Shown piece by piece: positions 1-64,000 of a stretch of 64,000 nt of DNA; the first letter of the stretch is position 1; each line of letters opens with the position of its first letter. The DNA is from Oscillospiraceae bacterium. Its GTDB lineage: Bacteria > Bacillota > Clostridia > Oscillospirales > Oscillospiraceae. Both the position numbers and the translations under genes were made by a program. The notes beneath the pieces were generated by a model, which did no database searches, was not told the origin of the DNA, and worked only from the letters and a program-made list of their open reading frames with translations. The stretch lies in NCBI GenBank assembly GCA_910575695.1, contig CAJTGJ010000016.1, positions 1 to 64,000 of the forward strand. The letters run 5' to 3'.

Positions 1-20
1 TTCCTTTGTTCCTGCGCCAT
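1..20 (-). CDS. Start of a protein-coding gene cut by the window edge (N-terminus only)
   Basis: On the minus strand an ATG at 20-18 opens a frame reading M-A-Q-E-Q-R before the window ends. It is preceded at normal spacing by a purine-rich AAGGAAGG ribosome binding site (about 27-35). Only six residues are visible, so nothing can be said about function. The gene would be divergent from the SLH glycosidase at 253. It is called only from the start codon and ribosome binding site. Confidence 0.4.
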
Positions 21-252
21 TTTATGCACCTTCCTTTCTCTCGTTATTTTACTCCTTTTCCGTGAGTTCGAGGTGTCTACTTTTTTTGTACCACATCACA
101 TCACAGATGAAATTATGCGTTTGCAGAAAAATCGCCGCTCCGCTATTCCCCTGGAAAGGTCAGATTTTCACAACCGCGCTATACATTCCGGGGGTTTTGT
201 GATAAAATAGGATCTGACGTCACAGCCTGCGGGCGGGAAAGGATGATTCAAC
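21..252. promoter_or_regulatory. Divergent intergenic region with a candidate promoter for the downstream glycosidase
   Basis: This AT-richer gap separates the truncated minus-strand gene from the GTG start at 253. A TATACA / TAAAAT pair at 180-185 and 203-208 with a 17-base spacer is a plausible sigma-A promoter for the plus strand (4 of 6 matches in the -35 box). A GAAAGGA ribosome binding site lies at about 237-243. No other structure stood out. Confidence 0.4.
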
Positions 253-1821
253 GTGAAATTACCCAAAAAAGTTCTGGCGCCCCTTTTGGTCCTGGCAGTG
301 TGCCTGACGCTGGCCGTCCTGCCTGCCCGGGCCGATTTCCGGGACGTGGCCCCGAGCAGCTGGTACGAGGGCGCTATAACCCAGCTCACCCAGACCGGGG
401 CCCTCAAGGGCTACCCGGACGGGACCTTCCGCCCCAACCAGACCATCTCGGCGGCGGAGTTCGTGTCCATCACCGCCCGTCTGGCCGGGCTGTCCGAGGT
501 CCAGGACCAGACCTCCCACTGGGCGGCGGGGCAGATGCAGGCCGCGCTCCAGGCGGGATGGTATGACTGGGACGAGATTCCCCCCACTGGCGAGCTGTTC
601 GACCAGCCTATCCCCCGGCAGCTGGCGGTGAAGATCCTCATGCGGGCCCTCCTCCCCGACGTGCGGGGAGATTATCATACGGAATCGGTGAAAATCAAGG
701 ATTTTTCCACCCTGAACGGACGCTACTATGAGGCAGTCCTGGCGGCTTACGCCGCCGGCGTCGTCCACGGCGACACCAGCGGCGCCTTCCGCCCCCTGGC
801 GGGCCTGAGCCGCGCGGAAGCGTGTACCCTGTTCCAAAACGCCCAGGCGGTCCAGCCCGCACAGCCCACCCAGCCCGTACAGCCCACCGACCCCGCCGTT
901 CCCGATCCGGTCCAGGCCCGCCAGGGCGGCGTCTCCCAAAACGGCTGGCTCCAGGTGAAGGGGACCCAGCTTTGCAGTGAGACGGGCGAGCCGGTGGTCC
1001 TGCGGGGCATGAGCAGCCACGGCCTCCAGTGGTACAGCCAGTTCACCGGCTCCGGCGCTGTCTCCAGCCTGGCGGACTGGGGCGCGAACCTGTTCCGGGT
1101 GGCTATGTACACCGGGGAGGGCGGCTATCTCAGCCAGCCCAGCGCCATCAAGGCCAAGCTGACCGCGGCGGTGGACGCGGCCATCGCCAACGATCTGTAT
1201 GTTATCATCGACTGGCACATCCTCAGCGCCGGCAACCCCATGTCCCATGTGGACGAGGCCCTGGCCTTTTTCACCGAGATGTCCCAGCGGTACAAGGACA
1301 CGCCCAACGTCCTCTATGAACTGTGCAACGAGCCCAACGGGGACGTGAGCTGGAGCGGCGATGTGAAGCCCTACGCCCAACGGTTGATCAGCGCCATCCG
1401 GGCCAACTCGCCCAAGGCGGTCATCCTGGTGGGCAGCCCCACCTGGAGCCAGGATATCCATCTGGCCGCTGCCGACCCCCTGGAGGGGGAAAATCTCATG
1501 TATACCCTCCACTTCTACGCCGGGACCCACGGGGCGGAGCTGCGCCAGCGCATTGACGGCGCTATGGCCAAGGGCCTGCCCGTGTTCATCTCCGAGTGGG
1601 GGACCAGCCGGGCGGACGGCAGCGGCGGGGTATTCCTTGAGGAATCCAGGGTCTGGCTGGACTTTCTGGACCAACGGGGCATCAGCTGGTGCAACTGGTC
1701 CCTGTGCGACAAGGACGAGACCTCCGCCGCCCTGCGTCCCGGCGCTCCCCAGGACGGCCCCTGGGGGCAGGACCAGCTCACCGAATCCGGCCAATTTGTG
1801 TTCTCCCGGTTTTCCTCGTGA
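253..1821 (+). CDS. SLH-domain cell-surface glycoside hydrolase family 5 (endoglucanase-like)
   Basis: A secreted, wall-anchored glycosidase of 522 residues. Residues 1-27 are a signal peptide ending at A-R-A-D. Residues 28-200 hold two to three SLH repeats (FRDV...WYEGAI, GYPDGTFRPN, FRPLAGLSRAEA), which in this family bind pyruvylated secondary cell wall polymer. A Pro/Thr/Gln linker follows (about 200-220). The rest is a GH5 (cellulase A) TIM barrel. CNEPNG near residue 360 carries the expected acid/base Glu, and FISEWGTS near 445 carries the nucleophile Glu. The GTG start was chosen for its ribosome binding site and signal peptide. It appears monocistronic. The polysaccharide substrate cannot be told from sequence; GH5 includes cellulases, mannanases and others. 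Confidence 0.9.
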   Translation: MKLPKKVLAPLLVLAVCLTLAVLPARADFRDVAPSSWYEGAITQLTQTGALKGYPDGTFRPNQTISAAEFVSITARLAGLSEVQDQTSHWAAGQMQAALQAGWYDWDEIPPTGELFDQPIPRQLAVKILMRALLPDVRGDYHTESVKIKDFSTLNGRYYEAVLAAYAAGVVHGDTSGAFRPLAGLSRAEACTLFQNAQAVQPAQPTQPVQPTDPAVPDPVQARQGGVSQNGWLQVKGTQLCSETGEPVVLRGMSSHGLQWYSQFTGSGAVSSLADWGANLFRVAMYTGEGGYLSQPSAIKAKLTAAVDAAIANDLYVIIDWHILSAGNPMSHVDEALAFFTEMSQRYKDTPNVLYELCNEPNGDVSWSGDVKPYAQRLISAIRANSPKAVILVGSPTWSQDIHLAAADPLEGENLMYTLHFYAGTHGAELRQRIDGAMAKGLPVFISEWGTSRADGSGGVFLEESRVWLDFLDQRGISWCNWSLCDKDETSAALRPGAPQDGPWGQDQLTESGQFVFSRFSS

Positions 1822-2001
1822 CGGGACCGCCCCGTCCGTCACCCTCTGATCCCCCCAGCATACCAGCAAAGCCCCGCAAACCGCCCCTATTTTTGTGAGA
1901 AAACACCATATCCACCGGGGAAAAACCGTGCTAAAATGGTCCAGGAAGTGTCGGGCGACGCAAAGCTCCGCACCGATCAAGCACAGCGAGGTGTTCCCCC
2001 C

Positions 2002-3381
2002 ATGGAAGCCACAGTTCCCATATCAAAGCCTATTTTTTCCAATCAGGCCCTGGCCCGTCTGCTGGTCCCTCTGGTCATTGAACAGCTCCTGCTGATGACG
2101 GTGGGCATGGCCGACACCATGATGGTCACCACCGCCGGGGAGGCCGTGGTGTCCGGCGTGTCGCTGGTGGACAGCATCAACGTCCTGATCATCAACGTAT
2201 TTTCCGCCCTATCCACCGGCGGGACGGTGGTGGTGGCCCAGTATCTGGGGCGGAAGGATTCAGACAACGCCCGCCTTGCCGCCAAACAGCTCATCTACGT
2301 GGCCCTGATCGTCTCCCTGTCCCTGATGGGGCTGGCCCTCTTGCTTCGGGAGCATATCCTGCGCCTGATTTTCGGCGATGTCTCCCAGGAGGTCATGGCC
2401 TCCGCCCTGATCTACTTCCTGCTCACCGCCGCCGCTTACCCCTTTATCGCCGTCTACAACGCTGGAGCCGCCCTCTTTCGGGCCATGGGCAACAGCAACG
2501 TGTCCATGGTCAATTCCCTCATCGTCAACGCCATCAATATCACGGTCAACGCCGTGCTGATTTACGGCTTCGGCATGGGCGCCGCCGGGGCGGGCATTGG
2601 AACCCTGGTCTCCCGGGTCGCGGCGGCGGCCATCATCGGCGTCATGATCACCCGCCCCACCCTTCCCGTCTATGCGGAAGACCTGTTCCACCCCAGGCTC
2701 CAGCGGCACATGATCCGCTCCATCCTGCGCATCGGCATACCCACCGGGATCGAGAACGGGATGTTCCAGATCGGCAAGCTGATGGTGCTCCGGCTGATCA
2801 CCGCCTTTGACGTGGGGGCGAATCTGGTGGTACAGGGCTCCGCGGTGGCGGCGAACGCCATCTGCAACTCCGTCGCCGGCTTTACCAACGTCCCCGGGCA
2901 GGCCACCGGCCTGTGCATGGTAACGGTGGTGGGCCAGTGCATGGGCGCCCGGGAACACCAGCAGGCGGTGGGTTACACCAAAAAGCTGATGAAGGTGAGC
3001 TATGCCGCCATGGGCGCGGCCAGCCTGTTCCTGTTCTTCGCGTCGCCGGTGCTGGTGCCCCTGTTCAACCTGACCCCGGCCACCGCCGCTTTGTCCATGC
3101 GGGTCCTGCGCTGGTGCGCGGTGTTCAACATCATTTTCTGGCCCATGTCCTTCACCCTGCCCAACGCCCTCCGGGCGGCGGGGGATGTCCGCTTCACCAT
3201 GACCGTCTCCATGCTGTCCATGTGGATCTGCCGCATCGGCCTGAGCTATCTGCTGGGCATGGGACTGGGTATGGGCCTGCTGGGGGTCTGGATGGCCATG
3301 TTTGCCGACTGGGTGGTCCGGGCTGCCGTTTTCCTGACCCGGTTCCTGCGGGGGAAATGGAAGGAGCACCAGGTCATTTGA
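2002..3381 (+). CDS. MATE family efflux transporter
   Basis: An inner-membrane multidrug/toxin exporter of 459 residues with about 12 hydrophobic segments, which in the family uses a Na+ or H+ gradient. Typical MATE features are the N-terminal LARLLVPLVIEQLL helix, the ADTMMV segment and the repeated half. The ATG at 2002 is preferred over an upstream in-frame start at 1936 because the extension is polar and unlike the family, and a GCGAGGTG-like site precedes 2002. The next gene starts 26 bases downstream with its own strong ribosome binding site, so the two may be cotranscribed. Substrate unknown. Confidence 0.9.
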   Translation: MEATVPISKPIFSNQALARLLVPLVIEQLLLMTVGMADTMMVTTAGEAVVSGVSLVDSINVLIINVFSALSTGGTVVVAQYLGRKDSDNARLAAKQLIYVALIVSLSLMGLALLLREHILRLIFGDVSQEVMASALIYFLLTAAAYPFIAVYNAGAALFRAMGNSNVSMVNSLIVNAINITVNAVLIYGFGMGAAGAGIGTLVSRVAAAAIIGVMITRPTLPVYAEDLFHPRLQRHMIRSILRIGIPTGIENGMFQIGKLMVLRLITAFDVGANLVVQGSAVAANAICNSVAGFTNVPGQATGLCMVTVVGQCMGAREHQQAVGYTKKLMKVSYAAMGAASLFLFFASPVLVPLFNLTPATAALSMRVLRWCAVFNIIFWPMSFTLPNALRAAGDVRFTMTVSMLSMWICRIGLSYLLGMGLGMGLLGVWMAMFADWVVRAAVFLTRFLRGKWKEHQVI

Positions 3382-3406
3382 CGCAGAAAAAAGGAGGGCG
3401 GTCCGT

Positions 3407-4114
3407 TTGCTTCGCATCGCGGCTGTGGACGGTGATCCGTCCGCTTTGGAACGGCTCCAACAGCTTCTCGCCCAATACCAGGACCAGCGGGGCATTTCCG
3501 CCGGGGTCTCCATTTTCCGGAAGGCTGAACAGCTTTTGGAGCATTACCGCCCGGTTTACGACGTCATTTTTCTGGAAATCGGGCTGTCCGGGATGAACGG
3601 CGTGGCGGCCGCGGAGCGCATCCGCCAGCTGGACCAGAACGCCGCCATCATCTTTCTCACCCATCTGGCCCAGTACGCAATCCAGGGCTACCGCGTGGGG
3701 GCGCTGGATTTCCTCCTGAAGCCGGCGGATTACCCCGGCCTTTCCGCCGCCCTGGACCGGGCAGTCCGACTGACGCAGGCGCGGCCTCCCGAGCGGATCG
3801 TCCTGGCCCAGCCGGGGGGCGCGGTGCAGCTGGAGGTCCGGCAGATCTATTACGTGGAGATCCAGGACCGCCACCTCCACTACCACACGGACCAGGGGGA
3901 GTATATCCTCCGGGGCAGCATGAGGCAGGCGGAACAGCAGCTGAAGGGATGCCGCTTCGTGCGCTGCAACTACTGGTATCTGGTGAATCTGTACCATGTC
4001 ACCGCCGTCAAAAAGGACGTGGTGGTGGCGGCGGGCCACGAGCTGACCATCAGCCGCCGCTGCCGGTCCGCCTTTCTCGCCGCGCTGGCCGGACAGAGCG
4101 CCGGCAGGGTATAA
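3407..4114 (+). CDS. LytTR-family response regulator with altered (Asp-to-Glu) phosphorylation site
   Basis: A 235-residue AgrA/LytR-like regulator: receiver domain (about 1-115) and LytTR DNA-binding domain (about 130-230). The start is TTG at 3407 behind an AAAGGAGGG site. In the receiver the expected Asp of the D-x-x-x-x-D-x-x-x-P-G block is Glu (FLEIGLSGMNG, E57, codon 3575-3577) and the following Pro is Ser. The switch region (FLTHLAQYAIQGY) and conserved Lys (LLKPADY) remain. No kinase gene is adjacent, and a terminator follows 7 bases after the stop. The substitution suggests a receiver that is phosphorylation-independent or locked on; that is inference. A second regulator at 12883 shares the AQYAIQGY stretch, pointing to paralogy. 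Confidence 0.88.
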   Translation: MLRIAAVDGDPSALERLQQLLAQYQDQRGISAGVSIFRKAEQLLEHYRPVYDVIFLEIGLSGMNGVAAAERIRQLDQNAAIIFLTHLAQYAIQGYRVGALDFLLKPADYPGLSAALDRAVRLTQARPPERIVLAQPGGAVQLEVRQIYYVEIQDRHLHYHTDQGEYILRGSMRQAEQQLKGCRFVRCNYWYLVNLYHVTAVKKDVVVAAGHELTISRRCRSAFLAALAGQSAGRV

Positions 4115-4120
4115 AATGCA

Positions 4121-4170
4121 AAAACAAGGCCCATGCCAAGCGTTTTCTGCTTGGCACGGGCCTTGTTTTG
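4121..4170 (+). terminator. Rho-independent terminator, probably bidirectional
   Basis: A near-perfect 20-base inverted repeat (arms beginning AAAACAAGGC and ending GCCTTGTTTT) with a short loop lies between the convergent LytTR regulator and uridine phosphorylase genes. Each strand ends in a T-rich stretch, so it could serve both. Confidence 0.88.
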
Positions 4171-4263
4171 ACTATAATGTAATACTATTCCTGAGACGCC
4201 GCCGGGCCGCATTCCGCAGCCCCATAAAACGATTGCGCCGTTTTATGAAGCATCAGGATAAAT

Positions 4264-5037
4264 TCAGCCATTTTTCTCCCGGTCCCGCTGAATGAGCAGC
4301 TTCATCGCCTCAATGCCCACCCGGATGGCGGATTCTGTATCCTCGTCCCGGGTCTGGTCCAGCCCGGCGGCGTTGCGCTCCTGGTTCCAGATCACATGGA
4401 ACGCCGAGCCGCACCGCACACCGCGGTGAGCCGCCACGGTAAACAGCGCCGCGCTCTCCATCTCGGAGGCCAGCACACCCAGCCGCTTCCACGCCTCCCA
4501 CTTGTTTTGCAGTTCATAGGATATCGGCATACGCTCCGGGGAGTGCTGGCCGTAGAAAGAATCCTTGCACTGAACCACCCCGGTGTGCCAGCGCCTACCG
4601 GACGCCCTGGCCGCGTCCACCAGCGCCGTGAGCACCTCATAGTCCGCCACGGCGGGGAACTCGATGGGGGCATATTCCCGGCTGGCCCCCTCCATGCGGA
4701 CGGCCCCGGTGGCGACCACAATATCCCCGCTGGCGACATCCAGCCTGATGCCGCCGCAGGTGCCCACCCGGACGAAGGTGTCCGCGCCAAGGTTGGCCAG
4801 CTCCTCCATGGCGATGGCGGCGGAGGGCCCGCCGATGCCGGTGGAGGTGACGCTCACCTTTTCCCCCAAAAGCGTGCCGGTATAGGTGACGTATTCCCGG
4901 TTTGTCATTACATGGACGGGGTCGTCAAAATAGCGGGCTATTTTTTCGCACCGCCCGGGGTCGCCGGGGAGGATGCAGTAGCGCCCCACGTCCCCCTGCT
5001 TGCAGTTGATGTGGAATTGTCTCTCGTCCGCGATCAT
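4264..5037 (-). CDS. udp: Uridine phosphorylase
   Basis: A cytosolic nucleoside phosphorylase of 257 residues that cleaves uridine with phosphate to uracil and ribose-1-phosphate for pyrimidine salvage. Diagnostic stretches are the phosphate-binding GDPGR near residue 26, the [11 protein letters not shown] motif near 75, VRVGTCGG near 100, and SEMESAALF near 190 carrying the ribose-binding Glu residues. Length and N-terminus fit bacterial Udp. It stands alone on the minus strand. Purine nucleoside phosphorylase of the same superfamily is the main alternative. Confidence 0.88.
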
Positions 5038-5112
5038 GGACGCACCTCATTTCCAAAGATGTTGTATTATTTATTATATCGCGTCCGCCGGCAAAACGCA
5101 AGCCTCAGCGGC

Positions 5113-5697
5113 TCACCCCGCTTCAATAACCGCCCCTTCCACCAGGGACCAGTCCCAATCAGCCATGGCGGGTTCAGCCCCCCGGATCAGCGGCCCGTGG
5201 TACTCGTATAGCTCATAGCTGGTGTCCAGCCACACCCATTTACCCAAAATCATCCTGCGTCCGTTGTACGTGACCACCTGCTCACTGGGTCCCAGGGCCC
5301 ACAGACCGCCAAGCACTGTCCCCGTAAACATGGCGCTGGCCAGACAGAACGCGGAAAAACCGATCACCAGTCCCTTGTGCCGGGACAGCCAGCGTCCGGC
5401 GCAGACCACCGTCACAAGCCCCGTGGCCAGCCCTGTCAGCCACAAGAGCAGGCTCAGCCCCTCCTGAAACCAGGTGCGCCACGCAAGGCCGTTTCTCCCC
5501 AGCAGCAGCGCCCCGCCGAACAGCGCCGCCGCCATAGCCAGCAGGGCGGAAAACAGGGCCAGCAGGCCCCTCCGGCGCTGGGGCGGCAGATTGTCCAGCG
5601 TCAGTACGCACAGCGCCGCCAGCTCCAACAGCGGAAACACCAGGAAGATAATCAGGTAAAGATCTCCCAGTATTCGGGCTGACAGATATTCCGCCAT
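5113..5697 (-). CDS. Membrane protein of unknown function (about four membrane segments)
   Basis: A 194-residue protein I do not recognise. By eye there are four hydrophobic segments (about 12-33, 43-66, 76-100 and 106-130), then a soluble C-terminal part rich in Trp, Tyr and acidic residues. Its start lies 4 bases after the stop of the upstream lipoprotein-like gene, so the two are almost certainly one operon and may act together at the membrane. No enzyme motif is visible. Confidence 0.65.
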   Translation of the reverse strand: MAEYLSARILGDLYLIIFLVFPLLELAALCVLTLDNLPPQRRRGLLALFSALLAMAAALFGGALLLGRNGLAWRTWFQEGLSLLLWLTGLATGLVTVVCAGRWLSRHKGLVIGFSAFCLASAMFTGTVLGGLWALGPSEQVVTYNGRRMILGKWVWLDTSYELYEYHGPLIRGAEPAMADWDWSLVEGAVIEAG

Positions 5698-5700
5698 CCC

Positions 5701-6105
5701 TCACACCCCCGACGGCCATTCGGTGCCTGCGCTCAGGGCCAGGCCGCTCCCACTGTCGCGGGCGGTCACATACCAGCGCTCCCCTTCCGGCGGGGCCTTG
5801 GGGATGACGATCTGGGCCAGCATTCCGCTTTGTGTGAAATCACCAGCGATCTGATCGTACACCGCCACCGTCACCGGGTACTCCCCCACCTCGAAACCGA
5901 AGGTTTCACCCAATTTCAAGGGGCTGCTGTCGGCCTTCTGTGCCCCCACGGTTTGGTTGGCTAAGTCCGCCACAACGGCATAAATGGCGGCATGAGAATC
6001 GTTGACAAACACCAGGTCCGCCTGGATATCGTTGTCACAGCCGCAGTCGGACAGGGTGAACAGCATGATCAATGCCATCAGCGTGAGGGTCAAAAAACGT
6101 TTCAT
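5701..6105 (-). CDS. Small exported protein, possibly a lipoprotein
   Basis: A 134-residue protein with an N-terminal export signal (MKRFLTLTLMALIMLFTL) followed by the unusual S-D-C-G-C. Either Cys could be lipidated, but Asp at -1 or -3 is not a classic lipobox. The mature part looks like a small beta-rich domain. The start at 6105 is supported by a GAAAGGAGAC site; an in-frame upstream extension to 6216 lacks one. It is cotranscribed with the membrane protein at 5113. Function unknown. Confidence 0.62.
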   Translation of the reverse strand: MKRFLTLTLMALIMLFTLSDCGCDNDIQADLVFVNDSHAAIYAVVADLANQTVGAQKADSSPLKLGETFGFEVGEYPVTVAVYDQIAGDFTQSGMLAQIVIPKAPPEGERWYVTARDSGSGLALSAGTEWPSGV

Positions 6106-6194
6106 CGTATTGTCTCCTTTCAAAAATGGGCCGCAAAAACCGCCCCCATGGCCGGAAGCGGTCACACGGTTAATTTTTTGGTTTGTTGCTGGGC

Positions 6195-6503
6195 CTAAGT
6201 GGCCTCTCTCCTCCACCTGCGCGCCAGCGCCAACCCGTTCAGCGCCAGCGTCCCCGCCAGCAGCACCCCAGAAGCAAGGCGGAACGCATTGGCCGTGTCC
6301 AAAAACGCGGAAACGTCCTCAATATCCGCATAGCGGGCCAGCTCAAATACGACCATGCACAGAGAGGCGGCGCAGCAGGCGAAGCTGCCCAGCCCGCACA
6401 TCTGTGCAGCATTCTGTTTCCGGCTCAGCAGCAGCGCCGCCAAGCCAAACCCCCATGCGGACAGTCCAAAGGCAAGCGTCAGCCCCGCAATCGAAAATAC
6501 CAT
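6195..6503 (-). CDS. Small integral membrane protein
   Basis: A 102-residue protein with three to four hydrophobic segments (about 2-25, 32-52 and 72-92) and a basic C-terminus (ARRWRREAT). The start at 6503 is chosen because ATAAGGAGGAAGC lies just upstream; a start at 6530 would overlap the preceding regulator gene. It is the last member of the operon DUF2975-like protein, Cro-type regulator, this gene. Function unknown. Confidence 0.6.
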   Translation of the reverse strand: MVFSIAGLTLAFGLSAWGFGLAALLLSRKQNAAQMCGLGSFACCAASLCMVVFELARYADIEDVSAFLDTANAFRLASGVLLAGTLALNGLALARRWRREAT

Positions 6504-6516
6504 ATCAGCTTCCTCC

Positions 6517-6732
6517 TTATGTTTCTTCATCTGGGAGATATTCCAAAATGTCCCCCGGCTGGCAGTCCAGCGCCTTACAGATAGCCTCTAACGTAGAAAA
6601 CCGCACCGCCTTGGCCTTGTTGTTCTTTAAAATGGACAGATTGGCCATGGTGACGTCCACCCGCTGGGACAGCTCCCCCAGGGACATCTTCCGCTTGGCC
6701 ATCATCACGTCCAGGTTGACCATAATTGCCAT
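6517..6732 (-). CDS. Small Cro/C1-type helix-turn-helix regulator
   Basis: A 71-residue single-domain XRE-family DNA-binding protein resembling the B. subtilis YozG group. The HTH covers about residues 14-55 (KMSLGELSQRVDVTMANLSILK) and the C-terminus reads CQPGDILEYLPDEE, typical of this small subgroup. It sits 10 bases after the DUF2975-like gene, the partner it usually has. It probably represses its own operon. Confidence 0.87.
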   Translation of the reverse strand: MAIMVNLDVMMAKRKMSLGELSQRVDVTMANLSILKNNKAKAVRFSTLEAICKALDCQPGDILEYLPDEET

Positions 6733-6742
6733 ACGCCGCCCC

Positions 6743-7330
6743 CTAAATGGTCAGATCGTTTTCCGCCTTCAGCTCCGCCGCCTGGCGGAACAGGGCGGAC
6801 ATGACCATGAACAGCAGCCCGCCCATGAGGAAGATGGGCACGAACAGGGCGTTGTAGGTGAGCAGCGGGAGAATGCTTTGATAGGTGGCGATCCCCCAGA
6901 TCAGCCGGACCAGCGCCGCGCCGGAGATCACGAAGCAGCAGACTGCCGCCCGTTTCAGATTGGCCGCGTTGGCCAGGGTAAAGGGGTCCCCAATCAGGAT
7001 CGTGTCTAGGACCCGCTTGCCCTGCCAAAGGATCACAGCGGTGCAAACTCCGGAGAACAGCAGGAACAGGGACAGCACCGGCCAATAAAATTCCTCCGCA
7101 GTTATTGCCATCAGCCAGACCACCGGGTGCCAGGCATGAAGGGAAAAACTCAGCCAAAATCCGAGACGGCCTGACAAAACCCGCTCCATCATCTGCCCAT
7201 CCCATAGGTTCTCCGCCTGCATCGCCGCCAGAGTGGGCACAAAATAGAGCACAATGAGATTGCACACGAACGTAATGACAACCAGCACCCGCAGGACCCG
7301 GGCCAGCTTCTGCACGGATGTTTGTTCCAT
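6743..7330 (-). CDS. DUF2975-like membrane protein
   Basis: A 195-residue protein with four predicted membrane helices. The family assignment (DUF2975) rests on size, topology, the N-terminal KLARVLRVLVVITF segment and the usual pairing with a YozG-type regulator. The ATG at 7330 lies behind AGAGGTGG; a GTG 9 bases upstream would overlap that site. It is the first gene of the operon driven by the promoter at 7352-7380. Biochemical function is not known for the family. Confidence 0.68.
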   Translation of the reverse strand: MEQTSVQKLARVLRVLVVITFVCNLIVLYFVPTLAAMQAENLWDGQMMERVLSGRLGFWLSFSLHAWHPVVWLMAITAEEFYWPVLSLFLLFSGVCTAVILWQGKRVLDTILIGDPFTLANAANLKRAAVCCFVISGAALVRLIWGIATYQSILPLLTYNALFVPIFLMGGLLFMVMSALFRQAAELKAENDLTI

Positions 7331-7351
7331 TTCAACCACCTCTTGCCAATG

Positions 7352-7380
7352 AGCTTACCACGACTATTATCGTTTGTCAA
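7352..7380 (-). promoter_or_regulatory. Sigma-A promoter for the DUF2975/XRE operon
   Basis: On the minus strand TTGACA (7380-7375) and TAAGCT (7357-7352) are separated by 17 bases, 22 bases upstream of the ATG. Flanking TATCG/CGATA half-sites (about 7369-7373 and 7398-7402) could be operator halves for the small XRE regulator. Confidence 0.6.
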
Positions 7381-7418
7381 GCAATTTTTATTGTTTTTCG
7401 ATAAAACGAAGGGACAGC

Positions 7419-7453
7419 GAAGCCCCGTACCGCCTATGGCGGCGCGGGGCTTC
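7419..7453 (-). terminator. Terminator after the CPBP protease gene
   Basis: A GAAGCCCCG...CGGGGCTTC stem with a further inner stem lies 16 bases past the stop of the minus-strand protease gene. The tail is pyrimidine-rich (GCTGTCCCTTCGTTTT). Confidence 0.7.
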
Positions 7454-7468
7454 CCGACGCGGTATTCT

Positions 7469-8359
7469 TTATTCCTCCCAGGGGTCGTACTCGTAAACCC
7501 CCGGCTCGGTGGGCATCGCCCACTCATCCAACCCAGGCATCTCTTTAGGCGCGGGCCGAAACAGTCCGAAAATTCCCCTGCGGTTGACAACCGGCAGTAT
7601 AACAGCCGCCAGCAGCAGGATACCCATGGCAATCACCAGCTCCGTTCCCTCCTCCGTCTCCGGCACGAAGGTCAGAATCTGACCAATGCCATTGAAGGCC
7701 ATATGCCCCAGGATGGACGGCAGGACGGACCCCGCCCGCAGGTCAAGGAACCCAAAAAACGCCCCCAGCAGAAAGGCGTAGCAGAACCACACCAGCTCCC
7801 CGTGGCACACCCCGAACATAGCGGCGGACAACAGCACAGCCAGCCACCCCGGCATCGCCCGGGCCAGCCGGGTCATGACCAGCCCCCGGAAAATAAATTC
7901 CTCCAGCACGGGGGCCACGAATACCACAGCCAGCACCCCTGTAAAACTGGCTGTATTAATGCCGGCGGAGGCCTCGCCGTAGTTCTCCGTCCAGGCCTCG
8001 GGCAGCAGGGCCAGCACCGTGGCTACCACAAAATACAGCGCCGGGGCCAGGGACGCCCCCGCCAGCAGGGTTGGCGCGGGCACGCTCCGCAGCCACAGCG
8101 CCTCGCTGAGCTTTTTCCGTCGGATGAGGTAGAACGCCAGCACTACGGCGATCGTCAGCAGCCCGGAAATCAGGGTGTACAGCACCGCGTTGGCTTCCAG
8201 CGCGGCGTAAATCTCATAGGGGCCGCCGCCCATCGCCGCCCTGACCATGGCGGGCAGCATCACCGCGCTCTGCATCCCGAGAAACAGCCCTACGTAACAC
8301 AGGGACTTCCCCACCGCGCCGAACACCGCCCCGGCCCGGTCCGGATTTCTCCCGTTCAT
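7469..8359 (-). CDS. CPBP-family intramembrane metalloprotease
   Basis: A 296-residue polytopic membrane protein of the CAAX protease/bacteriocin-processing (Abi) family. The three motifs are present: EEFIFRG with the Glu pair and Arg (about residue 155), a F-x-x-x-H block in SAAMFGVCHGEL (about 190), and LGHMAFNGIGQ (about 225). About eight hydrophobic segments are visible. Its first codon overlaps the last codon of the sirtuin gene, so the pair is translationally coupled. Substrate unknown. Confidence 0.88.
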   Translation of the reverse strand: MNGRNPDRAGAVFGAVGKSLCYVGLFLGMQSAVMLPAMVRAAMGGGPYEIYAALEANAVLYTLISGLLTIAVVLAFYLIRRKKLSEALWLRSVPAPTLLAGASLAPALYFVVATVLALLPEAWTENYGEASAGINTASFTGVLAVVFVAPVLEEFIFRGLVMTRLARAMPGWLAVLLSAAMFGVCHGELVWFCYAFLLGAFFGFLDLRAGSVLPSILGHMAFNGIGQILTFVPETEEGTELVIAMGILLLAAVILPVVNRRGIFGLFRPAPKEMPGLDEWAMPTEPGVYEYDPWEE

Positions 8360-9078
8360 ACCTCGATTCCTCCCAGCACCCTGCCAAGGGACTCGTGGAT
8401 CACCAGGTCTGCCTCGCCATCGTAGGGCGTAGGGTCCCGGTTGATAAGCACCAGCTTATTCCCCAGATAATAGCGGATCATCCCCGCCGCCGGGTACACC
8501 ACCAGGGACGTGCCGCCCACGATCAGCACCTCCGCCTGGGCGATGGCCCGCACCGCGCCCTCTACAGTGTCCTGGTCCAGCCCCTCCTCATAGAGCACCA
8601 CGTCGGGCTTGACCAGCCCGCCGCAGGATGGACAGCGGGGCACGCCCTGGCTTTGGGCAATAAAATCCACGCCGTAAAAGGTCCGGCACTGGGTGCAGTA
8701 GTTGCGGTGGACCGAACCGTGAAGCTCATACACGACCTGGCTCCCCGCCTTCTGGTGGAGGCCGTCGATGTTCTGGGTCACCACCGCCTTCAGCGTTCCC
8801 GCCCGCTCCAGCTCCGCCAGCTTCAAATGGGCGGCGTTGGGCTGGGCGTCCAGGCACAGCATCTTGTCCCGGTAAAACCGGTAAAACTCCTCCGTCCGGC
8901 GGATGAAATAGGTGTGGCTGAGGATCGTCTCCGGCGGCTCGCTGTACTTCTGGTTATAAATCCCGTCCACACTTCGGAAATCGGGGATGCCGCTCTCGGT
9001 AGATACACCCGCTCCACCAAAAAAAACGATATTATTACTCTGAGTAATCCACTGCTGCAACTGTTCCTGTGGAGACAT
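8356..9078 (-). CDS. NAD-dependent protein deacylase, Sir2 family
   Basis: A 240-residue cytosolic sirtuin that removes acyl groups from lysines using NAD+. It shows [16 protein letters not shown] (about residues 20-35), [12 protein letters not shown] (about 103-114), the catalytic His in YELHGSVH (about 123), and a structural zinc site CTQC...[15 protein letters not shown] closes the NAD pocket. The start at 9078 follows a GGAGGGAAACAC site; upstream codons belong to a hairpin-rich noncoding segment. It overlaps the CPBP protease gene by 4 bases. Confidence 0.93.
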
Positions 9079-9557
9079 TGTGTTTCCCTCCTTTGGATTT
9101 ATCGTCGCCGCAGGGGCCGCGAAGCGGCCTGCGGTAGACTTCACAGACAAGCCCATTGGAATGGGCTGGCGGGCTTTGCCCGCCTTGAAAATCGGGGACC
9201 GATTTTCAAGTGTTTTGACCATATTATACCACGCCACGCCGAAAAAGAAAAGCCTGCGGTGCCTGTGAATTTCCAGGGAAAGAAAAACCCGCGGCCAGCG
9301 CACAGGTGCGGCGTCAGGATGGTTTCAGGGTGCATGGCGGGCCTCCTTTCAAATTGAGCTGCTTCCGTTCGCCATTGCCATCTCGCCGGATTTTGCGGGA
9401 TAGTCTGGTGCTACTCCCTTTCCCCCTCGGCGCTTCTTTGGCGTTCTGCCCAAAATCATGGTGGAAATCGCCGCAGATATATGATAAAATAGAGAAGATG
9501 CCATACCGTTCGGATGACAGCCTGGGCAAACGCGTGATAGAGAGAGGGGTTCATGTT
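9079..9557. other. Divergent intergenic region, hairpin-rich
   Basis: This 479-base gap lies between sirtuin (minus) and the YgjV-like gene (plus). It holds a hairpin at 9108-9134, the three-hairpin repeat at 9150-9210 and, nearer the plus-strand gene, a TGGAAA / TAAAAT pair (9462-9467, 9485-9490, 17-base spacer) that may be its promoter. No convincing coding frame was found. Confidence 0.6.
9150..9210. repeat. 61-bp dispersed repeat with three consecutive hairpins (copy A)
   Basis: Three perfect inverted repeats follow each other: AGCCCATT/AATGGGCT (9150-9167), GGCGGGC/GCCCGCC (9168-9184) and CTTGAAAATCGG/CCGATTTTCAAG (9184-9210). A second copy of exactly the same length lies at 53111-53171, matching at about 52 of 61 positions by eye, and both are followed by TGTTTTG. 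Neither copy is within a gene. Confidence 0.8.
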
Positions 9558-10154
9558 ATGATCGAGATGATCGGGTATCTGGGGTCCATATTGGTTCTGG
9601 TATCCATGCTGATGTCGTCCGTGGTCAAGCTGCGGGTCATCAACACCATAGGCAGCGGGGTTTTCGCGGCCTATGCCCTGATGATCCACTCCTATCCCAC
9701 GGCGCTGATGAATGGAGCTCTGGTGGGGATCAACATCTACAATCTGGTCAAGCTGAACCAGAGGGAACAGGCCTATGATCTGGTGGAGGGCGCCCGGGGC
9801 GACGGCCTTCTGCGCTATCTGCTGGACTATTACCGGGAGGACATCCGGACCTATTTCCCGGATTTCCCGGCGGACAGCGGCGCGGACCGGGCCTATATCG
9901 TCTGCTGCAAGGGAAATCCGGCGGGGGTGCTGCTGGGGACCGACAACGGGCAGGGGACATTACAGGTTCTGCTGGACTACTCCACGCCCACCTACCGTGA
10001 CTGCTCCATCGGGGCCTATCTGTACTCCAAGCTGCCCTCCAGGGGGGTCCACACCCTGGTCTTCGCGGGAGCGGCAGCCCAAGCCCACGCCGCTTATCTG
10101 ACCAAAATGGGCTTTGCCAGGGAAAACGGCGCGTACATCAAGAGGCTGGGCTGA
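9558..10154 (+). CDS. YgjV-like membrane protein with C-terminal soluble domain
   Basis: A 198-residue protein. The first 75 residues form three hydrophobic segments typical of the YgjV inner-membrane family (MIGYLGSILVLVSMLMSSV, then the LRVINTIGSGVFAAYAL block). The remaining part is soluble and reads like a GNAT-type acetyltransferase fragment (YIVCCKGNPAGVLLG, AAYLTKMGFARENGAYIKRL), as in longer YgjV relatives. The ATG at 9558 begins at the first hydrophobic segment. Function unknown. Confidence 0.72.
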   Translation: MIEMIGYLGSILVLVSMLMSSVVKLRVINTIGSGVFAAYALMIHSYPTALMNGALVGINIYNLVKLNQREQAYDLVEGARGDGLLRYLLDYYREDIRTYFPDFPADSGADRAYIVCCKGNPAGVLLGTDNGQGTLQVLLDYSTPTYRDCSIGAYLYSKLPSRGVHTLVFAGAAAQAHAAYLTKMGFARENGAYIKRLG

Positions 10155-10213
10155 TCAGCCGGGACCTCCGGACCGGTTCCAGCCAAATCGGCTCATGTTC
10201 GTGAGAAAACAAA

Positions 10214-10259
10214 GGCAGGAGCACGGAACAGTCCAGAGGAACTGTTCCGTGCTCCTGCC
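10214..10259 (-). terminator. Terminator between convergent genes
   Basis: A perfect 19-base inverted repeat (arms GGCAGGAGCACGGAACAGT and its complement, loop of 8) lies between the YgjV-like and SLH propeller genes. Read on the minus strand it ends in TTTGTTTTC. The arm shares GGAGCACGGAACA with the stem at 18083-18140. Confidence 0.82.
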
Positions 10260-10275
10260 CAAATTCGATCCTGTG

Positions 10276-12492
10276 TCAGCTTATCTCATAGGCCACAAGG
10301 CCGCAGTTGAATGTCGCCACCACGATCTCATACTGGCCGTCGCTGTCAATGTCCTCCACGATGGGCGAAGTGCTGCACCCGTCGGCGTAGTTGACATCCT
10401 CATCCTTGATGAGCATCGGCGGCAGCGTGGTCTCGGCGATCTTCTTGCCGGTGTAGTCCAGCACGTAGAGCTTGCCGCGCTCGCTGGTCTGGCCCCTGGG
10501 GGTGTAGGTGGTGAAAATGACCTCCATCTTCCCGTCGCCGTTGATGTCCTTCACCGTGGGGCGGCTGGCGTAGCGGACATAATCAGGGACGGAGGTGCTG
10601 CGGTTATTCAGCGCGAAAGGCCAGGCGCCGTGCTCCGTGCCGTCCAGGCTGAAGCAGTGTACCTGTCCGTCGTTGGACGAGTAGAGGATCTCCTTGATGC
10701 CGTCGCCGTCCACGTCCGCGGTCACCGGATGGTAATCAGGGTCTGTGAAATCCACCGTGGCGCCGGTGCTGAGAACCTCCCCGTACAGCGTGTAAATCGA
10801 GCCGGTGTCGGCGGGGACGCGGCTCCAGTCGAAGCCCTTGGCCGCGTTCTTATAGCGGGTGCGGTCCAGGTTGATGATAAAGGGGGAAAAGTACTGGGCG
10901 GATTCGGCGAAGGAGTTGACGAACACCTCGCCGCTCATGTTGTCCGACGTCACCTTGATGTTGTTGATGAGGGCCACGCCGACAATCTCGTTCCTGCCGT
11001 CGCCGTCCAGGTCGTCGGCGACAAGGCCGCCGTAGGTGCCCATAAGGCCGTTGCGGATATCGCTGGTAACCAGATCCGCGGGGTTATACCCCACCTTGTC
11101 GTAGTTCGCGAAAAAGTCCACCTTATCCCAGGTGGCGCCGAAGGCCGAAGCGGTCACCCGGGTGCCGTCCGCACGGAAGGCCACGATCTGCGTATCGTCA
11201 TAGGTCAGGACGATCTCCTTCATCCCGTCGCCGTCCAGGTCAACGGCGGTGATGCTGTTGGAGTACAGGCCGTAGCCCTGGACCTGGGGCCAGCCGCTGC
11301 GCACAGTGCCGTCATTGTTGTAGACATAGACCGCCGGAGCGCCGCTTGCGCCCACGCCCATGCCGATGGCCAGCTCATACTTGCCGTCGCCGTCCAGATC
11401 GGCGGGATAGCCGGCCCGGATCTGGTAACCGGAGTTGATGGTCCAGGACTGCTTGATATTGCCCGCGCCGTCAATGATCTTGACGTATCCGTTGGGGTCG
11501 GCGAAGGTCATGGCAAAGACCTCCAGTTTGCCGTCGCCGTCCCAGTCCAGGACCTGGAAGGGAACGCGCCCGCTCAAGGACTGCTCGCTGCCCTGGGGCT
11601 CGATGCGCCACTTCAGCTTGCCGTCGGCGGCATTGACGCAGAAAATGGAGTAGGTGCCGAAAACGATCTCCTTTTTGCCGTCGCCGTCCAGGTCGGCGCA
11701 CACGGCGTTGCCGAAACACTGTTCCTCCATGTACCAGCTGCCTTCGGGCAGGCCGCCGCCCTTGTACTTCTGCGTGAGGGTCATGGCCTTGGTCCCGGCG
11801 ACGGTGGTGTTGTTCTGATAGCTGTCCTTAAAAATACCGTCGTTGGTGAGCTTTTCCAGCAGCGTCAGAGAGGAATCGTTCATCTTGAGGTACAGGGCGT
11901 TGTAGCACATCTCCACCATGCCCCCGCGGCGGAAATCCGCCTGATAGGCCGCGCTCTGCTCCTGGGTGATGACCTGCTTCTGCACCGCGAAGGACAGGGC
12001 CTGGGCATAGCTGAAATCAGCCTTCGCGCCGGAATCGCTGTAGCCCAGCGCGCGCAGGATAAAGGTAGCGAACTGGGCGGCTGAGATGTTGTTTTTGCCG
12101 GAGTACGTGGTATTTCCCGTACCGTTGGTCAGGTTGTTGGAATACAGCCATGTCACTGAGGACGCGGCCCAGGACTCCAGGTCCGTAAGCGGAGAGGAAA
12201 CCGCCCCGGCGGTGTACTGTGCCTGCGCCTTGTTCTCCTTGCCCAGCAGACGGATGAGCATGACCGCTCCCTGGCTGCGGGTCGCCGTGTTGTCCAAGGC
12301 GTACTCCGGGGTGCCGTCCTCCTTGAAGCCGGTGCCGCGGAACAGGCCCAGCTCATACAGGGCATTGGCCTTTTCCTCGGTTGAGAGCGGCGTTCCCTCG
12401 GCCCTGGTATCCGCTGCCGCCGGCAGGGCCGCTGTTCCCAGCAGCAGCGCAAGCGCCAGCAGGATTGTCAGCAGCCGATGTTTTCTTGTCAT
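10276..12492 (-). CDS. SLH-domain surface protein with FG-GAP/VCBS-type beta-propeller
   Basis: A secreted 738-residue protein. A signal peptide ends near residue 28 (LPAAADT). About three SLH-like repeats (30-220) would anchor it to the cell wall. The remainder carries eight Asp-rich calcium-binding repeats, beginning with DLDGDGKKEIV near 260 and ending with DIDSDGQYEIVV near 720; one has N replacing D (DINGDGKMEV). Such repeats form integrin-alpha-like propellers that bind proteins or glycans. The start at 12492 is set by the GAGAGGAGTAAC site. It is monocistronic. Its ligand cannot be inferred. Confidence 0.85.
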   Translation of the reverse strand: MTRKHRLLTILLALALLLGTAALPAAADTRAEGTPLSTEEKANALYELGLFRGTGFKEDGTPEYALDNTATRSQGAVMLIRLLGKENKAQAQYTAGAVSSPLTDLESWAASSVTWLYSNNLTNGTGNTTYSGKNNISAAQFATFILRALGYSDSGAKADFSYAQALSFAVQKQVITQEQSAAYQADFRRGGMVEMCYNALYLKMNDSSLTLLEKLTNDGIFKDSYQNNTTVAGTKAMTLTQKYKGGGLPEGSWYMEEQCFGNAVCADLDGDGKKEIVFGTYSIFCVNAADGKLKWRIEPQGSEQSLSGRVPFQVLDWDGDGKLEVFAMTFADPNGYVKIIDGAGNIKQSWTINSGYQIRAGYPADLDGDGKYELAIGMGVGASGAPAVYVYNNDGTVRSGWPQVQGYGLYSNSITAVDLDGDGMKEIVLTYDDTQIVAFRADGTRVTASAFGATWDKVDFFANYDKVGYNPADLVTSDIRNGLMGTYGGLVADDLDGDGRNEIVGVALINNIKVTSDNMSGEVFVNSFAESAQYFSPFIINLDRTRYKNAAKGFDWSRVPADTGSIYTLYGEVLSTGATVDFTDPDYHPVTADVDGDGIKEILYSSNDGQVHCFSLDGTEHGAWPFALNNRSTSVPDYVRYASRPTVKDINGDGKMEVIFTTYTPRGQTSERGKLYVLDYTGKKIAETTLPPMLIKDEDVNYADGCSTSPIVEDIDSDGQYEIVVATFNCGLVAYEIS

Positions 12493-12882
12493 GATAGTTA
12501 CTCCTCTCGTTAAATTCTGCCGGAGACTCAAAAATGGGTTTGCCGGCGTTTTCCATCTTCATTCTATAATAGAGAATACGTCCTGTCAAGCAGTTTTTCG
12601 GATTATAGGGGGGCGATTATGGGTATTTTCGGTTAATGTCGGACATTTTTTGCTGCCAACCGGCCTGGCGCCGGCAGGCCGGTTGGACGCCCGGGCATTG
12701 CGGAAATCGTTTGACGGCGCGGCTGTGTCCGGCATAAATTTTCCAAGGGCCTGATCGGAAACAGGCGCTCGCATCAGCCGGGGCTGTCCATTTTCAGCGG
12801 TTGCGGACGGCGGGTTTCCATGATACAATATTTCCAAACGCCGCCCTGCCCGTATTTGGCGTCAACGAGAGGAGTGAACGCA
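12493..12882. promoter_or_regulatory. Divergent intergenic region with promoter of the LytTR/GHKL operon
   Basis: A TTGCGG / TACAAT pair at 12801-12806 and 12824-12829 with a 17-base spacer is a good sigma-A promoter, giving a leader of about 50 bases before the GTG at 12883. Upstream, a perfect 12-base inverted repeat (CCAACCGGCCTG, 12656-12667 and 12675-12686) forms a strong hairpin of unknown role. No coding frame is evident. Confidence 0.6.
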
Positions 12883-13593
12883 GTGATCCGCATTGCCATC
12901 GCGGAGGACGATCCCCAGTGCTTTACCCAGTTGGAGCGGTACATCGGCGACTACGGCCGGGAGACGGGCCGGGCGTTCCAGATCACCCACTATGACAACG
13001 GAGAGGATCTGGTGGAACGGTACAGGCCGGAATTCGACCTGATCCTGATGGACGTGGATATGCCCTTTATGGACGGGATGACGGCGGCGGGCTATGTGCG
13101 CAGGCTGGACCCGGAGGTGGTGATCGTGTTCGTCACCAACCTGGCCCAGTACGCCATCCAGGGCTATTCCGTGAACGCCCTGGACTACATCCTGAAGCCG
13201 GTAACCTATTTTTCCTTTGCCCAGCGGCTGGGCCGGGCCCTGCAATACGTGAAAAAGCGGGAGGACAGCTGCCTCATCGTGTCCGTGAAGGGGGGCACGG
13301 TCAAGCTGGAGGTGGACGGCATCTTTTACATTGAGCGGCTGGGCCGGCAGCTCATGTTCCACACCCGTTCCGGCATACACGCCTCCACCGCCACCCTCCA
13401 GCAGGTGGAGGAGGCCCTGGAGGGCCGGGGGTTCGCCCGCTGCAACAAGGGCTATCTGGTGAACCTGGCCTATGTGGACGGCATCCAGGACGGCTGCGCC
13501 GTGGTCCGGGGGAACAAGCTGCTGATCAGCCGGGGCCGGCGGGGGCCGTTTCTGGAGGCCCTGGCCGACCACGTGGGAGGGAGCGCCCTGTGA
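12883..13593 (+). CDS. LytTR-family response regulator (AgrA-like)
   Basis: A 236-residue regulator: receiver domain (1-118) with the acidic pocket (AEDDPQ), phosphoacceptor Asp in LILMDVDMPFMDG, and LKPVTY Lys, followed by a LytTR DNA-binding domain (about 135-232; ARCNKGYLVNL, LLISRGRRGPF). The GTG start at 12883 follows GAGAGGAG. It overlaps the kinase gene by 4 bases, so the two form a coupled two-component system. It is a paralogue of the regulators at 3407 and 22642, but with an intact phosphorylation site. Target genes are not identifiable here. Confidence 0.93.
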   Translation: MIRIAIAEDDPQCFTQLERYIGDYGRETGRAFQITHYDNGEDLVERYRPEFDLILMDVDMPFMDGMTAAGYVRRLDPEVVIVFVTNLAQYAIQGYSVNALDYILKPVTYFSFAQRLGRALQYVKKREDSCLIVSVKGGTVKLEVDGIFYIERLGRQLMFHTRSGIHASTATLQQVEEALEGRGFARCNKGYLVNLAYVDGIQDGCAVVRGNKLLISRGRRGPFLEALADHVGGSAL

Positions 13594-14921
13594 ACGCCGT
13601 CTATCTGTCCGACATTCCCCGGGCGGTCACCGCCGCGGCGGAGTGGTGCGCCTGCCTGGTCTACATCAGCGGGCACCCCCGGCGGATCGGAGGTGTCCGG
13701 CTGTGGGGCGTCCTGGGGCTGGGGCTGGCCGTCCAGTGCCTGTTCCTGATTCTCACTGACGGCCTGCGCCTCCTGTTCTGGCTGCCCTGCATGACCGCAG
13801 CGGTGGGGCTGATGCTGCTGCTGATCGTTGTGTGCTGCGACATCCCCCCCGCCAGCGCGGCGTACTGCACGGTGCGGGCCTTCGTGCTGGCGGAGTTCGC
13901 CGCGTCGCTGGAGTGGCAGCTCTATTCTTATTCCGTGTACGCCCTGGGCTGGCAGGGGGCCGGGGCCCGGAGGGGAGCGCTGTTCTGGGCTGTTCTGGCG
14001 GCGGTATACGCCGCTGTCTTTGGGGGTATGTGGTGGCTGGAAAACCGTCGGGCCGACCCCCGTGCCGCAACCGCCTTCCGGCCCCAGGAGCTTACCAGCC
14101 CCACCCTCATCGCTTTGGCCTCCTTTTTCCTGAGCAACCTCAGCTTTGTCTACAGCGAATCCCCCTTCACCAGCTCGGAGCTGACGGATATCTATAACAT
14201 CCGCACCCTGGTGGATCTGGCGGGGGCGGCCATGCTGTACGCCTATCACGTCCAGCGGTGCGAATTCTATATGCACCGGGAACTGGACGCCATCCAGAAC
14301 GTACTGCAAAACCAGTATGTCCAGTACCGCCAGTCCCGGGAGAGCATCGAGGCCATCAACCACAAATACCACGACCTGAAGCACCAGATCGCCGTGCTGC
14401 GGGCGGAGCCGGACGCCGACAGACGCTCCGCCTACCTGGACGGCATGGAGGAGGAGATCCGCGACTACGAGGCCCAGAACAAAACGGGCAATTCAGTGCT
14501 GGACACGGTGCTCACCGGCAAGAGCCTTTACTGCGCCCGCCACGGCATTGAGCTGACCTGCGTGGCGGACGGGGCGCGGCTGGACTTTCTGGATGTGATG
14601 GATGTGTGCACCATCTTTGGCAACATCCTGGACAACGCCATCGAGTGCGAGCTGGGCATACAGGACAGGGAAAAACGGCTGATCCACCTGGCGGTGTACG
14701 GCAAGCGGGATTTCCTGGTGATACGGTGCGGGAACTACTGTCCGGAGCCGCTCCAGTTCCGGGACGGCCTGCCCGTCAGCACCAAGGGGGACGCCGTTTA
14801 TCACGGCTACGGCATCAAATCCGTCCGCCACGCCGCGGAAAAATACGGCGGGACCATGGTGATCCGGGATCAGGACGGGTGGTTCGAGATCCGCCTTGTA
14901 ATCCCGCTGGAAAAAAAGTGA
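13590..14921 (+). CDS. GHKL-type sensor histidine kinase (AgrC-like)
   Basis: A 443-residue membrane kinase with about six hydrophobic segments in residues 10-230, a short coiled linker, the phosphoacceptor block NHKYHDLKHQ (about 265), an N-box FGNILDNAIECE (about 345) and a G-box YGIKSVRHAAEKYGG near the C-terminus. The architecture matches peptide-sensing AgrC-type kinases. It starts with GTG overlapping the regulator stop. No signal-peptide precursor gene is visible nearby, so the signal is unknown. Confidence 0.92.
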   Translation: MNAVYLSDIPRAVTAAAEWCACLVYISGHPRRIGGVRLWGVLGLGLAVQCLFLILTDGLRLLFWLPCMTAAVGLMLLLIVVCCDIPPASAAYCTVRAFVLAEFAASLEWQLYSYSVYALGWQGAGARRGALFWAVLAAVYAAVFGGMWWLENRRADPRAATAFRPQELTSPTLIALASFFLSNLSFVYSESPFTSSELTDIYNIRTLVDLAGAAMLYAYHVQRCEFYMHRELDAIQNVLQNQYVQYRQSRESIEAINHKYHDLKHQIAVLRAEPDADRRSAYLDGMEEEIRDYEAQNKTGNSVLDTVLTGKSLYCARHGIELTCVADGARLDFLDVMDVCTIFGNILDNAIECELGIQDREKRLIHLAVYGKRDFLVIRCGNYCPEPLQFRDGLPVSTKGDAVYHGYGIKSVRHAAEKYGGTMVIRDQDGWFEIRLVIPLEKK

Positions 14922-14923
14922 AA

Positions 14924-14968
14924 AAGCGCCCCCGTGTTGTTGGATTTGACAAAACGCGGGGGCGCTTG
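14924..14968 (+). terminator. Terminator of the LytTR/GHKL operon
   Basis: A stem of AAGCGCCCCCGTGTT with AACGCGGGGGCGCTT follows the kinase stop directly and ends in TTGTTGT. Confidence 0.82.
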
Positions 14969-15114
14969 TTGTGCGAATCTGCCAATACCGAATGCAGATT
15001 GAGCGGAAAAAACCGCAGTTTGCGCAATTCGACGCCGCAGGTGTGAAAGATGTGCTACACTCTCCTCAGCCGGCGGGAACCGCCCGCCAAAATGTGAATG
15101 AGGAGGAAGAAACA

Positions 15115-18012
15115 ATGTTAGGCATCAACCCCGAAGACGTAAAAATGGCAATAGACTTGATGCAAGGGCACCTGATCGCCATCGCGGTGGTCCTGGTGCT
15201 GGCCATCGCAGCCACCATCGCGGCCGTCAAGATCCAGAAGCCCCTGAAGGGCCTGGTGCGGGGCTCCGCGTGGATGGTCTTCATCGTGGCTGTGGTAATC
15301 ATCGTCAATATGATTCTCACCGGCCCCATGTACGGCATCGTCAGCATGGCCCTGCGGGGCGGCGGCAACATCAGCGAGGGCAGCATCCAGGACGCCAGCG
15401 CCCTGTGTGAGGACATCGCCGACGAGGGCTTTGTCCTGCTGAAGAACGACGGACTGCTCCCCTTGGGTGAGGGCGCCAAGGTGAACACCTTCGGCTGGTC
15501 CGCCACCAACCCTGTGTACGGCGGCACCGGCTCCGGCTCCCTGTCCGGGCTGTACCCCACCGTCACCCTGCTGGAGGGCATCAAGCAGGCGGGCATCAAG
15601 TACAACGAGGACCTGACCAAGTTCTACACCGACTGGCGCGACAAGCGCCCCAACATCGGCATGATGGGCCAGGACTGGACCTGCCCCGAGCCCACCATCG
15701 ACGAGTATGACGCCGCCGGTATGTTCGACAACGCTGCGGCCTACTCCGACACTGCCATGATCGTCCTCTCCCGGGCCGGCGGCGAGGGCGCCGATCTGCC
15801 CACCAGCCTGGACCCCAACGTTCCAGACACCTTCAAGGACGATGGCAGCGGCACCATGTTTGCCGCCTCCGGCCTGCGCTTCAGCGAGTACCCCGAGGAT
15901 CTGGGCGCGGATAAGCACTACCTGGAGCCCACCACCCGGGAGCTGGCCATGATCGAAAAGGTCACCAGCCAGTTTGACAAGGTGGTGGTGGTGATCAACG
16001 CCTCCAACGCCATGGAGCTGGGCTGGATTGAGGACTACCCCTCCATCAAGTCCGTCATCCTGGCCCCCGGCCCCGGCCAGACCGGCTTCAACGCCCTGGG
16101 CAACATCCTCAGCGGCAAGACCAACCCCTCCGGCCGCACCGTGGATACCTTTGTGTACGACTTGACCGCCATCCCCGCTTTCAACAACATCGGCGAGTTC
16201 CAGTACACCAACCTGGGCGATGTGTCCCCCGAGTCCTACGGCTTCCCCGTGACCCCCAATTTCGTCAACTACGTGGAGGGCATCTACGTGGGCTACAAGT
16301 GGTATGAGACCGCCGCCGCGGAGAACGCCATCGACTATGACAAGACTGTGCAGTTCCCCTTCGGCTACGGCCTGAGCTACACCACCTTTGAGCAGAAGAT
16401 GGGCGACATCTCCGAGAGCAACGGAACCATTACGTTTGACGTCACCGTCACCAACACCGGCAGCGTGGCGGGCAAGGACGTGGTGGAGGTATACTACAAC
16501 CCGCCCTATACCAACGGCGGCATTGAGAAGGCCAGCGCCAATCTGGTGGCCTTCGACAAGACCGGCGTCATCGAGCCGGGCAAGTCCGAGACCGTAACGA
16601 TCTCCTTCCAGGCGGAGGACATGGCCTCCTTCGATTACCAGGGCGCGGGCGCTTACGTGCTGGAGGCCGGCGACTACGCCATCTCCATCAACAGCGATTC
16701 CCACAACGCCATTGATTCCAAGACCTACACCGTGGGTTCCACCGTCACTTACACTGACGGCCGCGCCTCCGATGAAACCCCCGCCGTCAGCCAGTTCGGC
16801 TACGCCCAGGGCGACGTGACCTACCTGTCCCGTGCCGACGGCTTCGCCAACTATTCTGACGCCGTGGCCGCCCCCGCCAGCTTCGAGATGGCCGACGACG
16901 TGAAGGCGGGCTTCTACAACCACACCAACTATGATCCCACCCAGTTCAACGACAGCAATGACGCGGTGCCCACCACCGGGGCTAAGAACGGCTTGACCAT
17001 CGCCGACCTGCGGGGTAAGGACTACGACGATCCCCAGTGGGAGCAGCTGCTGGACCAGCTCACCGTGGACGACATGGTACAGCTCATCGGCATCGGCGGC
17101 TACCAGAGCGTAGCCATCGCCTCCGTGGGCAAGACCCTGCAGGTGGACTGCGACGGCCCCGCCTCCATCAACAATAACTTCACCCAGAAGGCCTCCATCG
17201 GCTTCCCAGCCGGCGTAGTCATCGCCGCCACCTGGAACACCGATCTGGCCCATGACTTCGGCGCGAGCATCGGCAAGATGGCCGACGAGATGGATGTGTC
17301 CGGCTGGTACGCCCCCGCCATGAACATCCACCGTACCTCTTTCTCCGGCCGTAACTTCGAGTACTACTCCGAGGACGGCTACCTGTCCGGGGCCATGGCC
17401 TCCAATGCCGTCAATGGCGCGGCGGAGAGCGGCGTGTACTCCTTCCTGAAGCACTTCGCCCTCAACGACCAGGAGACCCACCGCACCGATATGCTGTGCA
17501 CCTGGTCCAACGAGCAGGCCATCCGGGAGATCTATCTGAAGCCCTTCGAGATGTGCGTGAAGAACTATGAGGGCAAGTCCATGGCCGTCATGTCCGCCTT
17601 CAACTACATCGGCAACAAGTACGCCGGGGCCAACCCCGAGCTGCTGAACCGGGTGCTCCGGGACGAGTGGGGATTCCGGGGCATGGTGCTCACCGACTAC
17701 TTTGGCGGCTACGGCTACCAGGACTCCGACATCCAGATCCGCAACGGCGGCGACTTCTGCCTCACCCCCCAGATGATTGAGGTGAGCGAGCTCACCGACA
17801 AGACCAGCGGCACCTCCCTCCAGGCGGCGCGGCAGGCCTGCAAGAACATCCTGTACACCACGGCCAACAGCCGGGCCTACGCCAACGGCGCGGGCGGCGG
17901 CATGGCTGCCTGGGAGATCGCCATGTACGTAATCTCCGCCGTGGTGGTGCTGGCCGCGGTGGCCGGCGAGGTGGTATTCGTCCGGAACTACGGCAAAAAG
18001 AAGAAGGGCTGA
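15115..18012 (+). CDS. Membrane-anchored glycoside hydrolase family 3 with reversed domain order
   Basis: A 965-residue GH3 enzyme (beta-glucosidase/xylosidase-like). Two hydrophobic segments (about 17-40 and 45-70) precede the alpha/beta sandwich domain (about 95-425; DEGFVLLKNDGLLPL, ending at GYGLSYTTFE). Then come a fibronectin III-like domain (about 430-560) and, last, the TIM barrel (about 640-930; SGRNFEYYSEDGYLSG, KHFALNDQETH, nucleophile Asp in VLTDYFGG near 862). A C-terminal hydrophobic helix (about 935-957) is followed by KKKKG. This order is the reverse of the canonical GH3 next door; reversed forms are known from rumen Clostridia. The start at 15115 follows GAGGAGGAAGA. Confidence 0.92.
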   Translation: MLGINPEDVKMAIDLMQGHLIAIAVVLVLAIAATIAAVKIQKPLKGLVRGSAWMVFIVAVVIIVNMILTGPMYGIVSMALRGGGNISEGSIQDASALCEDIADEGFVLLKNDGLLPLGEGAKVNTFGWSATNPVYGGTGSGSLSGLYPTVTLLEGIKQAGIKYNEDLTKFYTDWRDKRPNIGMMGQDWTCPEPTIDEYDAAGMFDNAAAYSDTAMIVLSRAGGEGADLPTSLDPNVPDTFKDDGSGTMFAASGLRFSEYPEDLGADKHYLEPTTRELAMIEKVTSQFDKVVVVINASNAMELGWIEDYPSIKSVILAPGPGQTGFNALGNILSGKTNPSGRTVDTFVYDLTAIPAFNNIGEFQYTNLGDVSPESYGFPVTPNFVNYVEGIYVGYKWYETAAAENAIDYDKTVQFPFGYGLSYTTFEQKMGDISESNGTITFDVTVTNTGSVAGKDVVEVYYNPPYTNGGIEKASANLVAFDKTGVIEPGKSETVTISFQAEDMASFDYQGAGAYVLEAGDYAISINSDSHNAIDSKTYTVGSTVTYTDGRASDETPAVSQFGYAQGDVTYLSRADGFANYSDAVAAPASFEMADDVKAGFYNHTNYDPTQFNDSNDAVPTTGAKNGLTIADLRGKDYDDPQWEQLLDQLTVDDMVQLIGIGGYQSVAIASVGKTLQVDCDGPASINNNFTQKASIGFPAGVVIAATWNTDLAHDFGASIGKMADEMDVSGWYAPAMNIHRTSFSGRNFEYYSEDGYLSGAMASNAVNGAAESGVYSFLKHFALNDQETHRTDMLCTWSNEQAIREIYLKPFEMCVKNYEGKSMAVMSAFNYIGNKYAGANPELLNRVLRDEWGFRGMVLTDYFGGYGYQDSDIQIRNGGDFCLTPQMIEVSELTDKTSGTSLQAARQACKNILYTTANSRAYANGAGGGMAAWEIAMYVISAVVVLAAVAGEVVFVRNYGKKKKG

Positions 18013-18082
18013 GGGTAAAACGGCCCGAACCACGCAAAATAACCACAGCTTCCGTCTCCCTGCCCCCCGCCCCGCGGGGGGC

Positions 18083-18140
18083 GCGGGAGCACGGAACAAA
18101 TCCCGGGAACTCATCCCCGGATTTGTTCTGTGCTTCCTGG
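18083..18140 (+). terminator. Strong stem-loop between the two GH3 genes
   Basis: Arms of about 23 bases (GGAGCACGGAACAAATC and complement GATTTGTTCTGTGCTTCC, extended by CCGGG/CCCGG) form a long hairpin. The T-tract is weak, so it may attenuate rather than stop transcription. The outer arm shares GGAGCACGGAACA with the terminator at 10214-10259. Confidence 0.6.
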
Positions 18141-18176
18141 CATCAAATGCATTGAAATCAGTAAGGAGGGGTCTGC

Positions 18177-20594
18177 TTGAAACACGCGGACATCATCAAA
18201 CAAATGACATTGGAGGAGAAGTGCTACCTGTTCTCCGGCAAGGACTTCTGGCAGACGCGGAGCGTGGAGCGGCTGGGCGTGCCCAGCATGACCCTCTCCG
18301 ACGGCCCCCACGGCATCCGCAAGCAGGAAGGGGCGGGGGATCAGCTTGGGCTGAACGGCTCCCTGCCGGCCACCTGCTACCCCACCGCCGCCACCATCGC
18401 CAACAGCTGGGACACGGCACTGGGAGAGGAGATCGGCGAACACCTGGGCACGGAAGCGGCGTCCCAGGGGGTGGGCACGCTGCTGGGCCCGGGGCTGAAC
18501 ATCAAGCGCTCCCCCTTCTGCGGGCGCAACTTCGAGTATTTCTCCGAGGACCCCTACCTGGCGGGCAAGATGGCGGCCAGCTATATCCGGGGCATCCAGA
18601 AAAACGGCGTGGCCGCCTGCCCCAAGCACTTCGCCGCCAACTCCCAGGAGCTGCGCCGGATGGCGTCCGACTCCGTCATGGATGAGCGCACCCTGCGGGA
18701 GATCTACCTCACCGGGTTTGAGATCGCCGTGAAGGAGGGCCGCGCCAGGTCTATCATGTCCGCCTACAACCGGATCAACGGGGTGTACGCCAACGAGAAC
18801 GAGCACCTTTTGCAGGAGATCCTCCGGGACGAGTGGGGCTTTGACGGCTTCGTGGTGTCCGACTGGGGGGCCTCCAACGACCATACCGAGGGCGTCCGGG
18901 CGGGCTCCCACCTGGAGATGCCCACCACCGGCGGCGACTCCGACCTGGAGCTGATCGAGGCGGTGAAGTCCGGCCGGTTCAGCCAGGAACTGCTGGACCA
19001 GCGGGTGGATGAGCTGCTGGACGTGATCCTGTCTGTCACCAAGTCCATCAAGCCCCTGGAGGGCAAGCCCTTCGACGTGGAAAAACACCACGCCATGGCG
19101 GCGAAGGCCAGCGAGCAGTCCATTGTACTGCTGAAGAACGAGAATAACATCCTGCCCCTGAAAAAGGGCGCGAAGGTGGCGGTTATCGGGGAGTTCGCCC
19201 AGAAGGCGCGGTACCAGGGCGCTGGCTCCTCCGTAGTCAATCCCACACGCCTGGACAACGCCATGGACGTGATCAAAAACTTCGATCTGGATGTGGCGGG
19301 CTTTGAGGCGGGCTACCCCCGCTCCGGCAAGGGCGACCCCGCCATGCAGGCCAGGGCGGTGGAGCTGGCGAAAAAAGCTGATATTGTTCTGCTCTATATC
19401 GGCCTGGACGAGATCAGTGAATCCGAGGGCCTGGACCGCTCCCATATGCGCCTGCCCCAGAGCCAGATAGACCTGATCGAGGCGGTGGCGGCGGTCAACC
19501 CCAGCGTGGTGGCCGTCATGTCCGCGGGCTCCGCCGTGGAGATGCCCTGGCTTCCCAAGTGCAAGGCCCTGGTCCACGGCTACCTGTGCGGCCAGGCGGG
19601 GGCGTCCTCCGTGCTCAAGGTTATCACGGGCCAGGTGAACCCCTCCGGCAAGCTGGCGGAGAGCTACCCCATGAAGTACGAGGACGTGTCCTCCGCTCCC
19701 TACTTCCCCGCCAAGGAGCGCACCGCCGAGTACCGGGAGGGCCTGTATGTGGGCTACCGCTACTTCGAGACAGCCAACGTGCCCGTGCTGTTCCCCTTCG
19801 GCTTTGGGCTGAGCTACACCACCTTCGAGTATTCCGATTTGACCGTCACCGGCAAGGAAGCCACGTTCACCCTCAAGAACACCGGAAAAATGGACGGGGC
19901 CGAGGTGGCCCAGCTCTACGTCTCCAAGCCGGACGGCGATGTGTTCCGCCCCGCCAAGGAGCTGAAGGGTTTCACCAAGGTGTTCCTGAAGGCTGGAGAA
20001 TCCAGGCAGGTAACCATCCCTCTGGATGACAAGGCGTTCCGCTATTTCAATGTCAAGACCAACCGGTTCGAGACCGAGGGCGGCGCGTGGACGGTGATGA
20101 TTGGCGCGTCCTGCGCGGACATCAGGCTGTCCGGCACGGTTTCCGTCAAGGGAACGCAGGCGGCTTCCCCCTATGATAAGGCGAAGTTCGCCAGGTATTT
20201 CTCCGGCGATATCAAGAGTGTTTCCGATGCCGAGTTTGAGGCCCTGCTGGGCCGTCCCATTCCCGACGGCCACTGGAGCGGCACCCTGGATATGAACGAC
20301 GCCATCTGCCAGCTGTACTACGCCAAGAGCTGGATCGCCCGGAAGGTGTACAAAATCATGACCAATATGCTGAACAAGAGCATCCAAAAGGGAGAACCGG
20401 ACCTGAACATCACCTTTATCTATAATATGCCCTTCCGGGGCATCGCCAAGATGGCGGGCGGTATGTGCACCATGGAGATGGCGGAGGGAATCCTCACCAT
20501 CGTCAACGGTCATTTCTTCAAAGGCCTGGGGGCTGTGATCGGCGGCTTCTTCCGCGCGGGCAGGAAGCGCAAGGCAGCCAACGCAATGAAATAA
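18177..20594 (+). CDS. Glycoside hydrolase family 3 beta-glycosidase, canonical order
   Basis: An 805-residue, apparently cytosolic enzyme without a signal peptide. Order: TIM barrel (1-290; SDGPHGIR, GRNFEYFSEDPYLAGKMA, CPKHFAANSQE, nucleophile Asp in FVVSDWGAS near 228), alpha/beta sandwich (about 320-560; QSIVLLKNENNILPL, DEISESEGLDR), fibronectin III-like domain (about 575-665). An extra C-terminal extension of about 130 residues, hydrophobic in part, is not usual for the family and may contact the membrane. The TTG start follows AAGGAGGGG. The GtrA-like gene starts 13 bases after the stop. Likely releases beta-linked glucose or related sugars from oligosaccharides. Confidence 0.93.
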   Translation: MKHADIIKQMTLEEKCYLFSGKDFWQTRSVERLGVPSMTLSDGPHGIRKQEGAGDQLGLNGSLPATCYPTAATIANSWDTALGEEIGEHLGTEAASQGVGTLLGPGLNIKRSPFCGRNFEYFSEDPYLAGKMAASYIRGIQKNGVAACPKHFAANSQELRRMASDSVMDERTLREIYLTGFEIAVKEGRARSIMSAYNRINGVYANENEHLLQEILRDEWGFDGFVVSDWGASNDHTEGVRAGSHLEMPTTGGDSDLELIEAVKSGRFSQELLDQRVDELLDVILSVTKSIKPLEGKPFDVEKHHAMAAKASEQSIVLLKNENNILPLKKGAKVAVIGEFAQKARYQGAGSSVVNPTRLDNAMDVIKNFDLDVAGFEAGYPRSGKGDPAMQARAVELAKKADIVLLYIGLDEISESEGLDRSHMRLPQSQIDLIEAVAAVNPSVVAVMSAGSAVEMPWLPKCKALVHGYLCGQAGASSVLKVITGQVNPSGKLAESYPMKYEDVSSAPYFPAKERTAEYREGLYVGYRYFETANVPVLFPFGFGLSYTTFEYSDLTVTGKEATFTLKNTGKMDGAEVAQLYVSKPDGDVFRPAKELKGFTKVFLKAGESRQVTIPLDDKAFRYFNVKTNRFETEGGAWTVMIGASCADIRLSGTVSVKGTQAASPYDKAKFARYFSGDIKSVSDAEFEALLGRPIPDGHWSGTLDMNDAICQLYYAKSWIARKVYKIMTNMLNKSIQKGEPDLNITFIYNMPFRGIAKMAGGMCTMEMAEGILTIVNGHFFKGLGAVIGGFFRAGRKRKAANAMK

Positions 20595-20607
20595 GGAGGA
20601 GCACAGC

Positions 20608-21108
20608 ATGAGCGGTATTAAAAAATGGATCGACGAGCATCCTACCCTGTGGGAATTTATCAAGTTCAACATCCTGTCCAACGTGGCCACCGTCACCAAT
20701 TTTGTGGTCATGTGGGTCTGCACCGGTTTCGTTTTCAAATCCTTCAGCGAACAGCCCTTCCAGTTCTTTATCTTCAACTACACTACTCCGGAAAGCCTGA
20801 TGATGTGCGGCTTCCTCAGCTTCCTGGTGGCCACGGCGGCGGCTCAGACGGTGAATTTCTTCGTGCAGAAGAACCTGGTGTTCAAATCCAACGCCAATTT
20901 TGGCAAGGCGGTACCCAAGTTCATCATCCTGGCGGTGGTGCTGGTCATCCTGTCCGCCGCCCTGCCTGCCTACAGCCAGACGCTGTTCATCAACATCGGC
21001 ATCCCCGCCGGGATCGCACCCACCCTGGCCAATATCGTGAACATTCTGATGCAGGTGGTCATCAGCTATCCCACGATGAAGTTCTGGGTCATGCCGGATC
21101 AGAAGTAA
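20608..21108 (+). CDS. GtrA-like family membrane protein
   Basis: A 166-residue protein with four hydrophobic segments (about 15-38, 66-90, 103-125 and 132-155). It matches the GtrA/DPMS flippase-like family by EFIKFNILSNVATVTNFVVM, TAAAQTVNFFVQKNLVF and the C-terminal YPTMKFWVM. Family members help move lipid-linked sugars across the membrane. It sits 13 bases after the GH3 gene with a GGAGGAGC site, so it belongs to that operon. Confidence 0.87.
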   Translation: MSGIKKWIDEHPTLWEFIKFNILSNVATVTNFVVMWVCTGFVFKSFSEQPFQFFIFNYTTPESLMMCGFLSFLVATAAAQTVNFFVQKNLVFKSNANFGKAVPKFIILAVVLVILSAALPAYSQTLFINIGIPAGIAPTLANIVNILMQVVISYPTMKFWVMPDQK

Positions 21109-21519
21109 CAACTGGCCAGATCCGGCAGCGGCTATGTTTTAGCGGTCTATCAGGACGTCCGGAATCGGACAGTATTGTGGACGCCATTAAATTGCAGCAG
21201 TAATAAAATGCCGGAGGGCAGCGGTTTTTGGCCGCTCCCTTCGGCATTCCCTTTACATCATGGCCCCAATGCTTCTAGGTCTGTCATTTTATTTTCAGAA
21301 TTTTGAGCACTTCGGACAGTTCTGTGAAATTTGCGTTTTACAATGGCCTCACCAAAGGAAGCGAGGTGCGGTTTATGAGAAAAAACCGCAGCCAGCGGAA
21401 TACCAATACAGGCAAGGGGGTCAACGACTATTTGGCATCCCCGGTCAACATCCCGGAACTGATCCGGCGTATCCGCCATTTTATAAAGTCTCAAGAACAG
21501 ATACAGCAGACTGAGTCCA
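21109..21519. other. Intergenic region with terminator and a gene remnant
   Basis: After the GtrA-like gene comes a terminator (21207-21248). The rest carries no complete gene, but a plus-strand frame at about 21411-21533 looks like the tail of a receiver domain (listed separately). Confidence 0.55.
21207..21248 (+). terminator. Terminator of the GH3/GtrA operon
   Basis: An imperfect stem (ATGCCGGAGGGCAGCGG with GGCCGCTCCCTTCGGCAT) with a TTTTT loop, followed by CCCTTTAC. Confidence 0.7.
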
Positions 21520-21533
21520 TCAATCGAAAATGA
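21411..21533 (+). pseudogene. Fragment resembling the C-terminal end of a response-regulator receiver domain
   Basis: The frame reads GKGVNDYLASPVNIPELIRR followed by IRHFIKSQEQIQ, which fits the end of a CheY-like receiver (usual pattern: G-x-N-D-Y-L-x-K-P-x-x-x-x-E-L-x-x-R-I). The conserved Lys is Ser. No upstream receiver half exists in any nearby frame, and the fragment ends at a stop that overlaps the convergent XRE gene. Best read as a decayed leftover, perhaps from a hybrid kinase like that at 53421. Confidence 0.4.
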
Positions 21534-21720
21534 ATATTTCTTCGATTGGAGCCTCAACCGCCCTTGAAATGTCAATGGCTAATTTCAGAGAGGGATTGTA
21601 CTGCGCTTTTTCCAGCCGCATGATGGTTTCCCGGCGTACGCCCACCTGCGCGGCCAGCTGCTCCTGGGTCAGATCCTTCAGCTGCCGGTATTTTTTTAAT
21701 CTGCACTCAAACTCGGCCAT
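21520..21720 (-). CDS. Small XRE-family helix-turn-helix regulator
   Basis: A 66-residue Cro/C1-type DNA-binding protein: LKKYRQLKDLTQEQLAAQVG and RRETIMRLEKAQYNPSLKLA form the HTH, and the end VEAPIEEIFIFD is typical for this group. It starts 2 bases after the stop of the membrane protein gene, forming the common membrane-protein/XRE pair. Probably autoregulatory. Confidence 0.9.
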   Translation of the reverse strand: MAEFECRLKKYRQLKDLTQEQLAAQVGVRRETIMRLEKAQYNPSLKLAIDISRAVEAPIEEIFIFD

Positions 21721-21722
21721 TT

Positions 21723-22391
21723 TTATTCTCCGCCCTCCTCCGTCTGGTCGTCGTGGTCATAGCGGTAAAGCAGATACTCCGGGAGAAAAATGCCCAGGGC
21801 CAACGTGAGGGAGAGTACGATAATCATGGCAATCAGGGTATATTCCAGGCTGCCGAACAGCCTCCCCTGACAGAGAATGACCAGCGCAATCAGCGTAATG
21901 CTGAACGTGATTTTGTAAGTGTTGAGCTGGGCGCGGGCGGCATTCTCGCGGAAGCGTTCATCCATGAAGATCCCGGACATTTTTCCCTCGTAGAAAAATC
22001 CAAAAAAGCCGAAAAACAGGAAAAACACAAAGGGGAAAACAGCGCCCGTGGCGGAGTAGGTCCAGAAACCCGCAAGGCCCAAAAATCCCAGCAGCCCCAG
22101 GAACCCCAGTTTAGGATTGACTTTGCGTGTCATGTTTGTCTTTGCGACATTCTTCTTGCTTTTTCCTACGCTGATAAACAGATGGATAAACAGAGCGAGC
22201 GCATAGACGCAAGTGAGGGAGATGGATAAAATCATGGGCAGATCCTTCGTGTTGAAGGAGTAACTTCCAAAGTCCATGGGAGTGACCAGGCGGGAGTCGT
22301 TAAATGTAACAGCGTACCAGACTGAGAGCAGCACAGCCGCGATGCAGAAGATCCCGCAGCCAACCCAGATTTTTACCTGATTCTTTTTCAT
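21723..22391 (-). CDS. DUF3796-like membrane protein
   Basis: A 222-residue membrane protein with about six hydrophobic segments. The central Gly/Phe/Leu-rich repeat (LGFLGLLGFLGLAGFW, then FFLFFGFFGFFYEGKMSG) is the hallmark I associate with DUF3796. Its partner is the downstream XRE regulator. The start at 22391 follows GGAGGCACTGC. Function unknown; it may sense a membrane state and control the regulator. Confidence 0.65.
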   Translation of the reverse strand: MKKNQVKIWVGCGIFCIAAVLLSVWYAVTFNDSRLVTPMDFGSYSFNTKDLPMILSISLTCVYALALFIHLFISVGKSKKNVAKTNMTRKVNPKLGFLGLLGFLGLAGFWTYSATGAVFPFVFFLFFGFFGFFYEGKMSGIFMDERFRENAARAQLNTYKITFSITLIALVILCQGRLFGSLEYTLIAMIIVLSLTLALGIFLPEYLLYRYDHDDQTEEGGE

Positions 22392-22409
22392 GCAGTGCCT
22401 CCAATTAAC

Positions 22410-22465
22410 GAGATATATTTATCTCTTGATAGGACAAATATATCACTTCTCCTTCTTCGTGTCAA
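22410..22465 (-). promoter_or_regulatory. Sigma-A promoter and candidate operator for the DUF3796/XRE pair
   Basis: TTGACA (22465-22460), a 17-base spacer and TATATT (22442-22437) form a strong minus-strand promoter. The palindrome GAGATATATTTATCTC (22410-22425) lies near the expected start point and could be bound by the XRE protein. Confidence 0.75.
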
Positions 22466-22577
22466 TAGGAAAATGAGAAATATTTGTCTCTTTCTGTTCC
22501 GGGCGCTTCGGAGTGACCATTGCAAAACATTTCGTGACATTCAGAGAGCATTTCATAACAAACAGGTGGATGGCTGC

Positions 22578-22606
22578 TTGCCAGTGCAGGACAGCCGTAG
22601 TATAAT
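22578..22606 (+). promoter_or_regulatory. Sigma-A promoter for the third LytTR regulator
   Basis: TTGCCA (22578-22583), a 17-base spacer and a perfect TATAAT (22601-22606) lie 36 bases upstream of the ATG at 22642. Confidence 0.77.
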
Positions 22607-22641
22607 ATTCTGTCATAATCATAAGGGAGGTGGAGCATTCC

Positions 22642-23361
22642 ATGCTGCGTATTGCCATCTGCGACGATGACAGCGCCACCGTTCAATCCAACCGGGGCAT
22701 CGCGGAGGACTGCCTGAAGCAATGCGGGAGCGCCGGCGAGATCGCCGCCTATACTCACAGCGGCAATCTCCTCTACGACATCACCGAGGATGGGTTTTTC
22801 TTTGACCTGATCCTGCTGGACATCGAGATGCCCGGCAGCACCGGGATGGAGCTGGCCGGAAAGATCAGGCCTTTTTTGCCCAATGTGAAGATCATCTTCA
22901 TTACCTCCCATGTGGAGTATGCCATCGACGCCTTTGAGCTGTCCATCTTCCGGTACGTTCCCAAGAACGACATCGCCTGGCGGCTCCCTGGGGCGATCTG
23001 TGACGCCATCCGGCTGATCGAACTGGAGGAGGGGCAGTTCTACACCATCCAGACCAACAGCCGTCTGGAGAAGATTCCATACAAGGAAATCCTTTTCCTT
23101 TCCCGGGACGGGAAAAACACCAGCATCACCACCACAGGCGGCGCGGCCAGGGTGCGCAAGAGCTTACAGCAGGTCTATGAGGAGCTGGCCACAGAGGAAT
23201 TCATCTTCATCGACCGGGGCTGCATCGTCAACATGATCCACGTCACGCAGGTCAAGGAAGGCATGGCCGTGCTGAAAAACGGCGCAGCCCTCCCCATCAG
23301 CCGCTCCCATCTGCAAGAGGTAAAGGCGCAGATCAACGCCTATTGGGGGGCGCACATATGA
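22642..23361 (+). CDS. LytTR-family response regulator (orphan, kinase lost)
   Basis: A 239-residue AgrA-like regulator. The receiver (1-120) has CDDD, the phosphoacceptor Asp in LILLDIEMPGSTGM and the switch segment FITSHVEYAIDAFE, but the usual Lys-Pro pair is replaced by VPKND. The LytTR domain (about 135-235) ends with PISRSHLQEVKAQINAYW. The ATG at 22642 follows GGGAGGTGG. Its stop overlaps an ATG (ATGA at 23358-23361) that opens only a 13-codon frame, the position where a kinase gene would start in this system. Confidence 0.9.
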   Translation: MLRIAICDDDSATVQSNRGIAEDCLKQCGSAGEIAAYTHSGNLLYDITEDGFFFDLILLDIEMPGSTGMELAGKIRPFLPNVKIIFITSHVEYAIDAFELSIFRYVPKNDIAWRLPGAICDAIRLIELEEGQFYTIQTNSRLEKIPYKEILFLSRDGKNTSITTTGGAARVRKSLQQVYEELATEEFIFIDRGCIVNMIHVTQVKEGMAVLKNGAALPISRSHLQEVKAQINAYWGAHI

Positions 23362-23399
23362 CGGATATTGTCACTTTTGCCGTTTGTGTTGTTTGTTAG
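23358..23399 (+). pseudogene. 13-codon remnant where a cognate sensor kinase would begin
   Basis: The frame M-T-D-I-V-T-F-A-V-C-V-V-C then TAG starts in an ATGA overlap with the regulator stop, as the kinase at 13590 does in a GTGA overlap. The residues are hydrophobic like the first helix of an AgrC-type kinase. No further kinase sequence lies between here and the tRNA, so most of the gene appears deleted. A chance short frame is possible. Confidence 0.4.
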
Positions 23400-23469
23400 G
23401 AACTTAGTGCTGCAAATTCCGATTTGAACCCAACGAAATTGTCAGCCGCGCTGACAAAACGCGCCAAAA

Positions 23470-23508
23470 AACGAACCCCCTCAAACCGTTGCGGTTCAAG
23501 GGGGGTTC
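23470..23508 (-). terminator. Terminator downstream of tRNA-Thr
   Basis: On the minus strand GAACCCCCCTTGAACCG pairs with CGGTTTGAGGGGTTC and is followed by GTTTTTTGG, just past the tRNA 3' end. Confidence 0.85.
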
Positions 23509-23509
23509 A

Positions 23510-23585
23510 TGGAGCTGGTAATGTGACTCGAACACACGACCTGCTGATTACGAATCAGCTGCTCTACCAACTGAGCTATACCAGC
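23510..23585 (-). tRNA. tRNA-Thr (anticodon CGU)
   Basis: A 76-nt cloverleaf on the minus strand: acceptor GCTGGTA/TACCAGC, D-arm AGCTCAGTTGGTAGAGC, anticodon arm GCTGA-TTCGTAA-TCAGC with anticodon CGT, T-arm with GTTCGAGTC, and an encoded CCA end. It reads ACG codons. It lies just upstream of the cardiolipin synthase end on the same strand. Confidence 0.95.
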
Positions 23586-23681
23586 ACACCATCTTTATTG
23601 ACGCCCAAGTATCATACACCACAAACGCCGGTTTGTCAAGGGGGCACGGACAGGTTTCCCAACCCGCCCGCGCCCTATCGC

Positions 23682-25262
23682 TCAGAACAGCGGCGCGAAC
23701 AGCTGAAGCAGATCCCGCAGCAGCCGGTGGGGCAGGGAGATCGACCGGCAGTCCTCCAGCGTTACCCGCAGGCTTTTGGCCTGTGTGTCCAGGAAATCGT
23801 CCCGGATGGCCGCCACCGACGGCGTGCCGTACAGCAGGACGCCGTTCTCGAAGTGGAGGAACATACTGCGGTAGTCCAGATTCACCGTGCCCACCGTGGC
23901 CCACAGGTCGTCCACCACGAAGTTTTTGGCGTGGATGAACCCCGGTTCGTACTCAAATACCTGCACCCCCGCCTCCAGCAGCTCCTCGTAGTGGGAGCGG
24001 GTGGTCTCAAACACCGTCTTTTTGTCCGGAATATGGGGGGTGATGATCCGCACATCCACCCCGGATTTGGCGGCGGTGGTCAGCGCCATGGACAGCGAAT
24101 AGTCGATTACCAGATAGGGCGTGGTGATATACACGTAACGCTGGGCCCGATAGATGAGGTTGAGGTACACCGTCTGCCCCACCGGCTCCTTGTCCCAGGG
24201 GCAGTCGTGGTAGGGCTGGACGTAGCCCTCCGCGCCCCCCTGGGCGGGGGCGGGGCGGAAGGGGGTGAAGTGCTCCTCCTCACTGTTGGTGAAGTCCCAC
24301 ATGGCCAGGAAGGACACGGTCATGGACCACACCGCGTCCCCCTCCAGCCGGATGGCGGAATCCTTCCAGTGGCCGAACCGGGGCTTGACGTTGATATACT
24401 CGTCCGCCATGTTGATGCCGCCGGTGAACGCCACCCGGCCGTCGATGATCATATATTTCCGGTGATCCCGGTTGTTCTGCCGCAGGGACACCACCGGCAC
24501 AAAGCGGTTGAATACCCGGCAGTGTACCCCCAGCATTTCCAGCATGGCGGGGTAATCCGAGGGCAGGGTGGTGATGGAGCCGATGTCGTCATAGATCACC
24601 CGGACCTCCACGCCCCGCTGAGCCTTTTCCCGGAGGATGTCCAGGATGGAGTTCCAGAGCTTCCCCTCCTCAATGATGAAATACTCGATGAAGATATACC
24701 GCTCCGCCCCGCGCAGGGCCTTCAGAATGTCGTCGTAGCATACATCCCCCAGGGGATAGTATTTGGTGCGGGTGTTGCCATAGACGGGACAATGGGTGGT
24801 CTGCTCCAGGTAATGGGCCATGCGGGCCGAGTTCTCCCCCATAAGCTCCCCCAGGGATGCGGCGCGGCCGCACTCAGCGGTCAGGTTCTTGCGGATCTTG
24901 CGTTCCATAGACCGCAGGCGGCGCTGGTTGAACTGGGACAGGTGGTTGCCGCCCAGCAGCAGGTAGGCCACCGAGCCGAAGGGCATCAGCCCCAGCACGA
25001 TGATCAGCCAGCCGATCTTGTACCCGGGATTGGTTTTGGCCCCCACGATCCACAGGGCCGACAGCACCGACAGCGCCAGGAACAGCCACTCCACAGCGGC
25101 AAAATTGGTGCTGTCCCGCAGGACGATCAGCCCCGCCCCGTACAGGACAATCTGGGCGATGATCAGCACGCCCACAATGCCCATGCGGTGGAACAGCAGC
25201 TTTCCGATTTTGCTCTGCACTCTTTTTTTCTTGTTTGTCTGGTTCTGGGTTCTCTTTTGCAT
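23682..25262 (-). CDS. cls: Cardiolipin synthase (phospholipase D family)
   Basis: A 526-residue membrane enzyme that condenses two phosphatidylglycerols to cardiolipin and glycerol. Two N-terminal hydrophobic segments (about 28-50 and 55-75) precede the tandem HKD motifs: HRKYMIIDGRVAFTGG (about 260) and HAKNFVVDDLWATVGT (about 440), the latter followed by NLDYRSM. The length is somewhat above the usual 480-510. It ends the minus-strand run that starts at murB; the 25-base gap to dnaE suggests read-through. Confidence 0.93.
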   Translation of the reverse strand: MQKRTQNQTNKKKRVQSKIGKLLFHRMGIVGVLIIAQIVLYGAGLIVLRDSTNFAAVEWLFLALSVLSALWIVGAKTNPGYKIGWLIIVLGLMPFGSVAYLLLGGNHLSQFNQRRLRSMERKIRKNLTAECGRAASLGELMGENSARMAHYLEQTTHCPVYGNTRTKYYPLGDVCYDDILKALRGAERYIFIEYFIIEEGKLWNSILDILREKAQRGVEVRVIYDDIGSITTLPSDYPAMLEMLGVHCRVFNRFVPVVSLRQNNRDHRKYMIIDGRVAFTGGINMADEYINVKPRFGHWKDSAIRLEGDAVWSMTVSFLAMWDFTNSEEEHFTPFRPAPAQGGAEGYVQPYHDCPWDKEPVGQTVYLNLIYRAQRYVYITTPYLVIDYSLSMALTTAAKSGVDVRIITPHIPDKKTVFETTRSHYEELLEAGVQVFEYEPGFIHAKNFVVDDLWATVGTVNLDYRSMFLHFENGVLLYGTPSVAAIRDDFLDTQAKSLRVTLEDCRSISLPHRLLRDLLQLFAPLF

Positions 25263-25287
25263 AGGTTCACCTGATATTGTCCCGCGT

Positions 25288-28200
25288 CTATTTTGCTTTC
25301 AGCACCACGTTCCGCTCCCCCAGCGTCTCCCGCAGCTCGGCAAGCAGGGCCTCGTGGAGGACGCAGCGGGTCTGGAGCTTCTTCCGCTGGTCCGCCAGGT
25401 AGACGATGGCGGTGGATTCGCCGGGGAACATACTCATCAGCTTTTTCAGCCAGGCCAGGGGCTCGCCGCCGTCGGGCAGTTTGATCCACAGCACCTGTTC
25501 CTCTCCGGTCCTGTCCGCGCTCCGGCTCTGCCCGGACAGGGGGATCACCCGGTCCACCAAAATCTGTGGGGGCTTCTCCTCCCGGATAGATACCTTCCCC
25601 GACACCACCACAGGGAGGTTTTCCTTCAAATACGGCCCGCTTTCCGTGAGGGTCCGGGAGAAGCACAGCATCTCAATGGTGCCGGTGGCGTCGTCCAGCA
25701 CCACATAGGCCATCAAGGAGTTGTTTTTGGTGGGCTTGGTGCGTACCGACGTCACCACGCCCGCCAGGGTCACCAGAGTCCCCTCCCGGTAGGGAGAGGG
25801 CTGCTCCTCCTCCTGGTCCGAGGCCGCCATGATGTCGGAGATGGCCGCCGCGCCGTATTTCTGAGCCTGCCGCCGGTATTCGTCCATGGGGTGCCCGGTG
25901 AGGTACAGGCCGGTAGTCTCCCGCTCCATGGCCATCAGCTGCGCCGGGGAAAACTCGGGGACGTCGGGCAGGGCCACGGCGGGCGTCGAGACACCCCCGC
26001 CGCCTCCGCCGCCGAACAGGTCGAACTGCCCCTCCAGGTTTTTCTGCCTGTCCCGGCTGATGGAATCCATTACCTGCTCATACACCATCATCAGCTGGGA
26101 GCGGCGGCATCCCATGCTGTCAAAGCAGCCGGAGCGGATCAGGCTGTCCAGCACCCGCTTGTTCAGATCGTGGTCGTACATCCGGGCGCAAAAGTCGGGG
26201 AAGGAGGCAAAGGGCCCGTTTTTCTCCCGCTCGTCCAGGATGGCGGCGGAAAACGCCTCCCCCACCCCCTTCAGCGCCGCCAGTCCAAAGCGGATATTGG
26301 GCCCGGACACGGTAAACGCGTTGTCTGATTCGTTGATGTCCGGCGGCAGGCAGGCAATGCCGTTGTCCTTGCACTCAGCAATATATTTTGCCACCTTGGT
26401 CTGGGTTTTCAGCACCGAGGTGAGCAGCGCCGCCATATACTGCCGGGGATAATGGCACTTGAACCAGGCGGTCTGATACGCCACAATGGCGTAGGCCAGG
26501 GAATGGGATTTGTTGAAGGCGTAGTGGGCGAAGTCATTGATCTCGTCGTAGATAGACTGGGCCGACGCCTCGGAGATGCCGTTTGCCACACAGCCGGGGA
26601 TGTTCCGGCCGGGGTCGCCGTGGATGAAGGTATGCCGCTCCCGCTGGACGTCCTTTTCCTTTTTCTTGCTCATGGCCCGGCGCACCATGTCCGCCTGCCC
26701 CAGGGAGTAGCCCGCCAGCCTGCGGAAGATCTCGATCACCTGCTCCTGGTAGACGATGCAGCCGTAGGTATTGGACAAAATCGGCTCCAGGGAGGGGTGC
26801 TTGTAGGTGACCAGGGCCGGATTCTGGGCGCAGGACAGGAATTTTGGAATGGAATCCATGGGCCCGGGGCGGTACAGGGCGATGATGGCGCAGATATCCT
26901 CAATGCTCTTGGGCTTGAGGCCCACGCCCACGCTGGTCATGCCCGCCGATTCCATCTGGAACACGCCGGAGGTGCGCCCCTCGGACAGCATCTGGAAGGT
27001 GGCCGGATCGTCATAGGGGATATCGCTTACCCTGAAATCGGGCCGTTCCCTCCGGATCATGGCGGCGGCGTCGTCCAGGGTGGTCAGGTTGCGCAGGCCC
27101 AGGAAGTCCATTTTCAGCAGGCCCAGCTCCTCGATGGTGGTCATGGTGTACTGGGTGACGGGCTGGCCGTCGTTGGTGGCCAGGGGGACGTATTCGTACA
27201 CCGGGCGGCGGGTGATGACCACCCCCGCCGCATGGGTGGAGGCGTTGCGGGGCATCCCCTCCACCCGCCGGGCCATGTCCACCAGGTTTTTGGCCTGCTC
27301 GTCCCCGTTGTACAGGTCGGCAAGCTCCTTGACCAGGACCAGCGCCTTGTCCAGCGTCATGTGGCTCTGCGGGTTGTTGGGGATCATGCTGGCAATGCGG
27401 TTGCATTCGGCCAGGGGGACGCTCAGCGCCCGCCCCACGTCCTTGATCGCGGCTCTGGGCTGGAGGGTGCCGAAGGTGACGATCTGCACCACATGGTCCC
27501 CGCCGTATTTGCGGGCCACGTAGTCAATGACCTCCGAACGCCGCCGGACGCAGAAGTCGATGTCGATATCGGGCATGGTGATCCGTTCCGGGTTGAGGAA
27601 CCGCTCGAAGATCAGGGCGTATTTGATGGGGTCCACATCGGTGATGCGCAGGCAGTAGGCCACCATGGAGCCCGCCCCGGAGCCTCTCCCCGGCCCTACC
27701 GGAATGTCGTGGTCCTTGGCGTAGCCGATAAAATCGGAGACAATGAGGAAGTAGTCCACGAACCCCATCTGCCGGATGACGCCCATCTCCATGCGCAGGC
27801 GGCTTTTGTATTCCTCGCCGGCGTCGGGATAGCGCCGGGCGAAGCCCTGCCAGCACTGACGTTCAAAGTAGGCGTCCGTGTCCGTCTCCCCGTCCGGGAG
27901 CTTGAACAGGGGCAGGTGATACCTGCCGAACTCGAAGTCCAGATTGCACAGCTCCACAATTTTCTGGGTGTTGTCGATGGCCTCGGGGCAGTTGGGGAAC
28001 AGGGCGCGCATTTCCTCCTCGCTTTTGACGTAGAACTCCTCCGTCTCGAATTTCATGCGGTTGGGGTCGTTCACCGGCTTGCCCATCTGAACGCACATCA
28101 GCACATCCTGCACGGCGGCGTCCTCCCGGGTGAGGTAGTGGCAGTCGTTGGTGGCCGCCATGGGGATGCCCGTCTCCCGGCTCAGGCGCATGATGCCCGC

Positions 28201-28767
28201 GTTCACCGTCTGCTGCTCGGCGATGCCGTGGTCCTGTATTTCCAGGTAGTAGCCGTCCTCGCCGAACAGTTCCCGCATCTCCAGGGCGTGGGCTTTGGCC
28301 CCCTCATAGTCGCCGTTCCTCAGCCGCCGGGGGATCTCCCCCGCCAGGCAGGCGGACAGGGCGATCAGGCCCTCGCTGTGCTCCCGCAGGAGGTCCATAT
28401 CGACCCGGGGCTTGATGTAAAAGCCCTCGGTAAAGGCCTTGGACACCATATAGCTCAGGTTGCGGTAGCCTGTCTCGTTCCGGCACAGCAGCACCAGATG
28501 CCGGGCGGACTTGTCCAGTTCGTGGACCCGGTCGAACCGGGTGCGGGGGGCCACGTAGACCTCACAGCCAATGACGGGCTTGATTCCCGCCGCCTTGCAG
28601 GCCCGGTAAAAGTCGATAACACCGTACATCACGCCGTGGTCGGTGATGGCCGCGGCGGACTGGCCCAGGGCCTTCACCCGCTCCACCAGCTGGCTGATGC
28701 GGCAGGCCCCGTCCAGCAGGGAATATTCCGTATGCAGATGTAAGTGGGTAAACGCCATTCCAGCCAC
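25288..28767 (-). CDS. dnaE: DNA polymerase III subunit alpha
   Basis: The DnaE-type replicative polymerase, 1159 residues. The N-terminal PHP domain begins FTHLHLHTEYSLLDGA and includes AAITDHGVMYG. The palm carries GPGRGSGAGSMVAYCL and the catalytic PDIDIDF (about 395-401); fingers, the beta-clamp region and a C-terminal OB-fold (LVTLAGVVTSVRTKPTKNN) follow. In Firmicutes DnaE extends primers for PolC. It is 2 bases downstream of the zinc-ribbon gene. A Gly run (FGGGGGGGVST) near residue 925 is a flexible linker. Confidence 0.97.
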   Translation of the reverse strand: MAGMAFTHLHLHTEYSLLDGACRISQLVERVKALGQSAAAITDHGVMYGVIDFYRACKAAGIKPVIGCEVYVAPRTRFDRVHELDKSARHLVLLCRNETGYRNLSYMVSKAFTEGFYIKPRVDMDLLREHSEGLIALSACLAGEIPRRLRNGDYEGAKAHALEMRELFGEDGYYLEIQDHGIAEQQTVNAGIMRLSRETGIPMAATNDCHYLTREDAAVQDVLMCVQMGKPVNDPNRMKFETEEFYVKSEEEMRALFPNCPEAIDNTQKIVELCNLDFEFGRYHLPLFKLPDGETDTDAYFERQCWQGFARRYPDAGEEYKSRLRMEMGVIRQMGFVDYFLIVSDFIGYAKDHDIPVGPGRGSGAGSMVAYCLRITDVDPIKYALIFERFLNPERITMPDIDIDFCVRRRSEVIDYVARKYGGDHVVQIVTFGTLQPRAAIKDVGRALSVPLAECNRIASMIPNNPQSHMTLDKALVLVKELADLYNGDEQAKNLVDMARRVEGMPRNASTHAAGVVITRRPVYEYVPLATNDGQPVTQYTMTTIEELGLLKMDFLGLRNLTTLDDAAAMIRRERPDFRVSDIPYDDPATFQMLSEGRTSGVFQMESAGMTSVGVGLKPKSIEDICAIIALYRPGPMDSIPKFLSCAQNPALVTYKHPSLEPILSNTYGCIVYQEQVIEIFRRLAGYSLGQADMVRRAMSKKKEKDVQRERHTFIHGDPGRNIPGCVANGISEASAQSIYDEINDFAHYAFNKSHSLAYAIVAYQTAWFKCHYPRQYMAALLTSVLKTQTKVAKYIAECKDNGIACLPPDINESDNAFTVSGPNIRFGLAALKGVGEAFSAAILDEREKNGPFASFPDFCARMYDHDLNKRVLDSLIRSGCFDSMGCRRSQLMMVYEQVMDSISRDRQKNLEGQFDLFGGGGGGGVSTPAVALPDVPEFSPAQLMAMERETTGLYLTGHPMDEYRRQAQKYGAAAISDIMAASDQEEEQPSPYREGTLVTLAGVVTSVRTKPTKNNSLMAYVVLDDATGTIEMLCFSRTLTESGPYLKENLPVVVSGKVSIREEKPPQILVDRVIPLSGQSRSADRTGEEQVLWIKLPDGGEPLAWLKKLMSMFPGESTAIVYLADQRKKLQTRCVLHEALLAELRETLGERNVVLKAK

Positions 28768-28769
28768 CT

Positions 28770-28955
28770 CTATTTATCTTTTGTTTTCCATAACCGCTCC
28801 GGGTTTTTGACCCGCAGCTCCAACCTTCCACACTCAGGGCAGACCATACCTGCCACGCCGCTGCCCTTAAACGCCCCCGTGTTGGCCATTACCTCAAACC
28901 CGTAGGCCGTCATCGTAACGGCCTTCATCTCCAAATCGCAGTCCTGACACTTCAT
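28770..28955 (-). CDS. Small zinc-ribbon protein
   Basis: A 61-residue protein with two Cys pairs, CQDC at residues 3-6 and CPEC near 40-43, forming one likely zinc ribbon. The ATG overlaps the whiA stop by 4 bases and is preceded by AGGAGGCGGCG, so it is real and coupled to whiA. It lies between whiA and dnaE. It resembles small YgiT/nucleic-acid-type ribbons, but I cannot assign a role. Confidence 0.75.
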   Translation of the reverse strand: MKCQDCDLEMKAVTMTAYGFEVMANTGAFKGSGVAGMVCPECGRLELRVKNPERLWKTKDK

Positions 28956-29872
28956 GTCTCGCCGCCTCCTTTTCCCGCCCCGGCCTGTGCCAGCTCCATC
29001 AGCTTGCGCATCCGGTGGTTGAACGCCGACTTGCTCACCGGCGGGCCGCACAGCGCGGCAAGCTGGCTCAGGTTCAGCTCCGGGTTTTCCAGCCGCAGCC
29101 GCGCCGCCTCCTTGAGCTTGTCAGGCAGGGCGTCCAGCCGCCCCGATTCCCGCAGGCGCGCAATGGCCGCCGTCTGCTCCCTTGCCGCCGCCACCGTCTT
29201 GTCCAGGTTGGCGCTGTCGCAGTTCACCTGCCGGTTGACGCTGCCCCGGATATCCCGCTCGATTTTCGCCGCCATCACCCCCATGGCGGACACCGGAGCC
29301 CCCAGAAAGGTGAGAAAATCCTCAATGTGGTCAGAATGCTTGAAATACACCACATGATTTCCCTTGCGCTGTGTCTCCTTGGGCTCGAAGCCCGCCTCCC
29401 GCAGCAGGGCGGGCGCCTCCCGGCCCACATGGTAGTGGGAGGTGGCCAGCTCCAGGTGGTAGCCCTTCGTGGGGTCGGTCACCGAGCCCCCCGCCAGGAA
29501 CGCCCCCCGGAGGAACGCGGTGCGGCAGTGCTCCTCCTCCAGCCGGGCCAGGTTGATGTGCATGGACACCGCCCCGTCCCACTCCAGGTCGAAGGAGTCA
29601 AAGACCGTCCTCAGTTTTTCGGGGCTTTCCAGCAGGAAAATGCCCTTGCCCTCCCCCGGCTCCGGGACCTGGTCGAAGGACAGCTTGAACGCCCGCCGGA
29701 ACAGGACGGGGAGCCGCTCCTTCAGCCCCGGGCTTTCGGTGACGATCCGCGCCTGGCGGCGGTCAAAGGCGCTGCAAAACAGAAGGATGCCGTAGGCCTC
29801 CGCCTGGGCACAGCAGCGGCGGCTGACGCTTTGACGGCACAGCTCCTGCTTCACATCGGCGGAAAAGGCCAC
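28952..29872 (-). CDS. whiA: DNA-binding protein WhiA
   Basis: A 306-residue regulator with a degenerate LAGLIDADG homing-endonuclease fold (residues 1-190; TAFLRGAFLAGGSVTDP near 110) and a C-terminal WhiA helix-turn-helix (about 210-295; NPELNLSQLAALCG, VSKSAFNHRMRKL). In Firmicutes it influences cell division and chromosome segregation. The GTG start follows GGAGTGAG. It sits in the conserved order murB-rapZ-yvcK-whiA. Confidence 0.97.
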   Translation of the reverse strand: MAFSADVKQELCRQSVSRRCCAQAEAYGILLFCSAFDRRQARIVTESPGLKERLPVLFRRAFKLSFDQVPEPGEGKGIFLLESPEKLRTVFDSFDLEWDGAVSMHINLARLEEEHCRTAFLRGAFLAGGSVTDPTKGYHLELATSHYHVGREAPALLREAGFEPKETQRKGNHVVYFKHSDHIEDFLTFLGAPVSAMGVMAAKIERDIRGSVNRQVNCDSANLDKTVAAAREQTAAIARLRESGRLDALPDKLKEAARLRLENPELNLSQLAALCGPPVSKSAFNHRMRKLMELAQAGAGKGGGET

Positions 29873-29885
29873 AGTCTCTCACTCC

Positions 29886-30884
29886 TTAAAATATTTTCGT
29901 GTCGGCCCGCTGCTCGTACAGGTCCACCACCGCCTGGGCAACCTTCAGCCCGGAATGGCGGGCGTAGCCGCAGTCCTCGTCCAGCAGGGGGCGGCAGACC
30001 AGCTCCGCCCCCAGCAGCTCGATCTCCTGGCAGCTGGCCTCCATGGGGGCGGCGTCCTCGGCGGAATAGCGCTCCAGCAGCTCCGGGCCGATGGGCTCGG
30101 AATTGCACAGGCACAGGTCCACCAGCCCCGGCCCGCCGTGCTCCAGCAGCGCCGCTACGTGGTCCTGGGCGGTCATGCCCTCGGTCTCGCCGTCCTGGGT
30201 CATGATGTTGCAGACATAGATCTTCAGCGCGGGGCTGTCCAAAATGGCCTCGGATATGCCGTCTACCAGCAGGTTGGGGATAACGCTGGTGTACAGGCTC
30301 CCCGGCCCCAGCAGGATCACCTCCGCCCGGCGGATGGCGTCCAGGGCGGCGGGGAGGGCGGGGGTGTGCTCCGGCAGCAGCCGGACATGGTGGATGCGGC
30401 AGTTCTGCTCTTTTTTGGCGTCGGAGATCTTGGATTCCCCCCGGACGCTGGAGCCGTTTTCAAAGGCCGCTTCCAATTGCACATTGGCATTTGTCACGGG
30501 GAGAATACGGCCCGTAATCGCCAATACCTCGCTCATCCGGGCTACAGCCTGGTCAAAAGAGGGGGAGATCCCGTCCAGCGCCGCCAGGAGCAGGTTGCCG
30601 AAGGCCTGCCCCGCCAGCCGCCCGTCAGGGAAGCGGTAGGCCAGGAGCTGCCGCATCAGCGACTCCGTATCCGCCAGCGCCTCCATGCAGTTGCGGATGT
30701 CGCCGGGAGGGGGCATCCCCAGGTCCTCCCGGAGCACACCCGAGCCGCCGCCGTCGTCCGCCACGGTGACGATAGCGGTGAGGTCGTCGGTAAACAGTTT
30801 CAATCCCCGCAGGATGGCGGACAGCCCGTGGCCGCCGCCCAGGGCCGCGATGGCGGGGCCCTTGCGCCGTTTTTTGCTGTCCAT
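29886..30884 (-). CDS. yvcK: Gluconeogenesis factor, YvcK/CofD-like
   Basis: A 332-residue cytosolic protein of the CofD-like superfamily. ALGGGHGLSAILRGLK (about 14-29) and VADDGGGSGVLREDLG (about 42-57) are the nucleotide-sugar binding blocks. In B. subtilis and relatives YvcK is needed for growth on gluconeogenic carbon sources and binds UDP-sugars, linking carbon status to wall synthesis. It starts 2 bases after the rapZ stop. Confidence 0.96.
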   Translation of the reverse strand: MDSKKRRKGPAIAALGGGHGLSAILRGLKLFTDDLTAIVTVADDGGGSGVLREDLGMPPPGDIRNCMEALADTESLMRQLLAYRFPDGRLAGQAFGNLLLAALDGISPSFDQAVARMSEVLAITGRILPVTNANVQLEAAFENGSSVRGESKISDAKKEQNCRIHHVRLLPEHTPALPAALDAIRRAEVILLGPGSLYTSVIPNLLVDGISEAILDSPALKIYVCNIMTQDGETEGMTAQDHVAALLEHGGPGLVDLCLCNSEPIGPELLERYSAEDAAPMEASCQEIELLGAELVCRPLLDEDCGYARHSGLKVAQAVVDLYEQRADTKIF

Positions 30885-30886
30885 AC

Positions 30887-31750
30887 TTACGCCCTCGTCA
30901 TATCCCGGTGGTTTTCACCGGCCGCGTAGCCCAGGCCCTGAATATACTCGCACAGCGCGTGGGTCACCGCAACCGAGCGGTGCCGCCCGCCGGTACAGCC
31001 CACCGCGATCACCAGGGCGCTTTTCCCCTCCTCCACGAAGTGGGGAAGCAGAAAGTCCATGAAACGGCGCAGATGCTCCATCAGCTCCTGGGTGATGGGG
31101 TTGTCAAACACGTAGTCCGACACCCCTTTGTCCAGCCCGGTCTGGGGCCGGAGCTCCTCCACGTAGTAGGGGTTGGGCAGGAAACGCACGTCAAACACCA
31201 GATCCGCCTCCAGGGGCACGCCGTACTTGAAGCCGAAGGAGGTGACGGAAATGCTCATCTCGTTCCGGCTCTTGCGGTTGGGGGCGAACATATCCAGCAC
31301 TTGCCCCCTCAGCTTCTGCACCGGCAGGGCCGTGGTGGTGATAATATAGTCCGCCCGCTCCCGCAGAGGCTCCATGGCGGTCCGCTCCTGCTCCACCGCC
31401 TCAGAAAGGCTGTCCGCCTCCGTAATCAGGGGGTGGCTCCGGCGGGTCTCCTTGTAGCGCTTGATGATGGCGGCGGTGTCCGCCTCCACAAACAGCACCT
31501 TGTACTGGAACTTCATGGCGTCCAGCGCGTCCATGGCCTCAAACAGCCCGGTGAACTGCTCCCCCGCCCGGATGTCGCACACCATGGCCACCCGCTCATA
31601 GGTGCCCACACCGGCCAGACACACCTCGGCGAACTTGGGTATGAGCACCGGGGGCAGATTGTCCACGCAGAAGAAGCCGCTGTCCTCCAAAATGGACATG
31701 ACCGTGGATTTGCCCCCTCCGGACAGACCCGATACGATCAAAAATTCCAT
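30887..31750 (-). CDS. rapZ: RNase adapter / nucleotide-binding protein RapZ
   Basis: A 287-residue P-loop protein (YvcJ in B. subtilis). Walker A is GLSGGGKST (about 8-16); the C-terminal domain carries FGFKYGVPLEADLVFDVRFL and the signature GCTGGRHRSVA. In Proteobacteria RapZ binds GlcN6P and guides RNase E; in Firmicutes the role is less clear. Its start lies inside the end of murB (13-base overlap), indicating coupled translation. Confidence 0.96.
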   Translation of the reverse strand: MEFLIVSGLSGGGKSTVMSILEDSGFFCVDNLPPVLIPKFAEVCLAGVGTYERVAMVCDIRAGEQFTGLFEAMDALDAMKFQYKVLFVEADTAAIIKRYKETRRSHPLITEADSLSEAVEQERTAMEPLRERADYIITTTALPVQKLRGQVLDMFAPNRKSRNEMSISVTSFGFKYGVPLEADLVFDVRFLPNPYYVEELRPQTGLDKGVSDYVFDNPITQELMEHLRRFMDFLLPHFVEEGKSALVIAVGCTGGRHRSVAVTHALCEYIQGLGYAAGENHRDMTRA

Positions 31751-32694
31751 CCTTCTCCCTCCCTTCCCAGATAGCGCACCTCGGGTTCCAGAGTGATGCC
31801 CGTCTCCTGAAATACCCGCTCCCGCACCTGGGCCATCAATTTCACAATATCGTCACAGGCTGCCCCTCCCCTGTTGATGACGAAGCCCGCGTGCTTTTCC
31901 GACACCTGGGCCCCGCCCACCGTCAGGCCCTTCAGCCCGCACTGCTGGATGAGGTTGGCGGCGTAGACGGGCTGTCCGTCCACCGGGGCGGGGCGTTTGA
32001 AGGTGCTGCCCGCGCTGGGATACTCCAGGGGCTGTTTTTCCCTCCGGCGGGCGGCAAAATCGTCCATTTTGGCCTTGATCTCCGCCCGGTCCCCCTGGGT
32101 CAGGGCAAAGCGGACCTTTAAAATCAGCATCCGGTTTTCGGAAAAGACGCTTTTGCGGTAGCCGAAGCCGCACTCCTGGGCGGTGAAATCCCGCACCGTG
32201 CCGTCTACGTCCAGCGCCGTCACCGACGACACCACCTGGCGTATCTCGCCGCCATAGGCCCCGGCGTTCATGTAGACGCCGCCGCCTACGCTGCCGGGGA
32301 TGCCCTGGGCGAATTCCAGGCCGGAAAGGCCCCGGTCCAGCGCGGCCGCAGCCAGCCTGGACAGGGAACCGCCGCCCCAGTTCACCAGCTCCCGGTTGAC
32401 CTCCCGCACGTCGCCCCACTCCAGGCGTCCCGACAGCTTTACCACAAAGCGGTCCGTCCCCCGGTCGCTCACCAGCAGGTTGGAGCCGTTGCCCAGGAAA
32501 AAGGGCTGTATCCCCAATTCATTCGCGGTCTTTACCACGGCTTTGGCCTCGCCCTCGCTGCAGGGCAGGGCCATCAGCGCCGCAGGCCCCCCCACTTTGA
32601 AGGAGGTATGGCGGTTCATGGGTTCGTCCCGGCGCAGCTCCAGCTCCGGCGCGGCGGCGCGCAGGCAGTCATATAAAACGTTCCAGTTAGTCAT
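31738..32694 (-). CDS. murB: UDP-N-acetylenolpyruvoylglucosamine reductase
   Basis: A 318-residue flavoenzyme that reduces UDP-GlcNAc-enolpyruvate to UDP-MurNAc with NADPH, the second committed step of peptidoglycan synthesis. FAD-binding blocks are FKVGGPAALM, LGNGSNLLVSD and GIPGSVGGGVYMNAGAYGGE. The catalytic Ser is in PSAGSTFKRP and the late Glu in GITLEPEVRYLG. Length and motifs fit type II MurB. It is the first gene of the cluster. Confidence 0.97.
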   Translation of the reverse strand: MTNWNVLYDCLRAAAPELELRRDEPMNRHTSFKVGGPAALMALPCSEGEAKAVVKTANELGIQPFFLGNGSNLLVSDRGTDRFVVKLSGRLEWGDVREVNRELVNWGGGSLSRLAAAALDRGLSGLEFAQGIPGSVGGGVYMNAGAYGGEIRQVVSSVTALDVDGTVRDFTAQECGFGYRKSVFSENRMLILKVRFALTQGDRAEIKAKMDDFAARRREKQPLEYPSAGSTFKRPAPVDGQPVYAANLIQQCGLKGLTVGGAQVSEKHAGFVINRGGAACDDIVKLMAQVRERVFQETGITLEPEVRYLGREGEGWNF

Positions 32695-32777
32695 AGGGGG
32701 CCTCCCGTTGGGTCAAATTTCTTCATCGTTTATCTTACCACGTTTTCCCCGGAATGAGAATAGCTTCATGAAAATTT

Positions 32778-32812
32778 AAGAAGCGGCACGGCTTGCGCCG
32801 CGCCGCTTCTCC
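32778..32812 (-). terminator. Terminator after the Cys-rich conserved gene
   Basis: AGAAGCGGCGCGG pairs with CCGTGCCGCTTCT on the minus strand, with an A/T-rich continuation. It separates the gene at 32838 from murB. Confidence 0.78.
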
Positions 32813-32837
32813 GGGAAAACCCGCCGCCGGGGGCCGG

Positions 32838-33674
32838 TCACCCGCAGGTGCAGTAGTTTTTCGTCTCCTGATAGCCCTCCGGGGGCGCGATGGTGTTGGG
32901 CGGGAAGAACTCCTCGGTGGGGAACTGGACCTGGCGGAAGATGGAGCAGGGGTCCTCCTCCCCGCCGCCGGAGCACTCCTTGTTGGGCATACAATAGTCG
33001 TAGGCCGGGATGAGGAGCTGGCTGTCACGCTCCAGGCGGATGATGGAGAACTGGCCCAGGGTGACGTACACCCGGCGTCCCTCGCCGCCCATGTTCAGCT
33101 CGCCGGGGAAACAGCCCGCAATGCCCGCGGGCACCTCCGCCCCGTCGCCGCAGGCGCATACCGGCGGGTCGCAGGGGTCGGACAGTCGCATACTCAGGAT
33201 GATGGGGTCCACGGCGTTGACCACCGCAATGGGCAGGTTGGTGCTGGCCAGGTTCTGCTCATCCAGATCGTCCACCCGGCTGTTGGAGGAAAACACCTTG
33301 GCGCTGCCCTCGCTGCCGAACAGGATGGCCCGCTTGTCGAACACCGCCAGCCCGCAGATGGACACCGGACGGGCCGCGCCCACAAAAGCGTCGGCGGTGA
33401 CCCGGTAGAAGTAGCGCACGTCTACAGTGAAGTAGCCGCGGTTGAAGCCCACAGGCTCCACGTCGATGTAAGCGTACAGCAGCTCGGCCTGCCCGGCCTT
33501 CAGGCTGATGGCCCGGTCGATGACGGCCTGGGAGCTGACAGTGGGGTAAAGCCGCAGGTCCTCAACGCAGTCCTTGTCGCGGCAGGAATCAAAGATCTTT
33601 CGGGTGTGGATGCACACGGCCTCGCGGATACCGGCGGTATCGCAGATGGGGCCCGGCTCGATGTAATCGGCCAT
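32838..33674 (-). CDS. Conserved clostridial Cys-rich protein of unknown function
   Basis: A 278-residue soluble protein with no signal peptide or membrane segment. The N-terminus (GIREAVCIHTRKIFDSCRDK followed by DCVEDLR) is a block I recall from uncharacterised proteins of many spore-forming Clostridia. Further Cys clusters are CDPPVCACG and the final NYCTCG, suggesting disulfide or metal cross-linking. Start at 33674 follows CGGGAGGTAC. It stands alone between terminators. A spore or envelope structural role is possible but unproven. Confidence 0.75.
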   Translation of the reverse strand: MADYIEPGPICDTAGIREAVCIHTRKIFDSCRDKDCVEDLRLYPTVSSQAVIDRAISLKAGQAELLYAYIDVEPVGFNRGYFTVDVRYFYRVTADAFVGAARPVSICGLAVFDKRAILFGSEGSAKVFSSNSRVDDLDEQNLASTNLPIAVVNAVDPIILSMRLSDPCDPPVCACGDGAEVPAGIAGCFPGELNMGGEGRRVYVTLGQFSIIRLERDSQLLIPAYDYCMPNKECSGGGEEDPCSIFRQVQFPTEEFFPPNTIAPPEGYQETKNYCTCG

Positions 33675-33871
33675 AGTAGTACCTCCCGGTTTATGGTTGA
33701 TCAGAGGGGGACAGTATGGCGTTCCCCTTCCACTCCCATTGTATGCGCCGGGGAAAAACGGGTGAAACGGGCGGTGGGGGAAGCCTGCCCCGCTGTCAAA
33801 AACGTGGGACAGGCCGCTTGCCAAACGGGGTGCGTCCGGTTATAATGGGGGCATAGAAAGGAAGTGCAGAC

Positions 33872-34960
33872 ATGGCAAAAAAGGTATTCATCGGGCTCGG
33901 CATATTCCTGGGCGTGGTGGCGCTGTCCGTGGCGGGGCTGGTGGGCTGGCTCACCGTGACCGAGTACCGGCCCGCCGGCGTGGAGGATATTGCAGATGCC
34001 CAGGACAGCGGAGCGGCCCGCTCCCTGTCTGCGGGAGACAGCCTGACCATCCTGTCCCAGAACACCGGGTACTGCGGGCTGGGCAGGGATTCCGATTTCT
34101 TTATGGACGGCGGTACAGGCGTAAAGCCCGCCAAGGACCAGATCAACACCAACGTCGCCGGCATCGGGGAACAGATCGAGGCAGTCTCGCCGGATATATG
34201 CTTCCTCCAGGAGGTGGACAGCGGCTCCGACCGCAGCTATGATGCAGACCAGCGCGCTTACTACTATAGTACGATGCGCGATGGAGCAAAGGGTCCCTGC
34301 TATGACGCTTACGCGCTGAATTACTCCTGCAATTTTGTCCCCTTCCCCTGGCCTCCCATCGGCAGGGTACACAGCGGCTTGCAGACCATCAGCACCTTCC
34401 CGGTGGAAAAGTCCCAGCGCATCGCCCTCCCCTGCCCCTTTTCCTGGCCGGTGTCCACCGCCAACCTGAAGCGGTGCCTGCTGGTGAGCTATGTGCCGCT
34501 GGAGGACAGCGATAAGGAACTGGTACTGGTGAACCTGCACCTGGAGGCCTACGATGACGGCGAGGGCAAAGCCGCTCAGACCAAAATGCTCATGGACTTC
34601 CTCACCGCCGAGTACGAAAAGGGCAATTACGTCATTGCCGGGGGCGATTTCAATCAGACCTTTCCTGGAGCGCTGGACGCCTTCCCCATCAAGGACGCGG
34701 ATTTGTGGACGCCGGGCGTACTGGAAAACGACATCCTCCCCGACGGCTGGCAGTTTGCCTGCGACCTGTCCGTGCCCAGCTGCCGCCTGCTGAACCATCC
34801 CTATGACCCCGACCCCGATGAGAACCAGTTCTATGTGATCGACGGCTTCATCCTCTCCCCCAACGTGGCGCTGGACAGCGTGGAGACCCTGGATCTGCAG
34901 TTCGAGTACACCGACCACAACCCGGTGGGCATCCATGTGACCCTGCAAGCCCAGCCCTGA
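33872..34960 (+). CDS. Endonuclease/exonuclease/phosphatase-family protein, membrane anchored
   Basis: A 362-residue protein with one N-terminal hydrophobic helix (about 5-28), so the catalytic domain probably faces outside. The EEP fold is supported by LSQNTGYCG (about 65), the metal-binding Glu in CFLQEVD (about 113), GGDFNQT near 256 and the terminal TDHNPVG near 350. Relatives include sphingomyelinases, DNases and inositol phosphatases; the substrate cannot be named. Start follows AGGAAGTG. Confidence 0.86.
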   Translation: MAKKVFIGLGIFLGVVALSVAGLVGWLTVTEYRPAGVEDIADAQDSGAARSLSAGDSLTILSQNTGYCGLGRDSDFFMDGGTGVKPAKDQINTNVAGIGEQIEAVSPDICFLQEVDSGSDRSYDADQRAYYYSTMRDGAKGPCYDAYALNYSCNFVPFPWPPIGRVHSGLQTISTFPVEKSQRIALPCPFSWPVSTANLKRCLLVSYVPLEDSDKELVLVNLHLEAYDDGEGKAAQTKMLMDFLTAEYEKGNYVIAGGDFNQTFPGALDAFPIKDADLWTPGVLENDILPDGWQFACDLSVPSCRLLNHPYDPDPDENQFYVIDGFILSPNVALDSVETLDLQFEYTDHNPVGIHVTLQAQP

Positions 34961-34971
34961 GCCATAAAGCA

Positions 34972-35010
34972 AGCCCGCCCCGGAAATCCGGAGCGGGCTG
35001 TTCTTTTTTG
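34972..35010 (+). terminator. Terminator, probably bidirectional
   Basis: AGCCCGCCCCGG/CCGGAGCGGGCT with a 4-base loop is followed by TTCTTTTTT on the plus strand, and by TTGCTTTAT on the minus strand for the decarboxylase operon. Confidence 0.9.
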
Positions 35011-35023
35011 GTTCTCAGGGAAC

Positions 35024-36460
35024 TCAGCCGCCGAACACGGCGATGAGGAAGCCTGCCGCGATAGCGGAGCCGATCACGCCGGCCACGTTGGGGCCCATGG
35101 CGTGCATCAGCAGGAAGTTGTTGGGGTTGGCCTCCCGGCCCACGTCCTGGGACACACGGGCCGCCATGGGAACGGCGGACACGCCAGCGGAGCCGATCAG
35201 CGGGTTGATCTTGCCGCCGGACAGCTTATACATCAGCTTGCCCGCCAGCAGGCCGCCGATGGTAGAGAAGCTGAAGGCGATGACGCCCAGCACCACGATA
35301 GCGATGGTCTGGAGGGTCAGGAAGCGGGTGGCCACGGTGGTGGCGCCCACGCTGATGCCAAGGAACAGGGTGACGATATTCATCAGGGCGTTCTGGGCGG
35401 TGTCGCTCAGACGCTCGGTGACGCCAGTCTCCTTCAGCAGATTGCCAAACATCAGGCAGCCGATGAGGGGGGCGGTGGAGGGAATCAGCAGGATGACAAA
35501 CACAGCCACGATGATGGGGAACACGACCTTTTCCACCTTGGACACCGTGCGGGCCTGCTCCATCTTCACCTGGCGCTCCTTCTTCGTGGTCAGAGCACGC
35601 ATCAGCGGCTTCTGGATCATGGGGATCAGCGCCATGTAGGAGTAGGCGGCGATGGCGATGGGGCCAAGGAGGTGGGGGGCCAGCTTCGACGTGGTCAGGA
35701 TGGCCGTGGGGCCGTCCGCGCCGCCGATGATGCCGATGGAACCGGCCTCCTGACCGGTGAAGCCCAACAGCATGGCTCCGAACATGGCGAAGAACACGCC
35801 CAGCTGGGCGGCCGCGCCCAGCAGCAGGGAGGACGGACGGGCGATCAGCGGGCCGAAATCGGTCATGGCGCCGATGCCGATGAAGATCAGGCAGGGGTAC
35901 AGACCGGCCTTGACGCCGATATACAGGATGTCCAGCAGACCGCCCAGATGGACAATGTCAGTGAAGGACAGCTCTGATTTGAGGCCCTCGTCAATAGCGG
36001 TCACAATATCCTGGTCCAGGTCGGCGGAGGTGGACAGGGCCTGAGCGTCGGTCATGGGATCGCTGCCTGCCTCTGACATATTCTCAAAATACGCCTCAAT
36101 CTGTTCCGTGGTGTGGCCGCAGCCCCTTGCGAACACATAGTAGTAATACTCCTCCTGGGTGTAGGCGCGTGCCTCCGTCTTATTGTAAAGGGCGTAGTCA
36201 TAGGCGGCGTCATAGGGGCATTCGTAGATATACGCGTCCCACATTCCCATGTGGTACAGCCCCGCGCCGGGGATGTTGGTCAGCAGTACGCCGAAGGCGA
36301 TGCCCACCAGCAGCAGCGGCTCAAACTTCTTGCCGATGCCCAGGTACAGCAGTACGCAGGCAATGAGGATCATGACGAGGCTTTTCCAGCCGCCGTTGGC
36401 GAAAAACCCGGCGAAGCCGGAATCGTTCACCAGCTTGGAAAGGGTTTGTAAGATATCCAT
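35024..36460 (-). CDS. oadB: Sodium ion-translocating decarboxylase, beta subunit
   Basis: A 478-residue integral membrane subunit that decarboxylates carboxybiotin and couples this to Na+ export. About ten hydrophobic segments; family blocks are GIGAMTDFGPLIARPS, GGADGPTAI and the C-terminal GPNVAGVIGSAIAAG. The insertion at about 75-150 (NIPGAGLYHMGMWDAYIYEC and an acidic stretch) is longer than in Klebsiella OadB and resembles Clostridia forms. It is the last gene of the operon oadA-oadG-biotin carrier-oadB. Oxaloacetate is the likely substrate because of the alpha subunit and neighbouring pckA; methylmalonyl- or glutaconyl-CoA systems share this subunit. Confidence 0.94.
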   Translation of the reverse strand: MDILQTLSKLVNDSGFAGFFANGGWKSLVMILIACVLLYLGIGKKFEPLLLVGIAFGVLLTNIPGAGLYHMGMWDAYIYECPYDAAYDYALYNKTEARAYTQEEYYYYVFARGCGHTTEQIEAYFENMSEAGSDPMTDAQALSTSADLDQDIVTAIDEGLKSELSFTDIVHLGGLLDILYIGVKAGLYPCLIFIGIGAMTDFGPLIARPSSLLLGAAAQLGVFFAMFGAMLLGFTGQEAGSIGIIGGADGPTAILTTSKLAPHLLGPIAIAAYSYMALIPMIQKPLMRALTTKKERQVKMEQARTVSKVEKVVFPIIVAVFVILLIPSTAPLIGCLMFGNLLKETGVTERLSDTAQNALMNIVTLFLGISVGATTVATRFLTLQTIAIVVLGVIAFSFSTIGGLLAGKLMYKLSGGKINPLIGSAGVSAVPMAARVSQDVGREANPNNFLLMHAMGPNVAGVIGSAIAAGFLIAVFGG

Positions 36461-36472
36461 ACAAGCCCCTCC

Positions 36473-36871
36473 TTATGCCAGGACGATCAGCGGCGAACCG
36501 GTCTCCACATGGCTGCCCTTCTGCACCACGACCTGGGCCACGGTGCCGTCCTTGGGGGCGAGGATCTCGTTTTCCATCTTCATGGCCTCCAGCACCACCA
36601 GCAGCTGGCCTTCCTTGACGGCGGCGCCCTGGGCCACCTCCACCCGGAGGATGGTGCCGGGCATGGGGGAGTTCACGGGCTCGCCCGCGGCGGTAACAGC
36701 CGGGGCGGCGGGCGCGGCAGGCGCGGGGGCGGCGGCAGGAGCCGCGGCGGCGGGGGCCGCGGGCGCGGCGGGCGCGGGGGCGTAGGCCTCGTACTCGTCC
36801 GTCAGCATGGCCTTACCGGCGTCTACCTCCACCTCGTAGGTGCGGCCGTTCAGGGTCACTTTGTATTTCAT
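36473..36871 (-). CDS. Biotin carrier protein of the decarboxylase
   Basis: A 132-residue protein: a short N-terminal beta region (KVTLNGRTYEVEVDAGKAML), an Ala/Pro-rich flexible linker (about 30-58), and a biotinyl domain (about 64-132) with the EAMKMENE motif whose Lys is biotinylated. It carries CO2 from the alpha to the beta subunit. In Klebsiella the domain is fused to alpha; here it is separate, as in the glutaconyl-CoA and methylmalonyl-CoA decarboxylases. Its start overlaps the oadG stop region. Confidence 0.94.
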   Translation of the reverse strand: MKYKVTLNGRTYEVEVDAGKAMLTDEYEAYAPAPAAPAAPAAAAPAAAPAPAAPAAPAVTAAGEPVNSPMPGTILRVEVAQGAAVKEGQLLVVLEAMKMENEILAPKDGTVAQVVVQKGSHVETGSPLIVLA

Positions 36872-36872
36872 T

Positions 36873-37226
36873 TCACTTGACCTCCTTAATGGACTTGAAG
36901 CGCAGCTCGTTCAGCGGCTTGCCCATCTTGTCGGCCACGATCGCCATAATCATGGCGGCCTCCTTGTCGGGCACATCGAACAGCTTGACCTCGCCGGCGC
37001 TGCCGGGGGCCGGGGGCGCGGACGGGGCCGCGGGAGCGGCAGGGGCGGCAGCCGCAGGCGTGGGGGCGTCGGCCTTCTTATTGCGGGTTCCGGCCATGGC
37101 CTTGCCCATGATGATAACCACGCACATCAGCAGGACCAGCCCGAAAAACACCACGGCATAGCCCAGCACGGCGGCGATGCCCGCGTCGCCAATCCCCATT
37201 CTGGCCGTAAGAGCAAGAGTATTCAT
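36873..37226 (-). CDS. Decarboxylase gamma/delta subunit (OadG-like)
   Basis: A 117-residue protein with one membrane helix (about 20-44, AVVFFGLVLLMCVVIIMGKA), an Ala/Pro linker and a soluble tail (GEVKLFDVPDKEAAMIMAIV), matching OadG/MmdD assembly subunits that hold alpha to beta. It sits between oadA (12 bases upstream) and the biotin carrier (1-base spacing). Confidence 0.9.
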   Translation of the reverse strand: MNTLALTARMGIGDAGIAAVLGYAVVFFGLVLLMCVVIIMGKAMAGTRNKKADAPTPAAAAPAAPAAPSAPPAPGSAGEVKLFDVPDKEAAMIMAIVADKMGKPLNELRFKSIKEVK

Positions 37227-37238
37227 ACCGCTTCCCCC

Positions 37239-38642
37239 TTACGCCTCGGTGATGGTGTAGGTAGCGACATTTTCCTCTTTCTCCAGGCGCTCCTTGAAGA
37301 ACTTCTCGGCCTGGTCGGGGAAGCAGATATAGCTCATCATGTCCTCCTCGGAGCGGCACAACCCGCCCAGGGCCTCCTTGGCGGCCTTGAACTCCTCGCC
37401 GGTGCGCTTGGAGTCCTCGATCCGGCAGTCCACGGGCTTGCCGCCCTCGCCCAGAATCTTGGCCTCCAGCTCGGGGCTGACGGGGGCGGGGGCAATGCCG
37501 TACTCGCCCTTGAAGTAGTTCTTGATCTCCTTGGAAATCTGCTTGTAGCGCTCGCCCATGAGCACGTTGGTCACGGCCTGGTTGCCCACCATCTGGGACA
37601 GCGGGGTGACCAGCGGGGGATAGCCCAGGTCGGCGCGGACGCTGGGGATCTCCGCCAGGGCGGCGTCGAACTTGTCCATGGCGTTCAGGTCCTTCAGGTT
37701 GGCGATCATATTGGACAGCATACCGCCGGGCACCTTGTACACCAGGGCCTGGGAATCGGTGGCCATGCTCTTGGGGTTGATCAGGCCGCTGTCCACATAC
37801 TTCTGCTTGATGGGCTTGAAGTAGTCGTTGACCTTATTGATGACGTCCTCGTTGAGGCCGCTGTTGATGCCGTACTGCTGGAGGGCGTAGAACATGGTCT
37901 CGGTAGCCGCCTGGCTGGTGCCGTTGGAGAAGCAGGAGGTAGCGGTGTCGATGACGTCCACACCGGACTGGATGGCCGCCAGCAGGGTCATATAGGCCAT
38001 GCCGGTGGTGCAGTGGGTGTGCAGGATAATGGGGGTGTCGCCGATGGCGTCCTTGATGCCCTTGATGAGGCCCTCGGCCTCGTAGGGGCTCATGGTGCCC
38101 GCCATATCCTTCAGGCAGATGGTGTCGAAGCCCATGTTCTTGAGCTCCTTGCACATCTCCACATACTTTGCCACGGTGTGCACCGGGCTCTGGGTGTAGG
38201 AGATGCAGCCGGAGGCGACGGTGCGCTTGTTGGCGTACTTCTTGGTGGCCTCCAGGGCGGTGGTGATGTTGCGGAAGTCGTTCAGGGCGTCGAAAATACG
38301 GATGACGTCGATGCCGTTTTTGATGGACAGCTCCACGAACTTCTCCACCACGTCGTCGTGGTAGTGCTTGTAGCCCAGCAGGTTCTGGCCCCGCAGCAGC
38401 ATCTGGAGCCGGGTGTTGGGCATATTCCTGCGGATGTTGCGCAGCCGCTCCCAGGGGTCCTCGCCCAGGTAGCGCAGACAGGAATCAAAGGTGGCGCCGC
38501 CCCAGCACTCCACCGAGTAGTAGCCGGCCTTGTCCATGGTGGACAGGATGTCGGCGTAATCGGAGTAGGGAAGGCGGGTGGCCATCAGGGACTGGTTGGC
38601 GTCACGTAACACGGTCTCCGTGATCTGAACCTTTTTCTTCAA
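37239..38642 (-). CDS. oadA: Oxaloacetate decarboxylase alpha subunit (carboxyltransferase)
   Basis: A 467-residue cytosolic carboxyltransferase of the pyruvate carboxylase 5S family. Metal and substrate blocks: ETVLRDANQSLMATR (8-22), LRGQNLLGYKHYHDD (about 92-106), catalytic Lys in CLKDMAGTMSP (about 175), and HTHCTTGMAYM (about 207). It lacks a C-terminal biotin domain, which is supplied in trans by the gene at 36473. The start is TTG behind GGAGGTGCTTCC. With PEP carboxykinase just upstream it handles oxaloacetate. Pyruvate:CoA-linked transcarboxylase is the alternative. Confidence 0.93.
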   Translation of the reverse strand: MKKKVQITETVLRDANQSLMATRLPYSDYADILSTMDKAGYYSVECWGGATFDSCLRYLGEDPWERLRNIRRNMPNTRLQMLLRGQNLLGYKHYHDDVVEKFVELSIKNGIDVIRIFDALNDFRNITTALEATKKYANKRTVASGCISYTQSPVHTVAKYVEMCKELKNMGFDTICLKDMAGTMSPYEAEGLIKGIKDAIGDTPIILHTHCTTGMAYMTLLAAIQSGVDVIDTATSCFSNGTSQAATETMFYALQQYGINSGLNEDVINKVNDYFKPIKQKYVDSGLINPKSMATDSQALVYKVPGGMLSNMIANLKDLNAMDKFDAALAEIPSVRADLGYPPLVTPLSQMVGNQAVTNVLMGERYKQISKEIKNYFKGEYGIAPAPVSPELEAKILGEGGKPVDCRIEDSKRTGEEFKAAKEALGGLCRSEEDMMSYICFPDQAEKFFKERLEKEENVATYTITEA

Positions 38643-38697
38643 ATGGAAGCACCTCCAAATTTCTCTTGAACCACATTGTCATAATAAACAGGGGGAA

Positions 38698-38729
38698 CAG
38701 GGGCGCCGCGCCCGAGCACGGCGCCCCTG
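38698..38729 (-). terminator. Terminator between pckA and the decarboxylase operon
   Basis: An 11-base perfect stem (CAGGGGCGCCG/CGGCGCCCCTG) lies after the pckA stop on the minus strand, followed by TTCCCCCTGTTTATT. The weak T-tract may allow partial read-through into oadA. Confidence 0.65.
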
Positions 38730-38766
38730 CCGCCAGGTTTATTTCAGTTGGAATGCCGTGGGCTGA

Positions 38767-40371
<1,605 letters not shown>

Positions 40372-40643
40372 AAATGTTTCCTCCTCAATAGTATGCTTTC
40401 AGCGCCCAGAACAACTAGCGGGGGCGCGGGCCGGCGATAGCGGCGGGGGTAACCAACCCTCACCAAGTAGGGAGTATAACATAGATTTGCCCGTATTTCC
40501 ACGGCAATTTTTCTAACTATGTTAAAATTTGCACAAAATCAGCGTTTTCACCAATGGACGGACAAAGAATCCAGCGTGGAGCAGAAAGAATTGACAGAAT
40601 GACGAAGGGAGGCGTCCGGCGCGGAACGCCTGCGCGGCAGAAA
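40372..40643 (-). promoter_or_regulatory. Upstream region of pckA with a candidate promoter
   Basis: On the minus strand an extended -10 (TGT-TATACT, 40478-40473) with a weak TGGAAA -35 box (40501-40496, 17-base spacer) lies about 100 bases ahead of the pckA ATG. The leader shows no recognisable riboswitch. A GAGGAGGAAAC site precedes the start. Confidence 0.4.
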
Positions 40644-40645
40644 GA

Positions 40646-40680
40646 AAGCTCCCCGCCTCCAGTCGGGAAGCAGGGAGCTT
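40646..40680 (-). terminator. Terminator of the ferredoxin gene
   Basis: AAGCTCCCTGC pairs with GCGGGGAGCTT on the minus strand and is followed by TCTTTCT, 14 bases past the ferredoxin stop. Confidence 0.85.
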
Positions 40681-40693
40681 AATTTTGCCGTCG

Positions 40694-40864
40694 TTACTCA
40701 GCGGAAATCGCGCCCATGGGGCAGGTTCCCTCGCAAGCGCCGCAGTCGATGCAGGCGCCGGCGTCGATGACCATGTGGTCGTCGCCCATGGAGATCGCAC
40801 CGACGGGGCAGGAGCCCTCGCAAGCGCCGCAGGAAATGCAGGCGTCACCAATCGTACGAGCCAT
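40694..40864 (-). CDS. 2x[4Fe-4S] ferredoxin
   Basis: A 56-residue clostridial-type ferredoxin. Two CxxCxxCxxxCP motifs are complete: CISCGACEGSCP at about 9-20 and CIDCGACEGTCP at about 38-49. It carries low-potential electrons between oxidoreductases such as pyruvate:ferredoxin oxidoreductase, Rnf or hydrogenase. The ATG at 40864 follows GGAGGTGTATTACAC, it has its own promoter and terminator, and the codons are very biased, fitting high expression. Confidence 0.96.
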   Translation of the reverse strand: MARTIGDACISCGACEGSCPVGAISMGDDHMVIDAGACIDCGACEGTCPMGAISAE

Positions 40865-40909
40865 GTGTAATACACCTCCAAATGCAAATTGTGTTTTGAA
40901 CCATCTCCT

Positions 40910-40937
40910 ATTGTACCATATCTTTTGAAAAATGCAA
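40910..40937 (-). promoter_or_regulatory. Sigma-A promoter of the ferredoxin gene
   Basis: TTGCAT (40937-40932) and TACAAT (40915-40910), 16-base spacer, lie 46 bases upstream of the ferredoxin ATG on the minus strand. Confidence 0.6.
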
Positions 40938-41070
40938 TAAGAAATTTTGACCGGGCCGGAGGTATAATTTCAGCTAAAAATTCCCATCCTTTCCAAAGAA
41001 AGATATCCGGCGATGGGAGTTGCGGCATATGGAACGGCTCACATTTTTTCAGCGTTTGAGAGGTTTTTTT

Positions 41071-43119
41071 ATGATGGATTGGGAAAAGAAGCAGCAGCCG
41101 AAGGACGCGGCCCCAGGCCGCGGCGGGGACCCGCAGGCGGTATACCAGAACGAGCGCGCCCGGGTGCGGGACGGGACGGACACCCGCGTCACCGACAAAT
41201 TCTCCCGGGACCTGACCCGGATGGCCGCCGCCGGGATGCTGGACCCCCTGGTGGGCCGGGACCAGGAGGTGGGCCGGGTCATTCAGATTCTGGCCCGGCG
41301 GACCAAGAACAACCCCGCCCTCATCGGCGAGCCCGGCGTTGGCAAAACGGCGGTGGCGGAGGGGCTGGCCTTCCGCATGGCCTCCGGGGCGGTGCCCGAC
41401 CCCCTGCGGGGCAAGCGCCTGCTGAGCCTGGACCTGGTGTCCATGGTGGCGGGCACCAAGTACCGGGGGGAGTTCGAGGAGCGGGTGAACCAGGTGCTGG
41501 CGGAGGTGCGCCGGGCGGGCAACGTCATCCTGTTCGTGGACGAGCTCCACAATATAATAGGGGCGGGCTCCGCCGAGGGGGCCATCGACGCGGCCAACAT
41601 CCTCAAGCCCGCCCTGAGCCGGGGGGAGCTCCAGGTGGTGGGGGCCACCACCCTGGAGGAATACCGCAAATATATTGAGAAGGACGCGGCCCTGGAGCGG
41701 CGCTTCCAGCCCGTGAAGGTGGAGGAGCCCACCCCGGAACAGGCCAAGGCCATCCTGCGGGGCCTGCGGCGGCGGTATGAGGAGCACCACGGCCTGACCA
41801 TCTCCGACGAGGCGGTGGACGCGGCGGTGGACCTGAGCCGCCGCTACCTCCCCGACCGCTTCCTGCCGGACAAGGCCATCGACCTCATCGACGAGGGCGC
41901 GGCCCGCCTGCGCATGGAGGAACAGATCCCCGTCAGCCTCAAGGCGCTGTCCGACCGGGCGGAGCGGGCCGCCCGGGAAAAGGAGCAGGCCATCGCCATG
42001 CAGGACTACGAGCGGGCGGCGGTCCTCCGGGACGCGGAGGCGGACTTCCGCCGGGAGCTGGACCGCAAGCAGACCCGGGAGAACAGCGGCGCCGCCCGGG
42101 AGCTGGTCAGGGAGGACATCGCGGCGGTATTGGAGCAGTGGACGGGCATCCCCCTGGAATCCATCACCAAGGGGGAGGCCAAGCGCCTGCTGGAGCTGGA
42201 GGGCGAGCTCCACCGCCGGGTGGTGGGGCAGGACAAGGCGGTATCCGCCGTCGCCGCCGCCATCCGCCGCAGCCGGGTGGGGCTGAAGGAGCCCAACCGG
42301 CCCATCGGCGTGTTCCTGTTCCTGGGCCCCACCGGGGTGGGCAAGACGGAGCTGTGCCGCGCCCTGGCGGAGGCCCTGTTCGGCAGCGAGGAGGCCCTCC
42401 TCCGCTTCGATATGTCCGAATATATGGAAAAGCACGCCGCCTCCCGGCTGGTGGGCTCGCCCCCGGGGTATGTGGGCCACGAGGAAGGGGGCCAGCTCAC
42501 CGAGAAGGTGCGCCGCCACCCCTGGTCGGTGGTGCTGTTTGACGAGATCGAGAAAGCCCACGACGATTTGCAGAACATCCTCTTACAGGTGATGGAGGAC
42601 GGCCAGCTCACCGACGGCCAGGGCCGGAAGGCGGATTTCCGCAACACGGTGGTGGTGATGACCTCTAACGTGGGCGCGCAGAAGCTGGTGAGCAAATCCC
42701 CGCCCCTGGGGTTCGCCGGGGGCAGTTCCGACGACAAGCGGAAGGAGGCGGTGATGGCGGAGCTGAAGGCCCGCTTCAAGCCGGAGTTCCTCAACCGCCT
42801 GGACGAGGTGATTCTGTTCGACCGCCTGGAGCGCCGGGATCTGGAGCGCATCGCCATGCGGATGCTGGGCAGCGTCCGGGGCCGTCTGTCCGGCCTTGGG
42901 GTGGCGCTGGACGCGAAATGGGAGGCCATTTCCCTGCTGGCCGACCCCGGCGCCGAGCGGGAGCAGGGCGCGCGCCCCATCCGCCGGGCGGTGCGGCGGA
43001 GCGTGGAGGAGCCCGCTGCGGATTTGCTGCTGTCCGAGAAGCTGGGGGAGGGGGACACCCTGTGCCTCGCGGTGGAGCATGAGAGCATCGTCCTGCACAC
43101 GGAGAAGCGGGAGGTCTGA
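41071..43119 (+). CDS. ClpC/ClpE-type AAA+ unfoldase lacking the N-terminal Clp domain
   Basis: A two-ring AAA+ chaperone of about 682 residues. D1: [13 protein letters not shown] and [14 protein letters not shown] short middle domain contains a UVR-like block ([20 protein letters not shown]). D2: [27 protein letters not shown], and a C-terminal D2-small domain. The loop [11 protein letters not shown] holds LGF at the position of the ClpP-docking tripeptide, so it probably feeds ClpP. The usual 150-residue substrate/adaptor N-domain is missing; only about 35 charged residues precede D1. Start at 41071 (ATGATG behind GAGAGG) is preferred; in-frame ATG 41029 and TTG 41020 are possible. Confidence 0.9.
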
Positions 43120-43450
43120 CGCGGAATCGGGAGGCTGTGCGGCGGGAGGCCGCGCGGCCTCCTTATATTATGTGCCCGCTTTTTTGCAAAGAAATTTTGA
43201 ATCGAAAAAAGTTTCCGACGCCCCTTAATTTTCCCTTTATCTTGCCGATTAAATGGGTGTGGGCGGAAAACGCACTGCCCGCGGACGAACTGTTTTGATT
43301 TCTTCCGGTTCCGGGCCGGTTGAAATATATCCCTCGCGCCGGACGAACGGGACGCCTTGGCCAGGCGGGTTCGGGAAGCCGGAGGTTCTATGTGCTGAGG
43401 CAATGGATGGCCCAGGCACAATAAAAAATTTTTTAAAAGGAGTTTCTGTC
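43120..43450 (+). promoter_or_regulatory. Clp-flagellin intergenic region with sigma-D (flagellar) promoter
   Basis: A hairpin GGAGGC...GCCTCC (43145-43162) may end clp transcription. TAAT (43226-43229) and GCCGATTA (43244-43251), 14 bases apart, match the flagellar sigma factor pattern TAAA-N15-GCCGATAA closely. A leader of about 190 bases follows before the flagellin ATG. The leader has no clear coding frame, and an AAAAGGAG site lies just before the start. Confidence 0.62.
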
Positions 43451-45553
43451 ATGCGTATTCAGCACAATATTATGGCAATGAGTGCCTACCGCAACTACAC
43501 CAACAACGTCAGCGCGATGAAGAAGAACCTGGAGAAGCTCTCCAGCGGCTACAAGATCAACCGCGCGGGCGACGACGCCGCCGGTCTGGCGATTTCTGAG
43601 AAGATGCGCGCCCAGATCACCGGCCTGGAGACCGCCCAGAAGAACGCCAAGGACGGCATCAGCCTGGTGCAGACCGCCGAGGGCGCTCTGACCGAGGTCC
43701 ACGATATGCTCAACCGTATGGTGGAGCTGGCCACCCAGTCCGCCAACGGCACCTACGACAACACCACCGACCGCGCCCAGATGCAGAAGGAAGTTGACCA
43801 GCTGCTGGACGAGATCAACCGTATCGCCGACAGCTCCAACTTCAACGGCATCAAGCTGCTGGACGGCACCCTGGGCCTGGACACCGACACCTACACCATC
43901 GGCAATGTGGGCGCTGTGGACCCCGAGGCCGTGAGCGGCTTCAACACCGCCATCCTGCCCACCGCCGCCGGTACCGCCGTGGCCGGCACCAACACCATCC
44001 TCCATGCCGACGGTAAGGAAGCCGTGGCCGGTGAGTTCACCATCGACCTCCAGCAGGTAACTGTAACCAAGGATACCGCTGCCAGCAAACTCAAGCTCAG
44101 CATCGGCGGTGTGGACGTCGCCAGCCTGACGGGCACCGCTACGGGTGCTTTGGATGCCAAGAAGATTGCCGCTTTGATTGCTACCAAGTTCAAGGGGACT
44201 TCGGCTGGCAACTCTCTGTTGCTCACCTCCGCTGGTGCGTTTGCCAAGGGCGCGACCACCGACAAGGGCTTGCTCCTGAAGGCCAGCGACAACGGCGACG
44301 GCACCGTCACCTTTACGGTCAACGCCTACAATAAGGGTACCACCTATACGGCCATCACCGCCAGCAACGTCAAGGAAGCCATGGACTACGTGGGCTCCGC
44401 CGCCGCCAACAAGAAGCTGGACGTGACTGTGGCGGTCGCCGCCAACGGCAAGGGCACTGTCGCTAACGGCAATAACGTGGGTACCCTCAACATCACCAAC
44501 AACCAGAAGGCCGAGGCCGGCAAGCTGGGCAACACGGTGATCACCATCGATCCCACCAAGATCAAGGACGGCTCCGTCCTCAACATCGCCGGGGAGAAGT
44601 ACACCTTCGCCATCGGCAAGGACAGCGCCTATAAGAGTGGGACGAATGTCATCGACCTGACCGGCATCGTGAAGGACGCCAGCGATCTGAGCGGCACCTT
44701 GTCCACGCAGCAGAAGAATGATATCGCCGCAGCCATCACCCGGGCCACCGCCGGCAACAAGACCCTGAACGTGGGCTTCGGAGGCAATGACTGGACCAAG
44801 ATTACCCTCACCGAGAAGTCCGACGGCCAGGGCAACAGCGCCTCCACCGTCACCGACGCCATGAAGAAGGCCATGAGCACCAAGGATGGCTTCCAGAAGC
44901 TGGTCTCCCTGACCGGCCCGGCCCTGGCGGCGGGCCAGAGCGTCAAGGGTACGCCCAAGGACGACACCAGCCTGACCATCGGCGGCAAGCGCTTCACCTT
45001 CAACAAGGCGGGCGAGGGCTCGGATAAGAACGCCACCTATATCAAGACCAGCGACGGGATGGCGGGCCTGAGCGCCGCGCTGAAGGCCGCGGGCATCGCC
45101 CATGAGTTTGACGGCGCCGACAAGATCACCGTGCGCGGCGGCACCATCCTGGGCAAGGGCCTGACCCTCCAGATCGGCGACACCGCCGACAGCTTCAACC
45201 AGCTGAACGTGGGTGTGCAGGATATGCACGCCAGCTCCCTGGGCATTGACGGCCTGAAGATCAACACCGAGGAGAAGGCCCAGCTGGCTATCGATAAGAT
45301 CAAGACCGCCATCAACACCGTGTCCGACGTGCGCGGCACCCTGGGCGCTACCCAGAACCGTCTGGACCACACCATCAACAACCTGTCCGTCATGACCGAG
45401 AACATCCAGGACGCCGAGAGCACCATCCGCGACGTGGACGTGGCCGAGGAAATGATGGCCTACACCAAGAACAACATCCTGATCCAGTCCGCCCAGGCCA
45501 TGCTGGCCCAGGCCAACCAGGTTCCCCAGGGTGTGCTCCAGCTCCTGCAGTAA
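43451..45553 (+). CDS. Flagellin, long form with large variable centre
   Basis: The filament subunit, 700 residues against 270-500 in many relatives. The conserved D0/D1 N-terminus (MRIQHNIMAMSAYRNY, LSSGYKINRAGDDAAGLAIS, LVQTAEGALTEVHDMLNRM) spans 1-145. The conserved C-terminus (NTVSDVRGTLGATQNRLDH, NLSVMTENIQDAESTIRDVD, ending QVPQGVLQLLQ) spans about 600-700. In between are about 450 residues rich in Thr, Ala, Lys, Gly and Asp, forming surface-exposed D2/D3-type domains. Ser and Thr there are candidate modification sites. It is secreted by the flagellar export system without a signal peptide. The modification-like operon at 45729 follows. Confidence 0.97.
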   Translation: MRIQHNIMAMSAYRNYTNNVSAMKKNLEKLSSGYKINRAGDDAAGLAISEKMRAQITGLETAQKNAKDGISLVQTAEGALTEVHDMLNRMVELATQSANGTYDNTTDRAQMQKEVDQLLDEINRIADSSNFNGIKLLDGTLGLDTDTYTIGNVGAVDPEAVSGFNTAILPTAAGTAVAGTNTILHADGKEAVAGEFTIDLQQVTVTKDTAASKLKLSIGGVDVASLTGTATGALDAKKIAALIATKFKGTSAGNSLLLTSAGAFAKGATTDKGLLLKASDNGDGTVTFTVNAYNKGTTYTAITASNVKEAMDYVGSAAANKKLDVTVAVAANGKGTVANGNNVGTLNITNNQKAEAGKLGNTVITIDPTKIKDGSVLNIAGEKYTFAIGKDSAYKSGTNVIDLTGIVKDASDLSGTLSTQQKNDIAAAITRATAGNKTLNVGFGGNDWTKITLTEKSDGQGNSASTVTDAMKKAMSTKDGFQKLVSLTGPALAAGQSVKGTPKDDTSLTIGGKRFTFNKAGEGSDKNATYIKTSDGMAGLSAALKAAGIAHEFDGADKITVRGGTILGKGLTLQIGDTADSFNQLNVGVQDMHASSLGIDGLKINTEEKAQLAIDKIKTAINTVSDVRGTLGATQNRLDHTINNLSVMTENIQDAESTIRDVDVAEEMMAYTKNNILIQSAQAMLAQANQVPQGVLQLLQ

Positions 45554-45586
45554 TCTGTTCTTGGCAAAAACCGCATGACCCAACAG

Positions 45587-45613
45587 CGGGGGCGGGCGTA
45601 AGCCCGCCCCCTT
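45587..45613 (+). terminator. Flagellin terminator
   Basis: GGGGGCGGGC pairs with GCCCGCCCCC across a GTAA loop and is followed by TTTGT, 34 bases after the flagellin stop. Confidence 0.85.
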
Positions 45614-45628
45614 TGTATAAGGTCCGCC

Positions 45629-45704
45629 TGTAGGGGCACACAGTGTGCGCCCGCAGCCCAACGCCCGGTTTATCACGGGCGGGCGTACACTGTGCGCCCC
45701 TACA
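45629..45704. repeat. Imperfect palindrome of MITE/REP type
   Basis: The 26-base arms TGTAGGGGCACACAGTGTGC(GCCCGC) at 45629-45654 and the near-complement ending GTGCGCCCCTACA at 45679-45704 enclose an inner CGCCCGG/CGGGCGG pair. GTAGGGGC-ended palindromes of this kind are common dispersed intergenic elements in bacteria. It fills the gap between the flagellin terminator and the next gene, 25 bases before that ATG. Confidence 0.7.
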
Positions 45705-45728
45705 TTCACTGAAAGGACTTGACACGAT

Positions 45729-47723
45729 ATGACAGCCATCGAAATCGCCCGCCGTCTGGCGGAGCTGGAAAACACTGCGGGGGCGCTGAGGGCCTACAGG
45801 CTGGTCCTCCAGGAGGGCGGCGGCGATCCCGCCGGAAAGCTGGAGGCGGCGGCCTATCTTCTGCAAAACGGCGGAGATTACCGGACGGCTTATACTGCAT
45901 TTGTTGAATTGTATAACAGCGGTTTCGCAAAAGAGGACTGCCTGGAGCTGCTCACACAGGTTTTTTATCAGCCAAATGTCAAGCTGCTCAAAACGAGGTA
46001 TGAAAAGAACTGCAGGCGGCTTGCCAAGTACCCTTACCTGTTCCGGAAGGATTTCCTCGCCTTTGAGGAACTGCCTGTTCGCTTTTACCCCTTTGACGAC
46101 AACGGGTATGTGCCCTTCTGCCGGGAAAAGGAGCACTTTGGAGATTATGTAAAACCCCGGACAGAAATCATCAGCCGGAATTTTTTTCATGATTTGGAAA
46201 ATCCCATCCTGGCCAAGGATGTTTTTTCCCAGTATGAACTGGAATATTTGAACGATAATGTGCGCAAAAGCGAGTGGGTGGCCCGGGAGAACCACATTTA
46301 CCTCCACTATTCCAACTGGGGCGAGTTCTGCTCCTGGCTCCAGGTGCTGAATCTCCGGCCCCTGACGGAGGAGAAAAAGGTGGTTTTCCTGATTGAGGAC
46401 GAGCTGGCGCTGTACCCCATCGACTTCAAGGAGCGGTTTGGCATCGACTACAGCCAGTACCCCTTCAAGCCTATTGGCATCCGGGAAATTAACCGGCTCA
46501 TCTGGCACACCCAGCTCTCCAGCCACAACGGCGGCGACTTTTTCAACGAGGTGTTTGACGCCCATCCCAACCTGATCTGCCTGCCCTCTTTGATACTGGA
46601 CGGCGTGGAGGCGGGCATCGCTGACCTCCGGGAGTCGATTGAAAACTGGGAGCCGTCTTTGGTGGAGCTGAGGACCGCCGTGGCGGAAGAACTGCTGAAC
46701 ATGACGGACCGCACGGACAAGGACTATCTGATCGGGCTGTTCATGGGCTCCGGCATAGGGACGACGGGGCTGGATCACAGATCCCGCATCGCGCCGGCCG
46801 TTTTCTTCCAGCCCCATTTCCATAATATCGTGTACGATATGAAGGTGAACAACAAGGACCAGGTGGAGCTGTACTCTCCCCAGTACGAGCACCTGTGCGC
46901 CTCCCAGATGGTGCAGGGGTTCAAATACATCAAGACCTTTACCCCGATGCGCCGGTTCACCACCAGCCACGGGGCCACGGTGAAATATATGTACCAGGCG
47001 GCGCAGGATCGGGAGGGGCATCCGGAAGAAGGGAAACTGGTAGTAGTTAACGATGCGCTGATGCAGCGGGTCATGAACCGCAGTTTCATGGTGGACTGGC
47101 AGGACCGGCTGTATATGGACAGCGTACTGGTGCGCTTTGAGGACGCCAAGCTCAACCCCAAGGCCACGTTTACGGCGCTGGCGGCGTTTCTGGACCTGCC
47201 CTACGCCGAGAGCATGACCTACTGTTCCCTGAATGGGGAGATTGACCCGGAGTCGCTGGAAGGCAATGTGCGGGGGTTTGACACGGAGGCGGTATACCGC
47301 GCCTATGACGAGTATGTCAACGACGCCGAGCGGTATTTTATTGAGTATTTTCTGCGGGACGCCTACGAGTATTATGGCTACGGCTTCAAATGGTACGACG
47401 GTGCGCCGGTGGATGAGGGTAAGATTCGGGATCTGCTGGGCAAATTCGAGCGCATGGACTATTATATCCGAAAATCCTGGGAAATGAATACCTTTGAAAA
47501 TGTGAAAATCACCAGGGACGGGGAAGTGGTTGATTTGGGGGATGTGGATATCGCGAAGGAGATATGCGATGGGCGCATGGAGGGAGTACGCGAGAACCGG
47601 GAGCACGTTGTAAGCTATCTTCTGCGAGGCCTGAACTTCATCAACAAAAAAGGCCAGCCCCTGCACATGATGCCCAAACTGGAACTGGACCCCGCGCTGC
47701 TGGAGCGGCCGCTGTACCACTGA
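45729..47723 (+). CDS. Sulfotransferase-fold protein (candidate phosphonate or sulfo group transferase)
   Basis: A 664-residue cytosolic protein not matching a named family that I know. Residues 1-90 are helical and repeat-like. A sulfotransferase pattern starts near 260: HTQLSSHNGGDFFNEVFDAH followed by PNLICLPSL aligns with the usual G-x-P-R-S-G-T-T-L-L-...-D-A-H-P block, but the PAPS-binding loop R-S-G-T-T is replaced by S-H-N-G-G. Near 467, LVRFEDAKLNPKATFTALAA then FLDLPY matches the typical C-terminal R-x-E-D-L-x-x-x-P sulfotransferase block. It is the first gene of the phosphonate operon. The altered loop suggests a different nucleotide donor from PAPS. Start follows GAAAGGAC. Confidence 0.62.
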   Translation: MTAIEIARRLAELENTAGALRAYRLVLQEGGGDPAGKLEAAAYLLQNGGDYRTAYTAFVELYNSGFAKEDCLELLTQVFYQPNVKLLKTRYEKNCRRLAKYPYLFRKDFLAFEELPVRFYPFDDNGYVPFCREKEHFGDYVKPRTEIISRNFFHDLENPILAKDVFSQYELEYLNDNVRKSEWVARENHIYLHYSNWGEFCSWLQVLNLRPLTEEKKVVFLIEDELALYPIDFKERFGIDYSQYPFKPIGIREINRLIWHTQLSSHNGGDFFNEVFDAHPNLICLPSLILDGVEAGIADLRESIENWEPSLVELRTAVAEELLNMTDRTDKDYLIGLFMGSGIGTTGLDHRSRIAPAVFFQPHFHNIVYDMKVNNKDQVELYSPQYEHLCASQMVQGFKYIKTFTPMRRFTTSHGATVKYMYQAAQDREGHPEEGKLVVVNDALMQRVMNRSFMVDWQDRLYMDSVLVRFEDAKLNPKATFTALAAFLDLPYAESMTYCSLNGEIDPESLEGNVRGFDTEAVYRAYDEYVNDAERYFIEYFLRDAYEYYGYGFKWYDGAPVDEGKIRDLLGKFERMDYYIRKSWEMNTFENVKITRDGEVVDLGDVDIAKEICDGRMEGVRENREHVVSYLLRGLNFINKKGQPLHMMPKLELDPALLERPLYH

Positions 47724-47733
47724 GGAGAGCGCC

Positions 47734-48249
47734 ATGGAGAGACAAAATCGGGTATACTGGCTCACCGGGCTGTCCGGGGCGGGCAAGACCACCATCGGCC
47801 GCCTGTGGCGGGACGAGCTGCGGAAAAACGGCCAAACCGTGGTGTTCCTGGACGGGGACGAGATGCGCTCCGTGTTCGGGGTGGGGCTGGGCTTCAACGG
47901 CGCGGACCGCCGGAGGCTGGCGGAGAGCTACGGGCGGCTGTGCGCCCTGCTGGCGGGGCAGGGGGTGACGGTGGTGTGCTGCACCATCTCCATGTTCCAC
48001 AGCGTGCGGGCCTGGAACCGGGCCAACATCCCGGGCTACTACGAGGTGTACATCGAGGCCAGCATGGACACCCTGCGCCGCCGGGACCAGAAGGGGCTGT
48101 ACAGCCAAAACGCGGACAACGTGGCCGGGGTGGGCCTCCAGGTGGAGCTGCCGGACGCCCCGGACCTGGTGCTGGACAACAACGGGGACAAGACGCCGGA
48201 GCAGCAGGTGGAGCGCCTGCGGGCAGCGGCGCTGGGCTTGGAGGGCTGA
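47734..48249 (+). CDS. Adenylylsulfate-kinase-like protein
   Basis: A 171-residue P-loop kinase of the CysC family. Features: Walker A GLSGAGKTT (about 10-18), FLDGDEMRSVFG (about 37-48), LGFNGADRRR (about 51-60) and the late DQKGLYSQN. The textbook enzyme phosphorylates the 3'-OH of adenylylsulfate. No ATP sulfurylase gene lies in the window, and the genes around it encode cytidylyltransferases, so the substrate may instead be a CMP-linked phosphonate. A precedent is Cj1415 of Campylobacter jejuni, a CysC relative that phosphorylates cytidine diphosphoramidate. The stop is 3 bases before the next start. Confidence 0.83.
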   Translation: MERQNRVYWLTGLSGAGKTTIGRLWRDELRKNGQTVVFLDGDEMRSVFGVGLGFNGADRRRLAESYGRLCALLAGQGVTVVCCTISMFHSVRAWNRANIPGYYEVYIEASMDTLRRRDQKGLYSQNADNVAGVGLQVELPDAPDLVLDNNGDKTPEQQVERLRAAALGLEG

Positions 48250-48252
48250 GAT

Positions 48253-49560
48253 ATGGCAGAGAAAAAGACAGTGTTCATGTCCATCGGGACGGACGTGATC
48301 CACGGCGGCCACATGGAGATCATCCACCAGGCAGCGGCGCTGGGGGAGCTGACGGTGGGGGTGCTCACCGACGAGGTGGTGGCATCCTACAAGCGCCACC
48401 CCCTGCTGTCCTGCGAGGAGCGGATGAAGATCGTGGCGGGGCTGAAGGGGGTGGCCCACGTGGTGCGGCAGGACGGGATCGGCTACGCCGCCCCCCTGCG
48501 GGCCCTGCGGCCGGACTACGTGGTCCACGGGGACGACTGGCGGGAGGGCTTCCAGAAGCCGGTGCGGGAGGAGTGCCTGCGGCTGCTGGCGGAGTACGGC
48601 GGGGAGCTGGTGGAGTTCCCCTACTCCCACAACGGGGAGTACGACCGCCTGGAGGCCGCGGCCCGTTCCCAGGCGTCCATCCCGGACCTGCGCCGGGGGC
48701 GGCTGACGTGGCTGATTGAGCACAAGGGCTTCATCACCTGCATGGAGGCCCACAACGGCCTGACGGGGCTCATCGCGGAGAAGGCGGCGGTGCTGGAAAA
48801 CGGCGAGATCCGGCAGTTCGACGGGACGTGGGTGTCCTCCCTGTGCGACTCCACCACCAAGGGGAAGCCGGACATTGAGCTGGTGGACTTCTCCTCCCGG
48901 ATGAACACCATCAACGAGATCATGGAGGTGACCACCAAGCCCATGATCCTGGACGGGGACACCGGCGGCCTGACGGAGCACTTCGTCTACACCGTGCGCA
49001 CCCTGGAGCGCCTGGGAGTGTCGGCGGTGATCATCGAGGACAAGGTGGGGCTGAAGCGGAACTCCCTGTTCGGCACGGAGGCGGAGCAGAACCAGGACAG
49101 CGTCGAGAACTTCTGCCGCAAGATCTCGGCGGGGAAAAAGGCGCTGAAAACCAGCGAGTTCCTGATCATCGCCCGGATCGAGAGCCTGATCCTGGAGCAG
49201 GGCATGGAGGACGCCCTCCAGCGTGCCGCCGCCTACGTGGAGGCCGGGGCCGGGGGCATCATGATCCACTCCCGGCGGAAGGAGCCGGACGAGATCTTTG
49301 AGTTCTGCCGCCGCTTCCGGGAGAAGGATCCGGACACGGTACTGGTGATCGTGCCCACCTCCTTCAACTCGGTGACCGAGGAGGAGTGGAAGGAGCGGGG
49401 GGTGAACGTGGTGATCTACGCCAACCACCTGATCCGCAGCGGCTACCCCGCCATGCAAAAGACGGCGGAGACCATCCTGCGCTGCCGCCGGGCCAAGGAG
49501 GCGGACGAGGCGTACTGTATGCCCATCAAGGAAATTCTGACGCTGATCCCGGAGGAGTAA
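48253..49560 (+). CDS. Cytidylyltransferase-phosphoenolpyruvate mutase fusion
   Basis: A 435-residue bifunctional protein. Residues 1-135 form an HxGH nucleotidyltransferase (SIGTDVIHGGHMEII, then the VVHGDDW block). Residues 150-435 form PEP mutase: FITCMEAHNGLTGLI, ILDGDTGG with metal-binding Asp, and IEDKVGLKRNS, which fits the diagnostic EDK-x5-NS motif separating true mutases from isocitrate lyase relatives. The mutase isomerises PEP to phosphonopyruvate, forming the C-P bond; the partner domain probably activates a phosphonate with CTP. Similar fusions exist in other gut bacteria. Operonic with its neighbours. Confidence 0.93.
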   Translation: MAEKKTVFMSIGTDVIHGGHMEIIHQAAALGELTVGVLTDEVVASYKRHPLLSCEERMKIVAGLKGVAHVVRQDGIGYAAPLRALRPDYVVHGDDWREGFQKPVREECLRLLAEYGGELVEFPYSHNGEYDRLEAAARSQASIPDLRRGRLTWLIEHKGFITCMEAHNGLTGLIAEKAAVLENGEIRQFDGTWVSSLCDSTTKGKPDIELVDFSSRMNTINEIMEVTTKPMILDGDTGGLTEHFVYTVRTLERLGVSAVIIEDKVGLKRNSLFGTEAEQNQDSVENFCRKISAGKKALKTSEFLIIARIESLILEQGMEDALQRAAAYVEAGAGGIMIHSRRKEPDEIFEFCRRFREKDPDTVLVIVPTSFNSVTEEEWKERGVNVVIYANHLIRSGYPAMQKTAETILRCRRAKEADEAYCMPIKEILTLIPEE

Positions 49561-49629
49561 GAAGGCGCCCCCGCCCTGTGGGCGGGGGTGCGGAAAATCC
49601 GGGCCAGCGCCCGAAAGGAGAACAAGATT

Positions 49630-51057
49630 ATGGATTTACAAGAGCGCGTCCGGCTGAAAAAGGCGGATCGAAACGAGCTGTATACCCTGGAGCCCCCCTT
49701 CCCCACCACCAACTTCCTGCTGGAGCTGTCCAACGCCTGCAACCACGCCTGCCTGTTCTGCGCCCACCAGAAGATGAAGCGGAAGGCGGGCAAAATGGCC
49801 CCGGAGATGGTGGACAGCGTCCTGCGGCAGGCCTACGAGCTGGGGGCCCGGGAGGTGGGCATGTACGCCACCGGGGAGCCCTTCCTGGTGCCCGAGCTGC
49901 CGGAGTACATCAAATTGGCCAAGGACATCGGCTACACCTACGTGTACCTCACCTCCAACGGCTCCCTGGCCACGCCGGAGCGGATCCGGGCGGTGGTGGA
50001 CGCGGGGGTGGACAGCGTGAAGTTCTCCGTGAATGCGCCGGAGCGGAAGCTGTATGAGTTCATCCACGGCAAAGACGACTTTGACAAGGTATATGATCAT
50101 CTGGTATACTTGAACCAGTACCGCGGGGAGAGCGGCCGGGACTTCAAGATCTACCTGACGGGCATCCTCACCCGGTACACGGAGCACACGAAGGACGACT
50201 ATTTCAAGGTGTTCGACGGCCTGGCCGACCAGATCGTATTTAAAAATGTCTACAACCAGGGCGGCTACATGCCGGAGATCGACTGGCAGCTCAAATGCAC
50301 CGACGACAAGGAGCAGTTCCGCCGCTGCAACCTGCCCTTCGATGCCCTGTGCGTCACCTGCGAGGGCTACCTGTCCGTGGAAAACGCGGACTTTGAGAAT
50401 ATGCTCATCGTGGCGGATCTGAACAAGGTGTCCCTGAGGGAGGGCTGGTACGGCGATAAAATGAAGGAAGTGCGCCGGATGTTCCTGGACGACTGCCTGG
50501 AGGGCACCCTGTGCCACGGCTGCGTCCACCACTGCCAGTCCCCGGCGGAGCCGCTGATGCCGGAGTACGCCACGGACAACCCGGACATTTTTGTGGACTG
50601 GCCTGTGCGGGAGCGCATCAAGGCGGCGGGCTTCCCCTATACCAAGCTGGTATACGTGCCCATGTCGGCGGACATCATCCATCCGGGGCACATCAACATT
50701 TTGAAAACGGCGGCGTCTCTGGGCCGGGTCATGGTTGGCCTGTTCAGCGACGAGGCCATCCGGACCTACAAGCCGGAGCCGTACATGAGCTACGGCCAGC
50801 GGAAAATTGTGGTAGAGAACTTGAAATACGTGGACGTGGTGGTGCGGCAGGAGACCAAGGACTATTCGGACAATTTGCGCCGTTTCCGCCCCGATATCAT
50901 GGTCCACGGCACAGACTGGCGGACCGGGCCCCTGGCGGAGGTCCGGCAGAAGGCCATCGACCTGCTGGCGGAATGGGGCGGCGAGGTGGTGGAGCCGGAG
51001 TACACCCAGGGGGTGTCGTCCAGCCAGTTCAAGGAGAAAGTGAAGGAGGCCAAATGA
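49630..51057 (+). CDS. Radical SAM-cytidylyltransferase fusion
   Basis: A 475-residue protein. The radical SAM core (about 30-230) has the CxxxCxxC motif as CNHACLFC near 40 and the GEPF block. A SPASM-like Cys region (CNLPFDALCVTCEGYLSV, then CLEGTLCHGCVHHC) suggests auxiliary Fe-S clusters. Residues about 345-470 form a second HxGH nucleotidyltransferase (PMSADIIHPGHINIL, IMVHGTDWRTGP), paralogous to that of the PEP mutase fusion. No B12-binding domain is seen. It may modify a CMP-bound phosphonate. Start at 49630 follows AAAGGAG. A G-C hairpin (49564-49590) precedes it. It overlaps the next gene in ATGA. I know no characterised example of this fusion. Confidence 0.85.
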   Translation: MDLQERVRLKKADRNELYTLEPPFPTTNFLLELSNACNHACLFCAHQKMKRKAGKMAPEMVDSVLRQAYELGAREVGMYATGEPFLVPELPEYIKLAKDIGYTYVYLTSNGSLATPERIRAVVDAGVDSVKFSVNAPERKLYEFIHGKDDFDKVYDHLVYLNQYRGESGRDFKIYLTGILTRYTEHTKDDYFKVFDGLADQIVFKNVYNQGGYMPEIDWQLKCTDDKEQFRRCNLPFDALCVTCEGYLSVENADFENMLIVADLNKVSLREGWYGDKMKEVRRMFLDDCLEGTLCHGCVHHCQSPAEPLMPEYATDNPDIFVDWPVRERIKAAGFPYTKLVYVPMSADIIHPGHINILKTAASLGRVMVGLFSDEAIRTYKPEPYMSYGQRKIVVENLKYVDVVVRQETKDYSDNLRRFRPDIMVHGTDWRTGPLAEVRQKAIDLLAEWGGEVVEPEYTQGVSSSQFKEKVKEAK

Positions 51058-52160
51058 CACCTGATTTCTTAGCGGAGTTTGAATTTTTTGCCGGCGTGCC
51101 GGACAGCCAGCTCAAGGCGCTGTGCTCCTGGCTGTACGACCGGTACGGCATTTCAGACCGGCACGTCATCGCCGCCAATGAGGGAAACGCGGCGGCGCTG
51201 GCGGCGGGATACCACCTTGCCACGGGGAAGACCCCGGTGGTGTACCTGCAAAACAGCGGCCTGGGGAATATTGTGAACCCGGCGGCGTCCCTGCTCCACG
51301 AAAAGGTGTACGGCATCCCCTGCCTGTTCATCGTGGGCTGGCGTGGGGAGCCGGGGGTGCATGACGAACCCCAGCACGTATTTCAGGGAGAGATCACCCT
51401 CAGCCTGCTGGAAAACCTGGAGATCCCTGCCTATGTCATCGACAAAACCACCACGGAGGAGCAAATCAAGGCCAGGCTGGACGAATACCGCGTCCGGTTC
51501 GCCCAGGGGAAGCAGGCGGCGTTCGTGGTGCGCAAGGGGGCGCTGGAGTACAGCGGCAAAGCCGTCTATGGCAGCCCCCACCCCATGTCCCGGGAGGAGG
51601 CCATCGGGCGCGTGTTGGCGGCGTCCGGGGATGATCCGGTGGTATCCACCACCGGAAAGGCCAGCCGGGAGGTGTACGAGCTGCGGGAGGCCCGGGGGCA
51701 GGGCCACGGACACGACTTCCTCACGGTAGGCTCCATGGGCCACAGCTCGTCCATCGCGCTGGGCATCGCTTTACAGAAGCCGCACCGCCGGGTGTGGTGC
51801 CTGGACGGGGACGGCGCGGCGCTGATGCACCTGGGGGCCATGGCGCTGATCGGGGCCAACCGGCCCGCCAACCTGGTCCATGTGGTGCTGAACAACGAGG
51901 CCCACGAATCGGTGGGCGGTATGCCCACGGTGGCGGGGCGGTTGGATCTGCCCGCCATCGCCCGGGCCTGCGGCTACCCCAGCGCCGTATCGGCGGCCAG
52001 CCCGGACGGGCTGGAACAGGCGCTGAACGAGGCAAAGGCCGGGAATCAGCTCATATTTATAGAAATAAAATGCGCCCTGGGCGCACGGGAGAACCTGGGC
52101 CGCCCCACCACCACGCCCCAGGAAAACAAAGCGGCGTTTATGGCCGCGCTGGAGGACTGA
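51054..52160 (+). CDS. Phosphonopyruvate decarboxylase
   Basis: A 368-residue thiamine-diphosphate enzyme converting phosphonopyruvate to phosphonoacetaldehyde and CO2, which pulls the unfavourable mutase step forward. The N-terminal part has FFAGVPDSQLKALCSWL and the catalytic Glu in AANEGNAAALAAGYHLATG. The C-terminal part has GSMGHSSSIALGIAL and the ThDP/Mg motif GDGAALMHLGAMALIG ending in VVLNNEAHES. The length fits AepY/Ppd. It overlaps the radical SAM gene by 4 bases; the PHP gene begins 2 bases later. No aminoethylphosphonate transaminase gene is present. Confidence 0.95.
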   Translation: MTPDFLAEFEFFAGVPDSQLKALCSWLYDRYGISDRHVIAANEGNAAALAAGYHLATGKTPVVYLQNSGLGNIVNPAASLLHEKVYGIPCLFIVGWRGEPGVHDEPQHVFQGEITLSLLENLEIPAYVIDKTTTEEQIKARLDEYRVRFAQGKQAAFVVRKGALEYSGKAVYGSPHPMSREEAIGRVLAASGDDPVVSTTGKASREVYELREARGQGHGHDFLTVGSMGHSSSIALGIALQKPHRRVWCLDGDGAALMHLGAMALIGANRPANLVHVVLNNEAHESVGGMPTVAGRLDLPAIARACGYPSAVSAASPDGLEQALNEAKAGNQLIFIEIKCALGARENLGRPTTTPQENKAAFMAALED

Positions 52161-52162
52161 GC

Positions 52163-52984
52163 ATGAGCGCACGGTGCGATCTTCACACCCACACCACAGC
52201 GTCCGACGGGCAGTATACCCCCGGGGAGCTGGTCAAAAAAGCAAAGGGACATGGCCTGTCCATCCTGGCCGTCACCGACCACGACACCATTGCCGGGGGA
52301 TCCGAGGCCATGGCGGCGGGAAAGGCCCAGGGCCTGCGGGTGATCCGGGGGGTGGAGCTGAGCGCGAAGGAGCGCAAGAATTTCCACATCCTGGGCTACA
52401 ATTTCCAGGACGGGGACACCGAGCTGGCCCGTCTGTGCGAAAAATTCCGGGCGGGGCGGGATGAGCGGAAGTATAAGATCGTGGATTTTCTTCGCGAGAA
52501 GGGTGTGGACATCGACCTGGCCGAGGTAGAGGAGCTGGCGGGCGGCGATGTGATCGCCCGGCCCCACTTTGCCCAGGTGCTGGTGCGGCACGGCTATACC
52601 GCCACCAACCGGGAGGCATTTGACCGCTATCTGGATACGGAGGAATTCCGGCGCAGGGTGAAGCGGTTCAAGGCGGACGCCCGCACCTGCGTGGAGGCCA
52701 TCAAATCCGCCGGAGGCAGCGTGTCCCTGGCCCACCCCTACCAGATGGGCCTGCCCGACGGTGAGCTGGACGCGTTGGTGGGACAGCTCAAGGACTGGGG
52801 CCTTGATGCCATCGAGTGCTATTACCCCAGGTACACCCCGGAACAGCAGGAACTTTACCTCCATCTCACGGAAAAATACCGGCTCCACCGCACCGGCGGC
52901 AGCGATTTCCACGGCGAAATGGTGAAGCCGGACATCGAGCTGGCGGCGCTGGATCTGGATCTGGATCTGGACTGGCTGCTGTAG
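52163..52984 (+). CDS. PHP-domain phosphoesterase, possible 3',5'-bisphosphonucleotide phosphatase
   Basis: A 273-residue PHP-superfamily metallo-enzyme: CDLHTHTTASDGQYTP (metal His residues), AVTDHDTIAGG, RGVELSAKERKNFHILGYNF, LAHPYQMG and the terminal GSDFHGEM supply the trinuclear metal site. The architecture matches the YciV/TrpH group, which includes RNase AM and the Chromobacterium CV1693 3',5'-nucleotide bisphosphate phosphatase. In this operon a 3'-phosphatase would recycle the by-product of a PAPS-like transfer. That role is inference from context. Confidence 0.85.
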   Translation: MSARCDLHTHTTASDGQYTPGELVKKAKGHGLSILAVTDHDTIAGGSEAMAAGKAQGLRVIRGVELSAKERKNFHILGYNFQDGDTELARLCEKFRAGRDERKYKIVDFLREKGVDIDLAEVEELAGGDVIARPHFAQVLVRHGYTATNREAFDRYLDTEEFRRRVKRFKADARTCVEAIKSAGGSVSLAHPYQMGLPDGELDALVGQLKDWGLDAIECYYPRYTPEQQELYLHLTEKYRLHRTGGSDFHGEMVKPDIELAALDLDLDLDWLL

Positions 52985-53022
52985 AATTGAACAACAAGCG
53001 CCGGGGCCTGCCCCGGCCCGTG

Positions 53023-53053
53023 AAAAAGGTCTGTCGTTTGGCAGACCTTTTTT
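53023..53053 (+). terminator. Terminator of the phosphonate operon
   Basis: AAAAAGGTCTGTC pairs with GGCAGACCTTTTT and runs into a T-tract, 38 bases after the PHP gene stop. Confidence 0.92.
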
Positions 53054-53110
53054 GCAGGACAGCGCAAAATCATGCAAAATTCTGAGAGGGCTACAGTCAC
53101 CGCAGAACAC

Positions 53111-53171
53111 AGCCCATTTTAATGGGCTGGCAGGCTTTGCCCGTCTTGAAAACCGGATCCCGATGTTCAAG
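53111..53171. repeat. 61-bp dispersed repeat with three hairpins (copy B)
   Basis: Same length and layout as copy A at 9150-9210. The first hairpin (AGCCCATT/AATGGGCT) is perfect; the second and third carry mismatches and G-U pairs. The loop of the first hairpin changed from GG to TT while the stem stayed intact. Confidence 0.78.
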
Positions 53172-53226
53172 TGTTTTGGCTATACAGAATTAAAAAGCGG
53201 GAATCCGTCGGGCCCATGTTAAAATA

Positions 53227-53255
53227 TATACAAAAGCCCCAGGCTGTGGTATAAT
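53227..53255 (+). promoter_or_regulatory. Promoter-like element without an adjacent gene
   Basis: TATACA (53227-53232), 17-base spacer, perfect TATAAT (53250-53255). The nearest gene starts 165 bases on and has a closer promoter, so this could give a longer leader or a small RNA ending near the T-tract at 53334-53340. Confidence 0.4.
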
Positions 53256-53349
53256 GCGGTACAAATAAAGCAGGTATCAAGGGGCTGCCACGAAAAAAAT
53301 GCCCGCCTCCCCGGCCTGCCCTGGCGTTGTGCTTTTTTTGGCGCCGGAC

Positions 53350-53378
53350 TTGAACCGACCGCAAAAAAATGATAGAAT
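53350..53378 (+). promoter_or_regulatory. Likely sigma-A promoter of the hybrid kinase
   Basis: TTGAAC (53350-53355), 17-base spacer, TAGAAT (53373-53378), 42 bases before the ATG at 53421. Confidence 0.6.
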
Positions 53379-53420
53379 TTATAATCAGAGTGAAGCACAG
53401 CAGGAAGGGTAGATGGTCTT

Positions 53421-55514
53421 ATGCACAAGGACAAACAGATGGAGCGGTGCTCCCTGAGCCTCAATGAGCAGTCCTTTCCAGTGATTGAACAGATCACAGA
53501 GGGGATGCCCGGCGGGTTTTTTATCTACCGTGCCTACGGGGACGAGGGGTTGATTTACGCCAACCGGGCGCTGATCCGGATGTACGGCTGTGATGATTTG
53601 GAGGAATTTCAACGGTATACCGGCTATACCTTCCCCGGGCTGGTCCACCCGGAGGATATCCGGCAGGTGGAACAGAGCATCCACCAGCAGATTGTCTCCG
53701 ACAAAACAAATTTTGACTATGTGGAATACCGCATTGTGCGCAGGGACGGTGAGATCCGCTGGATCGAGGACCACGGGCATTTTGTCCGCTCGGACGACTA
53801 CGGCGACCTCTTTTACGTCTTCGTGGAGGATGCCACAGAGCGCCGCCGCAAGGCGATCGACGACGCCCGCACCGCCCAGCTGGCCCAGGAGCGTCTGGAG
53901 GCGCTCAGGGCGCTGAAGCACGAGGCCACGGCGCTGAAGCTGGTCCATGAGATTTTGAAATCCGGTATGTGGACCATGGAATTTGACCGGCAGGGCCGGA
54001 TGGTCGGCGTCAACTGGAGCCAGGATTTCCGGGCCATGATCGGCTACACGGACGAGAACGACTTCCCCAATGAGCTGTCCTCCTGGTCGGACCTGCTCCA
54101 CCCCGATGACCGGACCCGAGTGCTGGACCACTACTATGCCACCATTGAGGACTACACCGGAAAGAGCGTTTACGATGCGGAATACCGCCTGCTGACCCGG
54201 GACCGGGGCTACCGCTGGTTCCGCGCCGCCGGCAAGCTCTCCCGGCGGGAGGACGGCTCGCCCATCACCTACGTGGGGACGTTCGTGGACATCACCGAGC
54301 AGAAAAAGACGGACGAACAGCTCCAGGAACAGCGCAAGCTGCTGGAGGCAGCCTTGGACAAAGCCCAGCGGGCCTCCCAGGCCAAAACGGTGTTCCTCAA
54401 TAATATGTCCCACGACATCCGCACCCCCATGAATGCCATCATCGGGTTCACCAACCTGGCCACCACCCACCTGGATGACGCGGCCCTGGTGCGCAGCTAC
54501 CTGGACAAGATCGCCGCGTCCTCCAACCACCTGCTCAGCCTCATCAACGACGTGCTGGACATGAGCCGCATTGAGAGCGGCAAGGTATCCATTGAGGAGG
54601 CGCCGTGCAGTCTGCCCGAGATGCTGGAAAACCTGGAATCCATCGTGTGCGGCGATCTGGAGGCCGGGAAGCTGGAATTTTCCCTGGATACCAGCGCCCT
54701 GGTCCACCCCTGCGTGGTGTGCGACAAGCTGCGGCTGAACCAGGTGCTGCTGAACGTGCTGAGCAACGCGCTGAAATTCACCCCGGCGGGCGGGCGCGTT
54801 GCCGTCTCCGCCTCCGAGCACCCCGGGGGCTCGGAGGACACCGCCTTTTATGAATTCTGCATCCAGGACACGGGAATCGGCATGGCCCCCAAATTTATCG
54901 AGCACATTTTCGAGCCCTTTGAGCGGGAGCGCACCTCCACCGTCAGCGGCATCCCGGGCACGGGGCTGGGTCTGTCCATCACCAGGAACCTGGTGGAGCT
55001 GATGAAGGGCAGGATCTCCGTGGAGAGCAGGCAGGGCTTCGGCAGCGCCTTTACCCTCACCTTCCTTTTCCGCATCGGCGAGGCTCCCGGCGGTCAGGCG
55101 GCGGTGGAGTCCTCCGGCCATGGGGGCGGATTTACCGGGCGCCACCTCCTGCTGGTGGAGGACAACGAGCTGAACCAAGAGATCGCCATGACCATCCTGG
55201 AGGAAGCGGGCTATTTTGTGGACGTGGCCTCAAACGGAGCGGAGGCGGTGAACAAGGTCTGCCAGTCCCTGGACGACCCTTACGACCTGATCCTTATGGA
55301 CATCCAGATGCCCGTGATGGACGGCATTGAGGCCACCAGAATCATCCGCGCCCTGGACGACCCCCAGCTGTCCCAGGTGCCCATCGTGGCGGTGACCGCC
55401 AACACCTTTGAGGAGGACCGCCAGCGGGTGCTGTCCGCCGGTATGAACGGCCATCTGGGCAAGCCAATCGACGTGGATAAGCTGCTGGCGAAGCTCCAGG
55501 ATATGCTGGGCTGA
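53421..55514 (+). CDS. PAS-domain hybrid sensor histidine kinase/response regulator
   Basis: A 697-residue, apparently soluble kinase with no membrane segment. Order: PAS 1 (about 15-145; GFFIYRAYGDEGLIYANRA), PAS 2 with PAC tail (about 170-300; YRWFRAAGKLSRREDGSP, YVGTFVDITEQ), coiled linker, HisKA with phosphoacceptor His in NNMSHDIRTPMNAIIGF (about 330), HATPase (NVLSNALKFTPAGG, GTGLGLSITRNLVE) and a C-terminal receiver (LLLVEDNELNQEIA, phosphoacceptor Asp in LILMDIQMPVMDG near 627, Lys in GKPIDVDKL). No separate regulator is adjacent, so output may be through phosphotransfer. It may sense a cytosolic ligand or redox state. Confidence 0.94.
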   Translation: MHKDKQMERCSLSLNEQSFPVIEQITEGMPGGFFIYRAYGDEGLIYANRALIRMYGCDDLEEFQRYTGYTFPGLVHPEDIRQVEQSIHQQIVSDKTNFDYVEYRIVRRDGEIRWIEDHGHFVRSDDYGDLFYVFVEDATERRRKAIDDARTAQLAQERLEALRALKHEATALKLVHEILKSGMWTMEFDRQGRMVGVNWSQDFRAMIGYTDENDFPNELSSWSDLLHPDDRTRVLDHYYATIEDYTGKSVYDAEYRLLTRDRGYRWFRAAGKLSRREDGSPITYVGTFVDITEQKKTDEQLQEQRKLLEAALDKAQRASQAKTVFLNNMSHDIRTPMNAIIGFTNLATTHLDDAALVRSYLDKIAASSNHLLSLINDVLDMSRIESGKVSIEEAPCSLPEMLENLESIVCGDLEAGKLEFSLDTSALVHPCVVCDKLRLNQVLLNVLSNALKFTPAGGRVAVSASEHPGGSEDTAFYEFCIQDTGIGMAPKFIEHIFEPFERERTSTVSGIPGTGLGLSITRNLVELMKGRISVESRQGFGSAFTLTFLFRIGEAPGGQAAVESSGHGGGFTGRHLLLVEDNELNQEIAMTILEEAGYFVDVASNGAEAVNKVCQSLDDPYDLILMDIQMPVMDGIEATRIIRALDDPQLSQVPIVAVTANTFEEDRQRVLSAGMNGHLGKPIDVDKLLAKLQDMLG

Positions 55515-55525
55515 CCGATACATGA

Positions 55526-55572
55526 AAAAGCGCCCCGCACCCGGTTTCTCCGGTGTGCGGGGCGCTTTTTTG
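55526..55572 (+). terminator. Terminator after the hybrid kinase
   Basis: AAAAGCGCCCCGCACCCGG pairs with CCGGTGTGCGGGGCGCTTTT and continues into a T-tract. Confidence 0.93.
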
Positions 55573-55635
55573 TCTTTTTTCAGCCGCGCCGGGAACCCTG
55601 TCCGCGGCGTTTGGCAGTCTGCCGCCAGGATGCTG

Positions 55636-55775
55636 TCAAAGGGAGCGTTTCAATCCCGGACGTGAAGGCTGGAGACATCCTGGGGGTGAACAACAGCGCC
55701 CACGCTGTGATCATGGGGGTTTGCCTGCAGGCTCAGGCCCTGGTAAAGCATGAGAAACGGCCTGGGACAGCCTGA
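55636..55775 (+). pseudogene. Possible short gene remnant
   Basis: A frame reading GSVSIPDVKAGDILGVNNSA and ending in LVKHEKRPGTA then TGA is open in the gap between the hybrid kinase terminator and the convergent flavin reductase. It lacks a clear start and ribosome binding site, and I cannot place it in a family. It is either a decayed C-terminus or chance. Confidence 0.22.
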
Positions 55776-55791
55776 TTGATTTCATGTAAAC

Positions 55792-56340
55792 TCAAATGGA
55801 TCTGCCAAGCCTGCGGGCTTCGTCCAGCTCCTTGTGTCCCTTAATATCGCCGGTATTCATCACGCCGCCGCAGAGCACCTTCCCCAGGTTCTTCCAGCGC
55901 AAATGCTCCATCAAATGGTCATAGTAAAGGACCGCGTCCTCAAAACCGCGGCCTTCTGCCGCCATCAGCAGGGCAGAGGCCCGGTCATTTCCCCGGAGAA
56001 GATTTCCGTCTCCCTCCTCCAGCGCGAACAGACGGTCAACAGCCGTCCGAAGCTGGCCGCTCATGTTCCAGTAATACAGCGGAGAGGCCAGCACCACCAC
56101 ATCGCTGTCCTTCACCGCCGGATAGATTTTGTCCATATCGTCCCGCTGGGCACAGGGGCACTCCCGCCCGCTGTGCCCGCTGAAGCAGCCTTTACAGCCG
56201 TGTATGTCCATGCCGCTCAGAAAAAATTCTGTCACCGTATGTCCGGCGCTCTCCGCCCCCTCTGTAAAGGCCCGGACCAGCGCGGAGGTGTTGCCATTTT
56301 TCCTGGGGCTGCCGTTCAGGATCACGATTTTTTTAGCCAT
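55792..56340 (-). CDS. NAD(P)H-dependent FMN reductase, flavodoxin-like (copy 2)
   Basis: A 182-residue flavodoxin-fold oxidoreductase: the FMN-binding loop ILNGSPRKNGNTSAL (about 6-20), HGCKGCFSGH and ECPCAQRDDM Cys clusters, and VLASPLYYWNMSGQLRTAVD (about 80-99). It is of the iron-sulfur flavoprotein/NAD(P)H oxidoreductase group. Second gene of a two-gene operon, 12 bases after the related gene at 56353. Confidence 0.9.
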   Translation of the reverse strand: MAKKIVILNGSPRKNGNTSALVRAFTEGAESAGHTVTEFFLSGMDIHGCKGCFSGHSGRECPCAQRDDMDKIYPAVKDSDVVVLASPLYYWNMSGQLRTAVDRLFALEEGDGNLLRGNDRASALLMAAEGRGFEDAVLYYDHLMEHLRWKNLGKVLCGGVMNTGDIKGHKELDEARRLGRSI

Positions 56341-56352
56341 GTTGCGTTCTCC

Positions 56353-56898
56353 TCAAAATTTATCCGCCAGGGCCGCAGCCTGTTTGCAGCCGTCTGTTTT
56401 TTCGATGTCGCCCGGGTTGAGCACACCGGGCACCAGCACCTCGCCCACCATTTTCCACTTGATCAGTGCGGCGGAGCGCTCCAGAGGGACGCGTACGCCG
56501 TCCATGACGGACATATCATCTTCTTCACAGCAGGCAATCAGCGCGCATTCCTTGCCCGCAATATCTTTGCCGCCCACTACGAAGGAAAACAGACGGTCGA
56601 TAACGCCTTTGATCTGGGCCGGAATGGAATACCAATAGACCGGCATGGTGAATACCACGGCGTCCGCATCCAAAATAGCGGGGGCAATGGTGTTGAAATC
56701 ATCGTCGAAGGAGCAGGCTTTCCCGGTCTTAAAGCAGGTTTCGCAGGCGCGGCAGCCGCCGATCTCCTTCATCGCGGCATCAAAGCGGGTGACCATATGG
56801 CCCCTGCTCTCCGCCGCTGTGATGAACGCGTCCGTCATGGCAAAGCTGTTGCCGTTTTTGCGGGGGCTTCCGGTGATGACTACGATTTTTTTACCCAT
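56353..56898 (-). CDS. NAD(P)H-dependent FMN reductase, flavodoxin-like (copy 1)
   Basis: A 181-residue paralogue of the next gene: VITGSPRKNGNSFAM FMN loop, GGCRACETCFKTGKAC Cys cluster, and VVFTMPVYWYSIPAQIKGVI. Such enzymes reduce quinones, azo compounds or disulfide-stressed targets. It is divergent from an HxlR regulator, which commonly controls this kind of gene. The start at 56898 sits behind GGAGAG. Confidence 0.9.
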   Translation of the reverse strand: MGKKIVVITGSPRKNGNSFAMTDAFITAAESRGHMVTRFDAAMKEIGGCRACETCFKTGKACSFDDDFNTIAPAILDADAVVFTMPVYWYSIPAQIKGVIDRLFSFVVGGKDIAGKECALIACCEEDDMSVMDGVRVPLERSAALIKWKMVGEVLVPGVLNPGDIEKTDGCKQAAALADKF

Positions 56899-56951
56899 AA
56901 TATAAACTCTCCCTGTTCGTTTTTCAGCCGTCGCAATCCTGTTCCCGGCTT

Positions 56952-56969
56952 GTGTTATCATAGTAACAC
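56952..56969. promoter_or_regulatory. Palindromic operator candidate for the flavin reductase operon
   Basis: Perfect 6+6 inverted repeat GTGTTA-TCATAG-TAACAC about 55 bases upstream of the reductase ATG. Its centre supplies a minus-strand TATGAT, so a bound regulator would block or position RNA polymerase. Confidence 0.42.
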
Positions 56970-57175
56970 GAATGGAGCAAATAACAAGTACGCACATGAA
57001 AGTGCGATACTTACTCAAAGGAAAGTGTAATGCTGAATTGGCTCTTTGTGGTAAAATACGAAGATTATGTGTTCTAGATTTCAAAACAGTATGCAGCATA
57101 GCAGCCAGCGGGCCAACGCGGGCCGCGGCCCCTTGGCCAGCCCGTTTGCCGGGATCTTTGACGTTCGCCGCAGGG

Positions 57176-57221
57176 TTGACTTGACGCTCCGGCAATAGTA
57201 TAATTTCATATAGAATGAAAT
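57176..57221 (+). promoter_or_regulatory. Sigma-A promoter of the HxlR gene with overlapping palindrome
   Basis: TTGACT (57176-57181), 17-base spacer, perfect TATAAT (57199-57204). The palindrome ATTTCAT/ATGAAAT (57203-57221) begins in the -10 box and covers the start point, consistent with autorepression. Confidence 0.75.
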
Positions 57222-57279
57222 GTTAATATAAATACATATCTGAACTATAGTATGTATGAAAAAGGAAGTGTGATTTGGA

Positions 57280-57615
57280 ATGGGCAAACGCTGCATTTCC
57301 CAGGAAAGCCTGAACAGCACAGGATTCAGCTACACCTTGTCGCTGATAAACGGCAAGTATAAAATGACCATTTTATACACATTGATGGAGTTTGGCGCGG
57401 TGCGTTTCAACGAGATGAAGAAATATATTGGGAGCATTTCCTACAAAACACTCAGCACAACGCTGAAAGAGCTGGAAGCGGATCAACTGGTGAACCGGAA
57501 GGAATATCCGCAGATCCCGCCAAAGGTAGAGTACAGCCTGACGGAACGAGGAAAGTCTCTTATTCCGATTTTGGACAATATGTGCGAATGGGGTGAGAAC
57601 CATCGGATATTGTGA
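57280..57615 (+). CDS. HxlR-family winged-helix regulator
   Basis: A 111-residue DNA-binding protein: Cys at position 5 (MGKRCIS), LSLINGKYKMTILYTL, RFNEMKKYIGSISYKTLSTT recognition helix, NRKEYPQIPPKVEYSLTERG wing and a Trp-containing end. HxlR/HypR proteins often sense electrophiles or redox change through an N-terminal Cys. The divergent flavin reductase operon is the probable target. Confidence 0.93.
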   Translation: MGKRCISQESLNSTGFSYTLSLINGKYKMTILYTLMEFGAVRFNEMKKYIGSISYKTLSTTLKELEADQLVNRKEYPQIPPKVEYSLTERGKSLIPILDNMCEWGENHRIL

Positions 57616-57739
57616 GGCTGTTTCCTGTCATCCCTCCACAGCTTACCGCCATCGCGGTTTTCGTACAGCCGCGGGAAACATTCGCCGCAGTGATCCTCCG
57701 GCGGTCTTGGAATAAAATAGATGTATTTTTCTCTGCGCT

Positions 57740-57768
57740 ATGGCTTTTTTTTCATTTTGTGTTATAAT
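57740..57768 (+). promoter_or_regulatory. Promoter of the Mn pyrophosphatase gene
   Basis: A perfect, TG-extended TATAAT (57763-57768; GTGTTATAAT) with a weak ATGGCT -35 box (57740-57745) lies 39 bases before the ATG at 57808. Confidence 0.5.
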
Positions 57769-57807
57769 ATGAAAAACAACAGACGCTTTAGAGGGAGGAA
57801 ACTGTCT

Positions 57808-59481
57808 ATGATCAGCCAGACCACCGCGAGCCACTCCATCAAGGTCATCGGGCACCGCAATCCTGATACCGACTCCATTTGCGCCGCGATTGCTTACAGC
57901 TGCCTGAAAAACCAGATCGATCCGAAGCATACTTACGAACCCTGCCGGGCCGGTTCCCTGAACCGGGAAACGGAATTTGTCCTCAAGCACTTTGAACGCC
58001 AGGTCCCCCGGATGTACACCGATGTCAGCCCCCAGATCCGGGATGTCGACTACCGCCGCAGACCCGGGGTAGACGGCGAGATGAGCCTGCGCCAGGCATG
58101 GATGACCATGCGGGACGAGCAGCTGGACACCCTTTGCGTTGTGGACGAGGGGCGCCTGAAGGGGCTGATCACAGTCCAGGATATCGCCACCGCCAACATG
58201 AATACGCTGGACACCCACATCCTGGCTGACGCCTGCACCAGCTATAAAAGCATCATCGAAACCCTGAACGCGGAGGTGCTGGTGGGCAATATTGAAGGCA
58301 GGTCGGTCGAGGGCCATATTGTCATCGCCGCGGGCAGCTCCGAGCAGATGGAGCAGGTCATCGCCAAAGGGGACATCGTCATCCTGGCCAACCGGGCTGA
58401 GGGCCAGCTCACCGCCATTGAGCTGGACGCAGGCTGCATCGTGATCTGCGCCGGGTCCAAGGTTTCCCGGGCCATCTGTATGCTGGCGGAGGAGAAGAAC
58501 TGCATCATTCTGCGTACCGATTACAGCACCTACGCCGCCGGACAGATGATCACCCAGGCCGCTCCCATCCGCCACTATATGGTGTCCGACGGCTTGATGA
58601 CCTTTACGCTGAACAGTCCGGTGGAGGGGGCCACGAAGGTCATGGCCTCGGTGCGCCACCGCTACTTCCCGGTGCTGGACAACGACGGCACGTACCTGGG
58701 GGTGGTCTCCCGCCGCAATCTGCTGAACCTCCATAAAAAGCAGCTCATCCTGGTGGACCACAACGAAAAATCCCAGGCCGTAGAGGGTCTGGAGGACGCC
58801 GAGGTGCTGGAGATCATCGACCACCACCGCATCAACGCCCTGGAGACCGACGGCCCTGTCTACTTCCGCAACGTTCCTGTGGGCTGTACCTGTACGATTG
58901 TCTACCAGATGTACCAGGAGAACGGTGTGGAGGCGGAGCCCTCCGTTGCGGGATTGATGCTTTCCGCCATTTTGTCCGATACCCTGATGTTCCACAGTCC
59001 CACCTGCACCCCCGCGGACGAGTACGCGGCCCGGGCCCTGGCGGACATCGCCGGAGTGGACCTGGAGGAGTACGCCAACGCCATGTTCGAGGCGGGAGGC
59101 GATGTGACCGGAAAGACCGCGGATGAAATCTTCCACGGCGACTATAAGGTTTTTGCCAGCAGAGACGTCCGCTTCGGGGTGGGCCAGGGCAGCTATATGT
59201 CCGACAGAAACCGCAAGGCCAGCCAGGCCCTGGTGGGGCCTTATCTGGAGACAGCCTTGAATAAGCAGGGGCTGGATTATATTTTTTATATGTTTACCGA
59301 CGTACGCACTTCTACCACCGAGCTGCTCATGGCCGGCAAGGGGGCGGACCAGGTGGTTGTCCAGGCGTTCGGCGCTAAGGTGGAAGACGGCATGGCCCTG
59401 CTCCCCGGCGTGGTCAGCCGGAAAAAACAGATGATCCCCGCTTTGATGGGGGTCATCAAGGAGTTTGCTGACGAAAAATAA
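57808..59481 (+). CDS. ppaC: Manganese-dependent inorganic pyrophosphatase with CBS-DRTGG-CBS insert
   Basis: A 557-residue family II pyrophosphatase that hydrolyses PPi to phosphate in the cytosol. The DHH domain starts KVIGHRNPDTDSICAAIAY (about 8-26) and continues after an insert with EIIDHHRINAL (about 335). The insert (about 70-300) has two CBS domains flanking a DRTGG domain, which in clostridial enzymes bind AMP/ADP and Ap4A to tune activity. The DHHA2 domain (about 440-557) follows. Start set by GGGAGGAAAC. PPi is also a product of the two cytidylyltransferases in this window. Confidence 0.95.
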   Translation: MISQTTASHSIKVIGHRNPDTDSICAAIAYSCLKNQIDPKHTYEPCRAGSLNRETEFVLKHFERQVPRMYTDVSPQIRDVDYRRRPGVDGEMSLRQAWMTMRDEQLDTLCVVDEGRLKGLITVQDIATANMNTLDTHILADACTSYKSIIETLNAEVLVGNIEGRSVEGHIVIAAGSSEQMEQVIAKGDIVILANRAEGQLTAIELDAGCIVICAGSKVSRAICMLAEEKNCIILRTDYSTYAAGQMITQAAPIRHYMVSDGLMTFTLNSPVEGATKVMASVRHRYFPVLDNDGTYLGVVSRRNLLNLHKKQLILVDHNEKSQAVEGLEDAEVLEIIDHHRINALETDGPVYFRNVPVGCTCTIVYQMYQENGVEAEPSVAGLMLSAILSDTLMFHSPTCTPADEYAARALADIAGVDLEEYANAMFEAGGDVTGKTADEIFHGDYKVFASRDVRFGVGQGSYMSDRNRKASQALVGPYLETALNKQGLDYIFYMFTDVRTSTTELLMAGKGADQVVVQAFGAKVEDGMALLPGVVSRKKQMIPALMGVIKEFADEK

Positions 59482-59521
59482 TCTGCGCGGCAGTACCAAT
59501 GGATCAAGGGTAAAAAACAGC

Positions 59522-59562
59522 TTTGCGGCCTGCCTGGACGTTCCCCAGGCAGGCCGCTTTTC
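59522..59562 (+). terminator. Terminator between ppaC and the convergent reductase
   Basis: GCGGCCTGCCTGG/CCAGGCAGGCCGC with a 7-base loop, followed by TTTTCC. Confidence 0.88.
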
Positions 59563-59626
59563 CATAAGCTGGCCGGGGCCTGCTCGAACCGCAGAGGCCC
59601 CGGCGTATTTTTCTGTGAACGGGAAA

Positions 59627-60808
59627 TCAGGCGTTGTTTTTTTTTGCCTCCTCCGCCCGAACCTTGCAGATATCGGCCCAGCTGGGCACTTTGGCGATGG
59701 AATCCGCCAGCGCCTTGATGGCGGCGGGCACGTCGATGCCCTGGGGACAGGTGCGGGAGCACTTGCCGCAGGCGATGCAGGCGGCGGGCTTTTTGTCCTC
59801 CGGCAGGGCGTCGAACCGCATCCCCACATTGCCCTCCGGCGCGAAGCTGATCTCGTTGTAGGCCGCCAGCATGGCGGGTATGTCCAGCCCCATGGGGCAC
59901 CCGTCGCAGCAGTAGCGGCAGGCGGTGCAGGGCACCGAGCTCTTCATCCCCTCCGCCAGCTCCAGCAGGGCGTCCAGCTGGGCGGCGGTCAGCGGTCTGT
60001 CGTTGGTGAAGGTGTCCACGTTCTGCTTCATCTGCTCCAGGCTGGACATACCGCTGAGGATCACCTTGACGTTGGGCAGGCCCTGGACGAACCGGAAAGC
60101 CCAGGCTGCGGCGTCCTCCTCCGGGCGCAGGGCGCGGAGCCGCGCCAGCCCGCCGTCTGCCAGCTTGGCCAGCCGCCCGCCCCGGACCGGCTCCATCACC
60201 CACACGGGGATGTTCCACTGGGACAGCAGGCCGTATTTTTCCTTCGCATTTTGCAGGGTCCAGTCCAGATAGTTAAGCTGGAGCTGGCAGAACTCCATCT
60301 TGTCGCCGCAGTAGTCCAGGAACTGCTTCAGGATGTCCAGCCCGCCGTGGGCGGAGAAGCCCAGATGGCGGATGCGCCCCAGCCGTTTCTGCTCCAGGAA
60401 GTAGTCCAAAATGCCCCACTGCGGGTCCATATACACCTGGATAGAGTTTTCATAGACGTTGTGGAGCAGGTAGAAGTCAAAACGGTCCACCCCGCACCGC
60501 TCCAGCTGTTCCTCAAAAATGGCGGCGGGATCGTAGGTATCGGCGATCTGGTGGCCGGGGTATTTGTCGGCCAGATACCAGCTCTCCCGGGGGTAGCGGG
60601 CCAGGGAGCGGCCTATGATCCCCTCCGACTTTCCGCCGTGGTAGGGGTAGGCGGTGTCGAAGTAATTGACGCCGTGGGCGATGGCATAGTCCACCATGGC
60701 GTCCACCTGGGCCTCGTCAACGGCGGAGCCGTCGGGCAGGAGGGGCAGGCGCATGGCTCCAAAGCCCAGCCGGGACAGGCTTATCCCTTGGAAATCATTG
60801 GTCATCAT
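59627..60808 (-). CDS. Aldo/keto reductase with C-terminal ferredoxin domain
   Basis: A 393-residue enzyme. The TIM-barrel aldo/keto reductase (1-290) shows LGFGAMRLPLLPDG, NYFDTAYPYHGGKSE with the catalytic Asp/Tyr, and LLHNVYENS. The C-terminal 100 residues carry two [4Fe-4S] motifs: CTACRYCCDGCP and CIACGKCSRTCP. Such YdhF/YccK-type fusions are typical of anaerobes and may couple NAD(P)H or ferredoxin to carbonyl reduction. Start is ATGATG behind GGAGGA; the lipoprotein gene ends 17 bases upstream. Substrate unknown. Confidence 0.93.
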   Translation of the reverse strand: MMTNDFQGISLSRLGFGAMRLPLLPDGSAVDEAQVDAMVDYAIAHGVNYFDTAYPYHGGKSEGIIGRSLARYPRESWYLADKYPGHQIADTYDPAAIFEEQLERCGVDRFDFYLLHNVYENSIQVYMDPQWGILDYFLEQKRLGRIRHLGFSAHGGLDILKQFLDYCGDKMEFCQLQLNYLDWTLQNAKEKYGLLSQWNIPVWVMEPVRGGRLAKLADGGLARLRALRPEEDAAAWAFRFVQGLPNVKVILSGMSSLEQMKQNVDTFTNDRPLTAAQLDALLELAEGMKSSVPCTACRYCCDGCPMGLDIPAMLAAYNEISFAPEGNVGMRFDALPEDKKPAACIACGKCSRTCPQGIDVPAAIKALADSIAKVPSWADICKVRAEEAKKNNA

Positions 60809-60825
60809 CTGGAATATCCTCCTTC

Positions 60826-61512
60826 TCAGGGTTCGGGAGAGGCGGTGGGGTTGGCGGCATTGTCCACCAGCTCATACACGGTTTTCCCGCTGAACATAAC
60901 GGTGACGGCGTAGACGTGCTCATAGCCGTGCTTGGCGTACTCCCGGGGCATTTCAAAATACTGCACCCCGTAGGACTGGATGTCGCTTTTGGAGGTGACG
61001 ATCTGGATGGCCAGGGGCGTCTCCTGCTCCAGCTCCATGCCGGCGGCCTCGGTGAGTATGGAGGTGGTATAGGACATGGAGGCGGTACCGGCTTCCGTGA
61101 TTTTGTCCAGCGCCATGGAATCAAAGGCGTTTTCGCTCTGGAAGGTCATGGTCACGCCCTCGGTGATCTTGCCGAAGCTCAGGGCCACCCGGCCTTTGGC
61201 GTCGGAAAACGCCTTCTGGCTCTGGGCCTTGACGGTCCACTCGTTGTCCTCCAGCTCGTAAAGGGTGAGCTGGACGGACTGTACCCCCTCGCCCTCCTTT
61301 TCCTTTCCTGTGCCGGCCACAAAGTCGAAGATCCGGTAGGAATCCATATTCACATCCAGCAGCGCGGCCAGAGCCTCCTCCTCGGCGGTCAGCTGGGCGG
61401 GCTGGATGGACATGGATCCGCCGGACCCCGCCGTCCCCGCCGCGTTGCAGCCCCAAAGCCCCGCCGCCAGCACCAGGGCCAGCAGCGCACAGCCAAATCG
61501 TTTCATCCGCAT
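60826..61512 (-). CDS. Lipoprotein of unknown function
   Basis: A 228-residue exported protein. Residues 1-22 form a lipoprotein signal ending LAAGLWGC, so Cys would be lipidated, followed by a Gly/Ser-rich tether. The mature part has about 190 residues with beta-rich character and no enzyme motif that I recognise. Start at 61512 follows GGAGGTG. It has its own promoter and probably runs into the aldo/keto reductase gene. Confidence 0.78.
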   Translation of the reverse strand: MRMKRFGCALLALVLAAGLWGCNAAGTAGSGGSMSIQPAQLTAEEEALAALLDVNMDSYRIFDFVAGTGKEKEGEGVQSVQLTLYELEDNEWTVKAQSQKAFSDAKGRVALSFGKITEGVTMTFQSENAFDSMALDKITEAGTASMSYTTSILTEAAGMELEQETPLAIQIVTSKSDIQSYGVQYFEMPREYAKHGYEHVYAVTVMFSGKTVYELVDNAANPTASPEP

Positions 61513-61570
61513 CTAAAACGCACCTCCAGCGTAGAATCCTGTCAGTTCCCAGGATATTTTGTCGCGTATC

Positions 61571-61599
61571 ATTATAGCACAACAAAAACGGCCTGTCTA
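61571..61599 (-). promoter_or_regulatory. Sigma-A promoter of the lipoprotein gene
   Basis: TAGACA (61599-61594), 17-base spacer, perfect TATAAT (61576-61571) on the minus strand, 58 bases before the ATG. Confidence 0.68.
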
Positions 61600-61679
61600 C
61601 CAGGATTTGTTTGCCGGGTGAAACCTTAAAAATTCCTAAAATATCATCCCGGCGTCTGGAACGGTCTGGAGGTTTGTGA

Positions 61680-61685
61680 TATACT
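61680..61685 (+). promoter_or_regulatory. Extended -10 element for the response regulator gene
   Basis: TGA-TATACT lies 31 bases before the ATG at 61717. A convincing -35 box is not seen, which could mean an activated promoter. Confidence 0.35.
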
Positions 61686-61716
61686 GCCCTCGACAAACGA
61701 AACGGAGGGAACGCCC

Positions 61717-62406
61717 ATGGAGAACGCCAATATCCTCGTGGTGGAGGACGATGTGGACATCAACCGCCTGCTATGCACCATTCTGGAGGGGGCGGGCTAT
61801 ACCTGCCGGGCCGCGTTTTCCGGCAGCGAGGCCCTGCTGTGGGCGGAAAAGTATGACTATGACCTGGTGGTGCTGGACCTGATGCTCCCCGGCCTCACCG
61901 GGGAGGAGTTCATCGTCCAGGTGCGCCGGGAAAGGACCATGCCCATCATCGTGGCGTCCGCCAAGCTGGGGGTGTCCGACCGGGTGAACGTGCTCAAGCT
62001 GGGGGCGGACGACTTCATCCCCAAGCCCTTCGACAACGCCGAGGTGCTGGCCCGGGTGGAGGCCCAGCTGCGCCGCAGCCGCCAGTTTTCCGCCCCCTGC
62101 TCCGACGCGCTCACCGCCGGGGCCATGACGCTGGAGATCGACAGCCGGAGCCTGTCCATCGGCGGGCAGGAGATTTCCCTCACCAGCCGGGAGTTCGATA
62201 TTCTGGCCCTGCTGATGAGAAATCCCCGTCGGGCCTTCTCCCGGGCCCAGATCTATGAGGCGGTGTGGGGGGAGGAGTTCATCGGCGATGACAACACGGT
62301 GAACGTCCACGTCAGCAATCTGCGCTCCAAGCTGGCCAAGGTGGACCCGGACACCGCCTACATTAAGACCGTGTGGGGCATCGGCTTCAAGTTTAGCCTT
62401 TCTTAA
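61717..62406 (+). CDS. OmpR/PhoB-family response regulator
   Basis: A 229-residue regulator: receiver (1-118) with VVEDDVDI, phosphoacceptor Asp in VVLDLMLPGLTG (about 54) and Lys in IPKPFDN; then an OmpR winged helix (about 130-229) with LTSREFDILALLM and the terminal IKTVWGIGFKF. No kinase lies directly next to it in the window; an ABC exporter follows, as in BceRS-like systems where the kinase may come later. Start follows ACGGAGGG. Confidence 0.95.
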   Translation: MENANILVVEDDVDINRLLCTILEGAGYTCRAAFSGSEALLWAEKYDYDLVVLDLMLPGLTGEEFIVQVRRERTMPIIVASAKLGVSDRVNVLKLGADDFIPKPFDNAEVLARVEAQLRRSRQFSAPCSDALTAGAMTLEIDSRSLSIGGQEISLTSREFDILALLMRNPRRAFSRAQIYEAVWGEEFIGDDNTVNVHVSNLRSKLAKVDPDTAYIKTVWGIGFKFSLS

Positions 62407-62477
62407 CCTTTCCTTTCAGGAGTTTTGGCCTTTCAGCGGTATGCTGTAGTCAGTTCAAAGAGAAAGGCGGAAGCGCT

Positions 62478-63404
62478 ATGACGGAAAATACAGCGGTACT
62501 GGCCGCTTACGGCCTGCAAAAGGCGTATGGTTCCTGCATGGCCCTGGACGGCGCAGCCATGATGGTGCGCCGGGGGGATATCTACGGCCTGGTGGGCCGC
62601 AACGGGGCGGGGAAGACCACCCTGATGCGGCTGGCCACCGGGCAGTCCTTCCCCACCGGGGGCGAGCTGGAGCTGTTCGGCGCGTCGGGGAAGGCCATGC
62701 GCCCCCAGCGGGCCCGCACCGGGGCCATGATCGAGATCCCCTCCTTCTCCCCCTTCCTGTCCGCCCGGGAGAACCTGGAGTATTACCGCCTCCAGCGGGG
62801 CATCCCCGGACGGCACGCGGTAAACGAAGTGCTGGAGCTGGTGAACCTGGCGGGTACGGGGAATAAGAAATTCAAGGCGTTCTCCCTGGGCATGAAGCAG
62901 CGGCTGGGGCTGGCCCTGGCCCTGATGAACCACCCGGATTTCCTGATCCTGGACGAGCCCATCAACGGCCTGGATCCGGAGGGGGTGGCGGAATTCCGGC
63001 AGATCCTGCGCTCCCTCAACCAGGAGCGGCAGACCACCATCCTCATCTCCAGCCATATCCTGTCCGAGCTGTCCAGCATCGCCACCCGGTACGGCTTCAT
63101 GGAGCAGGGCAGGCTGCTGGAGGAGATCTCCGCGGAAGCCCTCCACGACAAGTGCCGCACCTGCCTGCGGCTGGAGGTGGACGACGCCCCCAAGGCCGCC
63201 GCCGTCCTGCAAAGCCAGCTGGGCACCGACAAATTTGAGGTGCTCCCCGGCAATGTGGTACAGCTCTACGACTGCCTGGACGACCCCAAGCGGGCGTCCT
63301 ATGCCCTGGCCCAGAACGGCGTGGCCCTGCTGGCCATGGAGCAGAAGGGCGCGGATCTGGAGGCTTATTTCCTGAACCTGATCGGGGGTGGGCATTATGC
63401 TTAA
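62478..63404 (+). CDS. ABC transporter ATP-binding protein (bacitracin/lantibiotic-export type)
   Basis: A 308-residue BcrA-like ATPase. Walker A GRNGAGKTTLMRLATG (about 38-53), Q-loop region PSFSPFLSARENL, ABC signature FSLGMKQRLGLALAL (about 135-149), Walker B FLILDEPINGLDP and the H-loop ISSHILSEL. It powers the permease encoded by the next gene, whose start overlaps its end by 8 bases. Likely exports a peptide or confers resistance to one, under the preceding regulator. Confidence 0.94.
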   Translation: MTENTAVLAAYGLQKAYGSCMALDGAAMMVRRGDIYGLVGRNGAGKTTLMRLATGQSFPTGGELELFGASGKAMRPQRARTGAMIEIPSFSPFLSARENLEYYRLQRGIPGRHAVNEVLELVNLAGTGNKKFKAFSLGMKQRLGLALALMNHPDFLILDEPINGLDPEGVAEFRQILRSLNQERQTTILISSHILSELSSIATRYGFMEQGRLLEEISAEALHDKCRTCLRLEVDDAPKAAAVLQSQLGTDKFEVLPGNVVQLYDCLDDPKRASYALAQNGVALLAMEQKGADLEAYFLNLIGGGHYA

Positions 63405-64000
63405 CTACATCCAGGCGGAGGTTTACAAGGCGTTCCACCGGAAGTACGCCTATATCGCCCTGGGCGTCCTGCTGCTGCTGGAGGGGCTGCTGGCGGCGGG
63501 CAACGCGTTCCACAACAGCCACGGCATGACCACCTACTTCGGCGAGTGCATCGTTATCATCACGGAATTCGGCGTCATCGGCTTCTGTGTCTGCCTGCTC
63601 ACCGGGGACATTGTGTTCGCGGGGCAGTACAAAAATTCCACCCTGAAAAACGAGGTGTCCTTCGGCCTGAGCCGCACCCGGATCTATCTGGGCAAGCTGC
63701 TTGCCCAGACCCTGCTGTCGGTGCTCTATTTAGTGGTGATGATGGGCTTTTTCATTGCCGCGTCCGCCGTGACCCTGCCCCACAGTATGAGCATCTATTT
63801 CAACGACGCCTTTTCCCTGGTCATCATCGGCTATTACCTGGCCTGCGGCATCCCCCTGTGGATTGGGGCCCAGGCGGCGCTGTGTATGTGCCTGTTCCTG
63901 ATCAACAGCGATATGGTGGCCTCCTTTTCCTATATATTCCTTGTGTTCATGCTGGATTCCACAATCCAGCTGGCAGGTATGCTGATGGGCAGCACCCCGG
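63397..64000 (+). CDS. ABC-2 type transporter permease (partial, runs off the window)
   Basis: The first 201 residues of a membrane permease beginning MLNYIQAEVYKAFHRKYAYI, with a charged N-terminal amphipathic start and at least five hydrophobic segments before the window ends without a stop. KNEVSFGLSRTRIYLGKLL is the coupling-helix-like stretch common to ABC-2 permeases. It is translationally coupled to the ATPase gene. The gene continues beyond position 64000. Confidence 0.9.
   Translation, partial: MLNYIQAEVYKAFHRKYAYIALGVLLLLEGLLAAGNAFHNSHGMTTYFGECIVIITEFGVIGFCVCLLTGDIVFAGQYKNSTLKNEVSFGLSRTRIYLGKLLAQTLLSVLYLVVMMGFFIAASAVTLPHSMSIYFNDAFSLVIIGYYLACGIPLWIGAQAALCMCLFLINSDMVASFSYIFLVFMLDSTIQLAGMLMGSTP

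Follow-up and report, generated by a model that had tools for sequence, protein, structure and literature searches.

What is a kinase and transferase pair reminiscent of sulfation doing among phosphonate genes? This question is raised by a 64,000-nt stretch of DNA from an Oscillospiraceae bacterium (contig CAJTGJ010000016.1; hereafter, the window), where the original prediction was that six tightly spaced genes make a 3'-phosphorylated, CMP-linked phosphonate that mimics PAPS and transfer it to an acceptor. All six genes are present, intact, and on the plus strand at positions 45729–52984; the intergenic gaps are, in order, 10, 3, 69, −4, and 2 nt, so that three junctions do indeed either overlap or span no more than 3 nt. 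What the prediction overlooked is the flagellin gene directly upstream, which ends 175 nt before the transferase gene. Titles and abstracts of the open-licence papers surveyed contained no description of this gene set. The features are:

43451–45553, plus strand: flagellin, the likely acceptor or carrier of an acceptor glycan (700 aa; PF00669, PF00700)
45588–45611, plus strand: terminator-like hairpin in the flagellin/transferase interval (consensus match only)
45729–47723, plus strand: transferase, probably of the sulfotransferase type (664 aa)
Transferase, within residues 264–282: SSHNGGDFF...HP, candidate 5'-phosphate loop
Transferase, residues 402–413: KTFTPMRRFTTS, candidate 3'-phosphate motif, with invariant R408
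Transferase, residues 468–488: motif RFED...FL
47734–48249, plus strand: CysC-like nucleotide 3'-kinase, as predicted from PRK05541 and motif counts (171 aa)
48253–49560, plus strand: cytidylyltransferase-like domain fused to PEP mutase (435 aa; TIGR02320)
49630–51057, plus strand: radical SAM/SPASM-cytidylyltransferase-like fusion (475 aa from ATG; PF04055, PF01467)
51054–52160, plus strand: phosphonopyruvate decarboxylase, Ppd (368 aa; TIGR03297)
52163–52984, plus strand: PHP-family phosphatase, proposed pCp 3'-phosphatase (273 aa; PF02811)

The flagellin scores 153.6 bits with PF00669 and 100.5 bits with PF00700. The hairpin has ten G-C pairs, a four-base loop, and a T-rich tail; such hairpins are consensus matches only, with 14 in the region against 9.3 expected. 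For the radical SAM gene, an alternative GTG start at 49588 is possible.

The phosphonate genes are clearly recognizable. The PEP mutase domain exceeds the TIGR02320 cut-off (399.7 against 319.55 bits) and carries EDKVGLKRNS, which fits EDKxxxxxNS, while Ppd, encoded by a linked gene, exceeds that of TIGR03297 (472.9 against 312.5 bits). Together, these two enzymes would yield phosphonoacetaldehyde. The two cytidylyltransferase-like domains, treated alike in the original prediction, differ in alignment: the N-terminal domain of the PEP mutase has HGGH and no SSS-type motif, and only the radical SAM fusion has both, HPGH and GVSSS. The fusion scores 73.5 with PF04055 (cut-off 29.5) and 47.2 with PF01467; its SPASM domain, at 18.4, is just under the cut-off of 21.5. 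We propose that it is the cytidylylation and tailoring enzyme. The cargo need not be 2-aminoethylphosphonate (AEP). A phosphonate cassette at another locus, L100, has an AEP aminotransferase (TIGR03301, 430.1 against a cut-off of 360.8), and in G028 (69% complete) and G038, which have the same cassette type as the window, matches to this enzyme are weak and partial, making the cargo of the cassette uncertain. By Pfam and NCBIfam models, none of the six window genes encodes a glutamine kinase, a CTP:phosphoglutamine cytidylyltransferase, or a GATase, and none matches a glycosyltransferase model.

The PHP protein matches PF02811 (51.4 bits; cut-off 26.4). Its best two named models are RNase RNM (NF047791, 168.4 bits) and nucleoside-bisphosphate phosphatase (NF041577, 167.5 bits), both under the equivalog cut-offs of 375 and 400, respectively, and the nearest PDB chains are 9etk, 3e0f, 7ug9, and 2yb1.

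The arrangement is largely conserved among the 80 loci compared, from 80 of 111 relatives. Where 450 nt or more of upstream sequence is available (63 loci), flagellin is located directly 5' of the transferase in 62; where the downstream sequence extends to 400 nt or more (73 loci), a CysC-like kinase is located 3' of the transferase in 72. In shorter loci, the counts are 8/17 and 4/7, respectively. On these neighbor counts, we reject chance linkage of the cassette genes. The PHP gene is present in 41 of the 80 loci, and in 32 of the 50 whose downstream sequence reaches 7 kb or more. The gene combination recurs among the relatives examined, as the original prediction requires. In the cultured relative Agathobaculum desmolans ATCC 43058 (L123), for example, genes for a radical SAM protein, PEP mutase, Ppd, flagellin, transferase, kinase, and PHP follow one another in a single row.

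What varies is the cargo, an exchange that, like the flagellin link, had been overlooked. Behind the kinase, we found PEP-mutase sets in 13 of the 80 loci, IspD-like cytidylyltransferases in 15, phosphoramidate-type genes, assigned by family resemblance, in five (L066, L095, L099, L107, L110), and ATP sulfurylase in three (L055, L073, L085), besides other cargo genes; these classes come from tblastn with queries drawn from the same loci, and the relatives' genes come partly from a home-made gene caller, with some genes missed or misplaced. At 15 of the 80 loci, CysC is fused to a methyltransferase, and none of seven activating-enzyme queries finds a match in the sequence available; nine loci have no classified cargo. 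The methyltransferases of the fusion and phosphoramidate classes are only distantly alike (E 0.09). The phosphoramidate-type cassette of L066 matches PRK05849 (943; cut-off 501), and the C26 proteins of L066 and L107 have gamma-glutamyl-CDP-amidate hydrolase NF045546 as the best match, with scores (110.9 and 90.2) below the cut-off of 250. A single sulfurylase-CysC module (G014, L194) has no recognizable transferase or flagellin alongside. On the kinase tree, the distribution of cargo requires 17 changes, compared with 33 for the transferase tree and about 50 after shuffling; the trees contain 74 of the 77 kinases, as L042 has no transferase of this kind and the transferase matches of L064 and L116 contain a stop.

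The window kinase matches APS_kinase PF01583 (98.3 bits; cut-off 21.1) and PRK05541 (170 bits; cut-off 127) and misses the apsK equivalog TIGR00455 (99.3 bits; cut-off 138.7), as does, narrowly, the sulfurylase-linked kinase of L055 (135.0 bits). The P-loop and DGD are invariant in all nine aligned kinases, that of the window included. In place of the APS-site motifs N[IL]RR and [IV][ST]P, the window kinase has RLAESY and ISM. Among the cassette kinases, the APS-kinase motifs NIKR and ISP occur in all three sulfurylase-linked ones and in none of the 74 others. In CysC matches from other Clostridia, assumed to be ordinary APS kinases, [IV][ST]P is present in 28/28 and N[IL]RR in 27/28; nine of the 28 are in open frames of at least 610 aa, as expected of CysN-CysC fusions. 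Since the archaeal-type PDB chain 2yvu has SP and lacks NIRR, SP is the firmer mark of the APS site. Judged by motif, the window kinase is not an ordinary APS kinase. On the kinase tree, the sulfurylase-linked kinases fall into a separate clade (99), and the closest kinases outside the phosphonate set are in cassettes resembling the Campylobacter jejuni phosphoramidate pathway. Cj1415 from that pathway is a CysC relative.

The transferase was originally described as a sulfotransferase-fold protein. That assignment finds support through relatives, whereas the window protein itself matches nothing in Pfam or NCBIfam, curated sulfotransferase models included, and its family aligns weakly with sulfotransferases directly (hhalign 0.4–19.6%). 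ST2, a homologous branch of three sequences, reaches 93.3% (E 2.7e-7) against sulfotransferases, and ten control families at most 0.7%; with subsets, the ST2 values are 1.9, 21.8, and 80.5%, and once ST2 is pooled with some main-family members, the match drops to 16.2–39.3%. The sulfotransferase set pooled 12 of 17 extracted proteins (L213–L215 and L224 were compared apart, and L210, in a wrong frame, was dropped), and the 18-transferase set shares some source records with the 80-locus set. Nine of the 54 family members match PF13469 at E<1 (best E 0.0044). Against PDB, the family profile finds the CurM sulfotransferase (E 0.04), and a profile from a larger alignment finds the TEG12 sulfotransferase (E 0.94 and 1.1) next to an unrelated albumin (1.2). 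Phmmer yielded no match for ST2 and three for ST3, all to unrelated proteins. In the 54 sequences, R408, R469, E471, and D472 are invariant, and N267, G268, H279, and P280 are kept at 90% or more; we propose SSHNGGDFF...HP as a candidate 5'-phosphate loop and KTFTPMRRFTTS as a candidate 3'-phosphate motif. Overall, the transferase is probably of the sulfotransferase type, the link being via relatives.

We consider it fairly likely that these genes form a flagellin-linked decoration cassette with PAPS-type logic and phosphonate cargo. In this scheme, the radical SAM-cytidylyltransferase would tailor phosphonoacetaldehyde and/or link the phosphonate to CMP, and the CysC-like kinase would phosphorylate the CMP-phosphonate on the 3'-OH, giving a PAPS mimic. 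The sulfotransferase-type protein would bind this donor by its 3'-phosphate and pass the phosphonyl group to flagellin or its glycan, and the PHP enzyme would recycle the 3',5'-bisphosphonucleotide left behind by removing its 3'-phosphate. In relatives, the flagellin-transferase-kinase core stays constant while cargo genes are exchanged, the sulfurylase version presumably carrying out ordinary sulfation and the phosphoramidate version resembling that of C. jejuni. The PAPS mimic of the original prediction gains support at the level of genome comparison from the absence of a sulfurylase match in the own genome, the lack of APS motifs, the phosphoramidate-type nearest kinases, and the recurrence of the set.

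An ordinary sulfation pathway could instead operate beside phosphonate synthesis, with the kinase producing PAPS and the transferase sulfating flagellin or the phosphonate product. The kinase and transferase do look like a sulfation pair, some relatives have sulfurylase-containing cassettes, and a published phosphonate cluster has cysDNCQ-like genes (PMC12723261). However, as originally claimed, ATP sulfurylase to support sulfation is missing: the own genome has no PF01747 match, an absence that is not absolute given an assembly of 296 contigs with 95.6% completeness and 6.1% contamination, and over the 42 genus genomes PF01747 exceeds the cut-off in four (in three of them strongly) and CysD in none. 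These absences and the missing APS-site motifs of the window kinase disfavor ordinary sulfation, as does the separate clade of sulfurylase-linked kinases, and we regard it as quite improbable. Somewhat less improbable, though still unlikely, is that plain CMP-phosphonate is transferred with no 3'-phosphate, the CysC-like protein phosphorylating the phosphonate, a glycan, or a polyol. The bacterial AEP scheme in the main text of PMC6697681 involves CMP activation and leaves a CysC-type kinase unmentioned, and in samples of 391 genomes of Clostridia, 28 of the 32 with PEP mutase over the cut-off have no CysC match, a count that we also enter in favor of the main reading. Within up to 1.5 kb on each side of PEP mutase, CysC was found at one of 30 loci (L163); as this interval is too narrow to catch even the kinase of the own C9 cassette (L153), we prefer the genome-level co-occurrence. 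Against direct transfer, the kinase accompanies chemically unlike cargos that share nucleotide activation, retains the P-loop and DGD, and on the tree is grouped with those of phosphoramidate-type cassettes.

The acceptor could also be a surface glycan or another protein, with flagellin adjacent for regulatory reasons. In L042, a phosphonate cassette whose transferase is homologous is situated away from flagellin, and some cassettes contain glycosyltransferases. Still, the near-universal position of flagellin before the transferase speaks against this reading, as do the three cassette copies of the own genome, each with flagellin beside it, and the flagellin lysine methylase inserted in some cassettes: in L066, it lies between flagellin and the transferase (167.8 bits; cut-off 85), and L067 and L069 have the same gene by tblastn. 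We therefore give a non-flagellin acceptor little probability and retain flagellin, or its glycan, as the likely target.

One close parallel to the proposed donor is the O-methyl phosphoramidate capsule pathway of C. jejuni (Cj1415–Cj1418, with transfer genes Cj1421/Cj1422), which resembles the genes in five relatives of the window locus. There, Cj1415–Cj1418 are described as making CDP-phosphoramidate 3'-phosphate (PMC11800397), likewise a nucleotide-activated phosphorus group with a 3'-phosphate. Unlike this pathway, the window set has a phosphonate cargo from PEP mutase, an acceptor that appears to be flagellin, a long, sulfotransferase-type transferase, and a PHP phosphatase. PAPS sulfation (ATP sulfurylase, CysC, sulfotransferase, pAp phosphatase) follows the same order of logic with a related kinase and a probably related transferase, and its sulfurylase version occurs on the same core in L055, L073, and L085; by contrast, the window has CMP-type activation, no ATP sulfurylase, and a kinase lacking APS-site motifs. 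Surface phosphonate pathways through CMP-AEP (PntC type, PMC6697681) share the PEP mutase-nucleotidyltransferase fusion and CMP activation, but the main text of that paper mentions neither a kinase nor a sulfotransferase, both of which are linked in the window. Phosphonate on clostridial flagellin is known from Clostridioides difficile, with a gene set different from that of the window: its type A flagellin is modified with 2-AEP, whose source is reported as not known, pepM having come out negative in the species, and a supply from other bacteria of the gut is put forward there as a speculation (PMC8861647). Finally, the phosphonate cluster of Kitasatospora fiedleri also includes a CysC-like kinase, but has both sulfate adenylyltransferase subunits, and hence its authors expect true PAPS (PMC12723261).

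Some Clostridia appear to add unusual groups to their flagella with a swappable-cargo cassette built on sulfation logic. More broadly, we see about an even chance that PAPS is one of a wider class of 3'-phosphonucleotide donors and that, in some Clostridia, a conserved sulfotransferase-type enzyme decorating flagellin takes sulfuryl, phosphoramidyl, phosphonyl, and polyol-phosphoryl groups. Each group would be mounted on a 3'-phosphorylated nucleotide by a CysC kinase suited to that cargo, and cassettes would be swapped under a constant transferase so as to diversify the surface of the flagellum. If so, the 3'-phosphate handle of PAPS would be a reusable device for many phosphorus and sulfur groups, the phosphoramidate donor of C. 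jejuni would gain a family, and a route for phosphonates onto flagellin would be at hand. The sulfurylase cassettes offer a built-in biochemical comparison for the phosphonate ones. Flagellin ranks among the major immune signals of the gut, so modular variation in the chemistry of its surface would matter for recognition by the host.

Six plus-strand genes lie at 45729-52984 of the window, placed as originally predicted, and three of their junctions are indeed overlaps or gaps of at most 3 nt (-4, 2 and 3 nt). Curated models agree with the predicted identities of five products, namely PEP mutase, phosphonopyruvate decarboxylase (Ppd), an APS-kinase-type P-loop protein, a radical SAM-cytidylyltransferase and a PHP phosphatase; the remaining one, the supposed sulfotransferase, is named by no model in Pfam or NCBIfam. 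Beyond the coordinates first given, a flagellin gene (700 aa) ends 175 nt upstream of this transferase gene, and a terminator-like hairpin lies between the two. An imperfect inverted repeat is found there at 45629-45704 (TGTAGGGGC...GCCCCTACA), with each 9-base arm end single-copy in the window.

From profile comparisons, it is probable but not proved that the window transferase is of the sulfotransferase type. Against the PDB, the first profile had the CurM sulfotransferase as its sole match (E 0.04), and a larger alignment had the TEG12 sulfotransferase as the best match (E 0.94), next to an unrelated albumin (E 1.2). The commonest Pfam family among 54 members was PF13469 (Sulfotransfer_3), matched by 9 of the 54 below the cut-off (best E 0.0044); the next families had two matches each. 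Direct profile-profile comparison with clostridial Sulfotransfer_3 gave weak matches (0.4-19.6%, with ten control families at 1.1% or less), the better ones spanning the RFED...FL stretch. The ST2/ST3 branch, three shorter sequences homologous to the window family (100%, E 2.1e-88), scored 93.3% against a pool of 12 Sulfotransfer_3 proteins (E 2.7e-7, 158 columns). By subset, the same comparison gave 80.5, 21.8 and 1.9%, and ST2/ST3 pooled with part of the main family gave 16.2-39.3%, with controls at 0.7% or less. ST3 matched PF13469 with E 4.4e-4, below the cut-off.

Searching 119 related genomes, we found transferase relatives in 13 (own genome counted); the own genome has three copies, and in genome G038 only the distant ST2 branch was detected. 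Of 295 genomes sampled evenly across the order, 7 have the transferase (own counted), a patchy distribution. A scan of public genome contigs yielded 111 relatives; the 80 best form the set analysed here (loci L050-L129). By record titles, these 80 are mostly from Oscillospiraceae and related Clostridia, with a few cultured strains, e.g. Agathobaculum desmolans ATCC 43058 and Flavonifractor plautii ATCC 29863. Linkage was counted with fixed limits. Among these best 80 of 111, flagellin is upstream of the transferase in 62 of the 63 loci with at least 450 nt upstream (the exception is L121) and in 8 of the 17 with less, at a median match-to-transferase distance of 126 nt. CysC is downstream in 72 of the 73 loci with 400 nt or more of downstream sequence (the exception is L127) and in 4 of the 7 with less. 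PHP occurs in 41 of the 80, and in 32 of the 50 where at least 7 kb downstream is present. In L066, the gene that separates flagellin from transferase scores over the cut-off for flagellin lysine methylase.

By contrast with this core, the genes behind the kinase, presumed to determine the cargo loaded on the nucleotide, vary among the best 80 of 111 loci, here in classes of our own sorting:

PEP mutase sets: 13 of 80 loci
CysC-methyltransferase fusion: 15 of 80
IspD-like cytidylyltransferase, in most cases together with an epimerase-family protein: 15 of 80
Cytidylyltransferase-dehydrogenase fusion: 6 of 80
Phosphoramidate type: 5 of 80
ATP sulfurylase: 3 of 80
Glycosyltransferase type: 1 of 80
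Other cargo: 13 of 80
Unclassified cargo: 9 of 80

Locus L077, sorted under other cargo, has genes for ribulose-phosphate epimerase, IspD-like cytidylyltransferase and alcohol dehydrogenase, a set that would suit CDP-ribitol as donor. The phosphoramidate-type L066 encodes a PEP-utilising kinase of 770 aa that exceeds the PRK05849 cut-off, a MobA-like nucleotidyltransferase, a methyltransferase, and an amidotransferase whose top model, gamma-glutamyl-CDP-amidate hydrolase, is below its cut-off, likewise in L107. In the phosphonate cassette of L100 there are two extra genes, one for a MobA-like nucleotidyltransferase and one for an AEP aminotransferase that scores over its cut-off; the cargo of L100 is therefore probably AEP. 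Another phosphonate cassette, L042:6597-13667 (kinase 72% identical), has a distant transferase and lies away from flagellin, near epimerase, TPP-enzyme, FkbM methyltransferase and aldo-keto reductase genes.

Sulfurylase cassettes (L028:753-3020, L055:5591-7849) also encode a 319-aa protein with a pyruvate-kinase barrel and a protein resembling Na/H exchangers. At L194 (G014:C50):2933-7927, sulfurylase, CysC, antiporter, pyruvate-kinase barrel and PHP form a module with neither transferase nor flagellin recognisable in 20 kb when neighbours were read by eye, as if the cargo module moved on its own. At L073:12564-13609 (genome G027), the sulfurylase match is spread over two reading frames, which points to a broken gene or to an error in sequencing.

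The fusion of CysC to a methyltransferase behind a flagellin-linked transferase was found at:

L050, L054, L058, L065, L070, L096, L102, L103, L114, L116, L119, L120, L125, L126, L129
L024:8924-10078

Seven activating-enzyme queries had no match in the 15 contig loci with this fusion. These cassettes are the main gap in the proposed scheme; one guess at their donor is a methylated phosphate on a 3'-phosphonucleotide.

No ATP sulfurylase (PF01747) was matched in the own genome. Among 42 genomes of the genus, PF01747 is over the cut-off in four (strongly in G014, G021 and G027, marginally in G018), with two further weak matches below it. In G021 and G027, the sulfurylase adjoins the cassette kinase and transferase, with flagellin upstream of that transferase. 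CysD is over the cut-off in none of the 42, the own genome having two weak matches under it. As a comparison set for the kinases we took 28 CysC matches from other Clostridia to be ordinary CysC; at two aligned places they have [IV][ST]P (28 of 28) and N[IL]RR (27 of 28). ISP and NIKR are present in all three sulfurylase-linked cassette kinases, and ISP/NIKR in none of the 74 other cassette kinases. The P-loop and DGD are invariant across nine aligned representatives. NCBIfam scores fit this split: the top model of the sulfurylase-linked L055 kinase is apsK (135.0, just under the cut-off of 138.7), and that of the window kinase and of the other four of five relatives tested is PRK05541, over its cut-off. 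In samples of the class (391 genomes), PEP mutase is over the cut-off in 32 genomes and CysC matched in 30; 28 of the 32 lack a CysC match, and the four with both are the own genome, G191, G258 and G314. Genomes with PEP mutase thus do not generally pair it with CysC.

On a quick kinase tree of 74 rows, cargo labels change 17 times; the transferase tree requires 33 changes, and shuffled labels about 50. The window kinase forms a clade with two phosphonate relatives (support 100), nested with five phosphoramidate-type kinases in a group of eight (support 100), and the corresponding transferases fall in three separate places. The transferases of loci L051, L052 and L089 are sisters, and their cassettes all differ; given the long branches of L089, L051, L118 and L121, some placements are unsure. 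Cargo genes thus tend to travel with the kinase more than with the transferase. The remaining phosphonate kinases fall elsewhere on the tree, and hence phosphonate cargo does not define one kinase clade.

Enzymes of the PEP mutase and Ppd families are known to yield phosphonoacetaldehyde. In the window, the cytidylyltransferase-like domain fused to PEP mutase (48253-48700) keeps HGGH and has YSHNGEYDR in place of GVSSS; the SSS motif is likewise missing from the other aligned PEP-mutase fusions (alignment without the L052 PEP-mutase row). GVSSS is present at the aligned place of the radical SAM-fused domain (within 49630-51057). Taking an SSS-type motif to mark an active cytidylyltransferase, we infer from these motifs that the radical SAM-linked domain, rather than the PEP-mutase-linked one, is active. 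AEP aminotransferase has a close match elsewhere in the genome in G031 and the own genome, and only weak partial matches in G028 (69% complete) and G038, both with the window's cassette type. The latter suggest a radical SAM-tailored phosphonate, in place of AEP, as a possible cargo of the window cassette. The kinase would add a 3'-phosphate to the activated phosphonate, analogous to the 3'-phosphorylated CDP donor of C. jejuni, where CDP-phosphoramidate is so modified (PMC11800397). The transferase would move the group from this donor, and PHP would recycle pCp. The identified cargos would share one chemistry, in which a distal P or S is attacked and the nucleotide leaves; this would explain how one transferase family could serve them all.

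Besides the 3'-phosphorylated CDP donor of C. jejuni, CMP activation of phosphonates is described in PMC6697681, whose main text contains neither "kinase" nor "sulfotransferase". Modification of C. difficile flagellin with 2-AEP is reported in PMC8861647, and PMC12723261 describes PAPS genes within a phosphonate cluster. In the open-licence literature we found no earlier description of the combined gene set or of a swappable core; if proved in its general form, the system would be a new class.
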